A stretch of DNA of 64,000 nucleotides from Candidatus Ruthia endofausta (GTDB taxonomy: Bacteria > Pseudomonadota > Gammaproteobacteria > PS1 > Pseudothioglobaceae): contig NZ_CP054490.1 in NCBI RefSeq assembly GCF_013342985.1, positions 868,001 through 932,000 on the forward strand. Reading direction: 5' to 3'. Shown piece after piece: positions 1 to 64,000 of the stretch. Below the pieces are notes generated by a model. The model worked only from the letters and a program-made list of their open reading frames with translations. It did not search any database and was not told where the DNA came from. The translations under genes and the position numbers were made by a program. Within the stretch, counting starts at the first letter, position 1, and the number at the start of each line of letters is the position of its first letter.

Positions 1-146
1 AAGTGTAATCTGCGCGTACCTTGCTCTACCCACTGCGCCGCCATTTCAACAGGGTTATCAGAAAATACTGTCGTATCGGTCATCAAACCTTGTCTTAAAC
101 GAACACATTGACCATCTTTTAAATCTATTGCTGGAATAACAACCAT
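1..146 (-). CDS. hisA: HisA, N-terminal part (cut by window edge)
   Basis: The first 48 codons of phosphoribosylformimino-5-aminoimidazole carboxamide ribotide isomerase, which performs the Amadori rearrangement in histidine biosynthesis. The protein begins [20 protein letters not shown], the typical HisA first beta strand with the catalytic Asp in 'AIDLKDG', followed by a conserved 'DPTVFSDNP'-like stretch reading [10 protein letters not shown]. The ATG is at 144-146 on the minus strand. The rest lies outside the window, so integrity of the gene cannot be judged. The function is well known for the family; the call rests on the N-terminal match. Confidence 0.9.
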
Positions 147-729
147 ATTTTCTCTTAATTATTGTGTCAACAATATCCAATCATTTCAAGCAAATATTGC
201 TGATTAGAATTTTCACCACTTTTAAAATCTGACAAAAAATCCTAGTGTATAGGTGCAATTTATTAATCAAACCCTCTAAATAACCACTTATTTTTTCTTA
301 TCTTTTTAGTTACGTATTATAGCTTTTAGATCCTTACTCACTCTATAAGTTTTACTGCTCAATATCATGATTTCTTTAGCCAAGTAATGCTTCTTTTAGC
401 AATAGAAGAGTGCATTTAACGTTATGTTCAAGCAATAACCTTAAGAATATAAGTGAAGTTTTATAAAACATTTATAATTTTTAGACATTATCTCCTCCTT
501 TATCCTTATTTATATCAAGATCAAAGGAAATACTATACCTAAGACTTAATCCAAATAGAAATTACGCTAAAACTAAAGCCTAAATCTATTAAATCCATAA
601 ATAAAGAAATAAGCTCGGACATGAAAAAGCCATTACTAACGTATAAAAAATACGCTGTGGTTTACTTTCAAACATTTTATACCTCTTATACCTCTTATAC
701 CTCGCTTAATTAGTAACTATTATGAGTAC
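147..729. other. Gene-free stretch with a stranded ribosome-binding site
   Basis: No convincing protein is encoded here. On the minus strand a strong Shine-Dalgarno sequence (AAAGGAGGAG) lies just before an ATG at 486-488, but the frame closes after 15 codons (stop at 441-443), so this looks like the front of a lost gene or a leader peptide. Several A/T runs and a 9-bp tandem repeat (listed separately) are the only other structure. It probably holds the control region of hisA and gene debris. Confidence 0.4.
677..703. repeat. 9-bp tandem repeat, three copies
   Basis: The unit TTATACCTC occurs three times in a row without mismatch, just past the end of the VOC gene. No function is evident; such short repeats can vary in copy number by slippage. 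Confidence 0.8.
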
Positions 730-1161
730 TTACCATTCACCAATGATTGGCATGTTAACCCATGATTCTTGTATTTCCAATGCATCACCCTCTTGCAATA
801 GTTCAATTGATATATTATCAGGTGAGCGCACAAAAGCCATATGCCCATTTTTAGGCGGAAAATTAATAACAACATCCGCATCCATCAATCGCTTACATGT
901 CTCATATATATTTTTTACTCTAAATGCCAAGTGTCCGAAATTTCTCCCTCCGGTATATTCTTCTTTATTCCAATTGTGAGTAATTTCAATTAATGGTGGA
1001 TTTGCATGGTTGGCATCTTCATCTGCTGCCAAAAAAATAAGCGTGAACTCTTCTTGGGGATAATCTTTCCTGCTAACTTCAATCAAACCCAAAACATCGC
1101 AATAAAACTGCAAGGTTTTATCAAGATCAGTTACTCTAATCATAGTATGTAAGTACTTCAT
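730..1161 (-). CDS. VOC family protein, lactoylglutathione lyase-like
   Basis: A 143-residue protein of the vicinal oxygen chelate fold. It opens with MKYLHTMIRVTDLDKTLQFY, the classic first beta-alpha unit of glyoxalase I, with the metal-binding His at residue 5. The glyoxalase I pattern continues with a Glu in 'LIEITHN' (~58), a His in 'FGHLAFRV' (~76) and a final acidic ligand near 'SIELLQ' (~118-122). Glyoxalase I turns the methylglyoxal-glutathione adduct into lactoylglutathione in the cytosol. Length fits GloA. All ligand positions seem present, so it may be an active enzyme, but a sister VOC function cannot be excluded. It stands alone between hisA and phage debris. Confidence 0.75.
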   Translation of the reverse strand: MKYLHTMIRVTDLDKTLQFYCDVLGLIEVSRKDYPQEEFTLIFLAADEDANHANPPLIEITHNWNKEEYTGGRNFGHLAFRVKNIYETCKRLMDADVVINFPPKNGHMAFVRSPDNISIELLQEGDALEIQESWVNMPIIGEW

Positions 1162-1364
1162 ATTTATTTCCTATTGCTCACAAAATTGAATCTTCTCAAT
1201 TGATTTAAAACTAGTAGGGATTTTCCCCAAAACAATTTTTTAGCATTTTGGCATTTTTTACTTGTGCCAAGCAATCCAAAATACAATAACACCGTCAAAC
1301 ATTCATCCAAAATCTAAACATAAAAACATTTTATCACCTTTTTTAATTGATTAATGAAAGCTAA

Positions 1365-2372
1365 TTAAACTATAGAACGAGTAAGAGAGGATATTTGAGA
1401 ACGCTTAACTTCTTCCTTAACAGCAAGACGCTCAGGAGTATTATCATCAGCAAGAGTATAAGCATTATCCTCACGAAGGATCTTAAGATTCATAAAATCC
1501 GCAGGCATATCATGCTCGTATTTACGATCATAATATGTAGGAGGACGCATTTTCTTACCACGAACAACAATAGAGTCAGCAGGATAAACATCAGATTTAA
1601 ATTTATCATACCATCCAGAACCAATACCAGGTTTTAAAGACATAGTACTATATTCAGGTAGAAGAGACCAAACTTCACCAGTAGCATCATCAACACAACG
1701 ATAATGGTCGTCCTTACGACGACCATTAATCTTTTTCATAACATAAGGAGTCACATAAGCAGTGGACTCAAAGGTGACAGACCCAACAGTAGTGAAACCC
1801 TTTCCCCAAAGGGTTTCAAGAATCTCAGAAATATAAAGAAAAGTACCATCTTTATTTTTTTAAAAAGGAACTCGATCTTCGAAATGATGATTAAAGAGAA
1901 TAGCATGATAGTGAGGGCGTTTATGTAAATCGCCATACTCACCACAATGATAGAAACAAATCTTTTTATGAGAATACTTCTTACGAAGAGGTTTCATAAA
2001 GAGTTGAAAATGACGTTTATCTAAGCTGCGATTAGAAGGAAGATTGTCATTATCGTAAGTAAGAGTAATGAAAGAATTATCTGGATAAAGAGAAGCTTCA
2101 TGTATGCAGCGAATAGCCCATTGATGAGAACGCTCCAGTCTACAACCTATACATTGACCACACGGAAGTAAAAGTGTAGTCTCGTAAGGAAGAGGAGAAT
2201 TGAAATGGATAACAGTAGAGTCATAATCACAGTAAGCAGTTAGTGGATGGAAACAAGCCACTATAGACGTATACCAACCTCGAGAAAGAGGACGAGAACG
2301 ATTATAAGGATGAGTCCGAAAAGCAGTAGGAGAAAAAGTACGACGAGGATTTAATTTAAATCTTTTACGCAT
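1365..2372 (-). pseudogene. Gokushovirus replication initiator VP4, one in-frame stop
   Basis: Rolling-circle replication initiator of gokushoviruses. From the ATG at 2372 the frame reads 170 residues to a TAA at 1860-1862, then continues in the same frame to 1365, about 334 codons in all, which matches full-length VP4. Seen in order: the Cys motif 'LPCGQCIGCRLERS' (~62-75), 'FITLTYD' (motif 1, ~99), 'KRPHYHAILF' (HUH-like motif 2), then, past the stop, 'WGKGFTTVG', 'STAYVTPYVMKK' (catalytic Tyr pair) and 'RPPTYYDRKY'. The stop sits at the edge of an A run, so a substitution, a pair of compensating indels or a base-calling error are all possible. Otherwise the gene is remarkably well kept, which points to recent arrival. 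Confidence 0.88.
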
Positions 2373-2475
2373 TAGAGAATCTCCATAATTTTTATTTTAA
2401 AGAAAAAATGCTTTTTAATTTTTTTTTATTAGTCTAAACATACTGAAATAATCATTTTGGTGTCACCTAGACCAG

Positions 2476-2925
2476 TTACATTTGAATAGGCTCCACAGAC
2501 GGGTTCATAATTGCCTTTTTAGAAGGTGAAGTAGCATGCTCGATCAAGCCAAGATCGTTAAGAATTTCAAGATCGCTAGAATCATCACTATGAACACATG
2601 AAAGAAAATCATTTAAGTTATTATTAAAATGATCACGAACAGCAGAAGAAAGAGATTCGAACATAGAGTAAGAATCAGCTTTTGCATCCATAGACTGCTG
2701 AAAAGAAGGGTAAGATGCAAAATCACCATAAACGGGACGATCAGTAAGGGAAGGATCCCCAAGAATTCCAGTAGTATGGAAAGACTTAACAAGTATATTG
2801 ATATCAGCACCATCCTTAAAGGATTGATGAGTCATAGAAGGTTGCGAATTAGCAATAGAAGTATCAGGACGATCAGAGTAAACATCAGAGTAAACATCGT
2901 AAATTGTAGGTTTTGGTTTTTGCAT
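2476..2925 (-). CDS. Gokushovirus internal scaffolding protein VP3
   Basis: A 149-residue protein of the VP3 family, the internal scaffold that guides procapsid assembly in gokushoviruses. Recognisable parts are 'SFKDGADINILVKSFHTTG' (~35-53), equal to the family pattern 'DINxIVKRFxxTG', and 'YGDFASYPSFQQSMD' (~67-81). The frame is intact from ATG to stop. It lies about 100 bp upstream of VP4 on the same strand. A duplicated hexapeptide near the N-terminus (DVYSDVYSD) comes from a short DNA repeat. With no capsid gene nearby, it cannot form particles by itself. Confidence 0.85.
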   Translation of the reverse strand: MQKPKPTIYDVYSDVYSDRPDTSIANSQPSMTHQSFKDGADINILVKSFHTTGILGDPSLTDRPVYGDFASYPSFQQSMDAKADSYSMFESLSSAVRDHFNNNLNDFLSCVHSDDSSDLEILNDLGLIEHATSPSKKAIMNPSVEPIQM

Positions 2926-2964
2926 AATATTTCCTATATGAAGGGAGAGTAGTTATTACCCACT

Positions 2965-2993
2965 CTCTGGGTTAGGCCTAAAGGACCCCAGAG
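2965..2993 (-). terminator. Hairpin upstream of VP3
   Basis: CTCTGGG (2965-2971) and CCCAGAG (2987-2993) form a perfect 7-bp stem with a 15-nt loop, placed between the end of an upstream phage fragment and the VP3 start. There is no T run, so its role as terminator, promoter-side element or phage origin hairpin is open. Confidence 0.4.
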
Positions 2994-3004
2994 TGAGAAT
3001 AACA

Positions 3005-3104
3005 TTATTTGAGCCGACGCTTACGCGAAGCGGCTTTAGCACGTTCAAGGAACGAAGGAGAAGAAGGTAGAAGAGCACCAGCACCCCCGAAGCAGACCTC
3101 CAAA
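3005..3104 (-). pseudogene. C-terminal fragment of a phage gene (unassigned)
   Basis: Reading on the minus strand, about 30 codons end in a Gly/Ala-rich then strongly basic tail: 'FGGAGALLPSSPSF', then 'LERAKAASRKRRLK' and TAA at 3005-3007. It directly precedes the VP3 leader, so it probably belongs to the gokushovirus gene before VP3 in the phage map, possibly the DNA pilot protein VP2, but I cannot assign it by sequence. Upstream, the frame breaks into DJ-1 gene debris at about 3100. Confidence 0.4.
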
Positions 3105-3127
3105 AAGATTACCAGATACGGCTACCG

Positions 3128-3568
3128 TTAAAGAAGCTCATCCTCTAAAAGGAATGGCATATTTTTTTCTTGCTCAGCCGCTATTTCTTCTTCGTTTGTA
3201 GATACTGTAATAGAACGCCCAGCAAGTAATGATTTTCCATTTTTTAAGGTAGCGCCAATAAAACAGGCTGGGCCATGACAAACTGCAGCAATGATTTTGT
3301 TGTCTCCATAAAAATGTTGAAGGATGTTTTATTGATGTTAGGGTTATTGGGTAAATCAAACATTGTACCGTGTTCCCCAGGGAAAATACTGCATCATAAT
3401 CACCAAGACTAACTTCTGATAATTTATGTTGGATTGCTTTGAGGATCAATAGGCACCCGTTCCATCCTCAACACTTGCAGTCTCAACCGTAAGACCTTCT
3501 TGTATAAAAAATTGATAAGGAACAACATACTCTTCTAGCCATATTTCTGTCAGCTTATTTTTTAGCAT
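3128..3568 (-). pseudogene. DJ-1/PfpI (HchA-like) family gene, frameshifted
   Basis: Pieces in several minus-strand frames line up with the DJ-1/PfpI family: 'TEIWLEEYVVPYQFF', 'GDYDAVF' followed by 'GGHGTMFDLP', then 'IIAAVCHGPACFIGATLKNG' with the nucleophile Cys of the nucleophile elbow, and 'AGRSITVSTNEEE'. The family includes glyoxalase III/deglycase-type stress proteins. At least two frameshifts (near 3445 and 3325) break it, and the normal C-terminal third is missing where the phage remnant begins. It seems to lack the usual first strand as well. It is divergent from the LysR pseudogene next door, a common arrangement for a regulator and its target. Confidence 0.75.
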
Positions 3569-3622
3569 TATGCCACAACTCGTTACTATAATTAAAATAC
3601 ATCGTTAGTATAAATATACTTA

Positions 3623-4404
3623 TGGTTAGCTTTGAATGGTACCGTAGTTTCATACACAGTGACAAGTGCCTCAGGATTTCTTTTTTTTACGCAGCCTACC
3701 GTTAGTCAGCAGATTACTTCTCTAGAGACAATGCTTGGTACAAAGTTATTTGAAAGAATACCAAGAAAAATGATTCCAACAGATGATGGTAAGGCGCTTT
3801 ATCCTAGAGTGGTTTCATCTGTCAATATTCTTAAATCAACACCAATACATATTATCGAGAAAGAAACAATCTAACATCCCTAGTTAGATTATGCCTCCCT
3901 AATGAGTTTTTCCTTAAGAAAATTTTAAGCTACTTAGTAGGTGAAGAAGGTTACATATATCGCATTACCTTTGGGAGCGTTCATAGTTTACTAGACAAAT
4001 TAGAAAAGAAAAAACTAGATATTGTCGTTGCTGCAAGAAAGAAGCTTTACAATAAAAGAATTGAGTATCAGAAACTATTCGTAGAAAAGTTTGTTTTAGT
4101 GCAGTCAACAAAATCAAACAGTTCACTAAAAAAATTACAGACAATGAAAAAGAGCATCCTAGCGAGTCCTTACTACTACAACAGAACTGAATAAGTTAAT
4201 ACAGACCTGCCAATTATTCGCCGGCACTGGAATGACGTGTTTCAAACAAAACCAGCCATCACGCCTTCTACTGTTATCCCCAACTTAAACATCATGGCAA
4301 AGACCGTTGAAATGGACAAAGGCATTAGCCTACTACCTTCCTACATTTGTGTTGATGCAATTAAGGAAGGAAAGCTAGAAATTAAAATAAATATTTCTTT
4401 TTGA
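3623..4404 (+). pseudogene. LysR family regulator, frameshifted
   Basis: The N-terminal helix-turn-helix is clear: MVSFEWYRSFIHS, then after a frameshift 'FTQPTVSQQITSLETMLG' and 'TKLFERIPRKMIPTDDGKAL'. Effector-domain pieces follow in other frames: 'ITFGSVHSLLDKLEKKKLD', 'EYQKLFVEKFVLVQS', and the C-terminal end 'TVEMDKGISLLPSYICVDA' before TGA at 4402-4404. At least three frameshifts and an internal stop mean no functional protein. The gene faces away from the DJ-1 pseudogene, with ~54 bp between, suggesting that it once controlled it; both have decayed together. Confidence 0.8.
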
Positions 4405-4429
4405 TCTTGATGCTCTGATATGTCTTTAT

Positions 4430-5105
4430 GCATCCCTCCATATCCATCTTGCCCTAAAAATATAGATTCCTCTACATCTAAATTAAACTTAATTCCTTTA
4501 TGGCTTTCTATACTCTATATCTGCATTGTTAGCAGAATACAAATGTTTTTCTTTTATTTTTAATATCTGCAACAAAATCTATATATTCTTTTAATAATCT
4601 AGCTATTGGAGAAACTGTACTGCTCTTGAGTGTCTGTAGACCATTGGTCATCATAGGTTCTTTATAATTTTAGGATACTCTTTAGATTTATACATATCAC
4701 TCACAAAAGTCAAAGTATCTAATGCTCTACTTAATGCTGTCTCATTATATTTGGTTAATTTTTTTCTAATAGTGTTATCAAGAGATTAACCAACAGAAAC
4801 ATTGTTGTTAGTCGTTGCTGCCCATCAATGATAACCATAACCTTTGTTGGCGCCCCTAACAATAGATACAATAGACTGATGTTTAGTATCGTGCATTGTT
4901 ATAACAAATCCCAAGAAAGTAATATAATCTTCACTATTCCCTAATTGCTCTAACCCGTAAACAATACCCTACCAGATTCGATTAATATCATCTTTCTTCT
5001 ATGAGTAAGGTCTCTAGTAAGCAGGAATATAAAAACGATCTTCATAAACAGCAATTTCATCTTTATCAGATAAATAAACTACAATATAAAAAAATAGGCA
5101 GTACT
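4430..5105 (-). pseudogene. DUF262 (GmrSD-like) protein remnant
   Basis: The minus strand carries 'VIIDGQQRLTTMFLLV' (about 4787-4835), the signature of the DUF262 nuclease/NTPase domain of GmrS-type restriction enzymes. Before it come 'FLGFVITMHDTKHQSI' and 'YLSDKDEIAVYEDRFYIPAY' in shifted frames; after it 'ALDTLTFVSDMYKSKEYP' and 'EPMMTNGLQTLKSS'. Stops and frameshifts occur every 50-150 bp. GmrSD enzymes cut modified phage DNA; DUF262 proteins also occur in other defence modules. This copy is dead. It follows another decayed gene on the same strand and may have been its partner. Confidence 0.6.
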
Positions 5106-5145
5106 AGCTTCTTAACACCAAAAGGAGGTGAGGTCAAAATTTCAT

Positions 5146-6204
5146 TTAAAGTAGAAAATTTTGTGCCTCCTCTTTAGCATTTTTGAAAAAGTCCTCTATT
5201 ATGCTCCACACTTTTAAATAAATAGAGTCTTTAGGTGGTACAATCTTCCAACCACCTTTTATTTCTCTATGTATACCACTGTTTTCTAATGTAGCTTTAT
5301 ACATATTTTTTTCTACGGGATATTCTTCAATGCCTAAATCTAGCTTATCAGAATTATTTAATAATACTGTTAATAGCTTTCTACGACCTACATTTACCTG
5401 AGCCAATGGACGATTTCTATTAATAAATTCATTTTTAATAATTGGAGTTTGGTAAAAAATATTCTCTAGGGTTCTGGAAAATAATTTTTGAATATCTCTT
5501 TTATATTATTTGTTGAAAATCGTTCTATCGCACTATTAACCTCAACCGCTGTTCTTTGCACTTGTAAACCATTGGTTAATTGCAACAAAATAAACAATAG
5601 GATATTGTTATCGTAAGTCACCTCAACACAAGTATCTGTAATAAAAAAATATCATTGCTTTCATGACGAGCTGAATATTCTAAAAACTTACCTAACTCAT
5701 CAACAACCCTTTGCCACCATTATTTTGAATATTAATAACTAAATTACTTACTTTGGATAACGATACCTTGTCATTAGACAGTAGCTTATCAATTATTGCC
5801 AAACTCGTACCATCCGCTATGTTTAATGCCGCATAATAATCAATAACACTTGTTTTAAATGTTTTTAAAATACCGCAATAAGTGAGTCTGGATTACCCGT
5901 AATTAGCACCTCACAATAGCCATTAGAGCCCTTTTAAGGGCTTGCCAATATCGGTTGCAAAATTAGTGTTTTCTGTGCGTAATTTTTTACACGCTAATTT
6001 ACTAAGTGTTGTCTTAATAGAAATTGTTTTACTGTCTCTAAATTTATTGTTGATATTGTGAGCAATAACTTCAATTGGTGTATTTTTTGGACTAAGAGAA
6101 AAATGATACTTTCCATTAAAATGTTTGATTAAACCCAGCAAAGATAAAGGAGACTCCAGCATATCTTCTATTTGAGTTTTTGCTGATTTGTGTGGTGCAC
6201 ACAT
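5146..6204 (-). pseudogene. Large ATPase-like protein remnant, possibly from a defence module
   Basis: Fragments in alternating minus-strand frames seem to belong to one long protein: residues 'CKKLRTENTNFATDIGKPLK', then 'LITGNPDSLIAVF', 'ALNIADGTSLAIIDKLLS', 'KGLLMSLGKFLEYSARH' and 'NDIFFITD', then 'LENIFYQTPIIKNEFINRNR' and an 86-residue end (5146-5406) closing with 'FKNAKEEAQNFLL'. The 'GKFLEY' stretch before an acidic 'NDI' resembles large P-loop ATPases of phage-defence loci, but I cannot name the family and no Walker A motif is readable. At least four frameshifts. The call is inference. Confidence 0.35.
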
Positions 6205-6527
6205 TCTTAAAATTACCTGAATATCTATCTTTATGGTTTAAAAATTTACCAAATTTGGTGATTGAGTCATTACCTATAACCTTGGTTGCTATTAGTAACG
6301 AATAGCGGCAACCATATTTTTACCCACGTCCAAATTAACCGTTACATCGTCCGGGGTAAATACATCGGATATTTTGAGAGATTTTTTAGCTTGTACTGCT
6401 CGAATACCTTTTGTTATCCCAGCCATAACGAAGCTGAAAAGAGCCATATCTGCCAATTATAAAAGTATTATTCATACATATTTTATTCTAGTTATAACAT
6501 TCTGTTTATACTTAAAACTTAAGAAAT
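6205..6527. other. Debris between ATPase-like remnant and comM
   Basis: A minus-strand frame from the ATG at 6424-6426 reads MAGITKGIRAVQAKKSLKIS and on to a stop after 44 codons near 6292, then out-of-frame text joins the ATPase-like remnant. It may be the N-terminus of the same decayed gene or a separate small gene. Nothing else is recognisable. Confidence 0.3.
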
Positions 6528-7739
6528 TTACCAGTTAAACCGTCGATACCCAACCGTCTCAACCAAGTGAGATTTATCGACCATTTTGCTTTCATCTAAA
6601 TCAGTAATAATTCTAGCAACTCTCAAAATACGATGGTAGGCACGGGCTGATAGATTGAGTTTGTCGATGACATTGGATAATAGTTGCTTGTTGTCTTGGC
6701 TTAGGTTAATCAGTTTTTCTATTTCATCAGGTGCAAGTTTGTCGTTAGATTTACCTTGTTTTTTTAATTGGATACTATGCGCTTTAATGACTCTTTTTCT
6801 GATGATTTCACTGTTTTCCGTATTTTAAGAATTTTGATTAAGTGAGACTTCCTTAGGCAAGAGTGGCCCATTTAGCACCATATCAATCCTACCTAGTAGT
6901 GGGGCCTGATATTTTATTTTTAAATCTATCAATTTGGTCGCTGGTACAATGGAATTTGGCAGTAGCATCGTCATAAAATCCACAGGGACAAGGGGGGGTT
7001 CATTGTACCAATAAGTTGAAAGTTTGCAGGGAAAGTGGTTTGTTGGGCGACTGAGTAAATAGAGGCGAGCTCTAAGGCTTTATCGATGCTTACTCTTAGT
7101 AGTGGCATGATTGAGAGTAAACACTCTGCCAACATGGTTTTGCCTGAACCGGGTGGGCCAATTAAAAGTAAATTGGTCGGCTATCAGCTAAATTGTGCAT
7201 TAATTTATTAACATCACTAACGCCTTGTAAAACTCGCATACTTTGAGTAGATGCGTAGTACACGGATAAATAATGGCTTCGTCACCAGTGTGATATTGAT
7301 TTGAATCTTAATCTGGCAAGGACATGCAATGCTTGGCTTGGCTTGGCTGCTTACAATGATGGCTGGCAATAATCCTTTGGTTGCTCGAAGTGAGGCCGTC
7401 TAAGCCTAGTTCACCATAAAATTCAAATGAATTAATATTGGGTTCAATTTGTTCAGAAGCCAGTAGCAATCCAATGGCAATTGACAAATCATACCTACCA
7501 CCGCTTTTAGATAAATTAGCTGAGGCAAAACTAACAGTAATTCGCCCTTTAGGGAATTTGAACTTTGAGGTCATAATTGCACTGCGCACACGGTCTTTGC
7601 TCTCGCGTACTGTGCACCTTCAGGCAAATCCGACTATCGAGAATCCTGGCAAGTCACCTGAAATATGCACTTCAATGGTTACCAATAATGCGTCAAGTCC
7701 TATTGATACACGGGTAAATAATTTGCTTAGTTTACTCAA
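6528..7739 (-). pseudogene. comM: ComM (YifB-type Mg-chelatase-like AAA+ helicase), broken
   Basis: ComM drives branch migration during natural transformation. All regions of the protein can be read, in shifting frames: the start (TTG at 7737-7739) with 'VSIGLDALLVTIEVHISG', 'DLPGFSIVG', then 'MTSKFKFPKGRITV' and 'GGRYDLSIAIGLLLASEQ', 'FEFYGELGLDG', the P-loop region near 7150, and the C-terminus 'LSARAYHRILRVARIITDL' ending at 6528. At least four frameshifts make it non-functional. It overlaps the end of tsaD by a few bases on the same strand. Loss of comM fits loss of transformation ability in a host-bound lineage. Confidence 0.85.
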
Positions 7740-8808
7740 TTTGTTTTAATTCCTCTAAACTCCATCTGGGTTTGATGTTAATTTCATGATGGATGTCACG
7801 TTGCCCATGGCTTAGGCGAAAATGTCCAACTAGGGCTATCATAGCACCATTGTCGGTGCAGAATTCTAGCCTTGGATAAAAGACATTTGTGCCTACTTTT
7901 TTACCCATTTGGTTAAGCTCTTTACGTAAAGATAAGTTTGCACTAACCCCACCTGCAACCACAAGCGTTGCGTATTTAGTTTGTTCTAACGCCCTTCTGC
8001 ATTTAATCATGAGCGTTTGTGTAGCAGCTACTTCAAATGCTTTAGCGATGTCTGCTTTTTTGTTAGGATGCTTGGCAAAGGTGTTACGTGCAAACGTTTT
8101 AAGGCCACTAAAACTAAAATCAAGTCCAGGGCGATCAACCATAGGACGTGGAAACTTAAACGCATCAGGGTTGCCTTGCTCAACAAGCATCGCTAAAGCA
8201 GGACCGCCAGGATAACCCAAACCCAAAATCTTTGCTGTTTTATCAAATGCCTCGCCCACCGCATCATCTAAAGACTCGCCCAAAATTTTGTATTGACCAA
8301 TGGCTTTAACATCAATCAGCATGGTGTGGCCACCTGAAACCAGCAAAGCTACAAAGGGAAATTTAGGTTGAGACTTTTCTAACAAAGGGGCTAGTAAATG
8401 CCCTTCCATATGATGCACAGCTAAAGACGGAATATCCAAACTCCAAGCCAAAGATTTAGCCACCGCACCCCCTACCAAAAGCGCACCTGCCAAACCAGGC
8501 CCGGCTGTATAGGCAATACCGTTTAAATCTTTCAGGGTAAATTTTGCGTCTACTAAAACTGCTTTAATTAAAGGCAACACCCTTTGGATATGATCACGTG
8601 ATGCTAACTCAGGAACTACACCACCATATTCAGCGTGAATTTTAACAGATGAAAATAATTGATGTCCAATAAGGCCAAATTCAGAATGGTACAAGCCAAT
8701 GCCCGTCTCATCACAAGAACTTTCTATGCCTAGCGTAATGAAATCAAATTGGGTAGCCTGTTGCTCCTGATGATTGTGCATTGTAGAGACAGAACTAGTC
8801 ATACTCAC
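7732..8808 (-). CDS. tsaD: tRNA N6-adenosine threonylcarbamoyltransferase TsaD
   Basis: TsaD transfers the threonylcarbamoyl group to A37 of tRNAs that read ANN codons, working with TsaB and TsaE in the cytosol. The ASKHA-fold signature is clear: '[15 protein letters not shown]' (~26-40), the metal-binding '[11 protein letters not shown]' (~132-142), '[13 protein letters not shown]', and '[22 protein letters not shown]' in two parts around residue 180-205, with '[12 protein letters not shown]' near the end. About 20 residues precede the usual start, so an internal start (ATG at 8800-8802 or codon 10) is possible. Its start overlaps the end of lptB by 14 bp. Confidence 0.97.
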
Positions 8809-9520
8809 CTAAATAAACCTCGCGAACTTTTTCATTGTAAAGAATTTGCTCTTTATTGCCTTGTGCAATAATCGCACCATTATGCAGCACGTAGGAGTAG
8901 CCACAAGTATCCAGCATTTCACGATAGTTATGATCCGTAATTAAGATACCAATATCTTTGTCTTTTAAGTGGTAAATAATTTTTTGAATATCCCCAACAG
9001 AAATTGGATCAACGCCTGCAAATGGCTCATCAAGTAATACAAATTTTGGATTCATTGCCAGTGCTCTAGCGATTTCTACCCTTCTTCTTTCACCGCCAGA
9101 TAGACTGATACCTTTGATATAACGAATATGCTCAATGCTAAATTCTGCTAACAACTCTTCTAACCGATGAACTCTTTGTTTTTTATTAAGGCTAGAGTTT
9201 AACTCTAACACTGCCATAATGTTGTTTTCCACCGAAAGCTTGCGAAAAATAGAAGGCTCTTGAGGTAAGTAACCAAGCCCTAAATCAGCACGCTTGTGCA
9301 TAGACAAATGCTCAATTCTTTTTTTGTTCAAAGATACTTTGCCTGAACTTGCTTTAACCAAACCACAAGCAATATAAAAACAAGTGGTTTTCCCCGCACC
9401 ATTTGGACCTAACAATCCAACCACCTCTCCCCCTTGTACAAAAAATGAAACATCGTTAACCACATCCCTACCCGCGTAAGATTTACTAATATTTTGTATG
9501 CTTAAAACGTTACTAGACAT
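8795..9520 (-). CDS. lptB: LPS export ABC transporter ATP-binding protein LptB
   Basis: A 241-residue ATPase that powers extraction of lipopolysaccharide from the inner membrane with LptF/LptG. Walker A is '[15 protein letters not shown]' (~35-49), the signature '[16 protein letters not shown]' (~140-155), and Walker B '[15 protein letters not shown]' follows. '[15 protein letters not shown]' is the LptB-type Q-loop. Upstream lptA/lptC are not in the window: the next gene up is a bactofilin remnant, so the lpt cluster seems split here. LPS export is normally essential. Confidence 0.96.
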
Positions 9521-9619
9521 AGTGATTGATATTGATTATAATTAATAATTTTAACAGTTAACCAGCTATTATATTTAATACTAAAAAACCTGGACCAAAT
9601 ATAATAATCAAGAGCAAAA

Positions 9620-9989
9620 ACCCCAATCTAAAACAATCATATCTAAAGAATGTCATATTAAGGGCGATGTTTCTGATGGCGATGATATAAACAATCTTTG
9701 GAAAAATTAAAGGTACAATAACTCTAAAAAATAACTCAGTTATAATTGAAAAATTAGCCAAAATTAACGCAGATGTTTTTGCTAAAATTGTTAATGGCAA
9801 TATTGAAGAAAGTGAAAAAATGTTATTACTAACAGTGGTAACGTTACTGGCGATATAAGTGCACCAAAAGTTATTTTAAAAGATGGCTCTTACTTTAAAG
9901 GCAATGTTTCAATGAAAGATGCCAAAGTAAACACCATGCTAATCAACACTAATAAAGGTGTAAAAACTCAGATGAATAAATCGGTTTAA
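9620..9989 (+). pseudogene. Bactofilin (polymer-forming cytoskeletal protein), frameshifted
   Basis: Pieces of the beta-helical bactofilin core are readable in successive frames: 'TIISKECHIKGDVSDGDDI', then 'KIKGTITLKNNSVIIEKLA' and 'INADVFAKIVNGNIEESEK', then 'GNVTGDISAPKVILKDGSYF' and 'KGNVSMKDAKVNT' to TAA at 9987-9989. At least two frameshifts (near 9690 and 9825). Bactofilins form membrane-associated filaments that shape cells. The 3' end runs 41 bp into the end of the convergent birA gene, so that overlap may be under selection only for birA. Confidence 0.75.
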
Positions 9990-10701
9990 CACCGCATTGA
10001 GTTTCAACCAACAAAATACCTTGGTGATTAATTCCAAGGCAAGTACCGCTAAATGATTCTGCCTTGCTTGTATGCTTAACTTGCTTGCCTAATAAATAAT
10101 CTACTTTCGCCCACTTAGCATAAAACTCATCAAAACCATTTGATTCTAAAATATCAAAATATTCTAAAATTTTATTAATTAGATTTTTACTCAAATTGAG
10201 CTTATCAATCGGTGTTGAAGTTATCTTTTTTAAGTCTATCCAAGGCGTTTCACACTGGAAATTTTGATTAAAATCAACATTCAGCCCCAAGCCAATAATG
10301 ACTGATTGATAATTGCCCTGCAGTGAATTCTCAATCAAAATACCTGCTAATTTTCTACCTTCAAAGTAAACATCATTTGGCCATTTGAGTTTTAAATCAG
10401 AAATGCCGTATTTTTCTAACACATCAACCAATGCAAGACCAGCTACCAAGCTTAGCCCGCTTAATAAAGCACTATTAGGAAAAATACGGCGAATTGATAA
10501 AATAATACTTGTGTTTTTCTGACTCAGCCATTTCCTATCGTATTGACCCTTGCCACAGGTTTGCTCAGAAGTAATGCAAACTTGAGTTTTTTTGCAAAAG
10601 GCTAACTGAGCTAGGTAATCATTGGTGCTGGGTATTGAATCAAAAGCAAAGCACTTAATATCATCACTCAGATAATTTGTTAAATCAGAATAATTAGCCA
10701 T
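9949..10701 (-). CDS. birA: Biotin-acetyl-CoA-carboxylase ligase, without HTH domain
   Basis: Biotin protein ligase that charges the biotin carrier protein BCCP. Seen: 'FDSIPSTNDYLAQLA' (~16-30), the substrate loop 'TCGKGQYDRKWLS' (~46-58), 'LKLKWPNDVYFEGRKLAGIL' (~113-132) with the catalytic Lys region, and 'SVIIGLGLNVDFN'; the C-terminal SH3-like cap is present. The start at 10699-10701 gives 250 residues; it has none of the ~65-residue N-terminal helix-turn-helix of E. coli BirA, so it cannot act as the biotin operon repressor. Its start lies inside the dgkA 3' end (22-bp overlap), suggesting translational coupling. Confidence 0.93.
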   Translation of the reverse strand: MANYSDLTNYLSDDIKCFAFDSIPSTNDYLAQLAFCKKTQVCITSEQTCGKGQYDRKWLSQKNTSIILSIRRIFPNSALLSGLSLVAGLALVDVLEKYGISDLKLKWPNDVYFEGRKLAGILIENSLQGNYQSVIIGLGLNVDFNQNFQCETPWIDLKKITSTPIDKLNLSKNLINKILEYFDILESNGFDEFYAKWAKVDYLLGKQVKHTSKAESFSGTCLGINHQGILLVETQCGVKPIYSSEFLHLY

Positions 10702-11036
10702 GATATAACAAGTAGCGTTAATGACAACCACACCGCTGCAGAACCCATGTCCTTTGCAGCGCCCGATAATACGTGATATTCATTACCAATTCTATCAACC
10801 ACTGATTCAATAGCTGAGTTTAAAACTTCAACAATTAAAACCAAAAATATAGGCACAATTAATAGCACCTTATCAACGGATGACTCCCCTAACAAAAATG
10901 CCAAGGGCATTAACACAATACTTAACCACAATTCTTGCTTAAAAGCTGCTTCAGATTGATAGCAAAACTTTAATCCCTTCATAGAAAAGCTAAAAGCATT
11001 AATAATTCTGCTCAACCCTGTTCGTTCATTTTTCAT
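10680..11036 (-). CDS. dgkA: Diacylglycerol kinase DgkA
   Basis: A small (118-residue) integral membrane kinase that recycles diacylglycerol to phosphatidic acid. The family signature 'EVLNSAIESVVDRIG' (~70-84) with the catalytic Glu, followed by 'LSGAAKDMGSAAV' (~91-103), is almost identical to E. coli DgkA. Three hydrophobic segments are visible (about 34-48, 56-75 and 97-118), as expected. It is followed by birA with overlap, and divergent from truA across a 69-bp gap rich in A/T repeats. Confidence 0.95.
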   Translation of the reverse strand: MKNERTGLSRIINAFSFSMKGLKFCYQSEAAFKQELWLSIVLMPLAFLLGESSVDKVLLIVPIFLVLIVEVLNSAIESVVDRIGNEYHVLSGAAKDMGSAAVWLSLTLLVISWLIILI

Positions 11037-11051
11037 GTAAACCCATTTAAT

Positions 11052-11083
11052 TAAATAGTTAAAATAGTTAAAATAGTTAATTA
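11052..11083. repeat. AT-rich direct repeats between dgkA and truA
   Basis: The unit AATAGTTAA is repeated about three times in the 69-bp divergent promoter region. Probably simple-sequence drift, but it sits where both promoters should lie. Confidence 0.6.
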
Positions 11084-11105
11084 AATTTTACCAAAAAGTT
11101 GAATC

Positions 11106-11849
11106 ATGAAAATAGCATTAGGTGTTGCATACTTAGGCACAAACTTCCATGGCTGGCAGTGTCAAAAACCTAACATTCGTACTGTACAGCAAGTGGTTGA
11201 ACAGGCCCTATCAAGCGTTGCCAATCACCCCGTTAGGGTGTTTTGTTCTGGTAGAACCGATGCTGGTGTGCATGCCACCTGCCAGGTTATTCACTTTGAA
11301 ACCAACATCAAGCGCGAAAATAAGGCTTGGCTATTTGGTGGTAATGTTAATCTACCAAGCGATGTTAATTTCACTTGGGCAAAACACGTTGATGATAATT
11401 TCCACGCACGATTTAGCGCCACCGCTAGACAATACAACTACAAAATACACAACACAAAAACTCGCTGTGCCATCATAACGGCCCATTCATTATGGGAGCC
11501 AAGAAAGTTGAACATAATGGCAATGGATAAAGCTAGCAAATATTTAACTGGCGAATATGACTTTTCAGCCTTTCGAGGTAGTTTATGTCAAGCGACATCC
11601 CCCATTAAAACCATTGAATTCATAAAACTAACCAAGTGTGATGACAACATTTTACTAGACATAAAAGCCGACGCCTTTTTACATCATATGGTACGCAATA
11701 TTGTTGGTACACTACTCAAGGTGGGTAAAGGTGAAAAATCCATTAAATGGGTAAAAAAGGTGTTGAATAGTAAGCAGCGCAAACAAGCCGGTCCCGCCGC
11801 CCCGCCCCAAGGACTTTACTTTATTAAAGCTTTTTACTCCAATTTATAA
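11106..11849 (+). CDS. truA: tRNA pseudouridine synthase A TruA
   Basis: TruA makes pseudouridine at positions 38-40 of tRNA anticodon arms. The 247-residue protein begins with 'MKIALGVAYLGTNFHGWQCQ', carries the catalytic Asp in 'FCSGRTDAGVHATCQV' (~48-63), 'ARFSATARQYNYKI' (~97) and 'FLHHMVRNIVGTLLKVG' (~196-212). Full length. It ends 1 bp before the convergent metE stop. Confidence 0.97.
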   Translation: MKIALGVAYLGTNFHGWQCQKPNIRTVQQVVEQALSSVANHPVRVFCSGRTDAGVHATCQVIHFETNIKRENKAWLFGGNVNLPSDVNFTWAKHVDDNFHARFSATARQYNYKIHNTKTRCAIITAHSLWEPRKLNIMAMDKASKYLTGEYDFSAFRGSLCQATSPIKTIEFIKLTKCDDNILLDIKADAFLHHMVRNIVGTLLKVGKGEKSIKWVKKVLNSKQRKQAGPAAPPQGLYFIKAFYSNL

Positions 11850-11850
11850 A

Positions 11851-14127
11851 TCAATTTTTTCGAAGTTGTTGGCTAGCTAACACCATATTAGTTAATGCAA
11901 GATTTACTTCATCCCAATGTCTGGTTTTTAAGCCACAATCAGGATTAACCCATAGCCTTTTAATAGGAATGTGTTTTGCCGCTTTTTGCATGAGTTTAAC
12001 CATAGAATCAACCGAAGGAATATTAGGAGAATGAATATCATAAACGCCTGGACCTATTTCATTAGGATAATCAAACTCATCAAATATATCCAATAATTCC
12101 ATGTCCGAGCGAGAGGTCTCAATAGTGATAACATCAGCATCCATCTGCGCTATTGCCCCAATAATATCATTAAATTCTGAATAGCACATATGTGTGTGAA
12201 TTTGGGTTTCATCACTTACACCATTGGCACTGATTCGATAAGCCCTAATCGCCCAATCAAGATAAGCTTGCCACTGAGATTCTCGCAGTGGCAAGCCCTC
12301 TCTTAATGCCGCCTCATCAATCTGGATGATATTTATATTAGATTTTTCAAGGTCCAATACCTCATCTCTAATAGCCAAAGACAATTGCAAGCATGTTGTC
12401 TTTCTTGGCTGGTCATCACGCACAAACGACCAATTCAACATCGTAACAGGGCCTGTAATCATACCTTTCATAGGCTTATTGGTGAGTGACTGAGCATAGG
12501 TTATCCAATCTAGCGTCATAGGTTTTGGGCGAGAAATATCACCAAAAATAATCGGTGGCTTGACACAACGAGAACCATAAGATTGCACCCAACCAAATTG
12601 GCTAAATGCGTAACCGCTTAATTGTTGCCCAAAATATTCCACCATATCGTTACGCTCAGGCTCGCCGTGCACCAAAACATCTAGGCCTAAGTGTTCTTGC
12701 ACTTGCACACAATGCCTAATTTCAGAGCGCATCGCTTTCATATATTGCTCTGCTGATAATTCACCCAATTTATAATCGCGTCTGACTTGTCTAATCTCTA
12801 GCGTTTGTGGAAACGAGCCGATTGTCGTGGTTGGATATAAAGGTAGGTCAAATTTTTCACTTTGTAATTTTGCTCTGCTCTTATAATTAGATTGACGATT
12901 GCCCAGTTCATCATTCACCTTAGCAATGCGTTCTTTAACTTTACCATTATGTACAAGTGATGAATATTTTCTAGCATTAATGGCAGCAATATTATTTGCT
13001 ATTTCTTTAGTTACACTTACTTGTCCTTGATTAAGTGCTTGCGCTAATATGCTTAGTTCTTCTAATTTTTGCACAGCAAACCCAAGCCATGATTTAATGT
13101 CATCATCCAATTCTTGCTCGCTATCTAAATCCACAGGCACATGCAATAATGAACAAGACGGGGCTAACCATAATCTACTCTGTAATTGCTGGTGAATAGG
13201 TGCTAGCCACAACAAAGTTGCACTTAAATCTGTCTTCCAAATATTCCGACCATTCACCACGCCCAAAGATAAAACTTGATCATCTGATAGGCTATCAATC
13301 ACTAATTGAACCTCATCTTTTGCATTAATCGCATCAATATGTAACCCGTCAATAGGCAAGCCACAAGCCAAGCTTAAATTGTCCTGCAAAGTGCCAAAAT
13401 AACTAGCAAGTAACAATTTAATCGGGCGATTTGCCAACATATCGTAAGCCTTCCTAAACGCCACTTGCCAATCTGCTTCTAGTTCTGTAACCAAAATAGG
13501 CTCATCAACCTGTATCCACTCTATACTTAGCTTTGCCAATTCATCAAATAATTGTGCATACACCCTAACCAATGAATCTAATAAATCTAGTTTGTTGATT
13601 TTATCTTTGGACTTGCCTAACCATAAATAAGTGACTGGACCAATAACAACAGGCTTAACCTTCACGCCTTGCGCTTGCGCTTGCCTAATTTGTTCAATCA
13701 GACGTTGTGCTTGGAGTGCAAAATTTGTCTCTTGACTAAATTCTGGTACAATGTAATGATAATTGGTATCAAACCATTTGGTCATCTCGCTCGCTTGAAT
13801 ACAAGTACAATCAGACTCATTAACAAAGGCACGCCCACGTGCTATTCGAAAATAGTTATCTAGCTCATTATCTGATAAATTTTCAGCACGTTTTGGGATA
13901 TTGCCTAATAAAAAACTCATATCCAAAACCTGGTCATAAAAAGAAAAATCACCCACTGGCACCCAATCTAGTTTATTTTGATTTTGCCAGTATTGCTTGC
14001 ATAATGTACTAGCAGTTTGCAATAACTCATCCTGAGAAATAGCATTTGACCAATATTTTTCTAATGCAAATTTTAACTCCCGATGTTTACCAATACGCGG
14101 AAAACCCAGATTGTGTGTTGTAACCAT
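11851..14127 (-). CDS. metE: Cobalamin-independent methionine synthase MetE
   Basis: MetE transfers a methyl group from methyltetrahydropteroyltriglutamate to homocysteine, the last step of methionine synthesis, without B12. About 758 residues from the ATG at 14125-14127, which starts '[19 protein letters not shown]', the usual MetE N-terminus; an upstream in-frame start would add 10 residues and enter the metR control region. The zinc ligands are in '[10 protein letters not shown]' and '[11 protein letters not shown]' near the C-terminus, with '[15 protein letters not shown]' between. Divergent metR and a MetR-type operator indicate control by homocysteine through MetR. Confidence 0.97.
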
Positions 14128-14210
14128 AATTAAGATTCCTACTGATTGCAAAGTCAAATATTTTATAAGGGCTATTTTATAAAGTAAAATGATTATTTTT
14201 AACTTAATGA

Positions 14211-14223
14211 TGAATTATATTCA
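14211..14223. promoter_or_regulatory. Candidate MetR operator
   Basis: TGAATTATATTCA matches the known MetR consensus TGAA-N5-TTCA exactly. It lies in the metE/metR divergent region, 4 bp before the ATG that best fits the MetR N-terminus, which would suit repression of metR by its own product. The short AT-rich motif could also arise by chance. Confidence 0.6.
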
Positions 14224-14227
14224 TATT

Positions 14228-15121
14228 ATGATAACGCTTAAACATTTGAAGATCATCCAAGCATTACATGAAAATAGTACTTTAACGCGTGCTGCAAATA
14301 TATTATATTTGAGCCAATCTGCCTTATCCCACCAAATTCGTTACTTAGAGGAAAAACTGGGTGTTCCACTTTGGGAACGAAAGGGTAGAAATTTACGCTT
14401 CACAAAGGCAGGCGAATTACTATTACAAACTGCACAACAATTATTACCAATTTTAGAACAAACCGAGAAAACTTTGAAGGCCTATGCACAAGGTCGCCAA
14501 GGTATTTTGCGTATAGGCGTTGAGTATTATCCTTGCTATGAATGGCTAACAAAGGTCATTGGTGTATTTTTGCAAAAAATGCCTGATGTTGAAGTAGAAA
14601 TCATCAACAAATTTCAATTTTCTGGGCACGAAGGACTGCTCAATTACCATATTGATATCCTAATTACACCTGATATAGAGAAAGAAGCAGACATTCATAT
14701 TGAAACACTCGTCCAATATAATTTGGTACTTTTAGTTGCTGATGAACACCCACTAGCACATAAAACAATAATTACACCAAAAGACTTAGCTCATAAAACT
14801 TTATTGACTTTTCCTGTACCACTAGAACGGCTTGATATTTTGACACAATTTTTAAACCCAGCGCATATTAAACCCAAACATATTAAAAAAATTGAATCCA
14901 TTGAGCTCATATTACAAATGACAACGCTCGGGCGTGGCGTTTGCATATTGCCAGAATGGCTGGCAGATGAGTTTATTAAAAAAATGCCTGTTAAAAAAAT
15001 CCGCATAAGCGCTAACGGACTTAATCAAAAACTATTTGCAATTTTACGTAAACAAGACAAAGAAATTAATTATATCCAACGCTTTGTTAAAATTAGTAAG
15101 AAAATAGTCAACACCACCTAA
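14228..15121 (+). CDS. metR: LysR-type regulator MetR
   Basis: MetR activates met genes, mainly metE, with homocysteine as co-effector. The chosen start 'MITLKHLKIIQALHENSTL' aligns with the E. coli MetR start; two ATGs at 14207 and 14210 would add 6-7 residues. The helix-turn-helix 'LTRAANILYLSQSALSHQIR' (~20-39) is followed by 'LEEKLGVPLWERKG' and a LysR substrate domain with 'LRIGVEYYPCYEWL' (~95). About 297 residues, usual length. The neighbour, metE, on the other strand is its classical target. Confidence 0.92.
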   Translation: MITLKHLKIIQALHENSTLTRAANILYLSQSALSHQIRYLEEKLGVPLWERKGRNLRFTKAGELLLQTAQQLLPILEQTEKTLKAYAQGRQGILRIGVEYYPCYEWLTKVIGVFLQKMPDVEVEIINKFQFSGHEGLLNYHIDILITPDIEKEADIHIETLVQYNLVLLVADEHPLAHKTIITPKDLAHKTLLTFPVPLERLDILTQFLNPAHIKPKHIKKIESIELILQMTTLGRGVCILPEWLADEFIKKMPVKKIRISANGLNQKLFAILRKQDKEINYIQRFVKISKKIVNTT

Positions 15122-15194
15122 AAATTATCTAGCCTAAAAATAAATATTTTTTATCAGTAAAACTTGTTAGTGGTGGTTAGTAATGTTTTGATTA

Positions 15195-15203
15195 TGGTAT
15201 AAT
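15195..15203 (+). promoter_or_regulatory. Extended -10 promoter before SLC13 permease gene
   Basis: TGGTATAAT (TGN plus consensus -10) lies 41 bp before the ATG of the permease gene. No good -35 box is seen, which is tolerated by extended -10 promoters. Confidence 0.5.
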
Positions 15204-15243
15204 TTTTCCTAAACTTTTTTTACGCTTAATAAAAACCAAAACC

Positions 15244-17187
15244 ATGTTTAATAAAAAAAAAATTTCAGCCATTATTTTTGCTATTTTTGCCGTATGGCTT
15301 TCAACAATTGCACCAACTACCCCTATCTCTTGGATGTTGGGTATTCTCGTATTAACAATTTACCTGTTTGCTTTTGAAGTGCTGGAAGTTGATGAAGCTT
15401 CCATTACCATTATGATTATTTTAGGGTTAAGCTCTTTACCATGGATTCATACTTTGATGGGATTAGAAGAAGGCTTGGTTGATAACCAAAGACTGTTTGA
15501 TGGATTCTCTTCTAATGCGGTTATGTCAATTATTGCGGTGATGATTATTGGTGCAGGCTTGGATAAAACAGGATTAATGGGCAAGGTTGCTACTTTTATT
15601 CTTAAAGTAGGGGGTAGTTCTGAACCAAGAGTAATTCCAATCATCTCTTCTACCGTTGGATTCATTTCATCCTTTATGCAAAATGTGGGCGCGGCTGCAC
15701 TATTTATCCCTGTTGTGAGTCGTATTTCATCACGCTCGGGTATTCCAATCTCACGGCTATTAATGCCGATGGGATTTACAGCAATTTTAGGTGGTACGAT
15801 GACCATGGTGGGTTCTAGCCCTTTAATCTTGCTAAATGATTTAATTTTAGCCACCAATCAGGGATTAAAAGTTGGACAACAAATGGACACCTGGGGATTG
15901 TTCTCTGTAACCCCAATAGGTATTGCATTGGTTATAACAGGTATTGTGTATTTTGTTATTGCTGGAAAGTTTGTCTTACCTACAGCTAAAAAAAACCAGT
16001 CAGAATCTGTATCAGCCGTTGAACACTTTCACCAAGTTTACAACATAGATTATGATTTATTTGAGGTTAATGTTCCTAAAGACTCTAACTTAATTGGCAT
16101 GATGCTTGATGATATTGAGACAGCTACTAAAATCAGAATCATCGCTATACAAACCATTGAGGGGGAAACATTTATTGGACACCATTCAGTTGAGCGTAGC
16201 ACTACAATTAAGCCACAAATGACCTTGGGCGTATTGACAACAAAAGAACATCTGGATGCTTTTGTTCAAGGCTTTCATCTTGAGTTATCAGATACCATTG
16301 AAAAATTCTCTAACCTACTATCTACACAAGAGTGTGGAACAGCAGAAATTGTTATTCCACCTAACTCTTCTCTCATTAATCAAAGTGCTAGAGATATATG
16401 GTTACGCAAAACTTATGGCGTTGCCATGGTGGCATTACATCGTAGTGGAGAAACCATGCAAGAAGGCGAAGGCATTCGTAATATACCTTTCCAATCAGGC
16501 GATACACTAATTGTCTATACACGTTGGGTTGACTTAGACAGGTTGCAATCAAACACCGATTTTATTGTTATCACTTCTGAGTATCCAAGACAAGAAGAAT
16601 ACCGTCCTGAGAAAATTAAATGGGCAAGTATTTTTTTTGCCATTGCACTTTTCTTAGTATTATTTACTGATATTAAGCTCTCTATCGCACTCATGACTGG
16701 TGCTTTAGGTATGATTTTATCTGGTGTTATTAAAATAGAAGAAGCCTATCGTGCAGTTTCTTGGAAAACAGTATTCTTATTAGCAAGTCTTATTCCACTA
16801 GGCATGGCAGTATCAAAAACTGGCACTGCTTTGTGGATTGCACAAGAAACAGTTAAAGTAGTTGGGGATATGGCATCTTGGATCATATTAACCTCAATTG
16901 TCATACTGGCAACTTTCTTTACTTTGGTAATGTCCAATGTAGGCGCGACCATTCTCTTAGTACCTATTGCCGTTAATATTGCCATTCAAGTAGGAGAAAA
17001 CCCTGCAGTTTATGCACTAGCAGTCGCTATTGCAACTTCGAACTCATTTTTAATTCCCACCCATCAAGTAAATGCTTTAATTATGGGGCCTGGTGGTTAT
17101 AAAGTAGCAGATTTTATCAAAGCAGGGGGTCTTATGACGGTGCTATTCATCATCGTTATGATATCAATGATGAATATTATTTTTTAA
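15244..17187 (+). CDS. SLC13-family permease with two TrkA-C domains
   Basis: A 647-residue inner-membrane anion transporter of the SLC13/ArsB-NhaD superfamily. Hydrophobic segments cover ~7-200 and ~210-235, then a soluble stretch (~260-450) with two TrkA-C-like (RCK_C) repeats ('FEVNVPKDSNLIGMML' and 'AEIVIPPNSSLINQSARDIW'), then membrane segments to the end. Two family hairpin motifs are seen: 'SSFMQNVGAAALFIPV' and 'VMSNVGATILLVPIAV'. Relatives are described as sulfate, tellurite or dicarboxylate carriers; the substrate cannot be read from sequence. In a sulfur oxidiser, sulfate would be a reasonable candidate. The carbonic anhydrase gene follows 62 bp downstream. Confidence 0.85.
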   Translation: MFNKKKISAIIFAIFAVWLSTIAPTTPISWMLGILVLTIYLFAFEVLEVDEASITIMIILGLSSLPWIHTLMGLEEGLVDNQRLFDGFSSNAVMSIIAVMIIGAGLDKTGLMGKVATFILKVGGSSEPRVIPIISSTVGFISSFMQNVGAAALFIPVVSRISSRSGIPISRLLMPMGFTAILGGTMTMVGSSPLILLNDLILATNQGLKVGQQMDTWGLFSVTPIGIALVITGIVYFVIAGKFVLPTAKKNQSESVSAVEHFHQVYNIDYDLFEVNVPKDSNLIGMMLDDIETATKIRIIAIQTIEGETFIGHHSVERSTTIKPQMTLGVLTTKEHLDAFVQGFHLELSDTIEKFSNLLSTQECGTAEIVIPPNSSLINQSARDIWLRKTYGVAMVALHRSGETMQEGEGIRNIPFQSGDTLIVYTRWVDLDRLQSNTDFIVITSEYPRQEEYRPEKIKWASIFFAIALFLVLFTDIKLSIALMTGALGMILSGVIKIEEAYRAVSWKTVFLLASLIPLGMAVSKTGTALWIAQETVKVVGDMASWIILTSIVILATFFTLVMSNVGATILLVPIAVNIAIQVGENPAVYALAVAIATSNSFLIPTHQVNALIMGPGGYKVADFIKAGGLMTVLFIIVMISMMNIIF

Positions 17188-17249
17188 AATAACCTTACCT
17201 TAGTAAGTACCTTTGTTATTTACCGTAAGAATAAGCCTTTTTTAATAAT

Positions 17250-17855
17250 ATGAAACATTTAAATTCAACACAAGCAAAAAAAAAACTGGCTGATGGTAAT
17301 CAACGCTTTGTTAATGGCACTGCATTGAATTATAAATTTCACCCCCATAGATATACAAAAGACATACAGAATCAATCGCCTTTTGCGATTGTAATAGGTT
17401 GTTCTGATTCAAGAGTACCAATTGAAACTATTTTTGATCAGAGTTTTGGAGATTTGTTTATTATTCGCATTGCAGGAAATATAGTAGCCCCATCACAAAT
17501 GGGTAGTGTTGAGTTTGCAATCTCAAAATTTAAGGCCTCCTTGATTATGGTATTAGGGCACTCTAACTGTGGTGCTATTAGTGCTACTATTGATGAGTGC
17601 ATCAATAAAACATATTTATCAGACAGTCTTCATTCTATTACTGATAGGATAAAGCTATCAATTCTACCCTTAATCAACTTAAATTTGCCAAATCATAAAT
17701 TAATGAACAAGGCTGTTGAGGTTAATATTATTCATTCTGTCAAACAATTACAAAGCCAATCACTAATCATTAAGGAGGCCATCGAAAATAATAAACTAGA
17801 GGTTATAGGCGCTAGCTACTCTTTAAAATCAGGTACAGTTCAGCTTCTGACTTAA
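17250..17855 (+). CDS. Beta-class carbonic anhydrase
   Basis: A 201-residue enzyme that interconverts CO2 and bicarbonate. The zinc ligands are visible: Cys in 'VIGCSDSRVPIETIF' (~49-63) with the Asp-Arg dyad, and His and Cys in 'VLGHSNCGAISA' (~106-117). Length and lack of a signal peptide fit the cytosolic bacterial type. It follows the anion permease on the same strand. In an autotroph it would feed inorganic carbon to fixation; in any bacterium it supplies bicarbonate for biosynthesis. Confidence 0.95.
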   Translation: MKHLNSTQAKKKLADGNQRFVNGTALNYKFHPHRYTKDIQNQSPFAIVIGCSDSRVPIETIFDQSFGDLFIIRIAGNIVAPSQMGSVEFAISKFKASLIMVLGHSNCGAISATIDECINKTYLSDSLHSITDRIKLSILPLINLNLPNHKLMNKAVEVNIIHSVKQLQSQSLIIKEAIENNKLEVIGASYSLKSGTVQLLT

Positions 17856-17887
17856 TTTTTTTAGACTTTTGAATTGAACCAATCTGT

Positions 17888-18412
17888 TTAAAAATTCTCA
17901 TCCCAATCAACTAAAATAGTTTGATTATCCATATCTACTTTGATTAAAAATGGCGAAATATAAGGTACCCAATACTCTCTCTTACCATTAACCACGAGCA
18001 CATTGTTTGAGCCAGTATCAACCAAATTAGACACTTTACCAAGCACAATTTTTGCCTTATTGATTACTTCTAAACCAATTAAATCGTCCCAATAATACTC
18101 ACCTGCCTTAAGTTGTGGTAATTGTAATTTTTCAATATACAAATCAGTGCCCATATAAGCCCTAGCTTGTTCTTTATCAAAGACATCTTTGATTTGCGCC
18201 ACAATGGTTTTACCTTGCAGGCGACCTTGAACAACCTCCAAGGTTTGCCAATTGCCATCAACATTGATATGCCACGGCTGATAAGATAAGATATTTTTTC
18301 TTGGATAGGTGTAGGAGAAAATTTTCACCCAGCCTTGAGCACCAAAAAGGCCATTAATCTGTCCGATTAATAGCCTTTTGTTGTCAGATGTAGGAAGTTC
18401 TGAATTACTCAG
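17888..18412 (-). CDS. rimM: Ribosome maturation factor RimM, apparent CTG start
   Basis: RimM binds S19 and assists 30S assembly. The ATG-started frame (from 18328) is only 146 residues and lacks the first beta strand. Reading upstream in frame gives '[19 protein letters not shown]', the true RimM N-terminus, without any ATG, GTG or TTG; the only plausible start is CTG at 18410-18412, overlapping the rpsP stop codon region, for 174 residues (E. coli has 182). The PRC-barrel part '[12 protein letters not shown]' (~105) and the conserved end '[12 protein letters not shown]' are intact. Coupling to rpsP translation would help such a weak start. A changed ATG is the alternative reading. Confidence 0.88.
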
Positions 18413-18800
18413 TGACCTTTTCCTCTTCTGTTGATGGCGCTTCTTGCTCAGTAGTTTCTGTTACTTCTTCTGCTTGTGCTTTAGCTTGCGCTGCTAGTTT
18501 GACTGTCACCAAAGCTGCTTTTGCTTGCTGAGTAGCAACACGCTTTTCATGAATTAAAGGGTTTTTGAACTCTTTAACAAGTTGCTTAACGCGATCAGAG
18601 ATTTGTGCACCTTGTGATATCCAATACGCTAATCTATCTTCATCGACGCTCAGCCTAACTTCTTGTCCACGGGCAACTGGATTAAAATATCCAAGTCGCT
18701 CAATGTAACCACTGTCTCTACGTTTTCTAGAATCTGTTGCTACAATTGAATAAAAAGGTTTCTTCTTGGCTCCACCTCGGGCCAGTCTAATTTTAACCAT
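18405..18800 (-). CDS. rpsP: 30S ribosomal protein S16 with long charged tail
   Basis: S16 is needed for 30S assembly. The core '[20 protein letters not shown]' and '[15 protein letters not shown]' (~28-42) is standard and ends at about residue 83. A further ~48 residues form an Ala/Lys helix-like part and then a Glu/Thr-rich acidic end, absent from the 82-residue E. coli protein. The gene is followed by rimM, as in the usual rpsP-rimM-trmD-rplS operon, but trmD and rplS do not follow here. Confidence 0.96.
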
Positions 18801-18861
18801 GGGTTTTTTGCTCCTTTTGTGCTATTAATTGATTTATACCAAAAAGATATAAGGTCCGATA

Positions 18862-20289
<1,428 letters not shown>

Positions 20290-20361
20290 TTATGATATGA
20301 AAAAAGGTATAGAAATAAAATGATAAAATTATACACTTTATTATTTTGCACAAGGACTCAG

Positions 20362-22920
20362 ATGAAATCAGCCTACCTTCAACATGTTAATAAACGTCAA
20401 CAAGGCAATCTACCACCTCTTGCCTTAAATGCACAACAAACCAAATCAGTGGTTGAGTGCTTAATCAAGGATGTTGATACGTCTTTTTATCTTGATTTAC
20501 TCACCCATCAAATACCACCTGGTGTTGATGAAGCGTCCTATCTAAAAGCCAGCTTTTTAAGCAGTATTGCTAAGGGCAATCAAGCCTGTCCTAGTATTTC
20601 TCAAGCGCACGCTACTTTTCTTTTAGGTACTATGATGGGTGGTTACAACATTGAGCCCCTAATTGAACTACTAGATATTAACGCCACAAGAGAAAGTGCA
20701 CAAACAGCGCTGGCAAATACCTTATTGATTTATGAGGCATATCAAGCTATTGTTGATAAATCTCAAACCAACCCTTATGCTAAGAATGTTGTAGATAGCT
20801 GGGCAGATGCACAATGGTTTAACAAAAAAGCACCCTTGCCTCAGAAAATTAAATTAAGCGTTTTTCGTGTTGAAGGCGAAATTAATACGGATGATTTATC
20901 GCCTGCAACACAAGCCTGGTCACGTCCAGACATTCCTTTACATGCACAATCCATGTTAATTAAAAAGATAAACAGGCCACTTGAGATGATTGAAAAACTC
21001 AAGCAAAAAGGCCTACCATTAGTCTTTGTGGGTGATATTGTTGGTACAGGCTCTTCACGTAAATCTGCCATTAACTCAGTGCTTTGGCACATAGGTGATG
21101 ATATTGATTACGTGCCTAATAAGCGCAGTGGTGGTGTTGTGCTGGGTGGCAAAATCGCACCGATATTTTTTAATACTGCACAAGATTCTGGCGCTCTGCC
21201 GATTGAGTGCGACGTTAGCAAAATGAAAATGGGTGATGAAATCACAATTTATCCATTCGAGGGAAAAATTATCAATAGCAAAGGTGAAACCATTTCAATT
21301 TTTGAACTCTTACCAACCACTTTATCTGATGAAGTACATGCAGGAGGACGAATTCCGCTTATTATTGGTAGGGGCTTAACTGATAGAACTCGCCAAGACC
21401 TCGGCTTACCCGTCTCAACTACTTTCTTACGCCCACAAGATGTTAGCCAAAGTAATACTGGCTACACATTGGCACAAAAAATTGTTGGCAAAGCTTGCGG
21501 TGTAGATGGCATTCGCCCAGGCACTTATTGCGAGCCACGCATGTCTAGCGTAGGTTCACAAGACACCACAGGTGCAATGACACGCGATGAATTAAAAGAA
21601 CTAGCCTGTCTTGGATTTTCAGCCGATTTAGTCATGCAAAGCTTTTGCCATACGGCTGCTTATCCTAAACCTGTTGATTTAGAACTACAACACTCACTGT
21701 CTGATTTTATGCACTCACGTGGGGGTGTGTCACTTAAGCCGGGTGATGGTATTATCCACTCATGGCTTAATCGCATGCTACTACCTGATACAGTAGGCAC
21801 AGGTGGTGATTCCCATACGCGCTTTCCTATTGGCATTAGTTTTCCAGCTGGATCTGGGCTGATTGCTTTTGGCGCTTCACTTGGTGTATTGCCATTAAAC
21901 ATGCCTGAATCTGTCTTAGTGCGCTTTACAGGCACAATGCAACCAGGTATCACCTTAAGAGATTTGGTCAATGCAATCCCATACATGGCTATACAAAAAG
22001 GCTTATTAACGGTTGAAAAATCTACTAAGAGAAACATCTTTTCAGGTCGTATTTTAGAAATTGAAGGACTGAGTGATTTAAAAGTAGAACAAGCATTTGA
22101 ACTGGCTGATGCTTCAGCCGAGCGCTCTGCCAATGGTTGCACAATTAAGCTAAATAAAGAACCTGTGATAGAATATCTAAACTCTAATATTGCCTTATTA
22201 TCTTCGATGATTAATAAGGGCTATGAGGATAAAAAAACCCTCGCCAGACGTATTCAAGCCATGGGAAAATGGCTAGATACGCCTGAATTACTAGTCGCAG
22301 ATACAGATTGTGAATATGCCGCAATGATTGACATTAACCTTGATGAAATCAAAGAGCCAATCTTGGCGTGTCCGAACGATCCAGATGATGTCAAACTACT
22401 CTCAGAAGTGGCCAACACCAAAATTGATGAAGTCTTTATTGGCTCTTGCATGACTAATATTGGTCACTTTAGGGTAGCTGCACAATTATTAAAGGACAGG
22501 TCAGAACTGACAACCGAATTGTGGATTGCGCCACCCACCCGAATGGACGAAGCGCAGCTTAGAGCAGAAGGTGTCTACGGTACATTTGACAAACTAACTA
22601 AACACACCGAAATCCCTGGTTGTTCTTTATGCATGGGCAACCAAGCACGAATCAAAGACAATGCCACAGTGATGTCCACTTCAACACGCAACTTCCCTAA
22701 TCGTTTAGGTGACAATGCTGATGTCTATTTATCTTCTGCCGAAGTAGCAGCAATTACTGCCAAACTAGGACACATTCCAACAAACATAGAATACCAAGAA
22801 GCAATAAAGGACATCAAACCAATGGAGGCACAAATTTATCAAAATTTAAATTTTGACCAACTAGATGAATATAAAGATGAGATAAATAGTGTGCCACTAG
22901 AAACCATCTTAAGTTCATAG
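20362..22920 (+). CDS. acnB: Aconitate hydratase B AcnB
   Basis: AcnB isomerises citrate to isocitrate and, in many bacteria, also hydrates 2-methyl-cis-aconitate. The start at 20362 follows a Shine-Dalgarno-like AAGGA and gives 852 residues, beginning '[20 protein letters not shown]', the typical AcnB N-terminus. The HEAT-like domain is followed by the swivel ('[19 protein letters not shown]'), then domains 1-3. The [4Fe-4S] ligands are in '[12 protein letters not shown]' and '[12 protein letters not shown]'. Bases 21439-22110 are present again, without change, at 24755-25426 (see repeat). Confidence 0.97.
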
Positions 22921-22923
22921 CCA

Positions 22924-22950
22924 ACAAAAAAGCCAAAAAGCGACTTTTTT
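22924..22950 (+). terminator. Weak hairpin after acnB
   Basis: AAAAAAG and CTTTTTT flank a short loop, ending in a T run. It is A/T-rich and weak, but lies between the convergent ends of acnB and rpmG and could serve both. Confidence 0.35.
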
Positions 22951-22972
22951 ATTAAAATTTTATATAAACGAA

Positions 22973-23128
22973 CTACTTAATCTTCGCTTCTTTGTACATC
23001 ACGTGTTTTCTAACAACTGGATCAAACTTTTTAACTTCTATCTTTTCTGGATGAAGACGTTTGTTTTTAGTGGTTGTATAAAAATGGCCTGTTTTAGCTG
23101 ATGATACTAACCTAATTTTCTCTCTCAT
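22973..23128 (-). CDS. rpmG: 50S ribosomal protein L33
   Basis: A 51-residue ribosomal protein, too short for many gene callers. The sequence starts '[20 protein letters not shown]' and continues '[20 protein letters not shown]' before '[11 protein letters not shown]', nearly the same as other gammaproteobacterial L33. It lacks the zinc-binding Cys pairs, i.e. it is the Cys-free type. The rpmB gene lies 9 bp upstream, the usual rpmB-rpmG pair. Confidence 0.97.
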
Positions 23129-23137
23129 AACTTGCTC

Positions 23138-23374
23138 CTAAACCTTTTCGCCACGTATACGAATTTCTGCTAACACAGTGTCAATACCTTTTTTATCAAT
23201 AATGCGCAATCCTTTTGCTGATAACTTTAACTTAACAAAACGATTCTCACTTTCCACCCAGAAACGGTGTGTGTGAAGATTTGGATAAAAACGACGACGC
23301 GTTCTATTGTTCGCATGAGATACATTGTTACCACTCATTGGTCGCTTGCCCGTAACCACACATACCTTCGCCAT
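23138..23374 (-). CDS. rpmB: 50S ribosomal protein L28
   Basis: A 78-residue ribosomal protein of the large subunit. It starts '[20 protein letters not shown]' and contains '[20 protein letters not shown]' (~21-40), the family signature. Full length compared with E. coli (78). It is cotranscribed with rpmG. Confidence 0.97.
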
Positions 23375-23498
23375 AATTCACCTATCAAAAAATCTATAAG
23401 GAAAGGAATTATACTTAAAATTATTCAGCTTTCAAAGCTAAATTATACAAAAACCCTATTTACTATTGCCTGAACAAACGGTATCATACTCCGGCATT

Positions 23499-23588
23499 GG
23501 AGGGATGGCAGAGCGGCTGAATGCACCGGTCTTGAAAACCGGCAAGGGTTAATATCCTTCTAGGGTTCAAATCCCTATCCCTCCACCA
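23499..23588 (+). tRNA. tRNA-Ser (anticodon TGA)
   Basis: A 90-nt class II tRNA with acceptor stem GGAGGGA/TCCCTCC, D-arm, anticodon stem CCGGT/ACCGG around CTTGAAA, a long variable arm and T arm GGGTTCAAATCCC; ACCA is encoded. The long variable arm and TGA anticodon identify serine. It borders a small island of broken genes, as often seen at integration-prone tRNA loci. Confidence 0.96.
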
Positions 23589-23785
23589 TTATTCTAGTCA
23601 CCTTACCCACAAACACACACTTCTCGCCACTTGCCCCATACATCGCGGTAATGTCGCTGTTCGTCATATCAAAAAAATAACCTTGATGACATTTATAGTG
23701 CGTTAATTCAATCTATTTTGACAACGCTCATCTACTACCTGTTTTGAAAAAGGTGCGGTTGGATAATTTTACAAAACCGCCTCAC
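23589..23785 (-). other. Unassigned gene remnant next to tRNA-Ser
   Basis: One minus-strand frame reads 'IELTHYKCHQGYFFDMTNSD' then 'ITAMYGASGEKCVFVGKV' and ends inside the tRNA 3' end, without a start codon. It looks like the C-terminal end of a protein whose front has been lost; I do not recognise the family. Further upstream the frame is closed. Confidence 0.3.
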
Positions 23786-24118
23786 TCAATACACAAACAT
23801 TTCTTGTAAACACTGGCATAAAGTTTGCTGAGTTGTTTGATTAATGACGCCTAATTTTCTAATCAGTTTTGACTTGTCAATCGCTCTTATTTAGTCTATT
23901 AAAATTAACCTTTCTTTTCCTGAAATTTTACCAAAACTCGGCAAGGGTACTTCAAACCCTTTGGTTGTCATTGGAGCGACAATAACCGTTGATAGGGCTG
24001 AAAGCTCATCTGGTGAAACCACAATACAAGGCCTAGTTCTATTAATTTCTCTACCCTTTGTTGGATTGAGACTAACCAACCACACATCAAGCCTATCAAC
24101 TTTTTTAGTATTCACCAT
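23786..24118 (-). pseudogene. MazF/PemK-type toxin with one nonsense codon
   Basis: MazF toxins are ribosome-independent mRNA interferases. The frame reads 'VDRLDVWLVSLNPTKGREIN' then 'RTRPCIVVSPDEL' (typical MazF strands with the catalytic Arg/Thr), 'VIVAPMTTKGFEVPLP' and 'GKERLILID', then TAA at 23891-23893. In the same frame the text goes on 'IRAIDKSKLIRKLG', the normal MazF C-terminus, to a stop at 23786. The family has Gln at the stop position, so a single CAA to TAA change explains it. The truncated 75-residue product lacks the last helix and is probably inactive. It overlaps the antitoxin gene by 7 bp. Confidence 0.82.
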
Positions 24119-24381
24119 TCTATGTCACTGTCATCAATCAAAGTGGCGTGCAACCATTCATTATCAACCTGTTCTTTACTGAATAATTTTATATGGTTTT
24201 CTATACTTTCTTGCCAGCCATCTCTAACTATTACACTTTTATGAGACTTTATCAATAATCCCTCATCCACTACTTTTAGTTCAAGTTCAAAACCACTTAA
24301 ATGCGCCTGTTCTATAATTGGTTTAGGAATTCTAATACCCTGTGAGTTGCCAATTTGAATTAAAAATATTGCAAAATCCAT
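24112..24381 (-). CDS. AbrB/MazE-type antitoxin
   Basis: Antitoxin partner of the MazF-type gene. The start at 24379-24381 gives about 89 residues; the swapped-hairpin DNA-binding domain reads 'IQIGNSQGIRIPKPIIEQA' (~8-26) and 'LKVVDEGLLIKSH' follows; the C-terminal half with Trp residues would bind the toxin. The frame is intact. Keeping antitoxin while losing toxin is the expected order of decay of such modules. Confidence 0.8.
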   Translation of the reverse strand: MDFAIFLIQIGNSQGIRIPKPIIEQAHLSGFELELKVVDEGLLIKSHKSVIVRDGWQESIENHIKLFSKEQVDNEWLHATLIDDSDIEW

Positions 24382-24389
24382 TAGTGATA

Positions 24390-24754
24390 GCAACGGCAAG
24401 AGCTGTACGCGGTGTAGAGCTTCTTACAGAGAAAATTCCTGGGTTTGACTCAATTTAAGACAGTGTTCATACCTTTATTCGCATCCCGCTTGGAGCACTA
24501 CTTACAGGCTATGCAATGGCAGAGTTTGGCCTTATAAGTGAAACCGTGGGGATGGTTATTAGCGGCGGAGTGACCTTTGCAACACATTTTATCAAGACAG
24601 GTACGCGTGCTTTAACATCAGTCCTGAATCAGTCAGTAATTGGACGGCTTTTCACTGAAGATGTTGCTGTGTTTACTGATATGTGGGCAGCAATTAATCA
24701 TCCTGCTGTTTGGATTGTTGTTGCCACTATTATCATTATTTTGATGGTTTGGTT
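24390..24754 (+). pseudogene. DUF4126 membrane protein remnant
   Basis: The plus strand reads 'IATARAVRGVELLTEKIPGF', a TAA, then 'HTFIRIPLGALLTGYAMAEF' and 'GVTFATHFIKTGTRALTSV', ending in a hydrophobic helix '[14 protein letters not shown]'. This resembles the C-terminal two thirds of DUF4126 membrane proteins (function unknown). The N-terminus is missing, one in-frame stop is present, and the 3' end is replaced by a copied segment of acnB from 24755. Confidence 0.6.
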
Positions 24755-25426
24755 GATGTTAGCCAAAGTAATACTGGCTACACATTGGCACAAAAAATTG
24801 TTGGCAAAGCTTGCGGTGTAGATGGCATTCGCCCAGGCACTTATTGCGAGCCACGCATGTCTAGCGTAGGTTCACAAGACACCACAGGTGCAATGACACG
24901 CGATGAATTAAAAGAACTAGCCTGTCTTGGATTTTCAGCCGATTTAGTCATGCAAAGCTTTTGCCATACGGCTGCTTATCCTAAACCTGTTGATTTAGAA
25001 CTACAACACTCACTGTCTGATTTTATGCACTCACGTGGGGGTGTGTCACTTAAGCCGGGTGATGGTATTATCCACTCATGGCTTAATCGCATGCTACTAC
25101 CTGATACAGTAGGCACAGGTGGTGATTCCCATACGCGCTTTCCTATTGGCATTAGTTTTCCAGCTGGATCTGGGCTGATTGCTTTTGGCGCTTCACTTGG
25201 TGTATTGCCATTAAACATGCCTGAATCTGTCTTAGTGCGCTTTACAGGCACAATGCAACCAGGTATCACCTTAAGAGATTTGGTCAATGCAATCCCATAC
25301 ATGGCTATACAAAAAGGCTTATTAACGGTTGAAAAATCTACTAAGAGAAACATCTTTTCAGGTCGTATTTTAGAAATTGAAGGACTGAGTGATTTAAAAG
25401 TAGAACAAGCATTTGAACTGGCTGAT
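24755..25426 (+). pseudogene. Exact 672-bp copy of the middle of acnB
   Basis: Every base that I compared between 24755-25426 and acnB 21439-22110 is identical, at a constant offset of 3316 bp. The copy codes for part of aconitase domains 1-2 ('[20 protein letters not shown]' onward) but has neither start nor cluster ligands, and it reads through from the DUF4126 frame in a chimeric 267-codon frame. It cannot be an active aconitase. Identity implies very recent duplication, ongoing gene conversion, or an assembly artefact. Confidence 0.93.
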
Positions 25427-25527
25427 TATACAAAAAGACAAAAACAACACCATCAACAAGGCAATATTTCTCAAGTTTATATGCCACAAATCATTAAAAT
25501 CCACTCAGGCTAGTGGCACAGTTGGCT
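25427..25527 (+). other. Short unassigned stretch after the acnB copy
   Basis: The chimeric frame goes on for 29 codons ('[20 protein letters not shown]' and a few more) to TAG at about 25511. This does not match acnB, so it marks the far junction of the copied segment, perhaps in the remains of another gene. No family recognised. Confidence 0.3.
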
Positions 25528-26172
25528 TTAACCCTGAACACCATAACAATATCGATACGCCTCAATGCGCTCAATTAACCCATGGTCATTGCCTTGCCTT
25601 AAATAATCAACCAAGTGTGATAAATTAATAATACTTAAAACCGAAAGCCCGAAATTTTGTTCGATTTCTTGAATAGCGGATTGCTCACCTTTGCCTTTTT
25701 CTTGACGATTAATCGCCACAATCACGCCCTTGGCAGTTGCATCATTTGCTTTAATGATATCCATCGCCTCACGAATAGCCGTACCTGCTGTGATGACATC
25801 ATCAATAATCAAAATATTGCCCTCAAGTGGATGACCGACAATATCTCCACCCTCGCCATGCGTTTTGGCTTCTTTACGATTAAAGCTATAAGGCACATTT
25901 TTATTAAAACCATTATTAAATGCCATGGCAGTTGCGGTTGCTAGTGGAATGCCTTTGTAGGCTGAGCCAAACAAAACATCAAAATCTAGGCCACTATTTT
26001 CAATCGTTGTCGCGTAAAATTTACCCAGTTGAGAAAGATGCTGCCCCGTATTAAATGCCCCCGCATTAAAAAAATAAGGACTAACTCGGCCAGATTTTAA
26101 GGTGAATTCACCAAACTTAAGCGCACCACTGTCCAACATAAAATCTACAAAGTCTTTTTGATACTGTTCCAT
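25528..26172 (-). CDS. pyrE: Orotate phosphoribosyltransferase PyrE
   Basis: PyrE joins orotate and PRPP to give orotidine monophosphate in pyrimidine synthesis. The start at 26170-26172 gives 214 residues ('[20 protein letters not shown]'), matching the E. coli length of 213; the longer frame upstream overlaps xthA and is unlikely. Seen: '[18 protein letters not shown]' (~23-40), '[20 protein letters not shown]' (~67-86), and the PRPP-binding '[19 protein letters not shown]' (~118-136). It is divergent from xthA with only 24 bp between starts. Confidence 0.96.
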
Positions 26173-26196
26173 AGATTTTCCTATAAAATTATTTCG

Positions 26197-26967
26197 ATGA
26201 AAAGAATTATAACGGCTAATGTCAACGGAATTCGTGCCGCTGAACGAAAAGGTTTTTTTTATTGGATAAAAATCCAAAATGCAGACGTGGTTTGCTTGCA
26301 AGAAATCAAAGCACAAGAAAACCAACTAGATGATCGATTTTATCCAAAAGAATACCACTGCTATTACCAATTTGCTCAGAAAAAAGGCTATGCTAGCACA
26401 GCAATCTTTACCAAACAAACGCCCATTCAAGTTATTAAAGAAAGCCCGTGGGATGATATTAATTTTGAAGGGCGATTTATTCGAGCTGACTTCGAAGATT
26501 TGTCAGTTATTTCAATTTACATACATTCAGGCAGTGCCAAACAAGAGCGCCAAGATTTAAAAATGGCGTTTTTAACTGAGCGATTTATGCCTTATTTACA
26601 AGAGCTTAAGGCAAGCGGACGCAAGGTAATTATTTGTGGTGATGTGAATATCGTACATCAGGAAAGAGATATTAAAAACTGGAAAGCCAATCAGAAAAAT
26701 TCAGGCTGCTTGCCAGAGGAACACGCTTGGCTGGATGAGTTATTTTTTGAAGTTGGCTTTATTGACAGCTTTCGTGAAGTCAATAAAGAAGATGGGCAAT
26801 ACACTTGGTGGAGTAATCGCGGGCAAGCATGGGCGAATAATGTCGGCTGGCGTATTGATTATCAAATCCTTACACCAAATCTCAAAGGCACGGTTAAAAG
26901 TGCCAGTATTTACAAAAATGAGCGTTTTTCAGACCATGCACCACTAATTATGGATTATCAACTATGA
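26197..26967 (+). CDS. xthA: Exodeoxyribonuclease III XthA
   Basis: AP endonuclease and 3'-5' exonuclease of base excision repair. The start at 26197 ('[20 protein letters not shown]') gives 256 residues. Family motifs: '[11 protein letters not shown]' (catalytic Glu, ~29-39), '[19 protein letters not shown]' (~138-156), and the C-terminal '[13 protein letters not shown]' with the catalytic Asp-His. Divergent from pyrE. Confidence 0.95.
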
Positions 26968-27055
26968 AGAAACTTAGCCTGCTACTAATGTTGGATTGCT
27001 TTTAATGACTACGCCGTTAAATCATTAATTAAGCGATATATTGGCGGGAGCCTGC

Positions 27056-27220
27056 CTATATTGCCTCCATCTCTTGCAAGTTTAAATGCACTTGTTTGAG
27101 TTCGAATAACAAAGGTCGATGGTTATAATCTATTTCATCAAGCTCAATACAAAGAACTTGGTTAAAACTACTTAGTGCCAATGTTAACAACTCTGTAGTT
27201 GTATTGGTTATGTGTGACAT
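27056..27220 (-). CDS. Possible small protein (54 residues), unknown
   Basis: An open frame starts 'MSHITNTTTELLTLALSSFN' and ends 'LFELKQVHLNLQEMEAI'. It is predicted amphipathic, without Cys pairs or a signal peptide. No good Shine-Dalgarno sequence precedes it and I recognise no family, so it may be chance or the end of a decayed gene. Confidence 0.3.
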   Translation of the reverse strand: MSHITNTTTELLTLALSSFNQVLCIELDEIDYNHRPLLFELKQVHLNLQEMEAI

Positions 27221-27270
27221 AGGGTTAGGGTATCCTGATTAATTGGATAAAAAGCCACTATAATAACGGT

Positions 27271-27292
27271 AAGTGGAAAGCCACTTTTTTTT
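27271..27292 (+). terminator. Rho-independent terminator
   Basis: AAGTGG and CCACTT form a perfect 6-bp stem around AAAG, followed by eight T. It would end transcription on the plus strand from the xthA side; GCCACT at 27253-27258 can pair alternatively. Confidence 0.75.
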
Positions 27293-27475
27293 AGTTTAAG
27301 GCTTGTAAATATACTACATATTATTTAACTGTCAAACGACAAAATAAAGCTCATTTTCACAGAAAACTAATATTTGTTTCCTTAGGTTTTTTTAATGCGT
27401 TTGTTGTTTTGTTTTTCTTGGCAACAATTCAACTAAATACTGTTTATGATTTGTGCCAATATTTTGATAAACAAA

Positions 27476-28150
27476 ATGAGAAAAATTCAAAGTTTTGTGC
27501 GCCGCTCTGGCAGATTAACGCTTGGGCAAAAAATGGGGCTGACTGAACTTTGGGCGAATTATGGGGTTGATTTACCAAAAGGTAGAATCAATTTAGATGC
27601 TTTGTTTGTCAAACGACAAAAAATTGTTTTAGAAGTTGGCTTTGGCAATGGTGATAGTTTGCTGGAAATGGCAATTAAGATACCTGATAGAAATTTTTTG
27701 GGCATTGAGGTGTATGAGGCAGGTATTGGTAGATTAATTAACGAAGCATACAAGCACCAATTAAGCAATCTTAAAATCATTAAAGCAGATGCTGTTGAGG
27801 TATTAACAAACCATATAAAAGACGGCAGTTTTAATCGTTTTCAGCTGTTTTTCCCTGACCCGTGGCATAAGAAAAAACACCATAAACGCCGAATTGTGCA
27901 AACTGATTTTCTAGATTTGTTGTCACGCAAAATAATTAAAGGTGGAAAAGTCCACATGGCAACTGACTGGGCACACTATGCCACTGCAATGATGAACACC
28001 TTAGAAAATCACCCCCACTTTAAAAACACACAAAACGGCCCTATCTATTCACCAAGATCTGAATACCGACCCATTACTAAATTTGAACGACGAGGTCATA
28101 GGCTGGGACACGGCGTTTGGGATTTAATTTTTATTAACGAGAAAACATAA
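27476..28150 (+). CDS. trmB: tRNA (guanine-N7-)-methyltransferase TrmB
   Basis: TrmB methylates G46 in tRNA variable loops with SAM. From the ATG at 27476 the protein has 224 residues ('MRKIQSFVRRSGRLTLGQK'). The SAM-binding strand 'VLEVGFGNGDSLLEMA' (~52-67) and the signature 'LFFPDPWHKKKHHKRRIVQ' (~124-142) are clear, and 'TKFERRGHRLGHGVWDL' closes the protein. The stop overlaps the start of fxsA (TAATG), showing tight coupling. Confidence 0.96.
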   Translation: MRKIQSFVRRSGRLTLGQKMGLTELWANYGVDLPKGRINLDALFVKRQKIVLEVGFGNGDSLLEMAIKIPDRNFLGIEVYEAGIGRLINEAYKHQLSNLKIIKADAVEVLTNHIKDGSFNRFQLFFPDPWHKKKHHKRRIVQTDFLDLLSRKIIKGGKVHMATDWAHYATAMMNTLENHPHFKNTQNGPIYSPRSEYRPITKFERRGHRLGHGVWDLIFINEKT

Positions 28151-28602
28151 TGATATTTCCTTTATTTGTTGTCATGACGCTGCTTGAGATTTATGTTTTA
28201 ATATCGGTGGGTGAGTCAATTGGTGGTTTTTCAACCATATTATTAGTTGTTATTACTGCACTTATTGGCTCAACATTACTCAAACAACAAGGGTTTTCTA
28301 CCCTTGTAAAAGTACAGAAAAAAACCATGAACGGACAAACACCTGCTTTTGAAATGCTTGAGGGTGTAGTAATCTTAGTCTCAGGTGTTTTGTTATTAAC
28401 GCCTGGTTTTATTACGGATTTTATCGGCCTACTTGGACTTATACCCATTTCAAGGGCTTATTTTATTAATCAAATTTTGAAAAAGAACGCACAAAAGATA
28501 TTTAATAAAAACCGATCTGGTTTTATTCATAAAACCAAAAATATCCACCCTCAACAGCGTCATAAAAACAACACTATTGAGGGTGAGTTTTGGGAAGAGT
28601 AA
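28150..28602 (+). CDS. fxsA: FxsA family membrane protein
   Basis: A 150-residue membrane protein of the FxsA family; in E. coli, overproduced FxsA relieves F-plasmid exclusion of phage T7. Hydrophobic segments at ~1-20, ~25-45 and ~75-105 with 'SIGGFSTILLVVITALIGSTL' in part and the conserved 'LLLTPGFITDFIGLLGLIP' (~78-96). The C-terminus is basic and hydrophilic. Its true cellular role is unknown. It lies between trmB and folC with overlaps on both sides. Confidence 0.88.
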   Translation: MIFPLFVVMTLLEIYVLISVGESIGGFSTILLVVITALIGSTLLKQQGFSTLVKVQKKTMNGQTPAFEMLEGVVILVSGVLLLTPGFITDFIGLLGLIPISRAYFINQILKKNAQKIFNKNRSGFIHKTKNIHPQQRHKNNTIEGEFWEE

Positions 28603-29813
28603 ACACCCTAGATGATTGGCTAAACTACCAAGAAAACCTACATTTTCAGGACATTGATTTAGGGCTAGAACGTGTTCAAAAAGTTTATCAAAAGCTATTT
28701 CCAAAAGGTGTTTCTTTTAAAGTAATTACGGTTGCTGGTACGAATGGCAAAGGCTCTACCGTTGCTTTTATTGATAGCATTTACCAACAATCAAACTTTA
28801 AAGTGGCTAAATTTAGCTCGCCACACATTCTTAAATACAATGAGCGCTTTGTGATTAATGGCACGCAAGCCACTGATGAGCAGATTTGCTCGGCGTTTAA
28901 TAAAATAGAGCAAATTCGAGGCAAAATCTCACTCACTTATTTTGAATTTTCAACTTTGACTGCGCTGATTATTTTTGAGCTAGAAAAAGTTAATGTGGCT
29001 GTATTAGAAGTGGGGCTAGGTGGTCGGTTGGACTCGGTTAATATTATCGATAACGACGTGAGCGTTATTACTAATATTGATATTGATCATGTGGGTTATT
29101 TGGGTGATACTCGTGAGTTGATTGGATTTGAAAAAGCAGGTATTATGCGCAAAAATACGCCTTGTATTTGTGCTGATACCAATCCACCTGCCTCAATTAG
29201 TCAATACGCCCATCAAATCGAGGCGCAACTGGAATTTGTTAAGGAAAAATATACAAGTGATATAGGCTTAATCGGTAAGCACCAACAGCAAAATGCAGCT
29301 GCGGCAATGCTTGCTGTGCAAAAATTGCATAAAATTCTGCCAATTAGCACTACTGAAATTAAAACAGGTATTAAATATACGCAACTTGGTGCTAGATTTC
29401 AAATAAAAACCGTTAATAATAAAACCGTTATTCTTGATGTCGCACATAATGCAGCAGCTGTTAAAGTGTTATCAGCAGAATTGGCAAAACAAAAATGCCC
29501 CACCATCGCCATATTTTCAGCTTTAGAAGATAAAAATATTGGCTTGATGATTAATGAAATTAACATAATTATTAATCAATGGTTACTAGTGCCACTTGAT
29601 GTTAATCGAGCAATAGACATGAAAGTGCTTAGTAGCGAGTTTGATTTAAATCATAAAATTCACGTTTGTGATGATATGAAAGATGCCATTAATCACGGCC
29701 TTAATGACAAGCAATATTGGCGTATTGTTATTTTTGGCTCGTTTCATGTTGTGACTGATGCATTAAAAATACTTACACCATTTATGAAAAATGATGAAGA
29801 AAAAATCTTGTAA
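28590..29813 (+). CDS. folC: Bifunctional folylpolyglutamate/dihydrofolate synthase FolC
   Basis: FolC adds glutamate to dihydropteroate and folates. It starts at a TTG inside the fxsA end (13-bp overlap) and has 407 residues. The ATP loop 'VITVAGTNGKGSTVAFID' (~44-61), 'FSSPHILKYNERF' (~76-88), 'VLEVGLGGRLDSVNI' (~138-152) and 'ITNIDIDHVGYLG' (~160-172) are family motifs; 'VILDVAHNAAAVKVL' (~285) opens the C-terminal domain. It precedes cvpA-purF, a common gammaproteobacterial order. Confidence 0.95.
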   Translation: MGRVNTLDDWLNYQENLHFQDIDLGLERVQKVYQKLFPKGVSFKVITVAGTNGKGSTVAFIDSIYQQSNFKVAKFSSPHILKYNERFVINGTQATDEQICSAFNKIEQIRGKISLTYFEFSTLTALIIFELEKVNVAVLEVGLGGRLDSVNIIDNDVSVITNIDIDHVGYLGDTRELIGFEKAGIMRKNTPCICADTNPPASISQYAHQIEAQLEFVKEKYTSDIGLIGKHQQQNAAAAMLAVQKLHKILPISTTEIKTGIKYTQLGARFQIKTVNNKTVILDVAHNAAAVKVLSAELAKQKCPTIAIFSALEDKNIGLMINEINIIINQWLLVPLDVNRAIDMKVLSSEFDLNHKIHVCDDMKDAINHGLNDKQYWRIVIFGSFHVVTDALKILTPFMKNDEEKIL

Positions 29814-29852
29814 AATTGCAACTAATCACAAAGCACCTCTAGGAGAGATTTG

Positions 29853-30701
29853 ATGGATGAGTTTTTTGCAACTATCTGGCACATGATTGAACGCTTAGTT
29901 TGGTCTGACTGGATAACCATTGCTATCTTAGCGACATTCCTAGTATTAGGCTTTAAACGTGGTATGGCAAGAGAGCTCATCAATTTAGGGTTTTTATTAT
30001 TAGCCATTTTAATTGCGTGGCTGTTTTACCAAATATTGGCTATAAGCTCGCTCATCACTTGGCTAGTACTCTCACACCAATCTCATTTAGCCATATCATT
30101 TGGGGTGATTTTTATTGGTGTTATGATTATCAAAAGAATAATTTATAAACTAACACAACTCTCCTCAACCGTTGATAATCCTTGTGTATTAAACAAACTG
30201 TTTGCGCTAATGGTCGTTTTGGTGGCAATTACAATGTTTAGTTGGCATTACTTGGAGGTTGTCGCTGGGCTGGGTATTATAGAAATATTGATTGGCAATG
30301 AATCTGTTCGCATTGGCTTGTCATTTTCAATTGTATTTGGGTTTGCCTTTGGCATTTTAACTTTTATATCAAGTGTGTTAACTATCTCTATTGATGAAAC
30401 CAAACCTTGTTTTTTATCGTCTTTTTTCAAAAAAATACTTGAGACTTTGCAAACAATAGACACTAAGCTTAATGCCAAAAATATCAACAGCACTCAAAAC
30501 AATTTATTAGGCTTAATTGTGGGCCTAATCAAAGGTAACTTGGCAATTTTAATCATGGTATTGGTGTTGCAAAGTATCAGTTGGGTTTCACAAAAGTATT
30601 ATTGGATTGAAACTCATGGCGCTTTAAAAGCCTTTCAAGATGTGGCTTCAGATATTAAACCTGAGTTATCACAATACTTATTATTTATTGAAAACAATTA
30701 G
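29853..30701 (+). CDS. cvpA: CvpA-like membrane protein
   Basis: CvpA family proteins are inner-membrane proteins first tied to colicin V production and to purF expression; their molecular function is unclear. The ATG at 29853 follows a good Shine-Dalgarno sequence (AGGAGAG) and gives 282 residues. The N-terminal half fits CvpA ('WSDWITIAILATFLVLGFKR', four hydrophobic segments up to ~100). The C-terminal half has at least three more hydrophobic segments and is longer than E. coli CvpA (162 residues). Position between folC and purF supports the name. Confidence 0.75.
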   Translation: MDEFFATIWHMIERLVWSDWITIAILATFLVLGFKRGMARELINLGFLLLAILIAWLFYQILAISSLITWLVLSHQSHLAISFGVIFIGVMIIKRIIYKLTQLSSTVDNPCVLNKLFALMVVLVAITMFSWHYLEVVAGLGIIEILIGNESVRIGLSFSIVFGFAFGILTFISSVLTISIDETKPCFLSSFFKKILETLQTIDTKLNAKNINSTQNNLLGLIVGLIKGNLAILIMVLVLQSISWVSQKYYWIETHGALKAFQDVASDIKPELSQYLLFIENN

Positions 30702-30711
30702 GAAATAACTT

Positions 30712-32229
30712 ATGTGTGGCATTGTTGGCATTTTATCTACCACTAAGAAAGATACAGCTGTTTATATTTATGATGCGTTAACTATTTTGCAACATCGTGG
30801 TCAAGATGCAGCAGGCGTTGTCACTGCTCATAAAGGGCGTTTTTATATGCGCAAGTCAAATGGCTTGGTTAGGAATGTCTTTAGAACTAAGCACATGACA
30901 CAGTTGTTAGGCGATATGGGCATTGGCCATGTACGTTATCCTACTGCAGGTAGCTCGTCTAATGCAGAGGCACAGCCTTTTTATGTTAATTCGCCATACG
31001 GCATTGCATTTGCACATAACGGCAACTTAACCAACACTGAGCAATTGGCTCAAGAATTATTTGAGCAAGACCTTCGCCATATTAATACCAATTCTGATTC
31101 AGAGATTTTGCTAAATGTATTTGCCAGTGAATTAGCCAAGTTACAAAAACAACGCATTAACGAGGCTGATATTTTTGCATCTGTAAAACAAGTGCATAAA
31201 CGTGTACGCGGTGCTTATGCAACCATTGGCATGATTCCAGGCTATGGTATCTTTGGCTTTAGAGACCCTAATGGTATTCGCCCATTAATTCTTGGCAAAC
31301 GTACTACTAAAGGCGGTACTAAATATATGTTAGCCTCTGAAAGTGTGGCACTTAGCGCACTTGGTTATGAGATTACTCAAGATATCAAACCAGGTGAAGC
31401 GGTCGTTATTGACAGAGCAGGTAATACATTTATTAAACAGTGCGCAGAAAGCCCTAAGCACTCACCTTGCATCTTTGAATTTGTTTATTTTGCCCGTCCA
31501 GATTCAGTCATTGATGATATTTCCGTATACAAATCTCGCCTAAGAATGGGAGAAAAGTTAGCCGAAAAAATTCATAAAGAATGGGGTGTTAATGATATTG
31601 ATGTGGTAATTCCAATTCCCGACACCTCTAGAGTAGCTGCGCTACAACTGGCACATAAGCTAGACGTGAGATATAGCGAAGGCTTAATTAAAAATCGATA
31701 CATTGCTCGCACTTTTATTATGCCAGGGCAAAAACAGAGAAAAAAATCAGTGCGTCAAAAACTCAGCACAATTGAACTTGAGTTCAAAGGCAAAAATGTA
31801 TTATTGGTCGATGATTCCATTGTACGTGGCACAACCAGTGAACAAATTGTACAAATGGCTCGTGATGCTGGTGCTAATAAAGTGTTCTTTGCCTCAGCTG
31901 CGCCTGCCGTGCGCCATCCCAATGTATATGGTATTGATATGGCTAGCAACAAAGAGTTTATTGCCCATGATAGAGATACCAATCAAATCTGCCAAGCCAT
32001 TGGTGCGGATAAGCTAATTTATCAAGATCTGGATGATTTAATTTGGTGCGTGCAACAAGGCAACAAGGCAATTACTACGTTTGATTGCTCTTGTTTTAAT
32101 GGTCAATACGTAACCGATGATATCGATAAAGACTATCTAGAACATGTTGAATCTTTACGAAGCGACCTTGCTAAAGAAGAAAACAACATCTTTGAGGCTT
32201 CTGAATTGATTGGTAATGATGTAGAATAG
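30712..32229 (+). CDS. purF: Amidophosphoribosyltransferase PurF
   Basis: PurF makes phosphoribosylamine from PRPP and glutamine, the first purine step. The 505-residue protein starts '[20 protein letters not shown]' with Cys2 as the nucleophile of the N-terminal nucleophile glutaminase domain; '[20 protein letters not shown]' (~71-90) and '[13 protein letters not shown]' are typical. The PRPP loop '[19 protein letters not shown]' is at ~362-380. No N-terminal propeptide is present, as in the Gram-negative type. It follows cvpA by 10 bp and precedes metZ by 25 bp. Confidence 0.97.
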
Positions 32230-32254
32230 TGCTATTTAATAATTTTACAAGTAC

Positions 32255-33421
32255 ATGAAAGATTTAGGCTTCGATACCAAGGCTATACGCACAGGTTATC
32301 GAACCACTACTGAACAAGAACATTCTGAGGCAATATTTTTAACCTCCAGTTTTGTCTTCGACTCAGCCGAACAGGCTGCCAATCGCTTTTCTAAAAAAGA
32401 GTCGGGGAATATTTATGCGCGTTTTACTAACCCGACAGTGGGTGCCTTTGAAAAAAAATTAGCCGCAATTGAAAGTGCACAAGCCTGTGTTGCAACGTCA
32501 TCTGGCATGGCGGCAATCTTTGCCACCATCATGGCACTACTTAAATCGGGTGATCATATTGTTGCTTCTCGTAATATGTTTGGCACCTCAATTGTGCTAT
32601 TAAACACCATTATTGCTAAATTTAATGTTGGCATTAGTTTTGTAGATTTATCTAACTTATCAGCATGGGAGAGTGCGGTTAAAAATAATACCAAGCTCTT
32701 TTTGCTTGAGACGCCATCTAACCCACTGGGTGAGGTTGTAGATATTGCTGCACTTAGTAAAATATCAAAAGCCAATCATGTTCTTTTAGCAGTTGACAAT
32801 GCAATTCTAGGCCCTGCGCTACAAAACCCTATTGCTTTGGGTGCTGATATTGTGATTCACTCAGCCACTAAATATATTGATGGTCAAGGCAGATGCTTAG
32901 CAGGTGCTGTGGTTGGAAGTGCTGACATTATTGAGCAAGTTCATGGATTTGTGCGCACCACAGGCCCTAGTTTGAGCGCTTTTAATGCTTGGATTGTGCT
33001 TAAGGGGCTAGACACTCTAAGTCTTAGAATGAAAGCCCACTCAGACAATGCGCTTAAACTTGCCATCTGGCTTGAAACTCAAAATCAGGTAGAAAAAGTC
33101 TATTATTTAGGTCTGTCTTCGCACCCTGATTACAACTTAGCCAAATTTCAACAGTCTGGCTTTGGTGGTATTGTGTCATTTGAAGTTAAAGGTGGAAAAG
33201 AGTCGGCCTTTAAAATAATCAACGCCACCAATATACTTTCCATTACTGCTAATTTAGGCGATACAAAATCTACAATCACCCATCCAGCAACCACAACGCA
33301 CGGAGGCTTAACCGATGAAGAAAGACTTAATGCTCATATAACGGATGGATTAATCAGGATATCTGTTGGTCTGGAAGACATTAAGGACATCATTGCTGAT
33401 ATTAAACAGACACTGGTATAA
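32255..33421 (+). CDS. metZ: O-succinylhomoserine sulfhydrylase MetZ
   Basis: A PLP enzyme of the Cys/Met metabolism family that turns O-succinylhomoserine and sulfide directly into homocysteine. 388 residues; begins '[20 protein letters not shown]'; '[20 protein letters not shown]' (~79-98), '[17 protein letters not shown]' (~148-164) and the PLP lysine in '[18 protein letters not shown]' (~200-217). The start after purF is the arrangement known from pseudomonads, where the gene is metZ. Homocysteine made here is the substrate of MetE. Direct use of sulfide would suit a sulfur-rich habitat. Confidence 0.9.
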
Positions 33422-33452
33422 TCTAGAGAATATTTATTTACATAAAAACACA

Positions 33453-33962
33453 ATGCAAAATTCTTTCTCTTATGATGAATTAATTAAATGTGGCAATGGC
33501 GAATTGTTTGGGCTGGGCAACGCCCAACTGCCAAAGCCACCGATGTTGATGTTTAATCGTATTAGCCATATTTCTAGTGAGGGTGGCGAATACGGCAAGG
33601 GTGAAATTATTGCTGAATTAGATATTAACCATGATTTGTGGTTTTTTGAATGTCACTTTAATGAAGATCCCGTTATGCCTGGTTGCTTAGGACTAGACGC
33701 CATGTGGCAATTAATTGGCTTTTATTTAGGATGGTTGGGTGGCTCTGGTCATGGTCGTGCGCTTGGTGCTGGTAATATTAAATTTGTCGGTCAAGTACTG
33801 CCCAGTGCAAAAAAAGTAACCTACAAAATTGATTTATCTCGCGTTATTGCACGTAAATTGTACATGGGTGTGGCTGATGCAACTATGGAGGTGGATGGCA
33901 AAGTCATTTACGAAGCCACCAATCTTAAGGTTGGATTATTTACTGATACTAGCAAAATGTAA
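33453..33962 (+). CDS. fabA: 3-hydroxydecanoyl-ACP dehydratase/isomerase FabA
   Basis: FabA dehydrates 3-hydroxydecanoyl-ACP and isomerises the product, opening the anaerobic route to unsaturated fatty acids. The start at 33453 ('[20 protein letters not shown]') gives 169 residues against 172 in E. coli. The active-site helix '[20 protein letters not shown]' (~63-82) holds the catalytic His and Asp. The stop overlaps the fabB start by one base, giving a fabA-fabB operon. Confidence 0.96.
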
Positions 33963-35179
33963 TGAACAGAGTCGTTGTCACAGGAATGGGAATTGTTTCT
34001 AGTTTAGGTGTAAACTGCACAGAGGTTTTAGCCTCCTTAAAAACTGCCAAATCAGGCATCAAATTTGATAAAGATCAGGCAAAAATGGGGCTTCGTTCAC
34101 ACGTGTCTGGCGCTATTGCTGAACTAGACTCTAGTGAAATCATTGACAGAAAAATGAAACGTTTTATGGCTGATGCCGCTATTTATAATGCAGTTGCCTT
34201 GGATGAAGCAATTAAACAATCAGGATTAACACCTGAACAAATCTCAAATAAACGTACTGGGCTTATCATGGGTTCTGGCGGCGCCAGCAACCAAAACGTA
34301 GTAGAAGCTGCCGATATCTTAAGGGGAAAAGGCATTAAGCGTGTTGGTCCTTATCGCGTACCGCGCACGATGGGTTCTACCACTTCGGCCTGCCTCTCAA
34401 CCCTGTTCAAAATTAAGGGCATTAACTATTCAATCAGCTCTGCTTGTTCAACTTCTGCACACTGCATCGGCAACTCCATGGAACAAATTCAAATGGGCAA
34501 ACAAGATGTGGTATTTGCTGGTGGCGGTGAAGAGTTAGATTGGTCGCTCACCATGTTGTTTGATGCAATGGGCGCCTTATCTTCTAAATATAACGAAACG
34601 CCTTCAAGTGCTTCTCGTGCCTTTGATGCAAGTCGTGATGGTTTTGTTATTTCTGGTGGTGGTGGTGCATTAGTACTTGAATCACTAGAACATGCACAAG
34701 CTCGAGGCGCAACTATCCTTGCAGAACTCACAGGCTATGGTGCAACGTCCGATGGCTATGATATGGTTGCACCGTCGGGTCAAGGTGCTAAACGCTGTAT
34801 GCAACTTGCCATGTCAACCGTTAAAGGGTCGATTGATTATATCAATGCACACGGCACTTCTACCCCTGTGGGTGATGTTAAAGAATTAGGTGCTATTAAA
34901 GTAGTGTTTGGCAACAGCACCCCATATGTTGGCTCAACCAAATCTCTTTCTGGACATGCCTTGGGTGCAGCAGGCGTGAATGAGTCAATCTACTCATTAC
35001 TCATGCTACAAAATGACTTTATGGCAGAATCTGTTAATATTGAAAATCTTGATGAAGCAGCTGAAGGCATATCAATTGTACGAACAACAACCAAACAATC
35101 ACTCAAGCGAGTGATGTCTAATAGTTTTGGTTTTGGTGGTACAAATGCCTGTCTAGTCTTTGAAAAATTTAAGCAATAA
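33962..35179 (+). CDS. fabB: 3-ketoacyl-ACP synthase I FabB
   Basis: FabB elongates unsaturated acyl-ACP made by FabA. 405 residues; the nucleophile Cys is in '[19 protein letters not shown]' (~155-173), the two His are in '[19 protein letters not shown]' (~294-312) and '[19 protein letters not shown]' (~330-348), and the C-terminus reads '[16 protein letters not shown]'. Length matches E. coli FabB (406). It ends 39 bp from the convergent secF. Confidence 0.97.
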
Positions 35180-35218
35180 ACGAAAAAACTTCTTAACAAA
35201 CATCCAAATATTACTTAA

Positions 35219-36145
35219 CTATGGTCGTGAATCAAGTGCTTTCTTTTCTTTTTCAGATGGCAACAAATCTTCCTTGATAATGCCCAATGCAAGAATTATT
35301 GAACTGGCAACATAAATAGAAGAATAAGTACCCACCACTACACCAATTAGTAACGCTAAAGCAAAACTATGAATGGTTTCACCACCTAAAAAGAACAGCG
35401 CTAACAACACCAATAAGGTGGTTAAAGAGGTCATTATTGTTCTAGATAACGTTTGGTTAAGCGCGCCATTAATAATCTTAGGAGAATCAACGTGGCGTGT
35501 TGATAAGAAATTTTCACGAATTCGGTCAAACACTACGATAGTATCATTCAAAGAATAGCCAATGACGGCTAATATGGCAGCCAGTACCGTTAAATCAAAC
35601 TCAATTTGAAATAATGAGAAAAAGCCTAAGGTGATAATAACATCATGAATAAGGGCGGCAATTGAGCCTAATGAAAAACGATACTCAAAACGTATCGCTA
35701 CATAAATCAAAATACCAATCAGTGCATACAACATTGCCAAACCGCCATCATTAGTAAGTTCTTCACCCACTTTAGGGCCTACAAATTCAACCCGACGGAT
35801 ATCAACATTATCGCCCAATAAATTGATGATTTTTGAACTTAGTTTGGCACTAGAAATTGATTGCGGTTCTAAGCGAATTAAAACCTCATTAGTTGAACCA
35901 AAGTATTGGACATTAGCCCCTTTAAAATTTGCCTTGGCAAGCTTGATTCTAATCCCAGCCAAATCAACACCTTGTTGATAACCCGCTTCAATTAAAGTGC
36001 CACCCGTAAAATCAATACCTAACTTAAGTCCATTCATGGTCAATGAAAAAATGCTAGCAACAATCAATAATACCGAAAATATAATGGCATAAGTGCGCTT
36101 GCCCACAAAATCAATCGTTGGAATGTTTAGTGCTTTTAAACTCAT
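35219..36145 (-). CDS. secF: Protein translocase subunit SecF
   Basis: SecF works with SecD to pull proteins out of the SecYEG channel using the proton gradient. 308 residues, six membrane segments expected: one at ~18-36, then a periplasmic loop starting 'GLKLGIDFTGGTLIEAGYQ' (~39-57), then five from ~135. The signature 'AVIGYSLNDTIVVFDRIREN' (~192-211) is present. It overlaps secD by 4 bp. Confidence 0.96.
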   Translation of the reverse strand: MSLKALNIPTIDFVGKRTYAIIFSVLLIVASIFSLTMNGLKLGIDFTGGTLIEAGYQQGVDLAGIRIKLAKANFKGANVQYFGSTNEVLIRLEPQSISSAKLSSKIINLLGDNVDIRRVEFVGPKVGEELTNDGGLAMLYALIGILIYVAIRFEYRFSLGSIAALIHDVIITLGFFSLFQIEFDLTVLAAILAVIGYSLNDTIVVFDRIRENFLSTRHVDSPKIINGALNQTLSRTIMTSLTTLLVLLALFFLGGETIHSFALALLIGVVVGTYSSIYVASSIILALGIIKEDLLPSEKEKKALDSRP

Positions 36146-37995
36146 ATTGAAATCTCCTCTAACTTTTTGCCACCGTATATTTTATTAATGATTGCACGTG
36201 AGACAGTAATAGCTGTGAATATTGAAGTGATAATGCCAATTGACAAAGTAATCGCAAAGCCTTTAATTGGTCCAGTACCAAAGCTAAATAAAACCAATGC
36301 CGCAATCAAAGTCGTAATATTAGCATCTGCAATGGTTAGTAGCGCTTTATCATAGCCACTTGAAATAGCTTTTTGAATATTGTTATTTGTGCCCAATTCT
36401 TCTTTAATACGCTCAAAAATTAACACATTAGCATCTACTGCCATACCCACTGTGAGCACAATACCTGCAATACCTGGTAACGTCAGCGTAGCTTGTAATA
36501 AAGACAAAACAGACACAATCATCACCAAATTAAGCGTCAAAGCCACATTCGCCACCATGCCAAATACACGATAACGCATAGCCATAAATAACAAAACCAA
36601 AACAAAACCAACCGATACCGATATCACACCTTTGGTAATATTATCTGCGCCAAGACTTGGGCCAATAGTGCGCTCCTCAATAATCTCAATCGGTGCCGAG
36701 AGTGAACCTGCCCTTAATAATAACGCTAAATTACGCGCTTCCCGAGCACTGTCAATCCCTGTAATTTGAAACCGTGATGAAAATATACCTTGAATTGTGG
36801 CAGCATTAATAATATCTTTAGTGGTGGTACGTTTCTTAATGGTTTTTCCATTTTTAGTTATGGTTTCAACTTTATTTTCAATAAAGACAACTGCCATACG
36901 ATGGTGTAAGTATTTTTTAGTCGTGTTAAGCATTGCTCTGCCGCCAATACTATCAAGTGTGATATTCACCATTGGAATGTTGTTTTCTTGATCAATGCCA
37001 GACGCCGCACCTGTAATGTTCTCACCTGTTGTGATAACGCGATTCTTTAGCAAAAGTGAACGACCATCTTTAAAATAATAAAGTTTTGAACCAATTGGCA
37101 CACGCCCCGATTGGATGGCTGTTTGTGGGTCATTTTCTTCATCAACCAATCTAAACTCCAAAGTTGCCACCGCACCTAAAATCTCTTTTGCTCTAGCTGT
37201 ATCTTGTACACCTGACAGTTGAACCACAACACGTTCCGAACCTTGCTGTTGAATAATTGGCTCTGCCACACCTAGCTCATTCACTCGATTACGCAACGTT
37301 GTAATATTTTGTTTAAGTGCGTTTTTTTTAGCTTGTTTTTGTGCACTATCACTAATACCAATATTGAGTAATAATTCGCCCATATTGTTGTTATCAAAAA
37401 TTACCAAGTCATCCAATTCTGATTTAATTAGCTGAGCCGCTTTGTCTTTTAATTCAGCGTGCTTAAAACGAATAACAATACTGCCATTTTCTTGCCTAAT
37501 GCTCTTATATAATCTATCTTTACGTAATAAAACACGAAGTTCATTATATGCCTTATCCATTGTGGCTGAAATGACCGCTTCCATATCAACTTCTAATAAG
37601 AAATGCACACCACCCCTAAGGTCTAAACCAAGTGACATGGCTTTGCCACCAAGGCTCGTCAACCAAGTTGGTACAGAAGGTGCTAAATTTAGTGCCACCA
37701 CGTAACGACGACCCAATGCCTGTTTAAGGGCATCCTTAGCTAAAAGCTGTTGTGTATTGTTCTTAAAACGCGCCAAAATTCTTTGGCTGGTCAGTTCAAC
37801 AGATTTAAACTCAATTTGTTGTGCTTTTAATGCATTTTTAACTTTATCCAAATCTTGGTCAACAATCAAAGCATTATCTGCGCTTGACACCTGAACAGCC
37901 AAATCAGAGCCAAATATATTTGGCAACGCATACAACATTGAAAGCAATAAAACAAATGCGATCAATGCATTTCTAAACCCTGAGTAATGATTCAT
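36142..37995 (-). CDS. secD: Protein translocase subunit SecD
   Basis: Large partner of SecF; 617 residues, E. coli 615. An N-terminal membrane segment (~9-27) is followed by the periplasmic P1 domain, with 'MSLGLDLRGGVHFLLEVDME' (~115-134) and 'GVQDTARAKEILGAVATLEF' (~265-284), then five membrane segments with 'TVGMAVDANVLIFERIKEEL' (~508-527). Lies in the order serS-yajC-secD-secF with 16 bp to yajC. Confidence 0.97.
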   Translation of the reverse strand: MNHYSGFRNALIAFVLLLSMLYALPNIFGSDLAVQVSSADNALIVDQDLDKVKNALKAQQIEFKSVELTSQRILARFKNNTQQLLAKDALKQALGRRYVVALNLAPSVPTWLTSLGGKAMSLGLDLRGGVHFLLEVDMEAVISATMDKAYNELRVLLRKDRLYKSIRQENGSIVIRFKHAELKDKAAQLIKSELDDLVIFDNNNMGELLLNIGISDSAQKQAKKNALKQNITTLRNRVNELGVAEPIIQQQGSERVVVQLSGVQDTARAKEILGAVATLEFRLVDEENDPQTAIQSGRVPIGSKLYYFKDGRSLLLKNRVITTGENITGAASGIDQENNIPMVNITLDSIGGRAMLNTTKKYLHHRMAVVFIENKVETITKNGKTIKKRTTTKDIINAATIQGIFSSRFQITGIDSAREARNLALLLRAGSLSAPIEIIEERTIGPSLGADNITKGVISVSVGFVLVLLFMAMRYRVFGMVANVALTLNLVMIVSVLSLLQATLTLPGIAGIVLTVGMAVDANVLIFERIKEELGTNNNIQKAISSGYDKALLTIADANITTLIAALVLFSFGTGPIKGFAITLSIGIITSIFTAITVSRAIINKIYGGKKLEEISI

Positions 37996-38011
37996 AATGG
38001 TTATTTTTTAA

Positions 38012-38353
38012 CTAAATTTTAGCACTGCCTTTTGGAATTTTTTGGTTAATACCTTGTTTTTGCACCTTAACCACGACACTATCAGCAATTTCCAATGTTG
38101 CAAAAGACCCATCCACAGAAACAACCTTGCCAATCACACCGCCATTGGTCACAACTTCATCACCTGTTTTTAATACTGCTAATAATGTTTTGTGTTCCTT
38201 AGCACGTTTTTGTTGTGGTCTGATGAGTAAAAAATACATCAGCACAAATATAACCAATAAAAACGGCAATCCACCCCAAGGATCTGAAACACTATCCCCT
38301 GGTACTGAGCCTTCTGCAAATGCTGGTGCAATGATTAAATCTAATAAACTCAT
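38012..38353 (-). CDS. yajC: Sec translocon accessory subunit YajC
   Basis: A 113-residue single-span membrane protein of the SecDF-YajC complex. The membrane helix is at ~25-45 ('GGLPFLLVIFVLMYFLLIRP'), followed by the family signature 'RPQQKRAKEHKTLLAVLKTG' and 'GDEVVTNGGVIGKVVSVDG' (~65-83). Upstream of secD as usual. In many gammaproteobacteria queA-tgt precede it; here serS does. Confidence 0.95.
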   Translation of the reverse strand: MSLLDLIIAPAFAEGSVPGDSVSDPWGGLPFLLVIFVLMYFLLIRPQQKRAKEHKTLLAVLKTGDEVVTNGGVIGKVVSVDGSFATLEIADSVVVKVQKQGINQKIPKGSAKI

Positions 38354-38374
38354 TTTATCTCCTTATATAAAAAA

Positions 38375-39694
<1,320 letters not shown>

Positions 39695-39749
39695 TTAACG
39701 CCTAGTTACACTAGGTTTGACTTTAAAAACTAACTTCGGAAATTATACT

Positions 39750-40037
39750 ATGTTTAATTCATTTTCAAGCAGTGATGCTTGCAAACTATTGGCCAATGGT
39801 GCTCAATTAGTTGATGTTCGCTCTAGTAGCGAATTTGCCCAAGGCGCACTACCAAATGCAATCAACCTGCCACTACAATCCATTATGGGCACTGAGCAAA
39901 TCATCAACCGTGACAAAGCCATTATTCTTTATTGCGTTACAGGCGCTCGATCATCAACTGCTAAAAATTATTTAATCCAGATGGGTTATAAGAATGTTAA
40001 TGACTTGGGTTCGTTTAAGAATTACAACTGCGAATAA
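39750..40037 (+). CDS. Single-domain rhodanese
   Basis: A 95-residue rhodanese domain protein that can carry a persulfide on Cys. Seen: 'AQLVDVRSSSEFAQGALPNA' (~19-38) and the active loop 'ILYCVTGARSSTAKNYLIQMG' (in part ~60-79) with catalytic Cys at ~63. Start at 39750 removes 11 extra residues of the longer frame. Single-domain rhodaneses act in sulfur transfer or cyanide detoxification; the donor and acceptor are unknown. A second rhodanese lies at 47288-47767. Confidence 0.85.
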   Translation: MFNSFSSSDACKLLANGAQLVDVRSSSEFAQGALPNAINLPLQSIMGTEQIINRDKAIILYCVTGARSSTAKNYLIQMGYKNVNDLGSFKNYNCE

Positions 40038-40067
40038 CACAATACAGTAATGGTATAAACTAGTGCA

Positions 40068-40700
40068 ATGAGAGTTAAAAGCACTTGGCACAAAACCCAA
40101 GTTAAAACTATTGATGATATTGCTGGTGCGCTGGCATTTAACTCGTGGCGCATTACTAAAAACCATTTGGAAGATTTAATTAACGAAGCTTTCGTGATTG
40201 AAAAAGTACAAGTGTTTGATGTAATCTCTGAATACTTGTACTTTCTAATTCAGTGTATTGATAGACTGGTATTTGATAAATTAGATGCTAAGCAACGTCA
40301 AGTATTGATTGTCAAGTTAACCAAACAATCAGCTGATTATTTTCATGAAAACAAACAAGAGCGTATCAGTTCAGGCGAACATTGGAAGGACTTTATTCAA
40401 ATTTATAACGCCAGATCTCAGGAATATGCCAATTATGAATTTACAAATGGTGAGCCTAATTATCATTTCTTAAGATACTTTGCAGAGAAAATTCAAAAAG
40501 CCATGACTCATTCCGATTCAAAATGGATTGTCCAACAAATTATTGAAATCCAAGCGCCAAAGGCCTTTAAATCAATCAAAAAAAGTGTTAAAGATTTGGT
40601 GGCAGTTGAAAAAATAATATCCAAAGCCGAGCAAATAAAAAACAAAGAAAACAAAATCCCCAGGTCTAAACGAAAATCTACCCGTTCTGACTTGCAATAG
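40068..40700 (+). CDS. Conserved-looking protein of unknown function
   Basis: A 210-residue soluble protein, mostly helical, rich in Lys at the C-terminus ('KENKIPRSKRKSTRSDLQ'). 'HWKDFIQIYNARSQEYANYE' (~105-124) and 'YHFLRYFAEKIQKAM' (~134-148) are its most distinctive parts. No signal peptide, membrane span or recognised motif. It starts 30 bp after the rhodanese stop and ends 51 bp before trxC, so it may be expressed with these thiol/sulfur proteins. Codon use and length support a real gene. Confidence 0.7.
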   Translation: MRVKSTWHKTQVKTIDDIAGALAFNSWRITKNHLEDLINEAFVIEKVQVFDVISEYLYFLIQCIDRLVFDKLDAKQRQVLIVKLTKQSADYFHENKQERISSGEHWKDFIQIYNARSQEYANYEFTNGEPNYHFLRYFAEKIQKAMTHSDSKWIVQQIIEIQAPKAFKSIKKSVKDLVAVEKIISKAEQIKNKENKIPRSKRKSTRSDLQ

Positions 40701-40751
40701 ACCCAATCCACCCATAGATAATGCTCAATAATATCAGAAATAGGAGCTAAC

Positions 40752-41174
40752 ATGATTGCAATGTGCCCAAACTGCGGCGGACTTAATAACATTCCAAAAG
40801 AGAGATTAAACAACAAACCCAATTGTGGAAAATGTAAAAGTCCAGTTTATAGCGGACAGCCTATTAATATGAGTGGTACACAACTCACTCGTGCAATAGA
40901 AAAAACCAATGAATTGTTGGTGATTGATTTTTGGGCAACTTGGTGTGGTCCCTGTAAGATATTTGCCCTTGCTTTTAAACAAGTAGCAGAACAACTTGAA
41001 CCTAAAGCTCGGTTTATCAAAATAGAAACCGAAAAAGAGCAAGTCATTTCTACTAAGCACAACATCCGCTCCATCCCAACACTAGCTATCTTTAGAAATG
41101 GTAAAGAAATAGACCGCATTTCTGGCGCACTTAGTGCACCAGATTTTACTAATTGGGTTAATCAACATATATAG
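40752..41174 (+). CDS. trxC: Thioredoxin 2 TrxC
   Basis: Thioredoxin with an N-terminal zinc module; reduces protein disulfides in the cytosol and is linked with oxidative stress in E. coli. The zinc Cys pairs are in 'MCPNCGGLNNIPKERL' (~4-19) and 'NCGKCKSPVY' (~24-33); the redox site is 'FWATWCGPCKIFA' (~58-70). 140 residues, as E. coli TrxC (139). A Shine-Dalgarno AGGAG is 6 bp before the ATG. Confidence 0.95.
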   Translation: MIAMCPNCGGLNNIPKERLNNKPNCGKCKSPVYSGQPINMSGTQLTRAIEKTNELLVIDFWATWCGPCKIFALAFKQVAEQLEPKARFIKIETEKEQVISTKHNIRSIPTLAIFRNGKEIDRISGALSAPDFTNWVNQHI

Positions 41175-41196
41175 AAAAACCATTTGAACAATCAAT

Positions 41197-41233
41197 AAAA
41201 AACCCCAGCATCAAAAAATGCCTGGGGTTTTTT
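41197..41233. terminator. Strong bidirectional terminator between trxC and 5S rRNA
   Basis: AAAAAACCCCAG and CTGGGGTTTTTT are perfect inverted repeats around CATCAAAAAATGC-type loop sequence, with T runs on both strands. It can end trxC (plus) and the rRNA operon (minus). Confidence 0.93.
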
Positions 41234-41241
41234 AAATTTAA

Positions 41242-41357
41242 AGCCTAGCAATGTCCTACTCTCACATGGGGAGACCCCACACTACCATCGGCGCTAAGTG
41301 GTTTCACTTCTGAGTTCGGGATGGAATCAGGTGGGTCACACTTGCTATTGTCGCTAA
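41242..41357 (-). rRNA. rrf: 5S ribosomal RNA
   Basis: The minus strand contains the universal parts 'CCACCTGATTCCATCCCGAAC', trimmed here as TTCCATCCCGAACTCAGAAG, and GCCGATGGTAGTGTGGGG. The ends GCGACAATAGC and GCATTGCTAGGC-type sequence pair to close the molecule. It is the last gene of the rRNA operon, about 190 bp after 23S. Ends are accurate to a few bases. Confidence 0.95.
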
Positions 41358-41550
41358 GCAAACTGGTTTCTTGTCCATTCAATGACGTATATTGGCTGGC
41401 ATAGACAAGAGAATCAAAAAGTTTTTATACCTTAAAAAGAAGGTATAACATTTAAATACAGGTTATAAAGTTTACACACTTACTCAGTGTATTTGTATGA
41501 CACACCAACACAAAAATTACAGATTCACTCAAATAATTTGGGTGTTATAT

Positions 41551-44451
<2,901 letters not shown>

Positions 44452-44628
44452 ATATAACCCCAAACCATCTGATATGTGCTTCCACATTTTACTTTTACCT
44501 GTGTTGTTCTATTTCTTCAATCAGTCATTTAGCAGAGCTAAACTCCTTCAATCCTCAATAAAACGCCTTGTTAAAGAAAAAATCTGAAACCATTCAAGTT
44601 TGGTGTTATACAGTTAGTATTTCACCTT

Positions 44629-44666
44629 GAATTCACAAATTGTGATAAATCACAATCAGTGAATTC
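44629..44666 (-). other. Long hairpin in the 16S-23S spacer
   Basis: GAATTCAC (44629-44636) pairs with GTGAATTC (44659-44666) and TTGTGAT (44640-44646) with ATCACAA (44649-44655), separated by a 3x3 internal loop. Probably part of pre-rRNA processing or folding. Confidence 0.65.
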
Positions 44667-44815
44667 TTTATTTCATTACCAGTTTTTACACTGGCAATGA
44701 GAATCCATATTTTTTGAAATTGTTGTGTCAATGCAATACACCAATGAAAACTATCATCACAACAGTCTTCGCGTTGTTATATTGTATATTTACAAACTTT
44801 ACTTCATGTATTAAA

Positions 44816-44827
44816 TTGTTAAAGAGC
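44816..44827 (-). promoter_or_regulatory. Spacer boxA antitermination element
   Basis: Minus-strand GCTCTTTAACAA equals the boxA sequence found between 16S and 23S in E. coli rrn operons, where NusB-S10 binds the RNA and protects transcription from Rho. Confidence 0.85.
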
Positions 44828-44912
44828 TCCACACCCGAAAGCGCGGTATAAAAACTTAAACAAAGCAACGATTAAAAATTGTCTTGTTTAAGTTTTTAAA
44901 TAAAAGAATATT

Positions 44913-44988
44913 TGGTGGAGCCAGAGAGGATCGAACTCTCGACCTCTTGCGTGCAAGGCAAGCGCTCTCCCAGCTGAGCTATGGCCCC
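44913..44988 (-). tRNA. tRNA-Ala (anticodon TGC)
   Basis: 76 nt with encoded CCA; acceptor GGGGCCA, D-arm TAGCTCAGCTGGGAGAGC, anticodon loop CTTGCACG-type with TGC, T arm GAGTTCGATCC. Located in the 16S-23S spacer as in the standard Ile-Ala rRNA operon type. Confidence 0.97.
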
Positions 44989-45088
44989 TTACTTATTCTT
45001 TTTAATTTTTACTGTATTATATTTTTTATACGTTCTATTATGTAGATTTACTACTCTCTATGAACTTACCTCAAAAATATTTTGTAAA

Positions 45089-45154
45089 TGATAAGGGTGA
45101 GGTCGGTAATTGGTGGGTCTAGGTGGATTTGAACCACCGACCTCACCCTTATCA
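45089..45154 (-). repeat. 19-bp inverted repeat between tRNA-Ile and its 3' spacer
   Basis: TGATAAGGGTGAGGTCGGT at 45089-45107 is the exact reverse complement of 45136-45154, which is the anticodon stem 3' half plus variable loop of tRNA-Ile. In the pre-rRNA, the sequence right after tRNA-Ile can thus pair perfectly with the tRNA itself, competing with the cloverleaf. Confidence 0.95.
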
Positions 45155-45187
45155 GGGGTGTGCTCTAACCAACTAAGCTACAGACCC
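45111..45187 (-). tRNA. tRNA-Ile (anticodon GAT)
   Basis: 77 nt with encoded CCA; acceptor GGGTCTG with TAGACCC, D-arm TAGCTTAGTTGGTTAGAGC, anticodon stem-loop CACCCCTGATAAGGGTG, T arm GGTGGTTCAAATCCACC. First tRNA after 16S in the rRNA operon. A complementary copy of its middle lies just downstream (see repeat). Confidence 0.97.
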
Positions 45188-45399
45188 AAAATTACTAATT
45201 TATTTTCATTCTTCTGCGTTACTCTCTTAATTTAGTTAGTCATGTAGCTACTACTACACTCCTGCCTTCACTCAAAAAATACCTTGAATAAAAAAATATT
45301 CTGCGTAATCACTATAAAAATTATTACGCAAAAGTGTAATGTAATTCTTCTTATCTTTATAATCATCAAACAACTTGTTGTGGACACTCATACTTTTCT

Positions 45400-46943
<1,544 letters not shown>

Positions 46944-47256
46944 TCAATTCTAACTATTTAGAACATTGGCAACATTCAAATAAATAAATGCGCTTTGCGT
47001 TCAATTTTTTAAAAAGCTTATTTGCTTTAGTTTTTAATGTGCACTTGCACAATTTTATTGTACGAGTGCCCACACAAGTTGTTTGATAGTTTTTTAAAGA
47101 GCAACCACAACATAAATAGCCAAAGCAATTTTTTTGCTGCAGTAAAAATTGGAAATTATACAGCTAACTGATAACCTGCCAAGCGTTATTTAAACTTTTA
47201 TTTCCAACTTCCTTGCATTAAAAACAAAGGCCGTTTCTGTGCAGTGAAAGTGCCTA
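46944..47256 (-). other. rRNA operon leader
   Basis: About 300 nt from the promoter to 16S, without a gene. It holds boxA (47091-47103) and an inverted repeat around 47035-47070 (GTGCACTTGCACAA and GTACGAGTGC-like arms), likely parts of the nut-like and RNase III processing signals. Confidence 0.75.
47091..47103 (-). promoter_or_regulatory. Leader boxA antitermination element
   Basis: Minus-strand TGCTCTTTAAAAA matches the rRNA leader boxA (E. coli TGCTCTTTAACAA) with one difference, about 150 nt upstream of 16S. Confidence 0.85.
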
Positions 47257-47284
47257 ATTATACTAAGAAAACACACTAGGTCAA
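47257..47284 (-). promoter_or_regulatory. rRNA operon promoter
   Basis: Minus strand: -35 TTGACC (47279-47284), 16-bp spacer, -10 TATAAT (47257-47262). The -10 is consensus and the -35 has one change; a 16-bp spacer is typical of rRNA P1 promoters. Transcription should start near 47250. It lies right after, and partly overlaps the stop region of, the upstream rhodanese gene. Confidence 0.88.
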
Positions 47285-47287
47285 GTG

Positions 47288-47767
47288 TTAATTAACATTA
47301 TTTTTACAAGGTGTTAATTTATCTTCTGAAACAGCTCTATTAAGCCATTTATCAGCTTGGTCAATATCAACAATTGCGTGATTAACATTCACCATTTCAA
47401 AATCATTATCGTTCCAGCCTTTGATACCCATTTTTAATGAGCACATCTTAGTAAAGCCCATTTGTTGCATGGTAAGGGCTGCAAGTACACTACGATTACC
47501 TGAGCGACAAATCACAACAATATTTTGGTCTCTTGCTTGTGCTAATGTTGGCACAGTGTCATTGTAATTCCAAACACAAGCCCCCTCAAGTATGCCTCTA
47601 GGCACGTGAATTGAATGTTTAATGTGCATCATGTCAAATTCATCTTGCTCGCGAATATCTAGTAATATTAAATCACTGTTGTGCTTAATTTCTTTTTCTA
47701 AGTCCCATGGAAACACTTCACTTACTGTTGTTAGTGCTTGTGCTACTAATTTTTGATATCCGTCCAT
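47288..47767 (-). CDS. Rhodanese-like domain protein
   Basis: A 159-residue protein with one rhodanese domain: 'LILLDIREQDEFDMMHIKHS' (~33-52) and the active loop 'IVVICRSGNRSVLAALTMQQ' (~83-102) with Cys at ~87 in the CRSGNRS form typical of active sulfurtransferases. About 25 residues before and 30 after the domain are extra. It precedes the rRNA operon on the same strand, with the rRNA promoter immediately after its stop. Role in persulfide transfer is inferred from the loop; partners unknown. Confidence 0.85.
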   Translation of the reverse strand: MDGYQKLVAQALTTVSEVFPWDLEKEIKHNSDLILLDIREQDEFDMMHIKHSIHVPRGILEGACVWNYNDTVPTLAQARDQNIVVICRSGNRSVLAALTMQQMGFTKMCSLKMGIKGWNDNDFEMVNVNHAIVDIDQADKWLNRAVSEDKLTPCKNNVN

Positions 47768-47770
47768 TGT

Positions 47771-48046
47771 TTAATAAACTTCATTATGCATACCGATGTC
47801 AATCAGAATTATTGTGTTATCCTTGATCATAAAATCAACCACAATTCTGTATTTCGTATTGATAGAAACACTGTAATATTGTTTTAATTGTCCTTGTAGT
47901 TTGTGGTTTCTAAGTGATGGGTGTCTTGGATTTGCACTCAATATAACAATACTCTTCTTGTATTGTAGAGATATTTCCGAATGTTGTTTTAGAAATTTTT
48001 CTAACTTTTTTAAATAATGTTCAGTGGCAATGATTTGATAATTCAT
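47771..48046 (-). CDS. RelE/YafQ-type toxin
   Basis: A 91-residue basic protein of the RelE superfamily, whose members cut mRNA in the ribosome. It reads 'MNYQIIATEHYLKKLEKFLK' then 'LRNHKLQGQLKQYYSVSINT' (~45-64) and 'YRIVVDFMIKDNTIILIDIG' (~66-85), the usual RelE strand order with the conserved 'YRIV'. The frame is intact and it overlaps the antitoxin gene by 4 bp (ATGA-type overlap). Unlike the broken mazF at 24 kb, this toxin seems complete. Confidence 0.82.
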   Translation of the reverse strand: MNYQIIATEHYLKKLEKFLKQHSEISLQYKKSIVILSANPRHPSLRNHKLQGQLKQYYSVSINTKYRIVVDFMIKDNTIILIDIGMHNEVY

Positions 48047-48300
48047 TCTAACAAATCATTAACATATTTGATATGCTCCTCTGCGGTTTGAATTTGATAG
48101 TCACCATTCTTAATATCTTGCATGGCTTGGATATAGAGGATATCCAAGCCATTTGCCCTAAAATCATTATAACGGTCAATATCCAACACCACGTATTTAT
48201 TTTTACCACGAACGTTAATCACAACTTCATCGCCTTGTTTTAAGGCGTCATCAAAAACAGAAACACCCTTCGTCTTTACTTCGTTTGCGGTAATATTCAT
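48043..48300 (-). CDS. Phd/YefM-type antitoxin
   Basis: An 85-residue antitoxin: N-terminal Phd/YefM fold 'MNITANEVKTKGVSVFDDAL' and 'DEVVINVRGKNKYVVLDIDR' (~24-43), then an acidic C-terminal helix that would wrap the toxin. The Phd/YefM family represses its own operon through this N-terminal domain. The partner toxin follows with a 4-bp overlap. Confidence 0.82.
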   Translation of the reverse strand: MNITANEVKTKGVSVFDDALKQGDEVVINVRGKNKYVVLDIDRYNDFRANGLDILYIQAMQDIKNGDYQIQTAEEHIKYVNDLLE

Positions 48301-48345
48301 AATAGTTTTTTTATAATACTTTTAAAAGTATTATATATGAAAAAT

Positions 48346-48975
48346 CTATTTGCAATAACCTTTTTGTGTCACCATGACTGCTACTTCAACGCGTGAGCTG
48401 AGTGATAGTTTTTTAAGAATTGATTTGACGTGGAGTTTAACTGTGCCATCGGAAATACCCAGTTCTCTAGCAATGACTTTATTGCTATAACCACTGGATA
48501 CTTGACAAGCGACTTCTTCTTCTCGGCTGGTTAAGGAATCAAACGAAGGCTCATTATCAGTTAATTCATCCCGCAAAGCCTTTGCTAATACATGTGTCAT
48601 ATTTTGTGTAACAACAATTGAGCCTTTAACAACTTCATCTAAAGCGTCAACCAGCTCATCTGGATCCATATCTTTTAATAAATAACCTTGAGCGCCATGT
48701 TTAAGACAATTACGTAAATCATGTTCTTGGGTGCTGGTGGTTAGCATCACAATTGGCGTGGTGATGTTCTTTGCTTTGAGCGTTTTTAATACTTCAAGTC
48801 CGGACATTTGTGGCATACGTAAATCTAGTAGAATAATATCTACTGACAAAGAAGGAATTTCTGCCAAGCCTTGTTCTGGCGAGGCAGCCGCACTAGCACT
48901 AATTTGTTTAGATTCTAACAAGGCAATGAGTCCGTTACGAAACAAGGCATGGTCATCAATGATATAGATTTTCAT
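48346..48975 (-). CDS. NarL-family response regulator
   Basis: A 209-residue regulator. Receiver domain: Asp pair at ~7-8 ('IYIIDDHALFRNGL'), phospho-acceptor Asp in 'VDIILLDLRMPQMSGLEVL' (~48-66), Lys in 'GYLLKDMDPDELV' (~103). LuxR-type DNA-binding domain: 'LTSREEEVACQVSSGYSNKV' (~146-165) and 'ARELGISDGTVKLHVKSILK' (~168-187). It overlaps the NarX-like kinase by 4 bp, so the two form a pair. NarL proteins control nitrate/nitrite respiration, but targets here are unknown. Confidence 0.9.
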   Translation of the reverse strand: MKIYIIDDHALFRNGLIALLESKQISASAAASPEQGLAEIPSLSVDIILLDLRMPQMSGLEVLKTLKAKNITTPIVMLTTSTQEHDLRNCLKHGAQGYLLKDMDPDELVDALDEVVKGSIVVTQNMTHVLAKALRDELTDNEPSFDSLTSREEEVACQVSSGYSNKVIARELGISDGTVKLHVKSILKKLSLSSRVEVAVMVTQKGYCK

Positions 48976-50537
48976 GACAGTTTCGGGAAGTTGACGATAA
49001 CGCGTGTACCTTCATCAACTTCTGATTCAATTTCAATACTAGCACCAATTCTTGTTGCTCGTTCTTTCATAATATTCATGCCAATATTATTCCCCATTAC
49101 TTCACTTTCATTCTGATCTTTTTCAAATCCAACGCCATCATCCTCAATCAATAATTGATAATTAGGCTCTGCTAAAAGCAGAACACGTACATTACGAGCT
49201 TTGGCGTGTTTGCGTATATTAGACAACGCCTCTTGAGTAATGCGCATAATTTGCATTTCCACTTCTGGAGATACTTGTAGTCTGCCTTCAACTTGAAAAT
49301 AAGTGGCAATGCCTTCTTCTGACATAAATCGATTGAGTAAATTTGTTAAAGAAGCCTCAATCCCTTTAGGGTCTAATGGCACACGAAAATTACACATCAG
49401 CTCACGCAACTCTTGATTTGCCTGAGTAATATTAGATTGTAAACTCAACACTTTATCACTCGCATCAGATTTTTTACCTGCTTTAAGCATGTTCCCAAGT
49501 ACCGTTACTTGCAGTTTTAAACTGTAAATAGTTTGGGCCAATGAATCATGTATCTCTTGTGATAAAAACAAACGCTCTTGTGACAATTCTATGCGTTTGG
49601 TTTGGGCATCTAGGCGAGCTTTATCTAGTGCAATAGCGATATTTTCAGCAATAGAACTGAGTAGTGCACGCTCATCAAAAGCCAGTGAGGGCGATGTATC
49701 AAAAAATAAATTAAAAGTGCCTAGTGTTTTCCCATGATATCTAAGCGGGATAAATATCGTACCAACACTTGCCTTGGCTTGAGATTTTTTACCGACGCAT
49801 TGTGCGCAAGTATGTACACTAAATTGCACATAAGTGTCACTTGCCATAGCGACTTCGCCACAAAAACAATCTGCATTCAATACATCTGCTACCTGAGCTT
49901 GCTTGTCAATAACTCCTTGTGTTGCCATCAAGTGAAGCTGACCATCATCAGACAAACTGCGTACAGCGCCTGATGAGGCGCCAGTCATGTTAATAAAAAT
50001 GTCTAAAAAGTGCGAGAACAATTCATCAATCGAATGCATTTTATTCAGTTTTGATGACACACTATATAGCGTCTCTAAAGAGGCAGATTTTTTACTTAAA
50101 CGCTGAATTTGCTTGTTTAAGATGCTTTCCATATCATCATATAGATGTTGATTTTCATCAATCAAATGATTAATCGCTTTTACAACAGGTTGAAACGTGG
50201 TTCTTTGGTGATCGCTTAAACGCACATTTTGGCTAGACTTATGATTATCCACCCAATTTTGCAAATCACTGAATGGTGATAAAAAATCTTGACGAATGGA
50301 CAAGTAGAGGCCTAAATAAACCAACAGAATTAAGACAACCAACAACACATCCACGATATTAGTCATTGTATAAGCAAGTACCACTTCATACATTAACAAT
50401 GGCGAGAGCAAAATCGTGACCAAAAAGTAAATGTAGAATTTTATTTTAATATTCAATATGTTTAGTTTCAAACCAGAAAGCAAGTTTTCCTTATTTTCCA
50501 ATACAAAAAGAAGAAAATATTTCACCAAGTAAATCAT
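48972..50537 (-). CDS. NarX-like histidine kinase without periplasmic sensor
   Basis: About 521 residues from the ATG at 50535-50537 (an upstream start at 50582 would overlap mnmE further). Two membrane helices (~33-55 and ~61-81) are joined by only a few residues, so the nitrate-binding periplasmic domain of NarX/NarQ is absent. Then a linker, a GAF domain (~170-310) with the cysteines 'DCFCGEVA' and 'CAQCVGKK' typical of the NarX central module, the HisKA_3 box 'LSQEIHDSLAQTIYSLKLQV' (~325) with phospho-His, and an HATPase ('ALSNIRKHAKARNVRVLL', 'DDGVGFEKD'). Likely senses a cytosolic signal, perhaps redox, through the Cys cluster (inference). Confidence 0.85.
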   Translation of the reverse strand: MIYLVKYFLLFVLENKENLLSGLKLNILNIKIKFYIYFLVTILLSPLLMYEVVLAYTMTNIVDVLLVVLILLVYLGLYLSIRQDFLSPFSDLQNWVDNHKSSQNVRLSDHQRTTFQPVVKAINHLIDENQHLYDDMESILNKQIQRLSKKSASLETLYSVSSKLNKMHSIDELFSHFLDIFINMTGASSGAVRSLSDDGQLHLMATQGVIDKQAQVADVLNADCFCGEVAMASDTYVQFSVHTCAQCVGKKSQAKASVGTIFIPLRYHGKTLGTFNLFFDTSPSLAFDERALLSSIAENIAIALDKARLDAQTKRIELSQERLFLSQEIHDSLAQTIYSLKLQVTVLGNMLKAGKKSDASDKVLSLQSNITQANQELRELMCNFRVPLDPKGIEASLTNLLNRFMSEEGIATYFQVEGRLQVSPEVEMQIMRITQEALSNIRKHAKARNVRVLLLAEPNYQLLIEDDGVGFEKDQNESEVMGNNIGMNIMKERATRIGASIEIESEVDEGTRVIVNFPKLS

Positions 50538-51834
50538 CCGATGAAAACTCACCAGTAATACTACCCATAGATTGACCAGCAAAGCGTAAATCTTCAGCCA
50601 TTAGCTCTATTGCACCATTTTCTAATTGCATAATGGCATTTTCAATAGATGCTAATGATGCTTCTAGGGCAATAATATGACGTTTTCTGGCAAGCACAAT
50701 CCCTTCTGAAAAATCTTCTAATCCTGCAATATCAAACAACTCTTTTCGTAACAGCTCCATGCCTTCTGAATGCTTGGCTGAAACTGACAATTGAACAATA
50801 TCATTAATCACGCCTCTTTCAATAGTGCCGCCTATTAAGTCCACTTTATTTTTAATTAGTAATAAGAACTGATAATCCATATTTTTAGGCAATATGGAAA
50901 AATCTAGCTTATCATCTTGCGCATCAAACACCATCAGCACCACATCAGCACGCTCAATCTCCAAATACGCTCTTTTGATGCCTTCTTTTTCTACCTTATT
51001 ATGACTATCATGCAGACCTGCTGTATCAATAATATTAAGTGGCATGCCATTTACATGAATGGTTTCTTTTAACACATCACGCGTTGTACCTGCAATATCA
51101 GTCACAATAGCGCTGGATTCTTGTGTGAGCGCATTCAGCAACGAAGACTTACCAACATTAGGCTTACCAGCAATGGCAACATTTAATCCTTCTCTTAAAA
51201 TAACACCTTGTGTGGCAGATTTTAAAATGGTTTCAATCTCCTGTTTAATGCCTTTTGCTTTAAGTTTAACTTGCTCAAATTGTAAAAAATCAATTTCCTC
51301 ATCCGAAAAATCAATGGTCGCTTCAACAAAAACTCTAAGTTCAATAATAGACTTGGTAAGCATGTTAACTTGACTAGAAAACACGCCTGATAAAGACCTA
51401 AATGCTGATTTAGAGGCATATTTTGAGTTGGCATCAATCATATCTGCCACCGCTTCTGCTTGCACCAAGTCCATTTTTCCGTTTAAAAAAGCGCGTTTTA
51501 AAAATTCACCTGGCTCAGCTGGTTTAGCACCCATTGATATAATAGATTCTAATAAACAACGCATCACACTCATGCCGCCATGCCCTTGAAATTCTAATAT
51601 ATCTTCGCCTGTAAATGAATGCGGCTTAGAAAAAAAAAGAGCAATGCCTTTGTCTATCTCAGCATTTTCTTGGTCAAAAAATAAACCATAATGCGCATAA
51701 CGCGGCTTGGGAACAAAGCCAAGCATTTTCTTTGCAATAACTTTGCATAATGGCCCTGATACACGCACTACGCCAATGCCTCCTTTGCCAACGCTACTGG
51801 CCAATGCACAAATTGTTGTTTCACTACTGTTCAT
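50491..51834 (-). CDS. mnmE: tRNA modification GTPase MnmE
   Basis: MnmE with MnmG puts the carboxymethylaminomethyl (or aminomethyl) group on U34 of tRNAs. 447 residues: N-terminal folate-binding domain ('GKGGIGVVRVSGP' ~18; 'FTGEDILEFQGHGGMSVMRC' ~73-92), G domain with G1 'AIAGKPNVGKSSLLNAL' (~214-230), G2/G3 'DIAGTTRDVLKE' and 'IIDTAGLHDSH', G4 'KNKVDLIGG', and the essential C-terminal 'FCIGK'. Complete. Its 3' end overlaps the start of the NarX-like gene. Confidence 0.97.
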   Translation of the reverse strand: MNSSETTICALASSVGKGGIGVVRVSGPLCKVIAKKMLGFVPKPRYAHYGLFFDQENAEIDKGIALFFSKPHSFTGEDILEFQGHGGMSVMRCLLESIISMGAKPAEPGEFLKRAFLNGKMDLVQAEAVADMIDANSKYASKSAFRSLSGVFSSQVNMLTKSIIELRVFVEATIDFSDEEIDFLQFEQVKLKAKGIKQEIETILKSATQGVILREGLNVAIAGKPNVGKSSLLNALTQESSAIVTDIAGTTRDVLKETIHVNGMPLNIIDTAGLHDSHNKVEKEGIKRAYLEIERADVVLMVFDAQDDKLDFSILPKNMDYQFLLLIKNKVDLIGGTIERGVINDIVQLSVSAKHSEGMELLRKELFDIAGLEDFSEGIVLARKRHIIALEASLASIENAIMQLENGAIELMAEDLRFAGQSMGSITGEFSSDDLLGEIFSSFCIGK

Positions 51835-51841
51835 TAATTTT

Positions 51842-53395
51842 TTAGGTATTTTTAAAATACTCGGTTAAAAATGTATCAAAACTCACTAAATCAGAGGCTT
51901 CAATCTGTTGCTGCTTTTTACATGAAACCTTTGCCTGATGATCCAAATAATCAAAGTGTTCTTGATTGATTGTATTAGATAAAAAATCGCTTCTATATTG
52001 TTTAGACAATGAATCAGTATAATCAAAAAATCCTTGATTACGCTCTTTCATCTGACTAAGTGTTATCGCAGAAGGGGTTAAATTTGGATTATTAATACGA
52101 CATGCTATATCCCGAACAAATACCTGGTGGCTTTCACTTAGTAGGGTTGCACATTGCTCAATCTTGGTCATAATATCGTTTCCCCACTTTTGAAGTGAAG
52201 TCTGTGTGCCTCTATGCATTAACATTAATTTAGGCTTGCGACCCTCATGGGCAACCAGTTGATCATTAGTGTCAATTTCAAACTGCTCTGAGGTAGAAAT
52301 AGCACAAGATGGTTCAAGCAAACAAAACAACATAAAAGCCTCTAAAAAATAAATTTGTGCTTTGTCGATACCCAGTGGCAAGAGTGGATTGATATCTATT
52401 GACCTTAACTCAACATAGCTAATGCCACTACTACTTAGTGCATCTAGAGGTTTTTTATCTGGCTCAAGCAGCGGTTTTGGGCGTACAGAAGCGTAATATT
52501 CATTTTCAATTTGCAAAATATTGGTATTAAGTTGTTGATATTTCCTATGGCGCTTTAAGCCAATCATTTCATACTCAAAACAAGCCGTTTGTATACCTGC
52601 TTTAAGACTATTTACATAATGGCCCAAACTATTATAATTGGCCTTAACACCTGCTTCATCCTCAGCTAAATTTTGATAGCCAATATCCCCCATGCGCAAA
52701 GAAGTAGCATGAGGTTCATACAAAGTTGACTCATTAAACTCAATCAACGAATGCGCATGGTAGCCTTTTAAAAACGACTTACACACAGCAGGCGATGCAC
52801 CGAATAAATAAGGAATTATCCAGCCATAACGCACTATATTACGGGTTAAGCCCATATAGCTATTATCAATAAATGACCTTAACGTCTCTGTAGAGGTGAA
52901 CAATGTTTGATATTGCTGCCAAAATTCATGAGAAAACGAATAATTAAAATGGATCCCTGCAATGGTTTGCATCACACTACCGTAACGATTTGCCAACCCT
53001 TGACGATAAATTGTTCTCATCATGCCTTGGTTAGAAGTACCATATTGAGCAATGGGAATGGTAGTTTCACCACGAATAACACAAGGCATGCTTGTCGGCC
53101 AAAAGTTTTGATCCTTAGGCAAATGATAATACAAATAATGCTGTGTGTCTTCTAAAAAAGACAACATTTCCACTGAATTATCAAGCGGCGGCGTTACCAA
53201 TTCTATTAATGATTCAGAAAAATCCGTAGTGATATTAGGGTGTGTCAATGCACAACCAAAAGTTTGAGGGTGTGGCGCTTGAGAAATACCACCTTCTCTT
53301 GACACACGTAACCCTTCTTTTTCTAGGCCCATTAAGTTGCCCTTCAGTAACCTATTATATGGCTTTAGTTGTTGAATTTTTTCCTGTAATTGCAA
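51842..53395 (-). CDS. gshA: Glutamate-cysteine ligase GshA
   Basis: First enzyme of glutathione synthesis, joining Glu and Cys with ATP. 517 residues of the proteobacterial type 1 family (E. coli 518): 'RLLKGNLMGLEKEGLRVSRE' (~15-34), 'TDFSESLIELVTPPLDNSVE' (~57-76), 'IAGIHFNYSFSHEFW' (~145-159) and 'SYVELRSIDINPLLPLGID' (~329-347). Ends 7 bp before mnmE. Glutathione would serve the VOC/glyoxalase proteins and redox balance. Confidence 0.96.
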   Translation of the reverse strand: MQLQEKIQQLKPYNRLLKGNLMGLEKEGLRVSREGGISQAPHPQTFGCALTHPNITTDFSESLIELVTPPLDNSVEMLSFLEDTQHYLYYHLPKDQNFWPTSMPCVIRGETTIPIAQYGTSNQGMMRTIYRQGLANRYGSVMQTIAGIHFNYSFSHEFWQQYQTLFTSTETLRSFIDNSYMGLTRNIVRYGWIIPYLFGASPAVCKSFLKGYHAHSLIEFNESTLYEPHATSLRMGDIGYQNLAEDEAGVKANYNSLGHYVNSLKAGIQTACFEYEMIGLKRHRKYQQLNTNILQIENEYYASVRPKPLLEPDKKPLDALSSSGISYVELRSIDINPLLPLGIDKAQIYFLEAFMLFCLLEPSCAISTSEQFEIDTNDQLVAHEGRKPKLMLMHRGTQTSLQKWGNDIMTKIEQCATLLSESHQVFVRDIACRINNPNLTPSAITLSQMKERNQGFFDYTDSLSKQYRSDFLSNTINQEHFDYLDHQAKVSCKKQQQIEASDLVSFDTFLTEYFKNT

Positions 53396-53442
53396 AACAA
53401 GTCCAGATGCTAAAATAGTATTATTTTACATTAGGGCAACTG

Positions 53443-54366
53443 ATGAGAACAATTAAGACGGTTGTGGGTGTTTTACGCAACAAGAACCAAGAAATACTCA
53501 TTGCAAAACGCAAAAAAGAGCAATTTATGGGTGGTTTTTGGGAGCTCCCTGGCGGCAAAATTGAAGCTGATGAATCAAAAGAACAAACCGTCATAAGGGA
53601 GCTAAAAGAAGAATTAGGTATACAAGTTAATCAATTAACCCTTCATCAAACCATAATACATAAGTATGAAGACAAAATCGTCCAACTAAGTATTTATAAC
53701 ATCAACAAGTACCAAAACACGCCTTTAGGTGCTGAAGCTCAAGCAATATCTTGGGTTAACATTGATGATTTACACAGTTATAAACTATTACCCACCATGA
53801 AGGCATTTATCGACTCTATCATTCTGCCAGATAAATACTGGATAACCCCCTCTATAGACCATCAAAGTGATGGGTGGATGGAAAGATTTAATCAAAAACT
53901 AACACAAGACATAACACTCATCCAACTTAGGAGTAAAACCAAACTTGATAATGGCTTTATCCAACAACTTCACAACAAATGCAAGCAAAATAACATAAAG
54001 TTACTGCTTAATACCGTCAATAAGACTTTCGATGAGCTCTATTGCGATGGCTGGCATATCACCACCACTGAAATGCTTAAATTGAACAAAAAACCTTGTT
54101 CTAATAATAAACTCTTAGGCGCATCCACACACACCCTAACTGAAGCACTAAAAGCCCAAGCAATGGGTGCTGACTTTGTTGTCATCTCCCCCGTACAAGC
54201 TACTAAAACTCATCCTGATACTCTCCCATTAGGCTGGGAAAGTGTCAAAGAAGTCGTGGATAAACTCAATATTCCTGTGTACTTTTTAGGCGGAATGGAG
54301 CTTAAAGACCTAGAAAAAACCATCAAACTGGGCGCTCAAGGAATTGCGAGTGTTAGTGCTTTTTAA
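53443..54366 (+). CDS. Nudix hydrolase fused to ThiE/TenI-like domain
   Basis: A 307-residue fusion. The N-terminal MutT-type Nudix domain has the complete box G-x5-E-x7-REUxEExGU: 'GKIEADESKEQTVIRELKEE' then LGI (~38-60). The C-terminal half (~140-307) is like thiamine phosphate synthase/TenI: 'LIQLRSKTKLDNGFIQQLHN', 'CDGWHITTTEML', 'LGASTHTLTEALKAQAMGAD' and 'FVVISPVQATKTHPD', 'VYFLGGM'. This domain pair is known in gammaproteobacteria next to cell-division or secA genes. The Nudix part probably clears 8-oxo-dGTP; the function of the ThiE-like part is not established. Divergent from gshA. Confidence 0.88.
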   Translation: MRTIKTVVGVLRNKNQEILIAKRKKEQFMGGFWELPGGKIEADESKEQTVIRELKEELGIQVNQLTLHQTIIHKYEDKIVQLSIYNINKYQNTPLGAEAQAISWVNIDDLHSYKLLPTMKAFIDSIILPDKYWITPSIDHQSDGWMERFNQKLTQDITLIQLRSKTKLDNGFIQQLHNKCKQNNIKLLLNTVNKTFDELYCDGWHITTTEMLKLNKKPCSNNKLLGASTHTLTEALKAQAMGADFVVISPVQATKTHPDTLPLGWESVKEVVDKLNIPVYFLGGMELKDLEKTIKLGAQGIASVSAF

Positions 54367-54385
54367 TAATAACAAGCAAAATAAC

Positions 54386-54416
54386 TTGAGGGAGGCTTTA
54401 TACTTGACCCTCCCTG
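54386..54416 (+). terminator. Hairpin after the Nudix-ThiE gene
   Basis: AGGGAGG and CCTCCCT form a 7-bp G/C-rich stem about 20 bp past the stop. No T run follows directly (TGTATATAAAAAATT), so termination is plausible but not certain. Confidence 0.55.
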
Positions 54417-54435
54417 TATATAAAAAATTTGTCCG

Positions 54436-54476
54436 AATTGTTGCAACATAGAACTTAATGCTATTTTGCAACAATT
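54436..54476. repeat. 11-bp perfect inverted repeat
   Basis: AATTGTTGCAA (54436-54446) and TTGCAACAATT (54466-54476) are perfect inverted repeats, and the outer bases GTCCG and TTGGAC extend the match with one bulge. No gene is encoded between. It could be a terminator-like hairpin, a protein-binding palindrome or the rest of a small mobile element. Confidence 0.6.
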
Positions 54477-54639
54477 TTGGACTGTTACCACGAAGCACCT
54501 AAAGATAATTTACTTTCTACCCAGTTATTTTCTTACACCTCTACTTCTTTTAATTTAAGTAGTCTTAAACGTTTAGAACTGAGATCTTAGGTTTAATAAA
54601 ACTGATAAATAGATTGTGCTCTTTGTGACGTAAGTGTTG

Positions 54640-55015
54640 AAAATTCTATATGGTCAATTATAATATTATGGTGTAACTCATCGCGCAGCGCATCACTAAG
54701 TTGTAAACGTTTTGCCTACTAAAGTGCGTGTTTTGTTTGTTATCGGCTAACAATATGATTAATTTTTTCTCACGCAATGCATGTGTATCACGTACAGTAT
54801 TGTAAACAGGGTGAATACCTTTTAACACCTATATTTAGATAAAGTTCACCTAAACTTAATAACGTTTTGCCGCCATCATCAGGCAGGTGCAAGTTCTTAA
54901 TTTTTAGTTCTAACGTTAAAGGATTAAACTCAACTTGCTCTACACTCATAGCAACCCCAAGCATTTCTTGGCTATACATCGGTAGATACTTTTTAAGCGC
55001 ATAAGGCAAACATCA
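54640..55015 (-). pseudogene. DUF748 (AsmA-like) protein remnant
   Basis: The N-terminal part is readable: 'LPYALKKYLPMYSQEMLGVA' then 'MSVEQVEFNPLTLELKIKNL' and 'LLSLGELYLNIG', as in the first domain of DUF748 envelope proteins. After a frameshift at about 54825 come 'DTHALREKKLIILLADNKQN' and 'LHHNIIIDHIEFSTLTSQRA', which look like the extreme C-terminus of the same family. The ~1000 residues between are missing, so the gene suffered a big internal deletion. Its front is joined directly to the Slam-like remnant. Confidence 0.55.
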
Positions 55016-55528
55016 ATATTGGATCCAACTGTAGGGCCACATTCATATTGCTATCGTGAATAAAGCCAATAGAGATATTAAACGCATATTTTTTTTGGTA
55101 ATAATCGCTAAAAAAAATTATCAATATTATCGCCTACCAATTTTGGCAGATTACTAGCTTTTACCTCACTCAGATAATTTTTGGCAATATCACCATTACC
55201 GAGTTGATATTCAACCTATGCCGGTTCTAATTTCATCTCACCAGTCAGTGCTGAGTTGTTAGAATATTTAATCGCTTGGTTAAAATAATCCTTAGCTGCA
55301 AACAACTTGTTATTTGCCTTAGCCAAAATCCCTAATAAACGATATCCCAAAGGATTTTTACTAGACTCATCAAAACCTGCTAGTAAAAATTCATAGCCAT
55401 CTTTTTCGCCGCACTCATCTAACATACTTTGAGCAACGTTTAGACTTAAATCGTATTAGCCCGAATAAACCGAATTCAAACTAAAAGATAATAGGAAAGC
55501 GGTAATTATTGATTTTAAATTTTTCATT
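55016..55528 (-). pseudogene. Slam-like (DUF560) outer membrane gene, front part only
   Basis: Starts with a signal peptide 'MKNLKSIITAFLLSFSLNSV' at about 55528, an in-frame TAA, then a TPR-like region 'LLAGFDESSKNPLGYRLLGI' and 'LFAAKDYFNQAIKYSNNSAL', a TAG, 'QLGNGDIAKNYLSEVKASNL', a frameshift in a run of eight T, and 'YAFNISIGFIHDSNMN', the start of the beta-barrel in surface lipoprotein assembly modulators. The barrel itself is gone: sequence jumps to DUF748. Slam proteins move lipoproteins to the cell surface. The assignment is by pattern and moderately sure. Confidence 0.5.
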
Positions 55529-55815
55529 CTCGTTGCTCCTTATTGCTTGGCACGGAAAACACTAGAGCCTGAATTTGTACTGTTAGTACCACTATCCATA
55601 TTTAAACCCTCCACTCATTTCAATAATTTTTTCGGCGAAAAGATTAAAATCGTAAGAGAGGAAAACAAACTAAACAGAAAAAAAATTAGCCGAAATAATG
55701 TGCCTTTAATTTCTTTTTTTCACTGTTCTAAATTTAGTGATGATAGTGGCTTGGTGACTTTTGTACACCTAACACTTTGTAGTCTCAAAGCAAAGGACGC
55801 AGGATTGCTTAGGAG
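55529..55815. other. Unassigned stretch between Slam remnant and yaaA
   Basis: On the minus strand, a short frame ends 'STNSGSSVFRAKQ' just before the Slam-like start, and could be the C-terminus of a lost substrate or repeat protein; the upstream text is out of frame. A 90-codon plus-strand frame here shows no family features and is probably chance. Confidence 0.3.
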
Positions 55816-56568
55816 TTAACCTCTGGTAAAAATCCATGTTGTGTCATCAGACATATCGACTCTAAATTGATAGTCTTCTTTATCAAAATCTTTCAAATTT
55901 TCTGCATGAGTGATTCTATTTTTAATCATATAATTAACCATCAGACCTCTAGCACGCTTGGCATAAATACCAATAATTTTATAGATGTCGTTTTTGAACT
56001 CTTTAAAAGCGATGTTAATGATTTTGGCATTCAAGGTTTTTTGATCAATACCTTTAAAATACTCATTAGAAGCAAGGTTAATGATAGTGTCAGCTTCGTC
56101 TTCATTTAATATGGTTGAAATCTCATTGCCCCAAAACTCATATAAATTCTTACCCTTAGCATTCTCAAGCCGAGTGCCCATTTCTAAGCGATAAGGTTGA
56201 ATTAAGTCAAGCGGGCGAATCACACCGTATAGGCCTGACAACATGCGCAAGGTGCTTTGTGCAAACTCTAAATCCGCTATTGATAAAGAGGGGACATCAA
56301 TACCTCTATAAACATCACCCTTGAATGCAAGCAATGCTTGCTTGGCATTTGTTAGATTAAAAGGGGTTGAAAATGTTTGAAAGTGCTCATGATTTAAATT
56401 GGCGAGTGCGTCACTAATTGACATGAGCTGTGCTATTTCATCTTGGGTTTTTGTCTTTAAGAGCTCAATTAACGTTTTAGATTGTTTAATTTGGTATGTT
56501 TGTGTGTATTCATCAATGTTAGAAGTAGAAAAATCTTGGGTTTTTGAAGGGGAAATAATGGCTAACAT
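55816..56568 (-). CDS. yaaA: YaaA family peroxide stress protein
   Basis: YaaA lowers intracellular free iron under peroxide stress in E. coli and binds DNA; the biochemical activity is not settled. 250 residues (E. coli 258). Family marks: 'MLAIISPSKTQDFSTSN' (~1-17), 'AQSTLRMLSGLYGVIRPLDL' (~98-117) with 'IQPYRLEMGTRLEN', 'IINLASNEYFKGI' (~158-170) and 'GIYAKRARGLMVNYMI' (~198-213). Intact. Confidence 0.93.
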   Translation of the reverse strand: MLAIISPSKTQDFSTSNIDEYTQTYQIKQSKTLIELLKTKTQDEIAQLMSISDALANLNHEHFQTFSTPFNLTNAKQALLAFKGDVYRGIDVPSLSIADLEFAQSTLRMLSGLYGVIRPLDLIQPYRLEMGTRLENAKGKNLYEFWGNEISTILNEDEADTIINLASNEYFKGIDQKTLNAKIINIAFKEFKNDIYKIIGIYAKRARGLMVNYMIKNRITHAENLKDFDKEDYQFRVDMSDDTTWIFTRG

Positions 56569-56670
56569 TAGATAAAATTTAAGTAAAAATTGATTAACAT
56601 TCTACCTTAATATGATTGATAAATACGCCACTAAAAGGGCGCATTAGAGGCATTAATAGAGTATTTTATA

Positions 56671-56679
56671 TGTTATAAT
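56671..56679 (+). promoter_or_regulatory. Extended -10 promoter before gltB
   Basis: TGTTATAAT (TGN plus consensus TATAAT) lies 40 bp before the gltB ATG. No strong -35 is seen. Candidate main promoter for glutamate synthase. Confidence 0.5.
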
Positions 56680-56719
56680 CAGGGAACTTTTTCAATTTTT
56701 ATTTTGTAGATTTTAACCT

Positions 56720-59700
56720 ATGAGCACCCAATTATTACACCTGCCTAAAGCGCGTGGCTTTTATCATCCAAATAATGAAAAAGAGAACTGCGGCGTAGGT
56801 TTTATCGCCCACATTAAAGGTGAACCTTCACACCAAATTACCCTTGACGCTTTGGAAATGTTATCTAGAATGGATCATCGTGGTGGCTGTGGCTGTGAAA
56901 CCAACACAGGGGATGGCGCTGGTATTTTAACCAATATTCCACATGGGTTTTTCATTCAAGAAATTAAGCGTTTATTTGGTATATCGGTTAAAAAAGGTGC
57001 TTATAGTGCTGGTAATATTTTCTTGCCACAAGATGAAAAACAAAGAGCGCATTGCATGAATTTGTTAGAAAAATCTGTTGCACGTGAGGGTCAAACTTTT
57101 ATTGGCTGGCGTGATGTGCCTATTAATAGTGATAAAGCTAATATTGGCAATATTGCTAGAAAATCCCAACCTGTCATTAAGCAACTTATTATTGCTTGTG
57201 CCAAAGGCATTGACACACCAGCTTTTGAGCGTGCATTATTTGTTATCAGAAAACACACCTCAAATATCATTAGAACAGATGGGGCTTTGTCTCAAGCATT
57301 ATTGTTCTACGTTTGCAGTTTGTCAAGTAGTGTTATTATTTACAAAGGCATGTTAATGGGCTCACAAGTACTTGATTTTTATCAAGACTTATCTGATATT
57401 GAGTATTCAACCTATTTGGCGATGGTACACTCACGTTTTTCGACCAACACATTCCCTTCATGGGATAGGGCGCAACCTTGCCGCTATATGTCACACAACG
57501 GTGAAATTAATACCCGCCAAGGCAATTATAACTGGATGCATGCTAGAGAAGGCGTCCTAAAAAGTGACCTCTTCAAAGGTAATTTAAACAAAATTCTGCC
57601 TGTTATTGAAACCGAAGTATCTGATTCGGGCAGTTTTGACAATGTGTTAGAATTTTTGATGATGAATGGTCGCACCTTGCAAGAAGCAGTGCTAATGATG
57701 GTGCCTGAAGCTTGGCAAAATGACGACAACATGAGTGCTTCAAAAAGAGCGTTTTATGAATACTTCTCTAACATTATGGAGCCGTGGGATGGACCTGCCT
57801 CTATTACCTTTACAGATGGCGCTTATATTGGTGCGGTGCTTGACCGTAACGGTCTTCGCCCTTCGCGTTACTATTTAACTCATGATGAGCGCGTTATTAT
57901 GGCAAGTGAAGTGGGCGTAGTCGATGTGGCAACTAATAATATCAAAACTAAGGGCAGGTTACGCCCAGGCAAGATGTTTTTGGTTGATTTTGACAAAGGT
58001 GAGTTGATTGATGATGAGGCTATAAAATCTGAATTGGCCTCAAAAAATCCTTACCAAAACTGGCTAAATGATCAACAAATATACCTATCAGAATTTCACT
58101 ATGGAGTTGAAACGCACAGTTTCCATCCAGAGTCATTAATTCACCGCCTAAAAGCATTTGGCTATAGCACTGAAACCTTGCAATTTATGTTATTACCACT
58201 GGTTAACGAATTGCGTGATCCAGTGGGCTCTATGGGTAATGACTCAGCACTAGCATGTTTGTCTAGTCAATCACGCATTATTTATGACTATTTTAAGCAA
58301 TTATTTGCACAAGTCACCAATCCAGCAATTGATTCTATTCGTGAAGAAGTGGTGATGTCATTACGTTGCTCGATTGGACCAGAAGGCAACTTATTAAGCG
58401 ACAAGGCTGAAAATGCACACCGCTTAGTTATTGAGCATCCAATTTTAACCAATGAAGAAGCCGCCGCATTAAGACATTGCAACCATCGTGGTTGGACGAG
58501 CAAAACCATTGATATTACTTATAACATTGATGAAGATCAAAAAGTATCTGAATTATTAGACAATATTTGCGCCCAAGGCTCTCAGGCCATTAAAGATGGA
58601 CACACTTTAATTATATTGTCTGATTGTAATATTGGTAAAAATCGTGTCGCAATATCTAGCCTATTGGCCTCTTCTGCCCTACACAGATACTTAGTTGCCA
58701 GTGCTGAACGCACCCAAGTGGGTATTATTGTTGAAACGGGTGAGGCTCGTGAGGTTCATCATTTCTGTTTGGTGATAGGTTTTGGTGCGGATGCAATTAA
58801 TCCATACCTTGCATTTGAGGCGTTATGGCAAGCACGCCGTGATAAAATCATTGACATTGAAAGTGATGATGCCATTATATCTGCCTATCGCAAAGGTATT
58901 GCCAAAGGCATGTTAAAAGTCATGGCAAAAATGGGTATTTCTACCTTAGAGTCTTACAAAGGTGCACAAATTTTCGAAGCAGTAGGTCTGGCACCAGAAG
59001 TGATGGATAAGTGCTTTTTTGGCACAGCGTCTCGTATTGATGGGGTTAATTTTGATATTTTACAAACAGAAAATGAAAAACGGCATCAACATGCCTATCA
59101 AACTAACTCTTTGGATAATTTAGGTCAATATCATTGGCGCAGTGGCGGTGAAAAACACATGTGGGATCCGCAAGCAATTTCCAACTTGCAATTAGCAGCT
59201 CGCAATAATGACGAATCGGCTTATTGGACGTTTTCTAAACACGCCAACGAACAAGGCACACGCAACTCAACATTGCGTGGTTTGATGTCGTTTAAAAAAT
59301 CCAACCCAATTGCTACAATTGCTATTGATGACGTTGAAGATGTTAAAGAAATTGTCAAACGTTTTGCTACAGGTGCGATGAGTTTTGGTTCTATTTCTGC
59401 TGAATCACACGAATCTTTAGCCATTGCCATGAATCGCTTGGGCGGCAAATCAAACACAGGCGAGGGTGGTGAAGATGCCAAACGCTGGACACCAGATGCC
59501 AATGGCGATTCACGCCGTAGTGCTATTAAACAAGTAGCTTCAGGACGTTTCGGTGTTACCATTGATTACTTAAATAACGCAGATGAAATCCAAATTAAAG
59601 TCTCACAAGGTGCAAAACCTGGTGAAGGTGGCGAATTACCTGGTGCAAAAGTAGATGAAGGTATCGCTTCAATACGCCACTCCACACCCGGTGTAGGGCT

Positions 59701-61228
59701 TATTTCCCCACCGCCTCATCATGATATTTATTCCATTGAAGATTTGTCACAACTTATTTTTGACCTAAAACGCTCTAATCCAACTGCCCGTATTAGTGTA
59801 AAGCTAGTTGCAGAAGTAGGTGTGGGCACGATTGCTGCAGGTGTTGTTAAAGCAAAGTCTGATCATATTGTTATTGCTGGACATGATGGTGGTACAGGCG
59901 CTTCACCACTAACCTCAATCAAACATGCAGGCTTGCCATGGGAGTTAGGCTTAGCTGAGACTCACCAAACCTTGGTGATGAATGGCTTGCGCTCACGCGT
60001 GGTTATTCAAACAGATGGGCAGTTAAAAACGGGTAGAGATGTTGCCATTGGTATTCTTTTGGGTGCTGAAGAGTTCGGATTTTCAACCGCACCACTGATC
60101 ACCCTAGGCTGCATTATGATGCGTAAATGCCACCTAAATACTTGCCCAGTCGGCATTGCCACACAAGACAAAGAATTACGTAAAAAATTTTCAGGCAAAC
60201 CTGAACATGTGGTGAACTACTTATTTATGGTGGCTCAGGAATTACGTTTAATCATGGCAGAACTTGGTTTTAAAACCATTAATGAAATGATTGGCCGTGT
60301 TGATATGTTAGAGATGAATCAAGCGCTTAATCATTGGAAACAAGAAACCATAAACCTAGATGCTTTATTAACACCTGCTAAAAAACCTAGCAAAGACACA
60401 GGCACTTATCAAACCATTGCTCAAGACCATCAATTAGACCAACAAATTGACAACACGCTCATTGCACAATCAGAGTCAGCCATTAAAAATGCTGAAAAAA
60501 TTCATATCAATTCTGTTATCACTAACGTTGATCGCGCTGTAGGTACAATGCTTTCGTCACACATTGTTAAAACACGTGGTGGTAATAACTTAAAAGATGA
60601 TACTATTCATATTAATTTTAAAGGCTCTGCAGGTCAATCTCTTGGTGCATTTTTAGCAAAAGGTGTTACTTTAGAGGTTGAAGGCGATGCTAATGATTAT
60701 GTTGGTAAAGGGCTTTCAGGTGGTCATATTATTGTTTATCCACCTAAAAACTCAACTTTTAATGCTGAAGATGAAATTATTGCTGGCAACGTTTGTGGTT
60801 ACGGTGCAACAGGTGGTGAAATGTATTTATCAGGTTGCGTATCTGAGCGCTTTTGTGTGCGTAATTCAGGCGCTATCGCCGTAGTAGAAGGAGTTGGTGA
60901 TCATGGTTGTGAATATATGACAGGCGGTCACGTTATTATTCTAGGCGAAGTGGGTCGTAACTTTGGTGCTGGTATGAGCGGCGGTATTGCTTATATCTAT
61001 AACCCAAATCATACGTTCGAATCCATGGCCAATCCAATCATGATTGACCTTGATCCGATGGATGATGAGGCGCAAGTAAAATTGAAACAATACATCAACA
61101 ATCACGTTAAATATACTGGCTCAAAAGTAGCCATGCGTATTCTTAACAACTGGCACGATGAAATCAAGTATTTTATTAAAATCATGCCAAAAGATTTCAA
61201 GCGTGTTTTAGCTCAAAATTCTAACTAA
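56720..61228 (+). CDS. gltB: Glutamate synthase (NADPH) large subunit GltB
   Basis: GltB makes two glutamates from glutamine and 2-oxoglutarate, with electrons from GltD. 1502 residues (E. coli 1486). The amidotransferase Cys is in 'KENCGVGFIAHIKGEPSHQI' (~21-40), a short pro-sequence precedes it. FMN/synthase domain: 'GAMSFGSISAESHESLAIAM' (~892-911), 'GEGGEDAKRW' and 'KPGEGGELPGAKV'; [3Fe-4S] Cys in 'LGCIMMRKCHLNTCPVGIAT' (~1130-1149). The C-terminal GXGXG beta-helix runs from ~1280. gltD is not next to it: a broken VOC gene follows. Ammonia assimilation is thus likely through GS-GOGAT if gltD is elsewhere. Confidence 0.97.
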   Translation: MSTQLLHLPKARGFYHPNNEKENCGVGFIAHIKGEPSHQITLDALEMLSRMDHRGGCGCETNTGDGAGILTNIPHGFFIQEIKRLFGISVKKGAYSAGNIFLPQDEKQRAHCMNLLEKSVAREGQTFIGWRDVPINSDKANIGNIARKSQPVIKQLIIACAKGIDTPAFERALFVIRKHTSNIIRTDGALSQALLFYVCSLSSSVIIYKGMLMGSQVLDFYQDLSDIEYSTYLAMVHSRFSTNTFPSWDRAQPCRYMSHNGEINTRQGNYNWMHAREGVLKSDLFKGNLNKILPVIETEVSDSGSFDNVLEFLMMNGRTLQEAVLMMVPEAWQNDDNMSASKRAFYEYFSNIMEPWDGPASITFTDGAYIGAVLDRNGLRPSRYYLTHDERVIMASEVGVVDVATNNIKTKGRLRPGKMFLVDFDKGELIDDEAIKSELASKNPYQNWLNDQQIYLSEFHYGVETHSFHPESLIHRLKAFGYSTETLQFMLLPLVNELRDPVGSMGNDSALACLSSQSRIIYDYFKQLFAQVTNPAIDSIREEVVMSLRCSIGPEGNLLSDKAENAHRLVIEHPILTNEEAAALRHCNHRGWTSKTIDITYNIDEDQKVSELLDNICAQGSQAIKDGHTLIILSDCNIGKNRVAISSLLASSALHRYLVASAERTQVGIIVETGEAREVHHFCLVIGFGADAINPYLAFEALWQARRDKIIDIESDDAIISAYRKGIAKGMLKVMAKMGISTLESYKGAQIFEAVGLAPEVMDKCFFGTASRIDGVNFDILQTENEKRHQHAYQTNSLDNLGQYHWRSGGEKHMWDPQAISNLQLAARNNDESAYWTFSKHANEQGTRNSTLRGLMSFKKSNPIATIAIDDVEDVKEIVKRFATGAMSFGSISAESHESLAIAMNRLGGKSNTGEGGEDAKRWTPDANGDSRRSAIKQVASGRFGVTIDYLNNADEIQIKVSQGAKPGEGGELPGAKVDEGIASIRHSTPGVGLISPPPHHDIYSIEDLSQLIFDLKRSNPTARISVKLVAEVGVGTIAAGVVKAKSDHIVIAGHDGGTGASPLTSIKHAGLPWELGLAETHQTLVMNGLRSRVVIQTDGQLKTGRDVAIGILLGAEEFGFSTAPLITLGCIMMRKCHLNTCPVGIATQDKELRKKFSGKPEHVVNYLFMVAQELRLIMAELGFKTINEMIGRVDMLEMNQALNHWKQETINLDALLTPAKKPSKDTGTYQTIAQDHQLDQQIDNTLIAQSESAIKNAEKIHINSVITNVDRAVGTMLSSHIVKTRGGNNLKDDTIHINFKGSAGQSLGAFLAKGVTLEVEGDANDYVGKGLSGGHIIVYPPKNSTFNAEDEIIAGNVCGYGATGGEMYLSGCVSERFCVRNSGAIAVVEGVGDHGCEYMTGGHVIILGEVGRNFGAGMSGGIAYIYNPNHTFESMANPIMIDLDPMDDEAQVKLKQYINNHVKYTGSKVAMRILNNWHDEIKYFIKIMPKDFKRVLAQNSN

Positions 61229-61244
61229 CAAATCTTTAATAATA

Positions 61245-61508
61245 ATGGGTTTAGCGATCACAAAAGGTATTCACCATGCTGAGTTAACAGTCTCAAAACT
61301 AGAAGAAAGTGCAGATTCTTTTATCTCGCTACTGGATTGGAAAGAGGTGCGTAGAAATAAAACATACCCAAGTATCTTTGTTAGTGATGGTCATGTTTGT
61401 TATGCTCACACTTTATTAGCTAGCCAAAGAAAACACACCAAGCCCATTCAATAAGGATATCGGTCTACATCATAAGCACTTGAAATTGAAAGTGAGGAGA
61501 GTTTAAAT
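61245..61508 (+). pseudogene. VOC/glyoxalase-like gene, frameshifted
   Basis: The frame starts 'MGLAITKGIHHAELTVSKLE' and 'WKEVRRNKTYPSIFVSDGHV', as in VOC proteins with a metal-binding His, then shifts: other frames read 'VMLTL', 'LAKENTPSPFNKDIGLHH' and 'ALEIESEESLNILYQ', which are the expected next parts. At least two frameshifts and a stop at about 61389. The remaining C-terminal part is short. A second, intact VOC gene is at 730-1161 but the two are not close copies. Confidence 0.7.
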
Positions 61509-61545
61509 ATACTCTACCAATAATTACTCAATAATAGAATGTGTG

Positions 61546-62046
61546 TTACACTTCCCCCCAGTGCATCTTTCTTTGTAAAACGACAAAATCATAGATGTGT
61601 GGATTTTTCTCATCAGCTTGATGAGATTCACGACTAAATTCGACAAATTGAGTACGATCAAATTCTGGAAAGTACGCATCACCCTCAAATTTATCCTTAA
61701 CTTCGGTGATATAGAGTCTATCAATCCTATCTATCATTTGTTCGTAAAAAGATGCGCCGCCCATAACCATCAGCTCATCACCATTAGCCAGACTTAATGC
61801 TGCGTTAATACTACCAACAACCTCACAACCATCAGCTTTAAATTTAGTGTTTCGACTCACAATAATATTGCGACGATTAGGTAGTGGCTTGCCAATGGAG
61901 TCATAAGTTTTACGCCCCACTAAAACGACTTTACCTGTCGTTGCCTTTTTAAAATAAGCCAAATCAGCTGGCAAATGCCAAGGCAAAGCATTATTTTTAC
62001 CAATCAGCTGATTATCGTCCATTGCGACAATAATAGATAATTTCAT
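61546..62046 (-). CDS. folA: Dihydrofolate reductase FolA
   Basis: FolA reduces dihydrofolate with NADPH, feeding thymidylate, purine and methionine synthesis. 166 residues: 'MKLSIIVAMDDNQLIGKNNA' then 'LPWHLPADLAYFKKATTGKV' (~21-40) with the active-site Trp and Asp, 'VLVGRKTYDSIGKPLPNRRN' (~41-60), and 'LMVMGGASFYEQMIDRIDRL' (~92-111). Complete; divergent from maf. Confidence 0.96.
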   Translation of the reverse strand: MKLSIIVAMDDNQLIGKNNALPWHLPADLAYFKKATTGKVVLVGRKTYDSIGKPLPNRRNIIVSRNTKFKADGCEVVGSINAALSLANGDELMVMGGASFYEQMIDRIDRLYITEVKDKFEGDAYFPEFDRTQFVEFSRESHQADEKNPHIYDFVVLQRKMHWGEV

Positions 62047-62100
62047 AGGAAAAGTTTCAAATAAAGTAAAATGATACCTATTTTACAAATATCACTCATC

Positions 62101-62706
62101 ATGGTGTCACTAATTCTGGCTTCAAGCTCACCTTTTAAAAAAACATTACTTGCTAAGTTAGGGTTGGCATTTACGACACGCTCACCAAAAATTGACGAAT
62201 CAAGAAAAACAAGTGAAACGCCTGAACAGTTGGTTTATCGTTTAGCTCAGAGAAAAGCACGAGAAATTGCAAAAACACACAGTGGTTTGATTATTGCTTC
62301 TGACCAAGTGGCGACACTTAATGATGGCTTTAATACTGATGACAAGGTACTGACTAAGCCAAAAAATCATGAGAATGCCATTAAACAGCTACAGCAAAGT
62401 TCTGGAAATACAGTAACTTCTATTACAAGTTTGGCACTTTTAAATACAAATACCAACAATATACAAACTAAAGTTGAAACTTTTAAAGTGATTTTTAAAG
62501 ATTTGAATATTGAACAAATTGAGTATTATCTTAAAAAAGAAACCCCTTATAACTGTGCAGGTAGTTTTAAATCAGAAAGCCTAGGCATTAGTTTATTTAA
62601 ACGCATGATTGGAGACGACCCAAATAGCTTAGTTGGCTTGCCACTTATTCAACTTATTACAATGCTAGAAAATGAAGGCATTGAGATCCTAACTGACAAC
62701 AGCTAA
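62101..62706 (+). CDS. maf: Maf-family nucleotide pyrophosphatase
   Basis: Maf proteins hydrolyse canonical or modified nucleoside triphosphates and were linked with septum formation. The start at 62101 ('MVSLILASSSPFKKTLLAKL') gives 201 residues; upstream ATG at 62071 would overlap the folA promoter region. Motifs: 'SSSPFKK' (~8-14), 'DESRKTSETPEQLVYRLAQR' (~33-52), 'GLIIASDQVATL' (~64-75) with the catalytic Asp, 'GSFKSESLGISLFKRMIGDD' (~160-179) and 'LVGLPLIQLITML'. The SSSPFK/ASDQV pattern fits the YceF-like subgroup. Confidence 0.92.
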   Translation: MVSLILASSSPFKKTLLAKLGLAFTTRSPKIDESRKTSETPEQLVYRLAQRKAREIAKTHSGLIIASDQVATLNDGFNTDDKVLTKPKNHENAIKQLQQSSGNTVTSITSLALLNTNTNNIQTKVETFKVIFKDLNIEQIEYYLKKETPYNCAGSFKSESLGISLFKRMIGDDPNSLVGLPLIQLITMLENEGIEILTDNS

Positions 62707-62711
62707 ACGTC

Positions 62712-64000
62712 ATGCAATATCTTTATCCTTATAAGTCTAAATGCTTTCAATCGGGTCAAAAAACTTATTGGGGCTCACTGTACGGCAGTGCAGATGCACT
62801 GGCATTAATTGAATTTGCCAATCAACAACAGCAAGTTATTTTAGTCATTGCTAATGACATTGCACATTTTGACAGTCTTTATAAATCTTTAAATTTCTAC
62901 AACACAGATTTAGAAATTTTAAAATTTGATAACTGGGAAGTGCTCGCCTATGATCACTTTTCGCCTCATCCTGATATCACCTCAAGTCGACTAAAAACCT
63001 TATCAAAACTTAAAAATCTTAAACGCGGTATTGTTCTCACCACACTAGAATCATTATTTTCACACTTATGCCCGTTAGAGTTTGGCGAAAAATATAGCTT
63101 TAATATTGGTATTAATGACAATATTAATCTTGATACTTTTAGTGAAAGACTATTAAAAATTGGCTACAACCGCGTAACCACAGTGATGGAGCATGGTGAG
63201 TTTAATGTACGTAGCTCATTGATTGATTTATACCCAATGGGTGCAAAAACACCCTACCGAATTGATTTATTTGATCAAGAAGTAGAGTCTATTCGCACCT
63301 TTGATACCTCAACTCAACGCTCCAAGGTGCAAGTGTCTGAAATTGCGCTACTGCCTGCCAGAGAATTTCCCACAGATAATGCTAGTATTGAGCGTTTCAA
63401 AACCAATTATCAAAAAGCGTTTAATGATCATAGTTTCATTTATACCGAAGTTAGTGAAGGCAGGCTACCAGGCGGTATTGAATTCTATTTACCACTATTT
63501 TTTAACACAACCAACACCTTGTTTGACTATCTAGTAAATAACGCCGTGATTGCCACATCAAAAGGGTTTTCAAACTTGGTAGATAAGACCTATAGCGAGA
63601 TACGCGAACGATTTGAAAATGCCAAAAAAACATTAGATAGAGCGCCACTTGATATTCACCAAGTTTTCCTGTCCAAAGAGTTGTTGTTTAGTGAAATCAA
63701 GCAAAAATCACAACTCATCATTAGCACGTCAAAACTAGAAGAAAAAAACCAACACTTTAATTTTAATTCAAGCCTATTGTCTCCCATACGCATTGAGCCA
63801 AAAACAAAAAATCCATTAAACAAATTTTTAATATTTGTTAAAAGATTTACCAACAAGAAAAGCAAAAAAATATTAATTGTTTGTGAGTCGTACGGCAGGC
63901 AAGATGTGCTCAGCGATTTACTCATCAAGCATAACCTTGATATTCATAGTGTTAAAAACTGGCATGAATTTAGCAAGAGTAACAAGCCACTTAACATTAC
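62712..64000 (+). CDS. mfd: Transcription-repair coupling factor Mfd, N-terminal part
   Basis: The first ~429 codons of Mfd, running off the window. Mfd frees RNA polymerase stalled at lesions and recruits UvrA. The ATG at 62712 starts 'MQYLYPYKSKCFQSGQKTYW'. Visible: the UvrB-like domains with 'DNWEVLAYDHFSPHPDITSS' (~76-95), 'VLTTLESLFSHLCP' (~110-123), 'VMEHGEFNVRSSLIDLYPMG' (~157-176) with 'RIDLFDQEVESIRTFDTSTQ' (~182-201), and 'EGRLPGGIEFYLPLFF'. The conserved order matches Mfd. The translocase and RID parts lie outside. Confidence 0.95.
   Translation, partial: MQYLYPYKSKCFQSGQKTYWGSLYGSADALALIEFANQQQQVILVIANDIAHFDSLYKSLNFYNTDLEILKFDNWEVLAYDHFSPHPDITSSRLKTLSKLKNLKRGIVLTTLESLFSHLCPLEFGEKYSFNIGINDNINLDTFSERLLKIGYNRVTTVMEHGEFNVRSSLIDLYPMGAKTPYRIDLFDQEVESIRTFDTSTQRSKVQVSEIALLPAREFPTDNASIERFKTNYQKAFNDHSFIYTEVSEGRLPGGIEFYLPLFFNTTNTLFDYLVNNAVIATSKGFSNLVDKTYSEIRERFENAKKTLDRAPLDIHQVFLSKELLFSEIKQKSQLIISTSKLEEKNQHFNFNSSLLSPIRIEPKTKNPLNKFLIFVKRFTNKKSKKILIVCESYGRQDVLSDLLIKHNLDIHSVKNWHEFSKSNKPLNI

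Follow-up and report, generated by a model that had tools for sequence, protein, structure and literature searches.

The locus raises the question of how a piece of the aconitate hydratase B gene acnB came to lie, without a single changed base, among decayed pseudogenes downstream of the intact gene. A base comparison within the window (the whole 64-kb stretch of DNA analysed) found positions 24755-25426 identical to 21439-22110 at 672 of 672 bases, in the same orientation, at an offset of 3316 and with a 2644-bp spacer between them. The first-pass annotation, which had reported a base-for-base duplicate in direct orientation about 3.3 kb away, was thus correct on both points. The match is maximal, not one further base agreeing at either end, and an exact match of 672 bases cannot be chance. 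On both strands of the window the pair is the sole exact repeat of at least 30 bp. Throughout the assembly (one contig of 1,188,809 bp, 99.97% complete), the segment occurs at G000:C1:889439-890110, within the full query match, and at 892755-893426, and at no third place; G000 denotes the window's own genome, and G001, G002 and so on the comparison genomes. When the window and 20 scattered 20-kb stretches of G000 were sampled (464 kb, 39% of the assembly), the 672-bp pair was the only near-identical pair of at least 80 bp; the other pair listed was a 147-bp repeat of 77% identity.

The source gene is intact. It spans 20320-22920 on the plus strand, encodes 866 aa and carries the Pfam domains Aconitase_B_N, Aconitase_2_N and Aconitase. 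The duplicated segment (21439-22110, plus strand) covers codons 374-597, starting at codon phase 0. Compared with G002, the gene differs at 55 of 1119 positions before the segment, 26 of 672 within it and 32 of 810 after it (4.9, 3.9 and 4.0%). The segment thus diverges from G002 like the rest of acnB, indicating that the source segment is native and ruling out its import. Against G004 and the Vesicomyosocius genomes, the acnB flanks are more diverged than the segment, in G004 chiefly after it.

The segment was matched in 39 of 58 genomes searched, G000 counted in. The nearest named relatives among these 39 loci are MAGs of Candidatus Ruthia, Ruthturnera and Vesicomyosocius; Ruthia and Vesicomyosocius are described as vesicomyid clam symbionts in the available text of PMC3202245. 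A look at related strains had been proposed earlier, and each of the 11 same-genus relatives gave one acnB match and no second copy, with seven first-look candidates scored per genome, a depth at which a weak extra copy could escape. Allowing up to two mismatches, only the window's own genome, out of 12 of the genus, carries the left-junction pattern. The ectopic copy (24755-25426, plus strand) is unmatched in all 11 same-genus relatives. We consider the exact repeat itself confirmed by these sequence comparisons; it most likely represents a real, very young partial gene duplication, misassembly being unlikely.

The older arrangement of the target site can be read from the relatives, in which a DUF4126 gene or pseudogene is followed by a DUF1223 pseudogene and then by a gene that we take to be pyrE. 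The left flank of the copy is a DUF4126 pseudogene remnant (24357-24754, plus strand; Pfam DUF4126 at 24516-24818, E 2.7e-8) whose 3' end is cut by the copy, and which is homologous to L034 4814-5208 and L036 3890-4240, L036 being a G011 locus. On its right, the copy is flanked by what remains of a DUF1223 pseudogene (25427-25499, plus strand), with 25422-25499 matching L036 4654-4731 at 97%. The assignment of this remnant comes from the relatives' pieces, which match PF06764 with E-values of 5.6e-35 in G007 and 1.2e-28 in G011; the window piece by itself gave E 0.025 with this profile, short of the cut-off. DUF4126 sequence runs on past the left-junction point in G010 and G011, and DUF1223 sequence past the right-junction point in G002, G007 and G011. 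G002 has lost its own DUF4126 part and is informative for the right junction only. In G011, 382 bp lie between the two junction points, made up of the DUF4126 end and the DUF1223 start. A search for this native stretch across the window's genome returned two hits only, both of them the flanks, with no match left in the genome to suggest its transfer elsewhere. As the 382 bp are present in G011 and unmatched in G000, the copy replaced native sequence, amounting to about 382 bp when G011 is the reference. The event was not a plain insertion, since that much native sequence is gone by the G011 yardstick.

The two junctions differ in microhomology, with 6 bp on the right and 0 bp on the left. At the right junction, GCTGAT (25421-25426, plus strand) is common to acnB and to the DUF1223 pseudogene of G002 and G007; in G011 only five bases, CTGAT, are found. 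When breakpoints were drawn at random in acnB and in the pseudogene of G007, at least 6 bp were common in 0.25% of 200,000 trials. The left junction (24752-24757, plus strand) has no clear microhomology with acnB as judged against G010 and G011, its ancestor being inferred from relatives of 80-84% identity. Two further joints lie in the same patch. One, TCATTAAAA (9 bp; 25491-25499, plus strand), lies in the DUF1223 remnant and is deletion-like by comparison with relatives; it took away most of the DUF1223 3' part before pyrE. The other, GAATTA (6 bp; 24357-24362, plus strand; G007 and G010 compared), separates a mazE-like region from the DUF4126 remnant. Both joints look like microhomology deletions, and the patch has undergone breakage and rejoining more than once.

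The sister genome G002 holds two local copies of its own. One is a direct pair of 166 bp (99.4% identity, gap 1.7 kb, the copy lying downstream; G002:C1:1017593-1017758 and 1019444-1019608) in what reads by eye as a tatD-like gene. At the place of this copy the flanks are adjacent, with 1 to 11 bases between them, in G000, G007, G010 and G011; in G003 and G004 the alignment is not clean at this point. By eye, its junctions share at most 1-2 bases. The other is an inverted pair of 122 bp (99.2%, gap about 350 bp; G002:C1:816674-816794 and 817143-817264). The 122-bp stretch appears by eye to be a segment of rpiA with its inverted copy directly after the gene, and it matches only inside the source gene in all seven other genomes searched. 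By sequence, the two copies in G002 are analogous to the one in the window and would be products of the same sort of event.

Such copies were scarce in the samples, which comprised about one quarter to two fifths of each genome (scattered in G000, contiguous in the others) and yield counts, not rates. No dispersed pair of at least 80 bp at 90% was found in 400 kb each of G001, G003, G010 and G011, the G010 and G011 samples holding tandem repeats only, and no pair of at least 200 bp in the samples of five relatives (1.98 Mb). The exact-match survey covered pairs of at least 32 bp within 10 kb; overlapping or tandem arrays and palindromes were set aside, as were a direct pair of 33 bp in G002 that looks lipoyl-domain-like by eye and inverted pairs of 49 bp in G001 and 38 bp in G011. 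At G010:C1:1067372-1067585, 107 bp are duplicated exactly in tandem. Local dispersed copies of at least 100 bp numbered 3 in 844 kb of G000 and G002 against 0 in 1,600 kb of G001, G003, G010 and G011. Two of the three came from 380 kb of G002, and G000 outside the window had none in 400 kb; the G000 count is biased, the window having been picked for its repeat. recA is absent from G001 and G003 and present in G010 and G011. We do not claim a contrast between recA-bearing and recA-less genomes (3 vs 0, probability 0.04 by base share), which was framed after the data, because the window was chosen for its repeat, the recA-bearing G010 and G011 have tandem repeats only, and sampling was unequal.

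As to origin, we hold with moderate confidence that the copy stems from one very recent templated insertion at a deletion, made independently of RecA. A DNA end would have formed in the DUF1223 pseudogene, during replication or break repair in the decaying intergenic patch, and would have paired through the 6-bp GCTGAT with acnB 3.3 kb away. Copying of 672 bases of acnB would have followed, and the end would then have been sealed to the DUF4126 pseudogene, about 382 bp of the native DNA being lost. A polymerase template switch (long-distance template-switch or MMBIR model), the order of the switches and the neutrality of the product are the parts of this account that we infer. Against it stand the left junction, with no clear microhomology, and the 166-bp copy of G002, which is similarly poor in common bases by eye. 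Short-patch double illegitimate recombination in Acinetobacter likewise replaces native sequence with a templated patch from elsewhere in the genome, the patches there being tens of bases and the one here 672 bp. Over the 20 stretches and the window, the GC skew switches sign near 0.5 and 0.97 Mb, which would place the window on the arm replicated leftwards, so that the microhomology junction would be met first.

Profiles of repair genes were run on six genus genomes (G000, G001, G002, G003, G010 and G011). Ku was found in none of the six, as against 1 of 14 controls (B. subtilis), which makes Ku-dependent end joining with fragment capture unlikely. MutS_V was found in none of the six and in 11 of 14 controls. 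DprA matches are partial or broken in five of the six, and G001 has none. recA is intact in G000, with an open stretch of 365 residues and a RecA hit at 1.2e-144. In E. coli, according to the available part of PMC3161906, nearby sequence is inserted at microhomology junctions and end joining is not favoured there. The copy described here resembles the template switches of that Lac system in having nearby sequence at a new junction with short microhomology. It differs in being a single 672-bp local copy in a natural symbiont, whereas most switches in the starving E. coli cells span tens of kilobases, and in having microhomology on one side only. The same source (PMC3161906), as far as available, puts the dimension of a replication fork at about 1.5 kb, which is less than the 3.3 kb here and speaks against a switch within one fork. 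In the available text of PMC13345212 and PMC5310779 there is nothing decisive for this case, and mutS goes unmentioned in the available main text of PMC5310779.

The same end structure at this locus would also result, to judge from the sequence, from two steps, namely a 3.3-kb tandem duplication (21439-24754, joined 24754|21439) and a subsequent deletion in the second unit, from acnB position 22110 to the GCTGAT of DUF1223, that took out the redundant remainder and left a 672-bp remnant. The direct orientation, the downstream place and the native sequence directly left of the copy are all as this route predicts. Its deletion joint would hold the 6-bp microhomology, in keeping with the 6 and 9 bp at the two further joints of the patch, and the exact 107-bp duplication in G010 indicates that tandem duplications occur in the genus. 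It requires two events in a very short time, however, and the inverted copy in G002 is beyond its reach. For the 166-bp copy of G002, moreover, this route would need a deletion stopping almost exactly on the former duplication joint (within 1-2 bases, by G000, G007 and G011). An intact tandem duplication was seen in none of the 11 relatives, which are represented by one genome per species and include no sibling strain. We regard the two-step route as unlikely, with an appreciable residual weight, and keep the single templated insertion as the preferred reading.

G002 retains the native right-junction sequence, which implies that the copy postdates the split of G000 and G002. A copy made at the split would predict about 26 or more differences, the number seen between the acnB segments of the two genomes (26/672), one copy presumably being unconstrained; the two copies show 0 of 672. 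With a 95% Poisson upper bound of 3 differences, the age is at most about 12% of the split time, and the event would fall within the last 12% or so of it. An older duplicate held identical by RecA-dependent gene conversion could draw on the intact recA of G000. Against this, the absence of the copy at the right junction of G002 makes the event younger than the split anyway, the partial or mosaic differences that conversion would leave are not seen, and exchange in cis would presumably risk the loss of the spacer genes. Conversion is accordingly very improbable. The suggestion that the copy is either very young or kept identical by recombination thus stands in its first half and needs no recombinational upkeep; youth is the simpler reading. 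An assembly artefact through scaffolding, gap filling or chimeric reads would account for the exact identity, the 672 bp exceed common short-read lengths, and the local copies of G002 could carry the same fault if they came through the same pipeline. Assembler k-mer joining requires overlaps longer than 6 bp, though, and the pieces overlap by only 6 and 0 bp at the junctions, too little for such joining. Neither the window nor any of the 20 sampled stretches contains an N, and the native 382 bp are absent from the rest of the assembly. The order acnB, rpm genes, tRNA-Ser, pyrE agrees with G002, G003, G010 and G001, whereas G007 and G011 have the pyrE side at another genomic place, away from the acnB block. 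The flanks of the G002 copies are likewise adjacent in relatives. Taken together, these points make an artefact distinctly improbable. That a mobile element or phage carried the acnB piece is scarcely credible. The adjacent tRNA-Ser does resemble an integration site in G007, where the tRNA 3' end is repeated and an ORF that looks recombinase-like by eye is present. At the copy, however, neither a target-site duplication of 2-15 bp nor a terminal inverted repeat was found, the longest inverted common word within 40 bases of the ends being 5 bp, and no transposase-like ORF was seen beside it by eye. A viral scan gave nine loci, all within the acnB part (72-90% identity) and none matching the chimera.

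The copy does create an open frame. As the first-pass annotation had it, the chimeric frame is mechanically open at 24710-25513 (plus strand), with 267 aa from a TTG, an acnB part and a DUF1223 tail, and on its right side it continues in frame into the DUF1223 remnant. The description of the copy as fused to a DUF4126 remnant fits the left flank; the fusion is out of frame, the DUF4126 ORF lying in frame 0 and the chimeric ORF in frame 2, and the DUF1223 identity of the right flank had been missed. The motifs SCMTN and GCSLC, whose cysteines we take to be the cluster ligands of aconitase, start at acnB codons 709 and 767 and so fall beyond the copied stretch (codons 374-597). A functional aconitase B paralogue is rejected for lack of these motifs in the copy. 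A functional chimeric gene is also unlikely, given a TTG start off the DUF4126 frame, the missing cysteine motifs and zero differences on which a selection test could be run. The acnB fragment is probably neutral junk with no evident function.

The spacer (22111-24754, 2644 bp) holds the acnB 3' part, rpmG (read by eye), a gene at 23138-23374 that is presumably rpmB, tRNA-Ser(TGA) at 23499-23588, MazF/MazE-like remnants and the DUF4126 remnant. Exchange between the two copies would delete 3,316 bp, the spacer and one copy together; in effect acnB would be truncated by its last 31%, and rpmB, rpmG and the one complete tRNA-Ser(TGA) would be lost. With recA intact and no second full copy of tRNA-Ser(TGA) found in the genome, the loop-out of rpmB, rpmG and tRNA-Ser envisaged at first is possible in principle. 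Cells that loop out the spacer should die, which would make the repeat a risk to any cell that has recA.

As a gene, the copy probably has no consequence; it is of interest as a long repeat newly formed in a reduced genome in which RecA persists. According to a 2011 proposal, RecA consumed repeats longer than 200 bp in the early phase of genome reduction before being lost itself, and the available text calls it not clear whether recA-bearing members hold repeats of that length, their genomes being awaited (PMC3202245). The present case concerns the same symbiont group and the same question about repeats above 200 bp. It differs from that hypothesis (PMC3202245), as far as set out in the available text, in that the 672-bp repeat is new, not an old leftover, and sits in a recA-bearing genome. 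A recA-bearing genome with a new 672-bp direct repeat, joined by at most 6 bp of homology, offers a testable locus for the RecA hypothesis, and copies of this kind could supply the repeats by which shrinking symbiont genomes become unstable. Repeat growth is seen in unstable insect endosymbionts such as Portiera of the whitefly S. simplex, with 23 direct and 17 inverted repeats in the available account; like the present case, it concerns a reduced symbiont whose intergenic and pseudogene DNA carries repeats in both orientations (PMC7821994). In Portiera dnaQ is a pseudogene (PMC7821994), and the clam-symbiont stretches sampled here, by contrast, have very few repeats. As a speculation to which we give rather little credence, recA-bearing clam symbionts with no detectable MutS or Ku may keep making direct and inverted repeats of 100-700 bp by local template switching, and RecA exchange between them may delete essential genes and so favour recA loss. 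Reduction would then be a cycle of repeat making and removal, not the mere using up of old repeats.

Some minor observations concern the neighbourhood of tRNA-Ser. Beside it in the window lie a shortened MazF-like ORF of 75 aa and a MazE-like ORF (23891-24399, minus strand; Pfam PemK_toxin and MazE_antitoxin). Among the 12 genus genomes, the mazEF-like DNA was matched only in G000 and G007, in the latter beyond an element. That element occupies L115 from 399 to about 5110 (G007:C1:1082500-1092500), where a tyrosine-recombinase-like ORF and some 4.7 kb of element-like ORFs, all named by eye, come after tRNA-Ser; it ends in a repeated tRNA 3' end before mazEF, and the place has the look of a small element's integration site. 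In G011 the acnB-tRNA-Ser block and the DUF4126-pyrE block (L035, L036) are about 200 kb apart, and a 28-bp piece of the tRNA-Ser 3' end is repeated at L036 3714-3741, suggesting a rearrangement or a large insertion at the tRNA.
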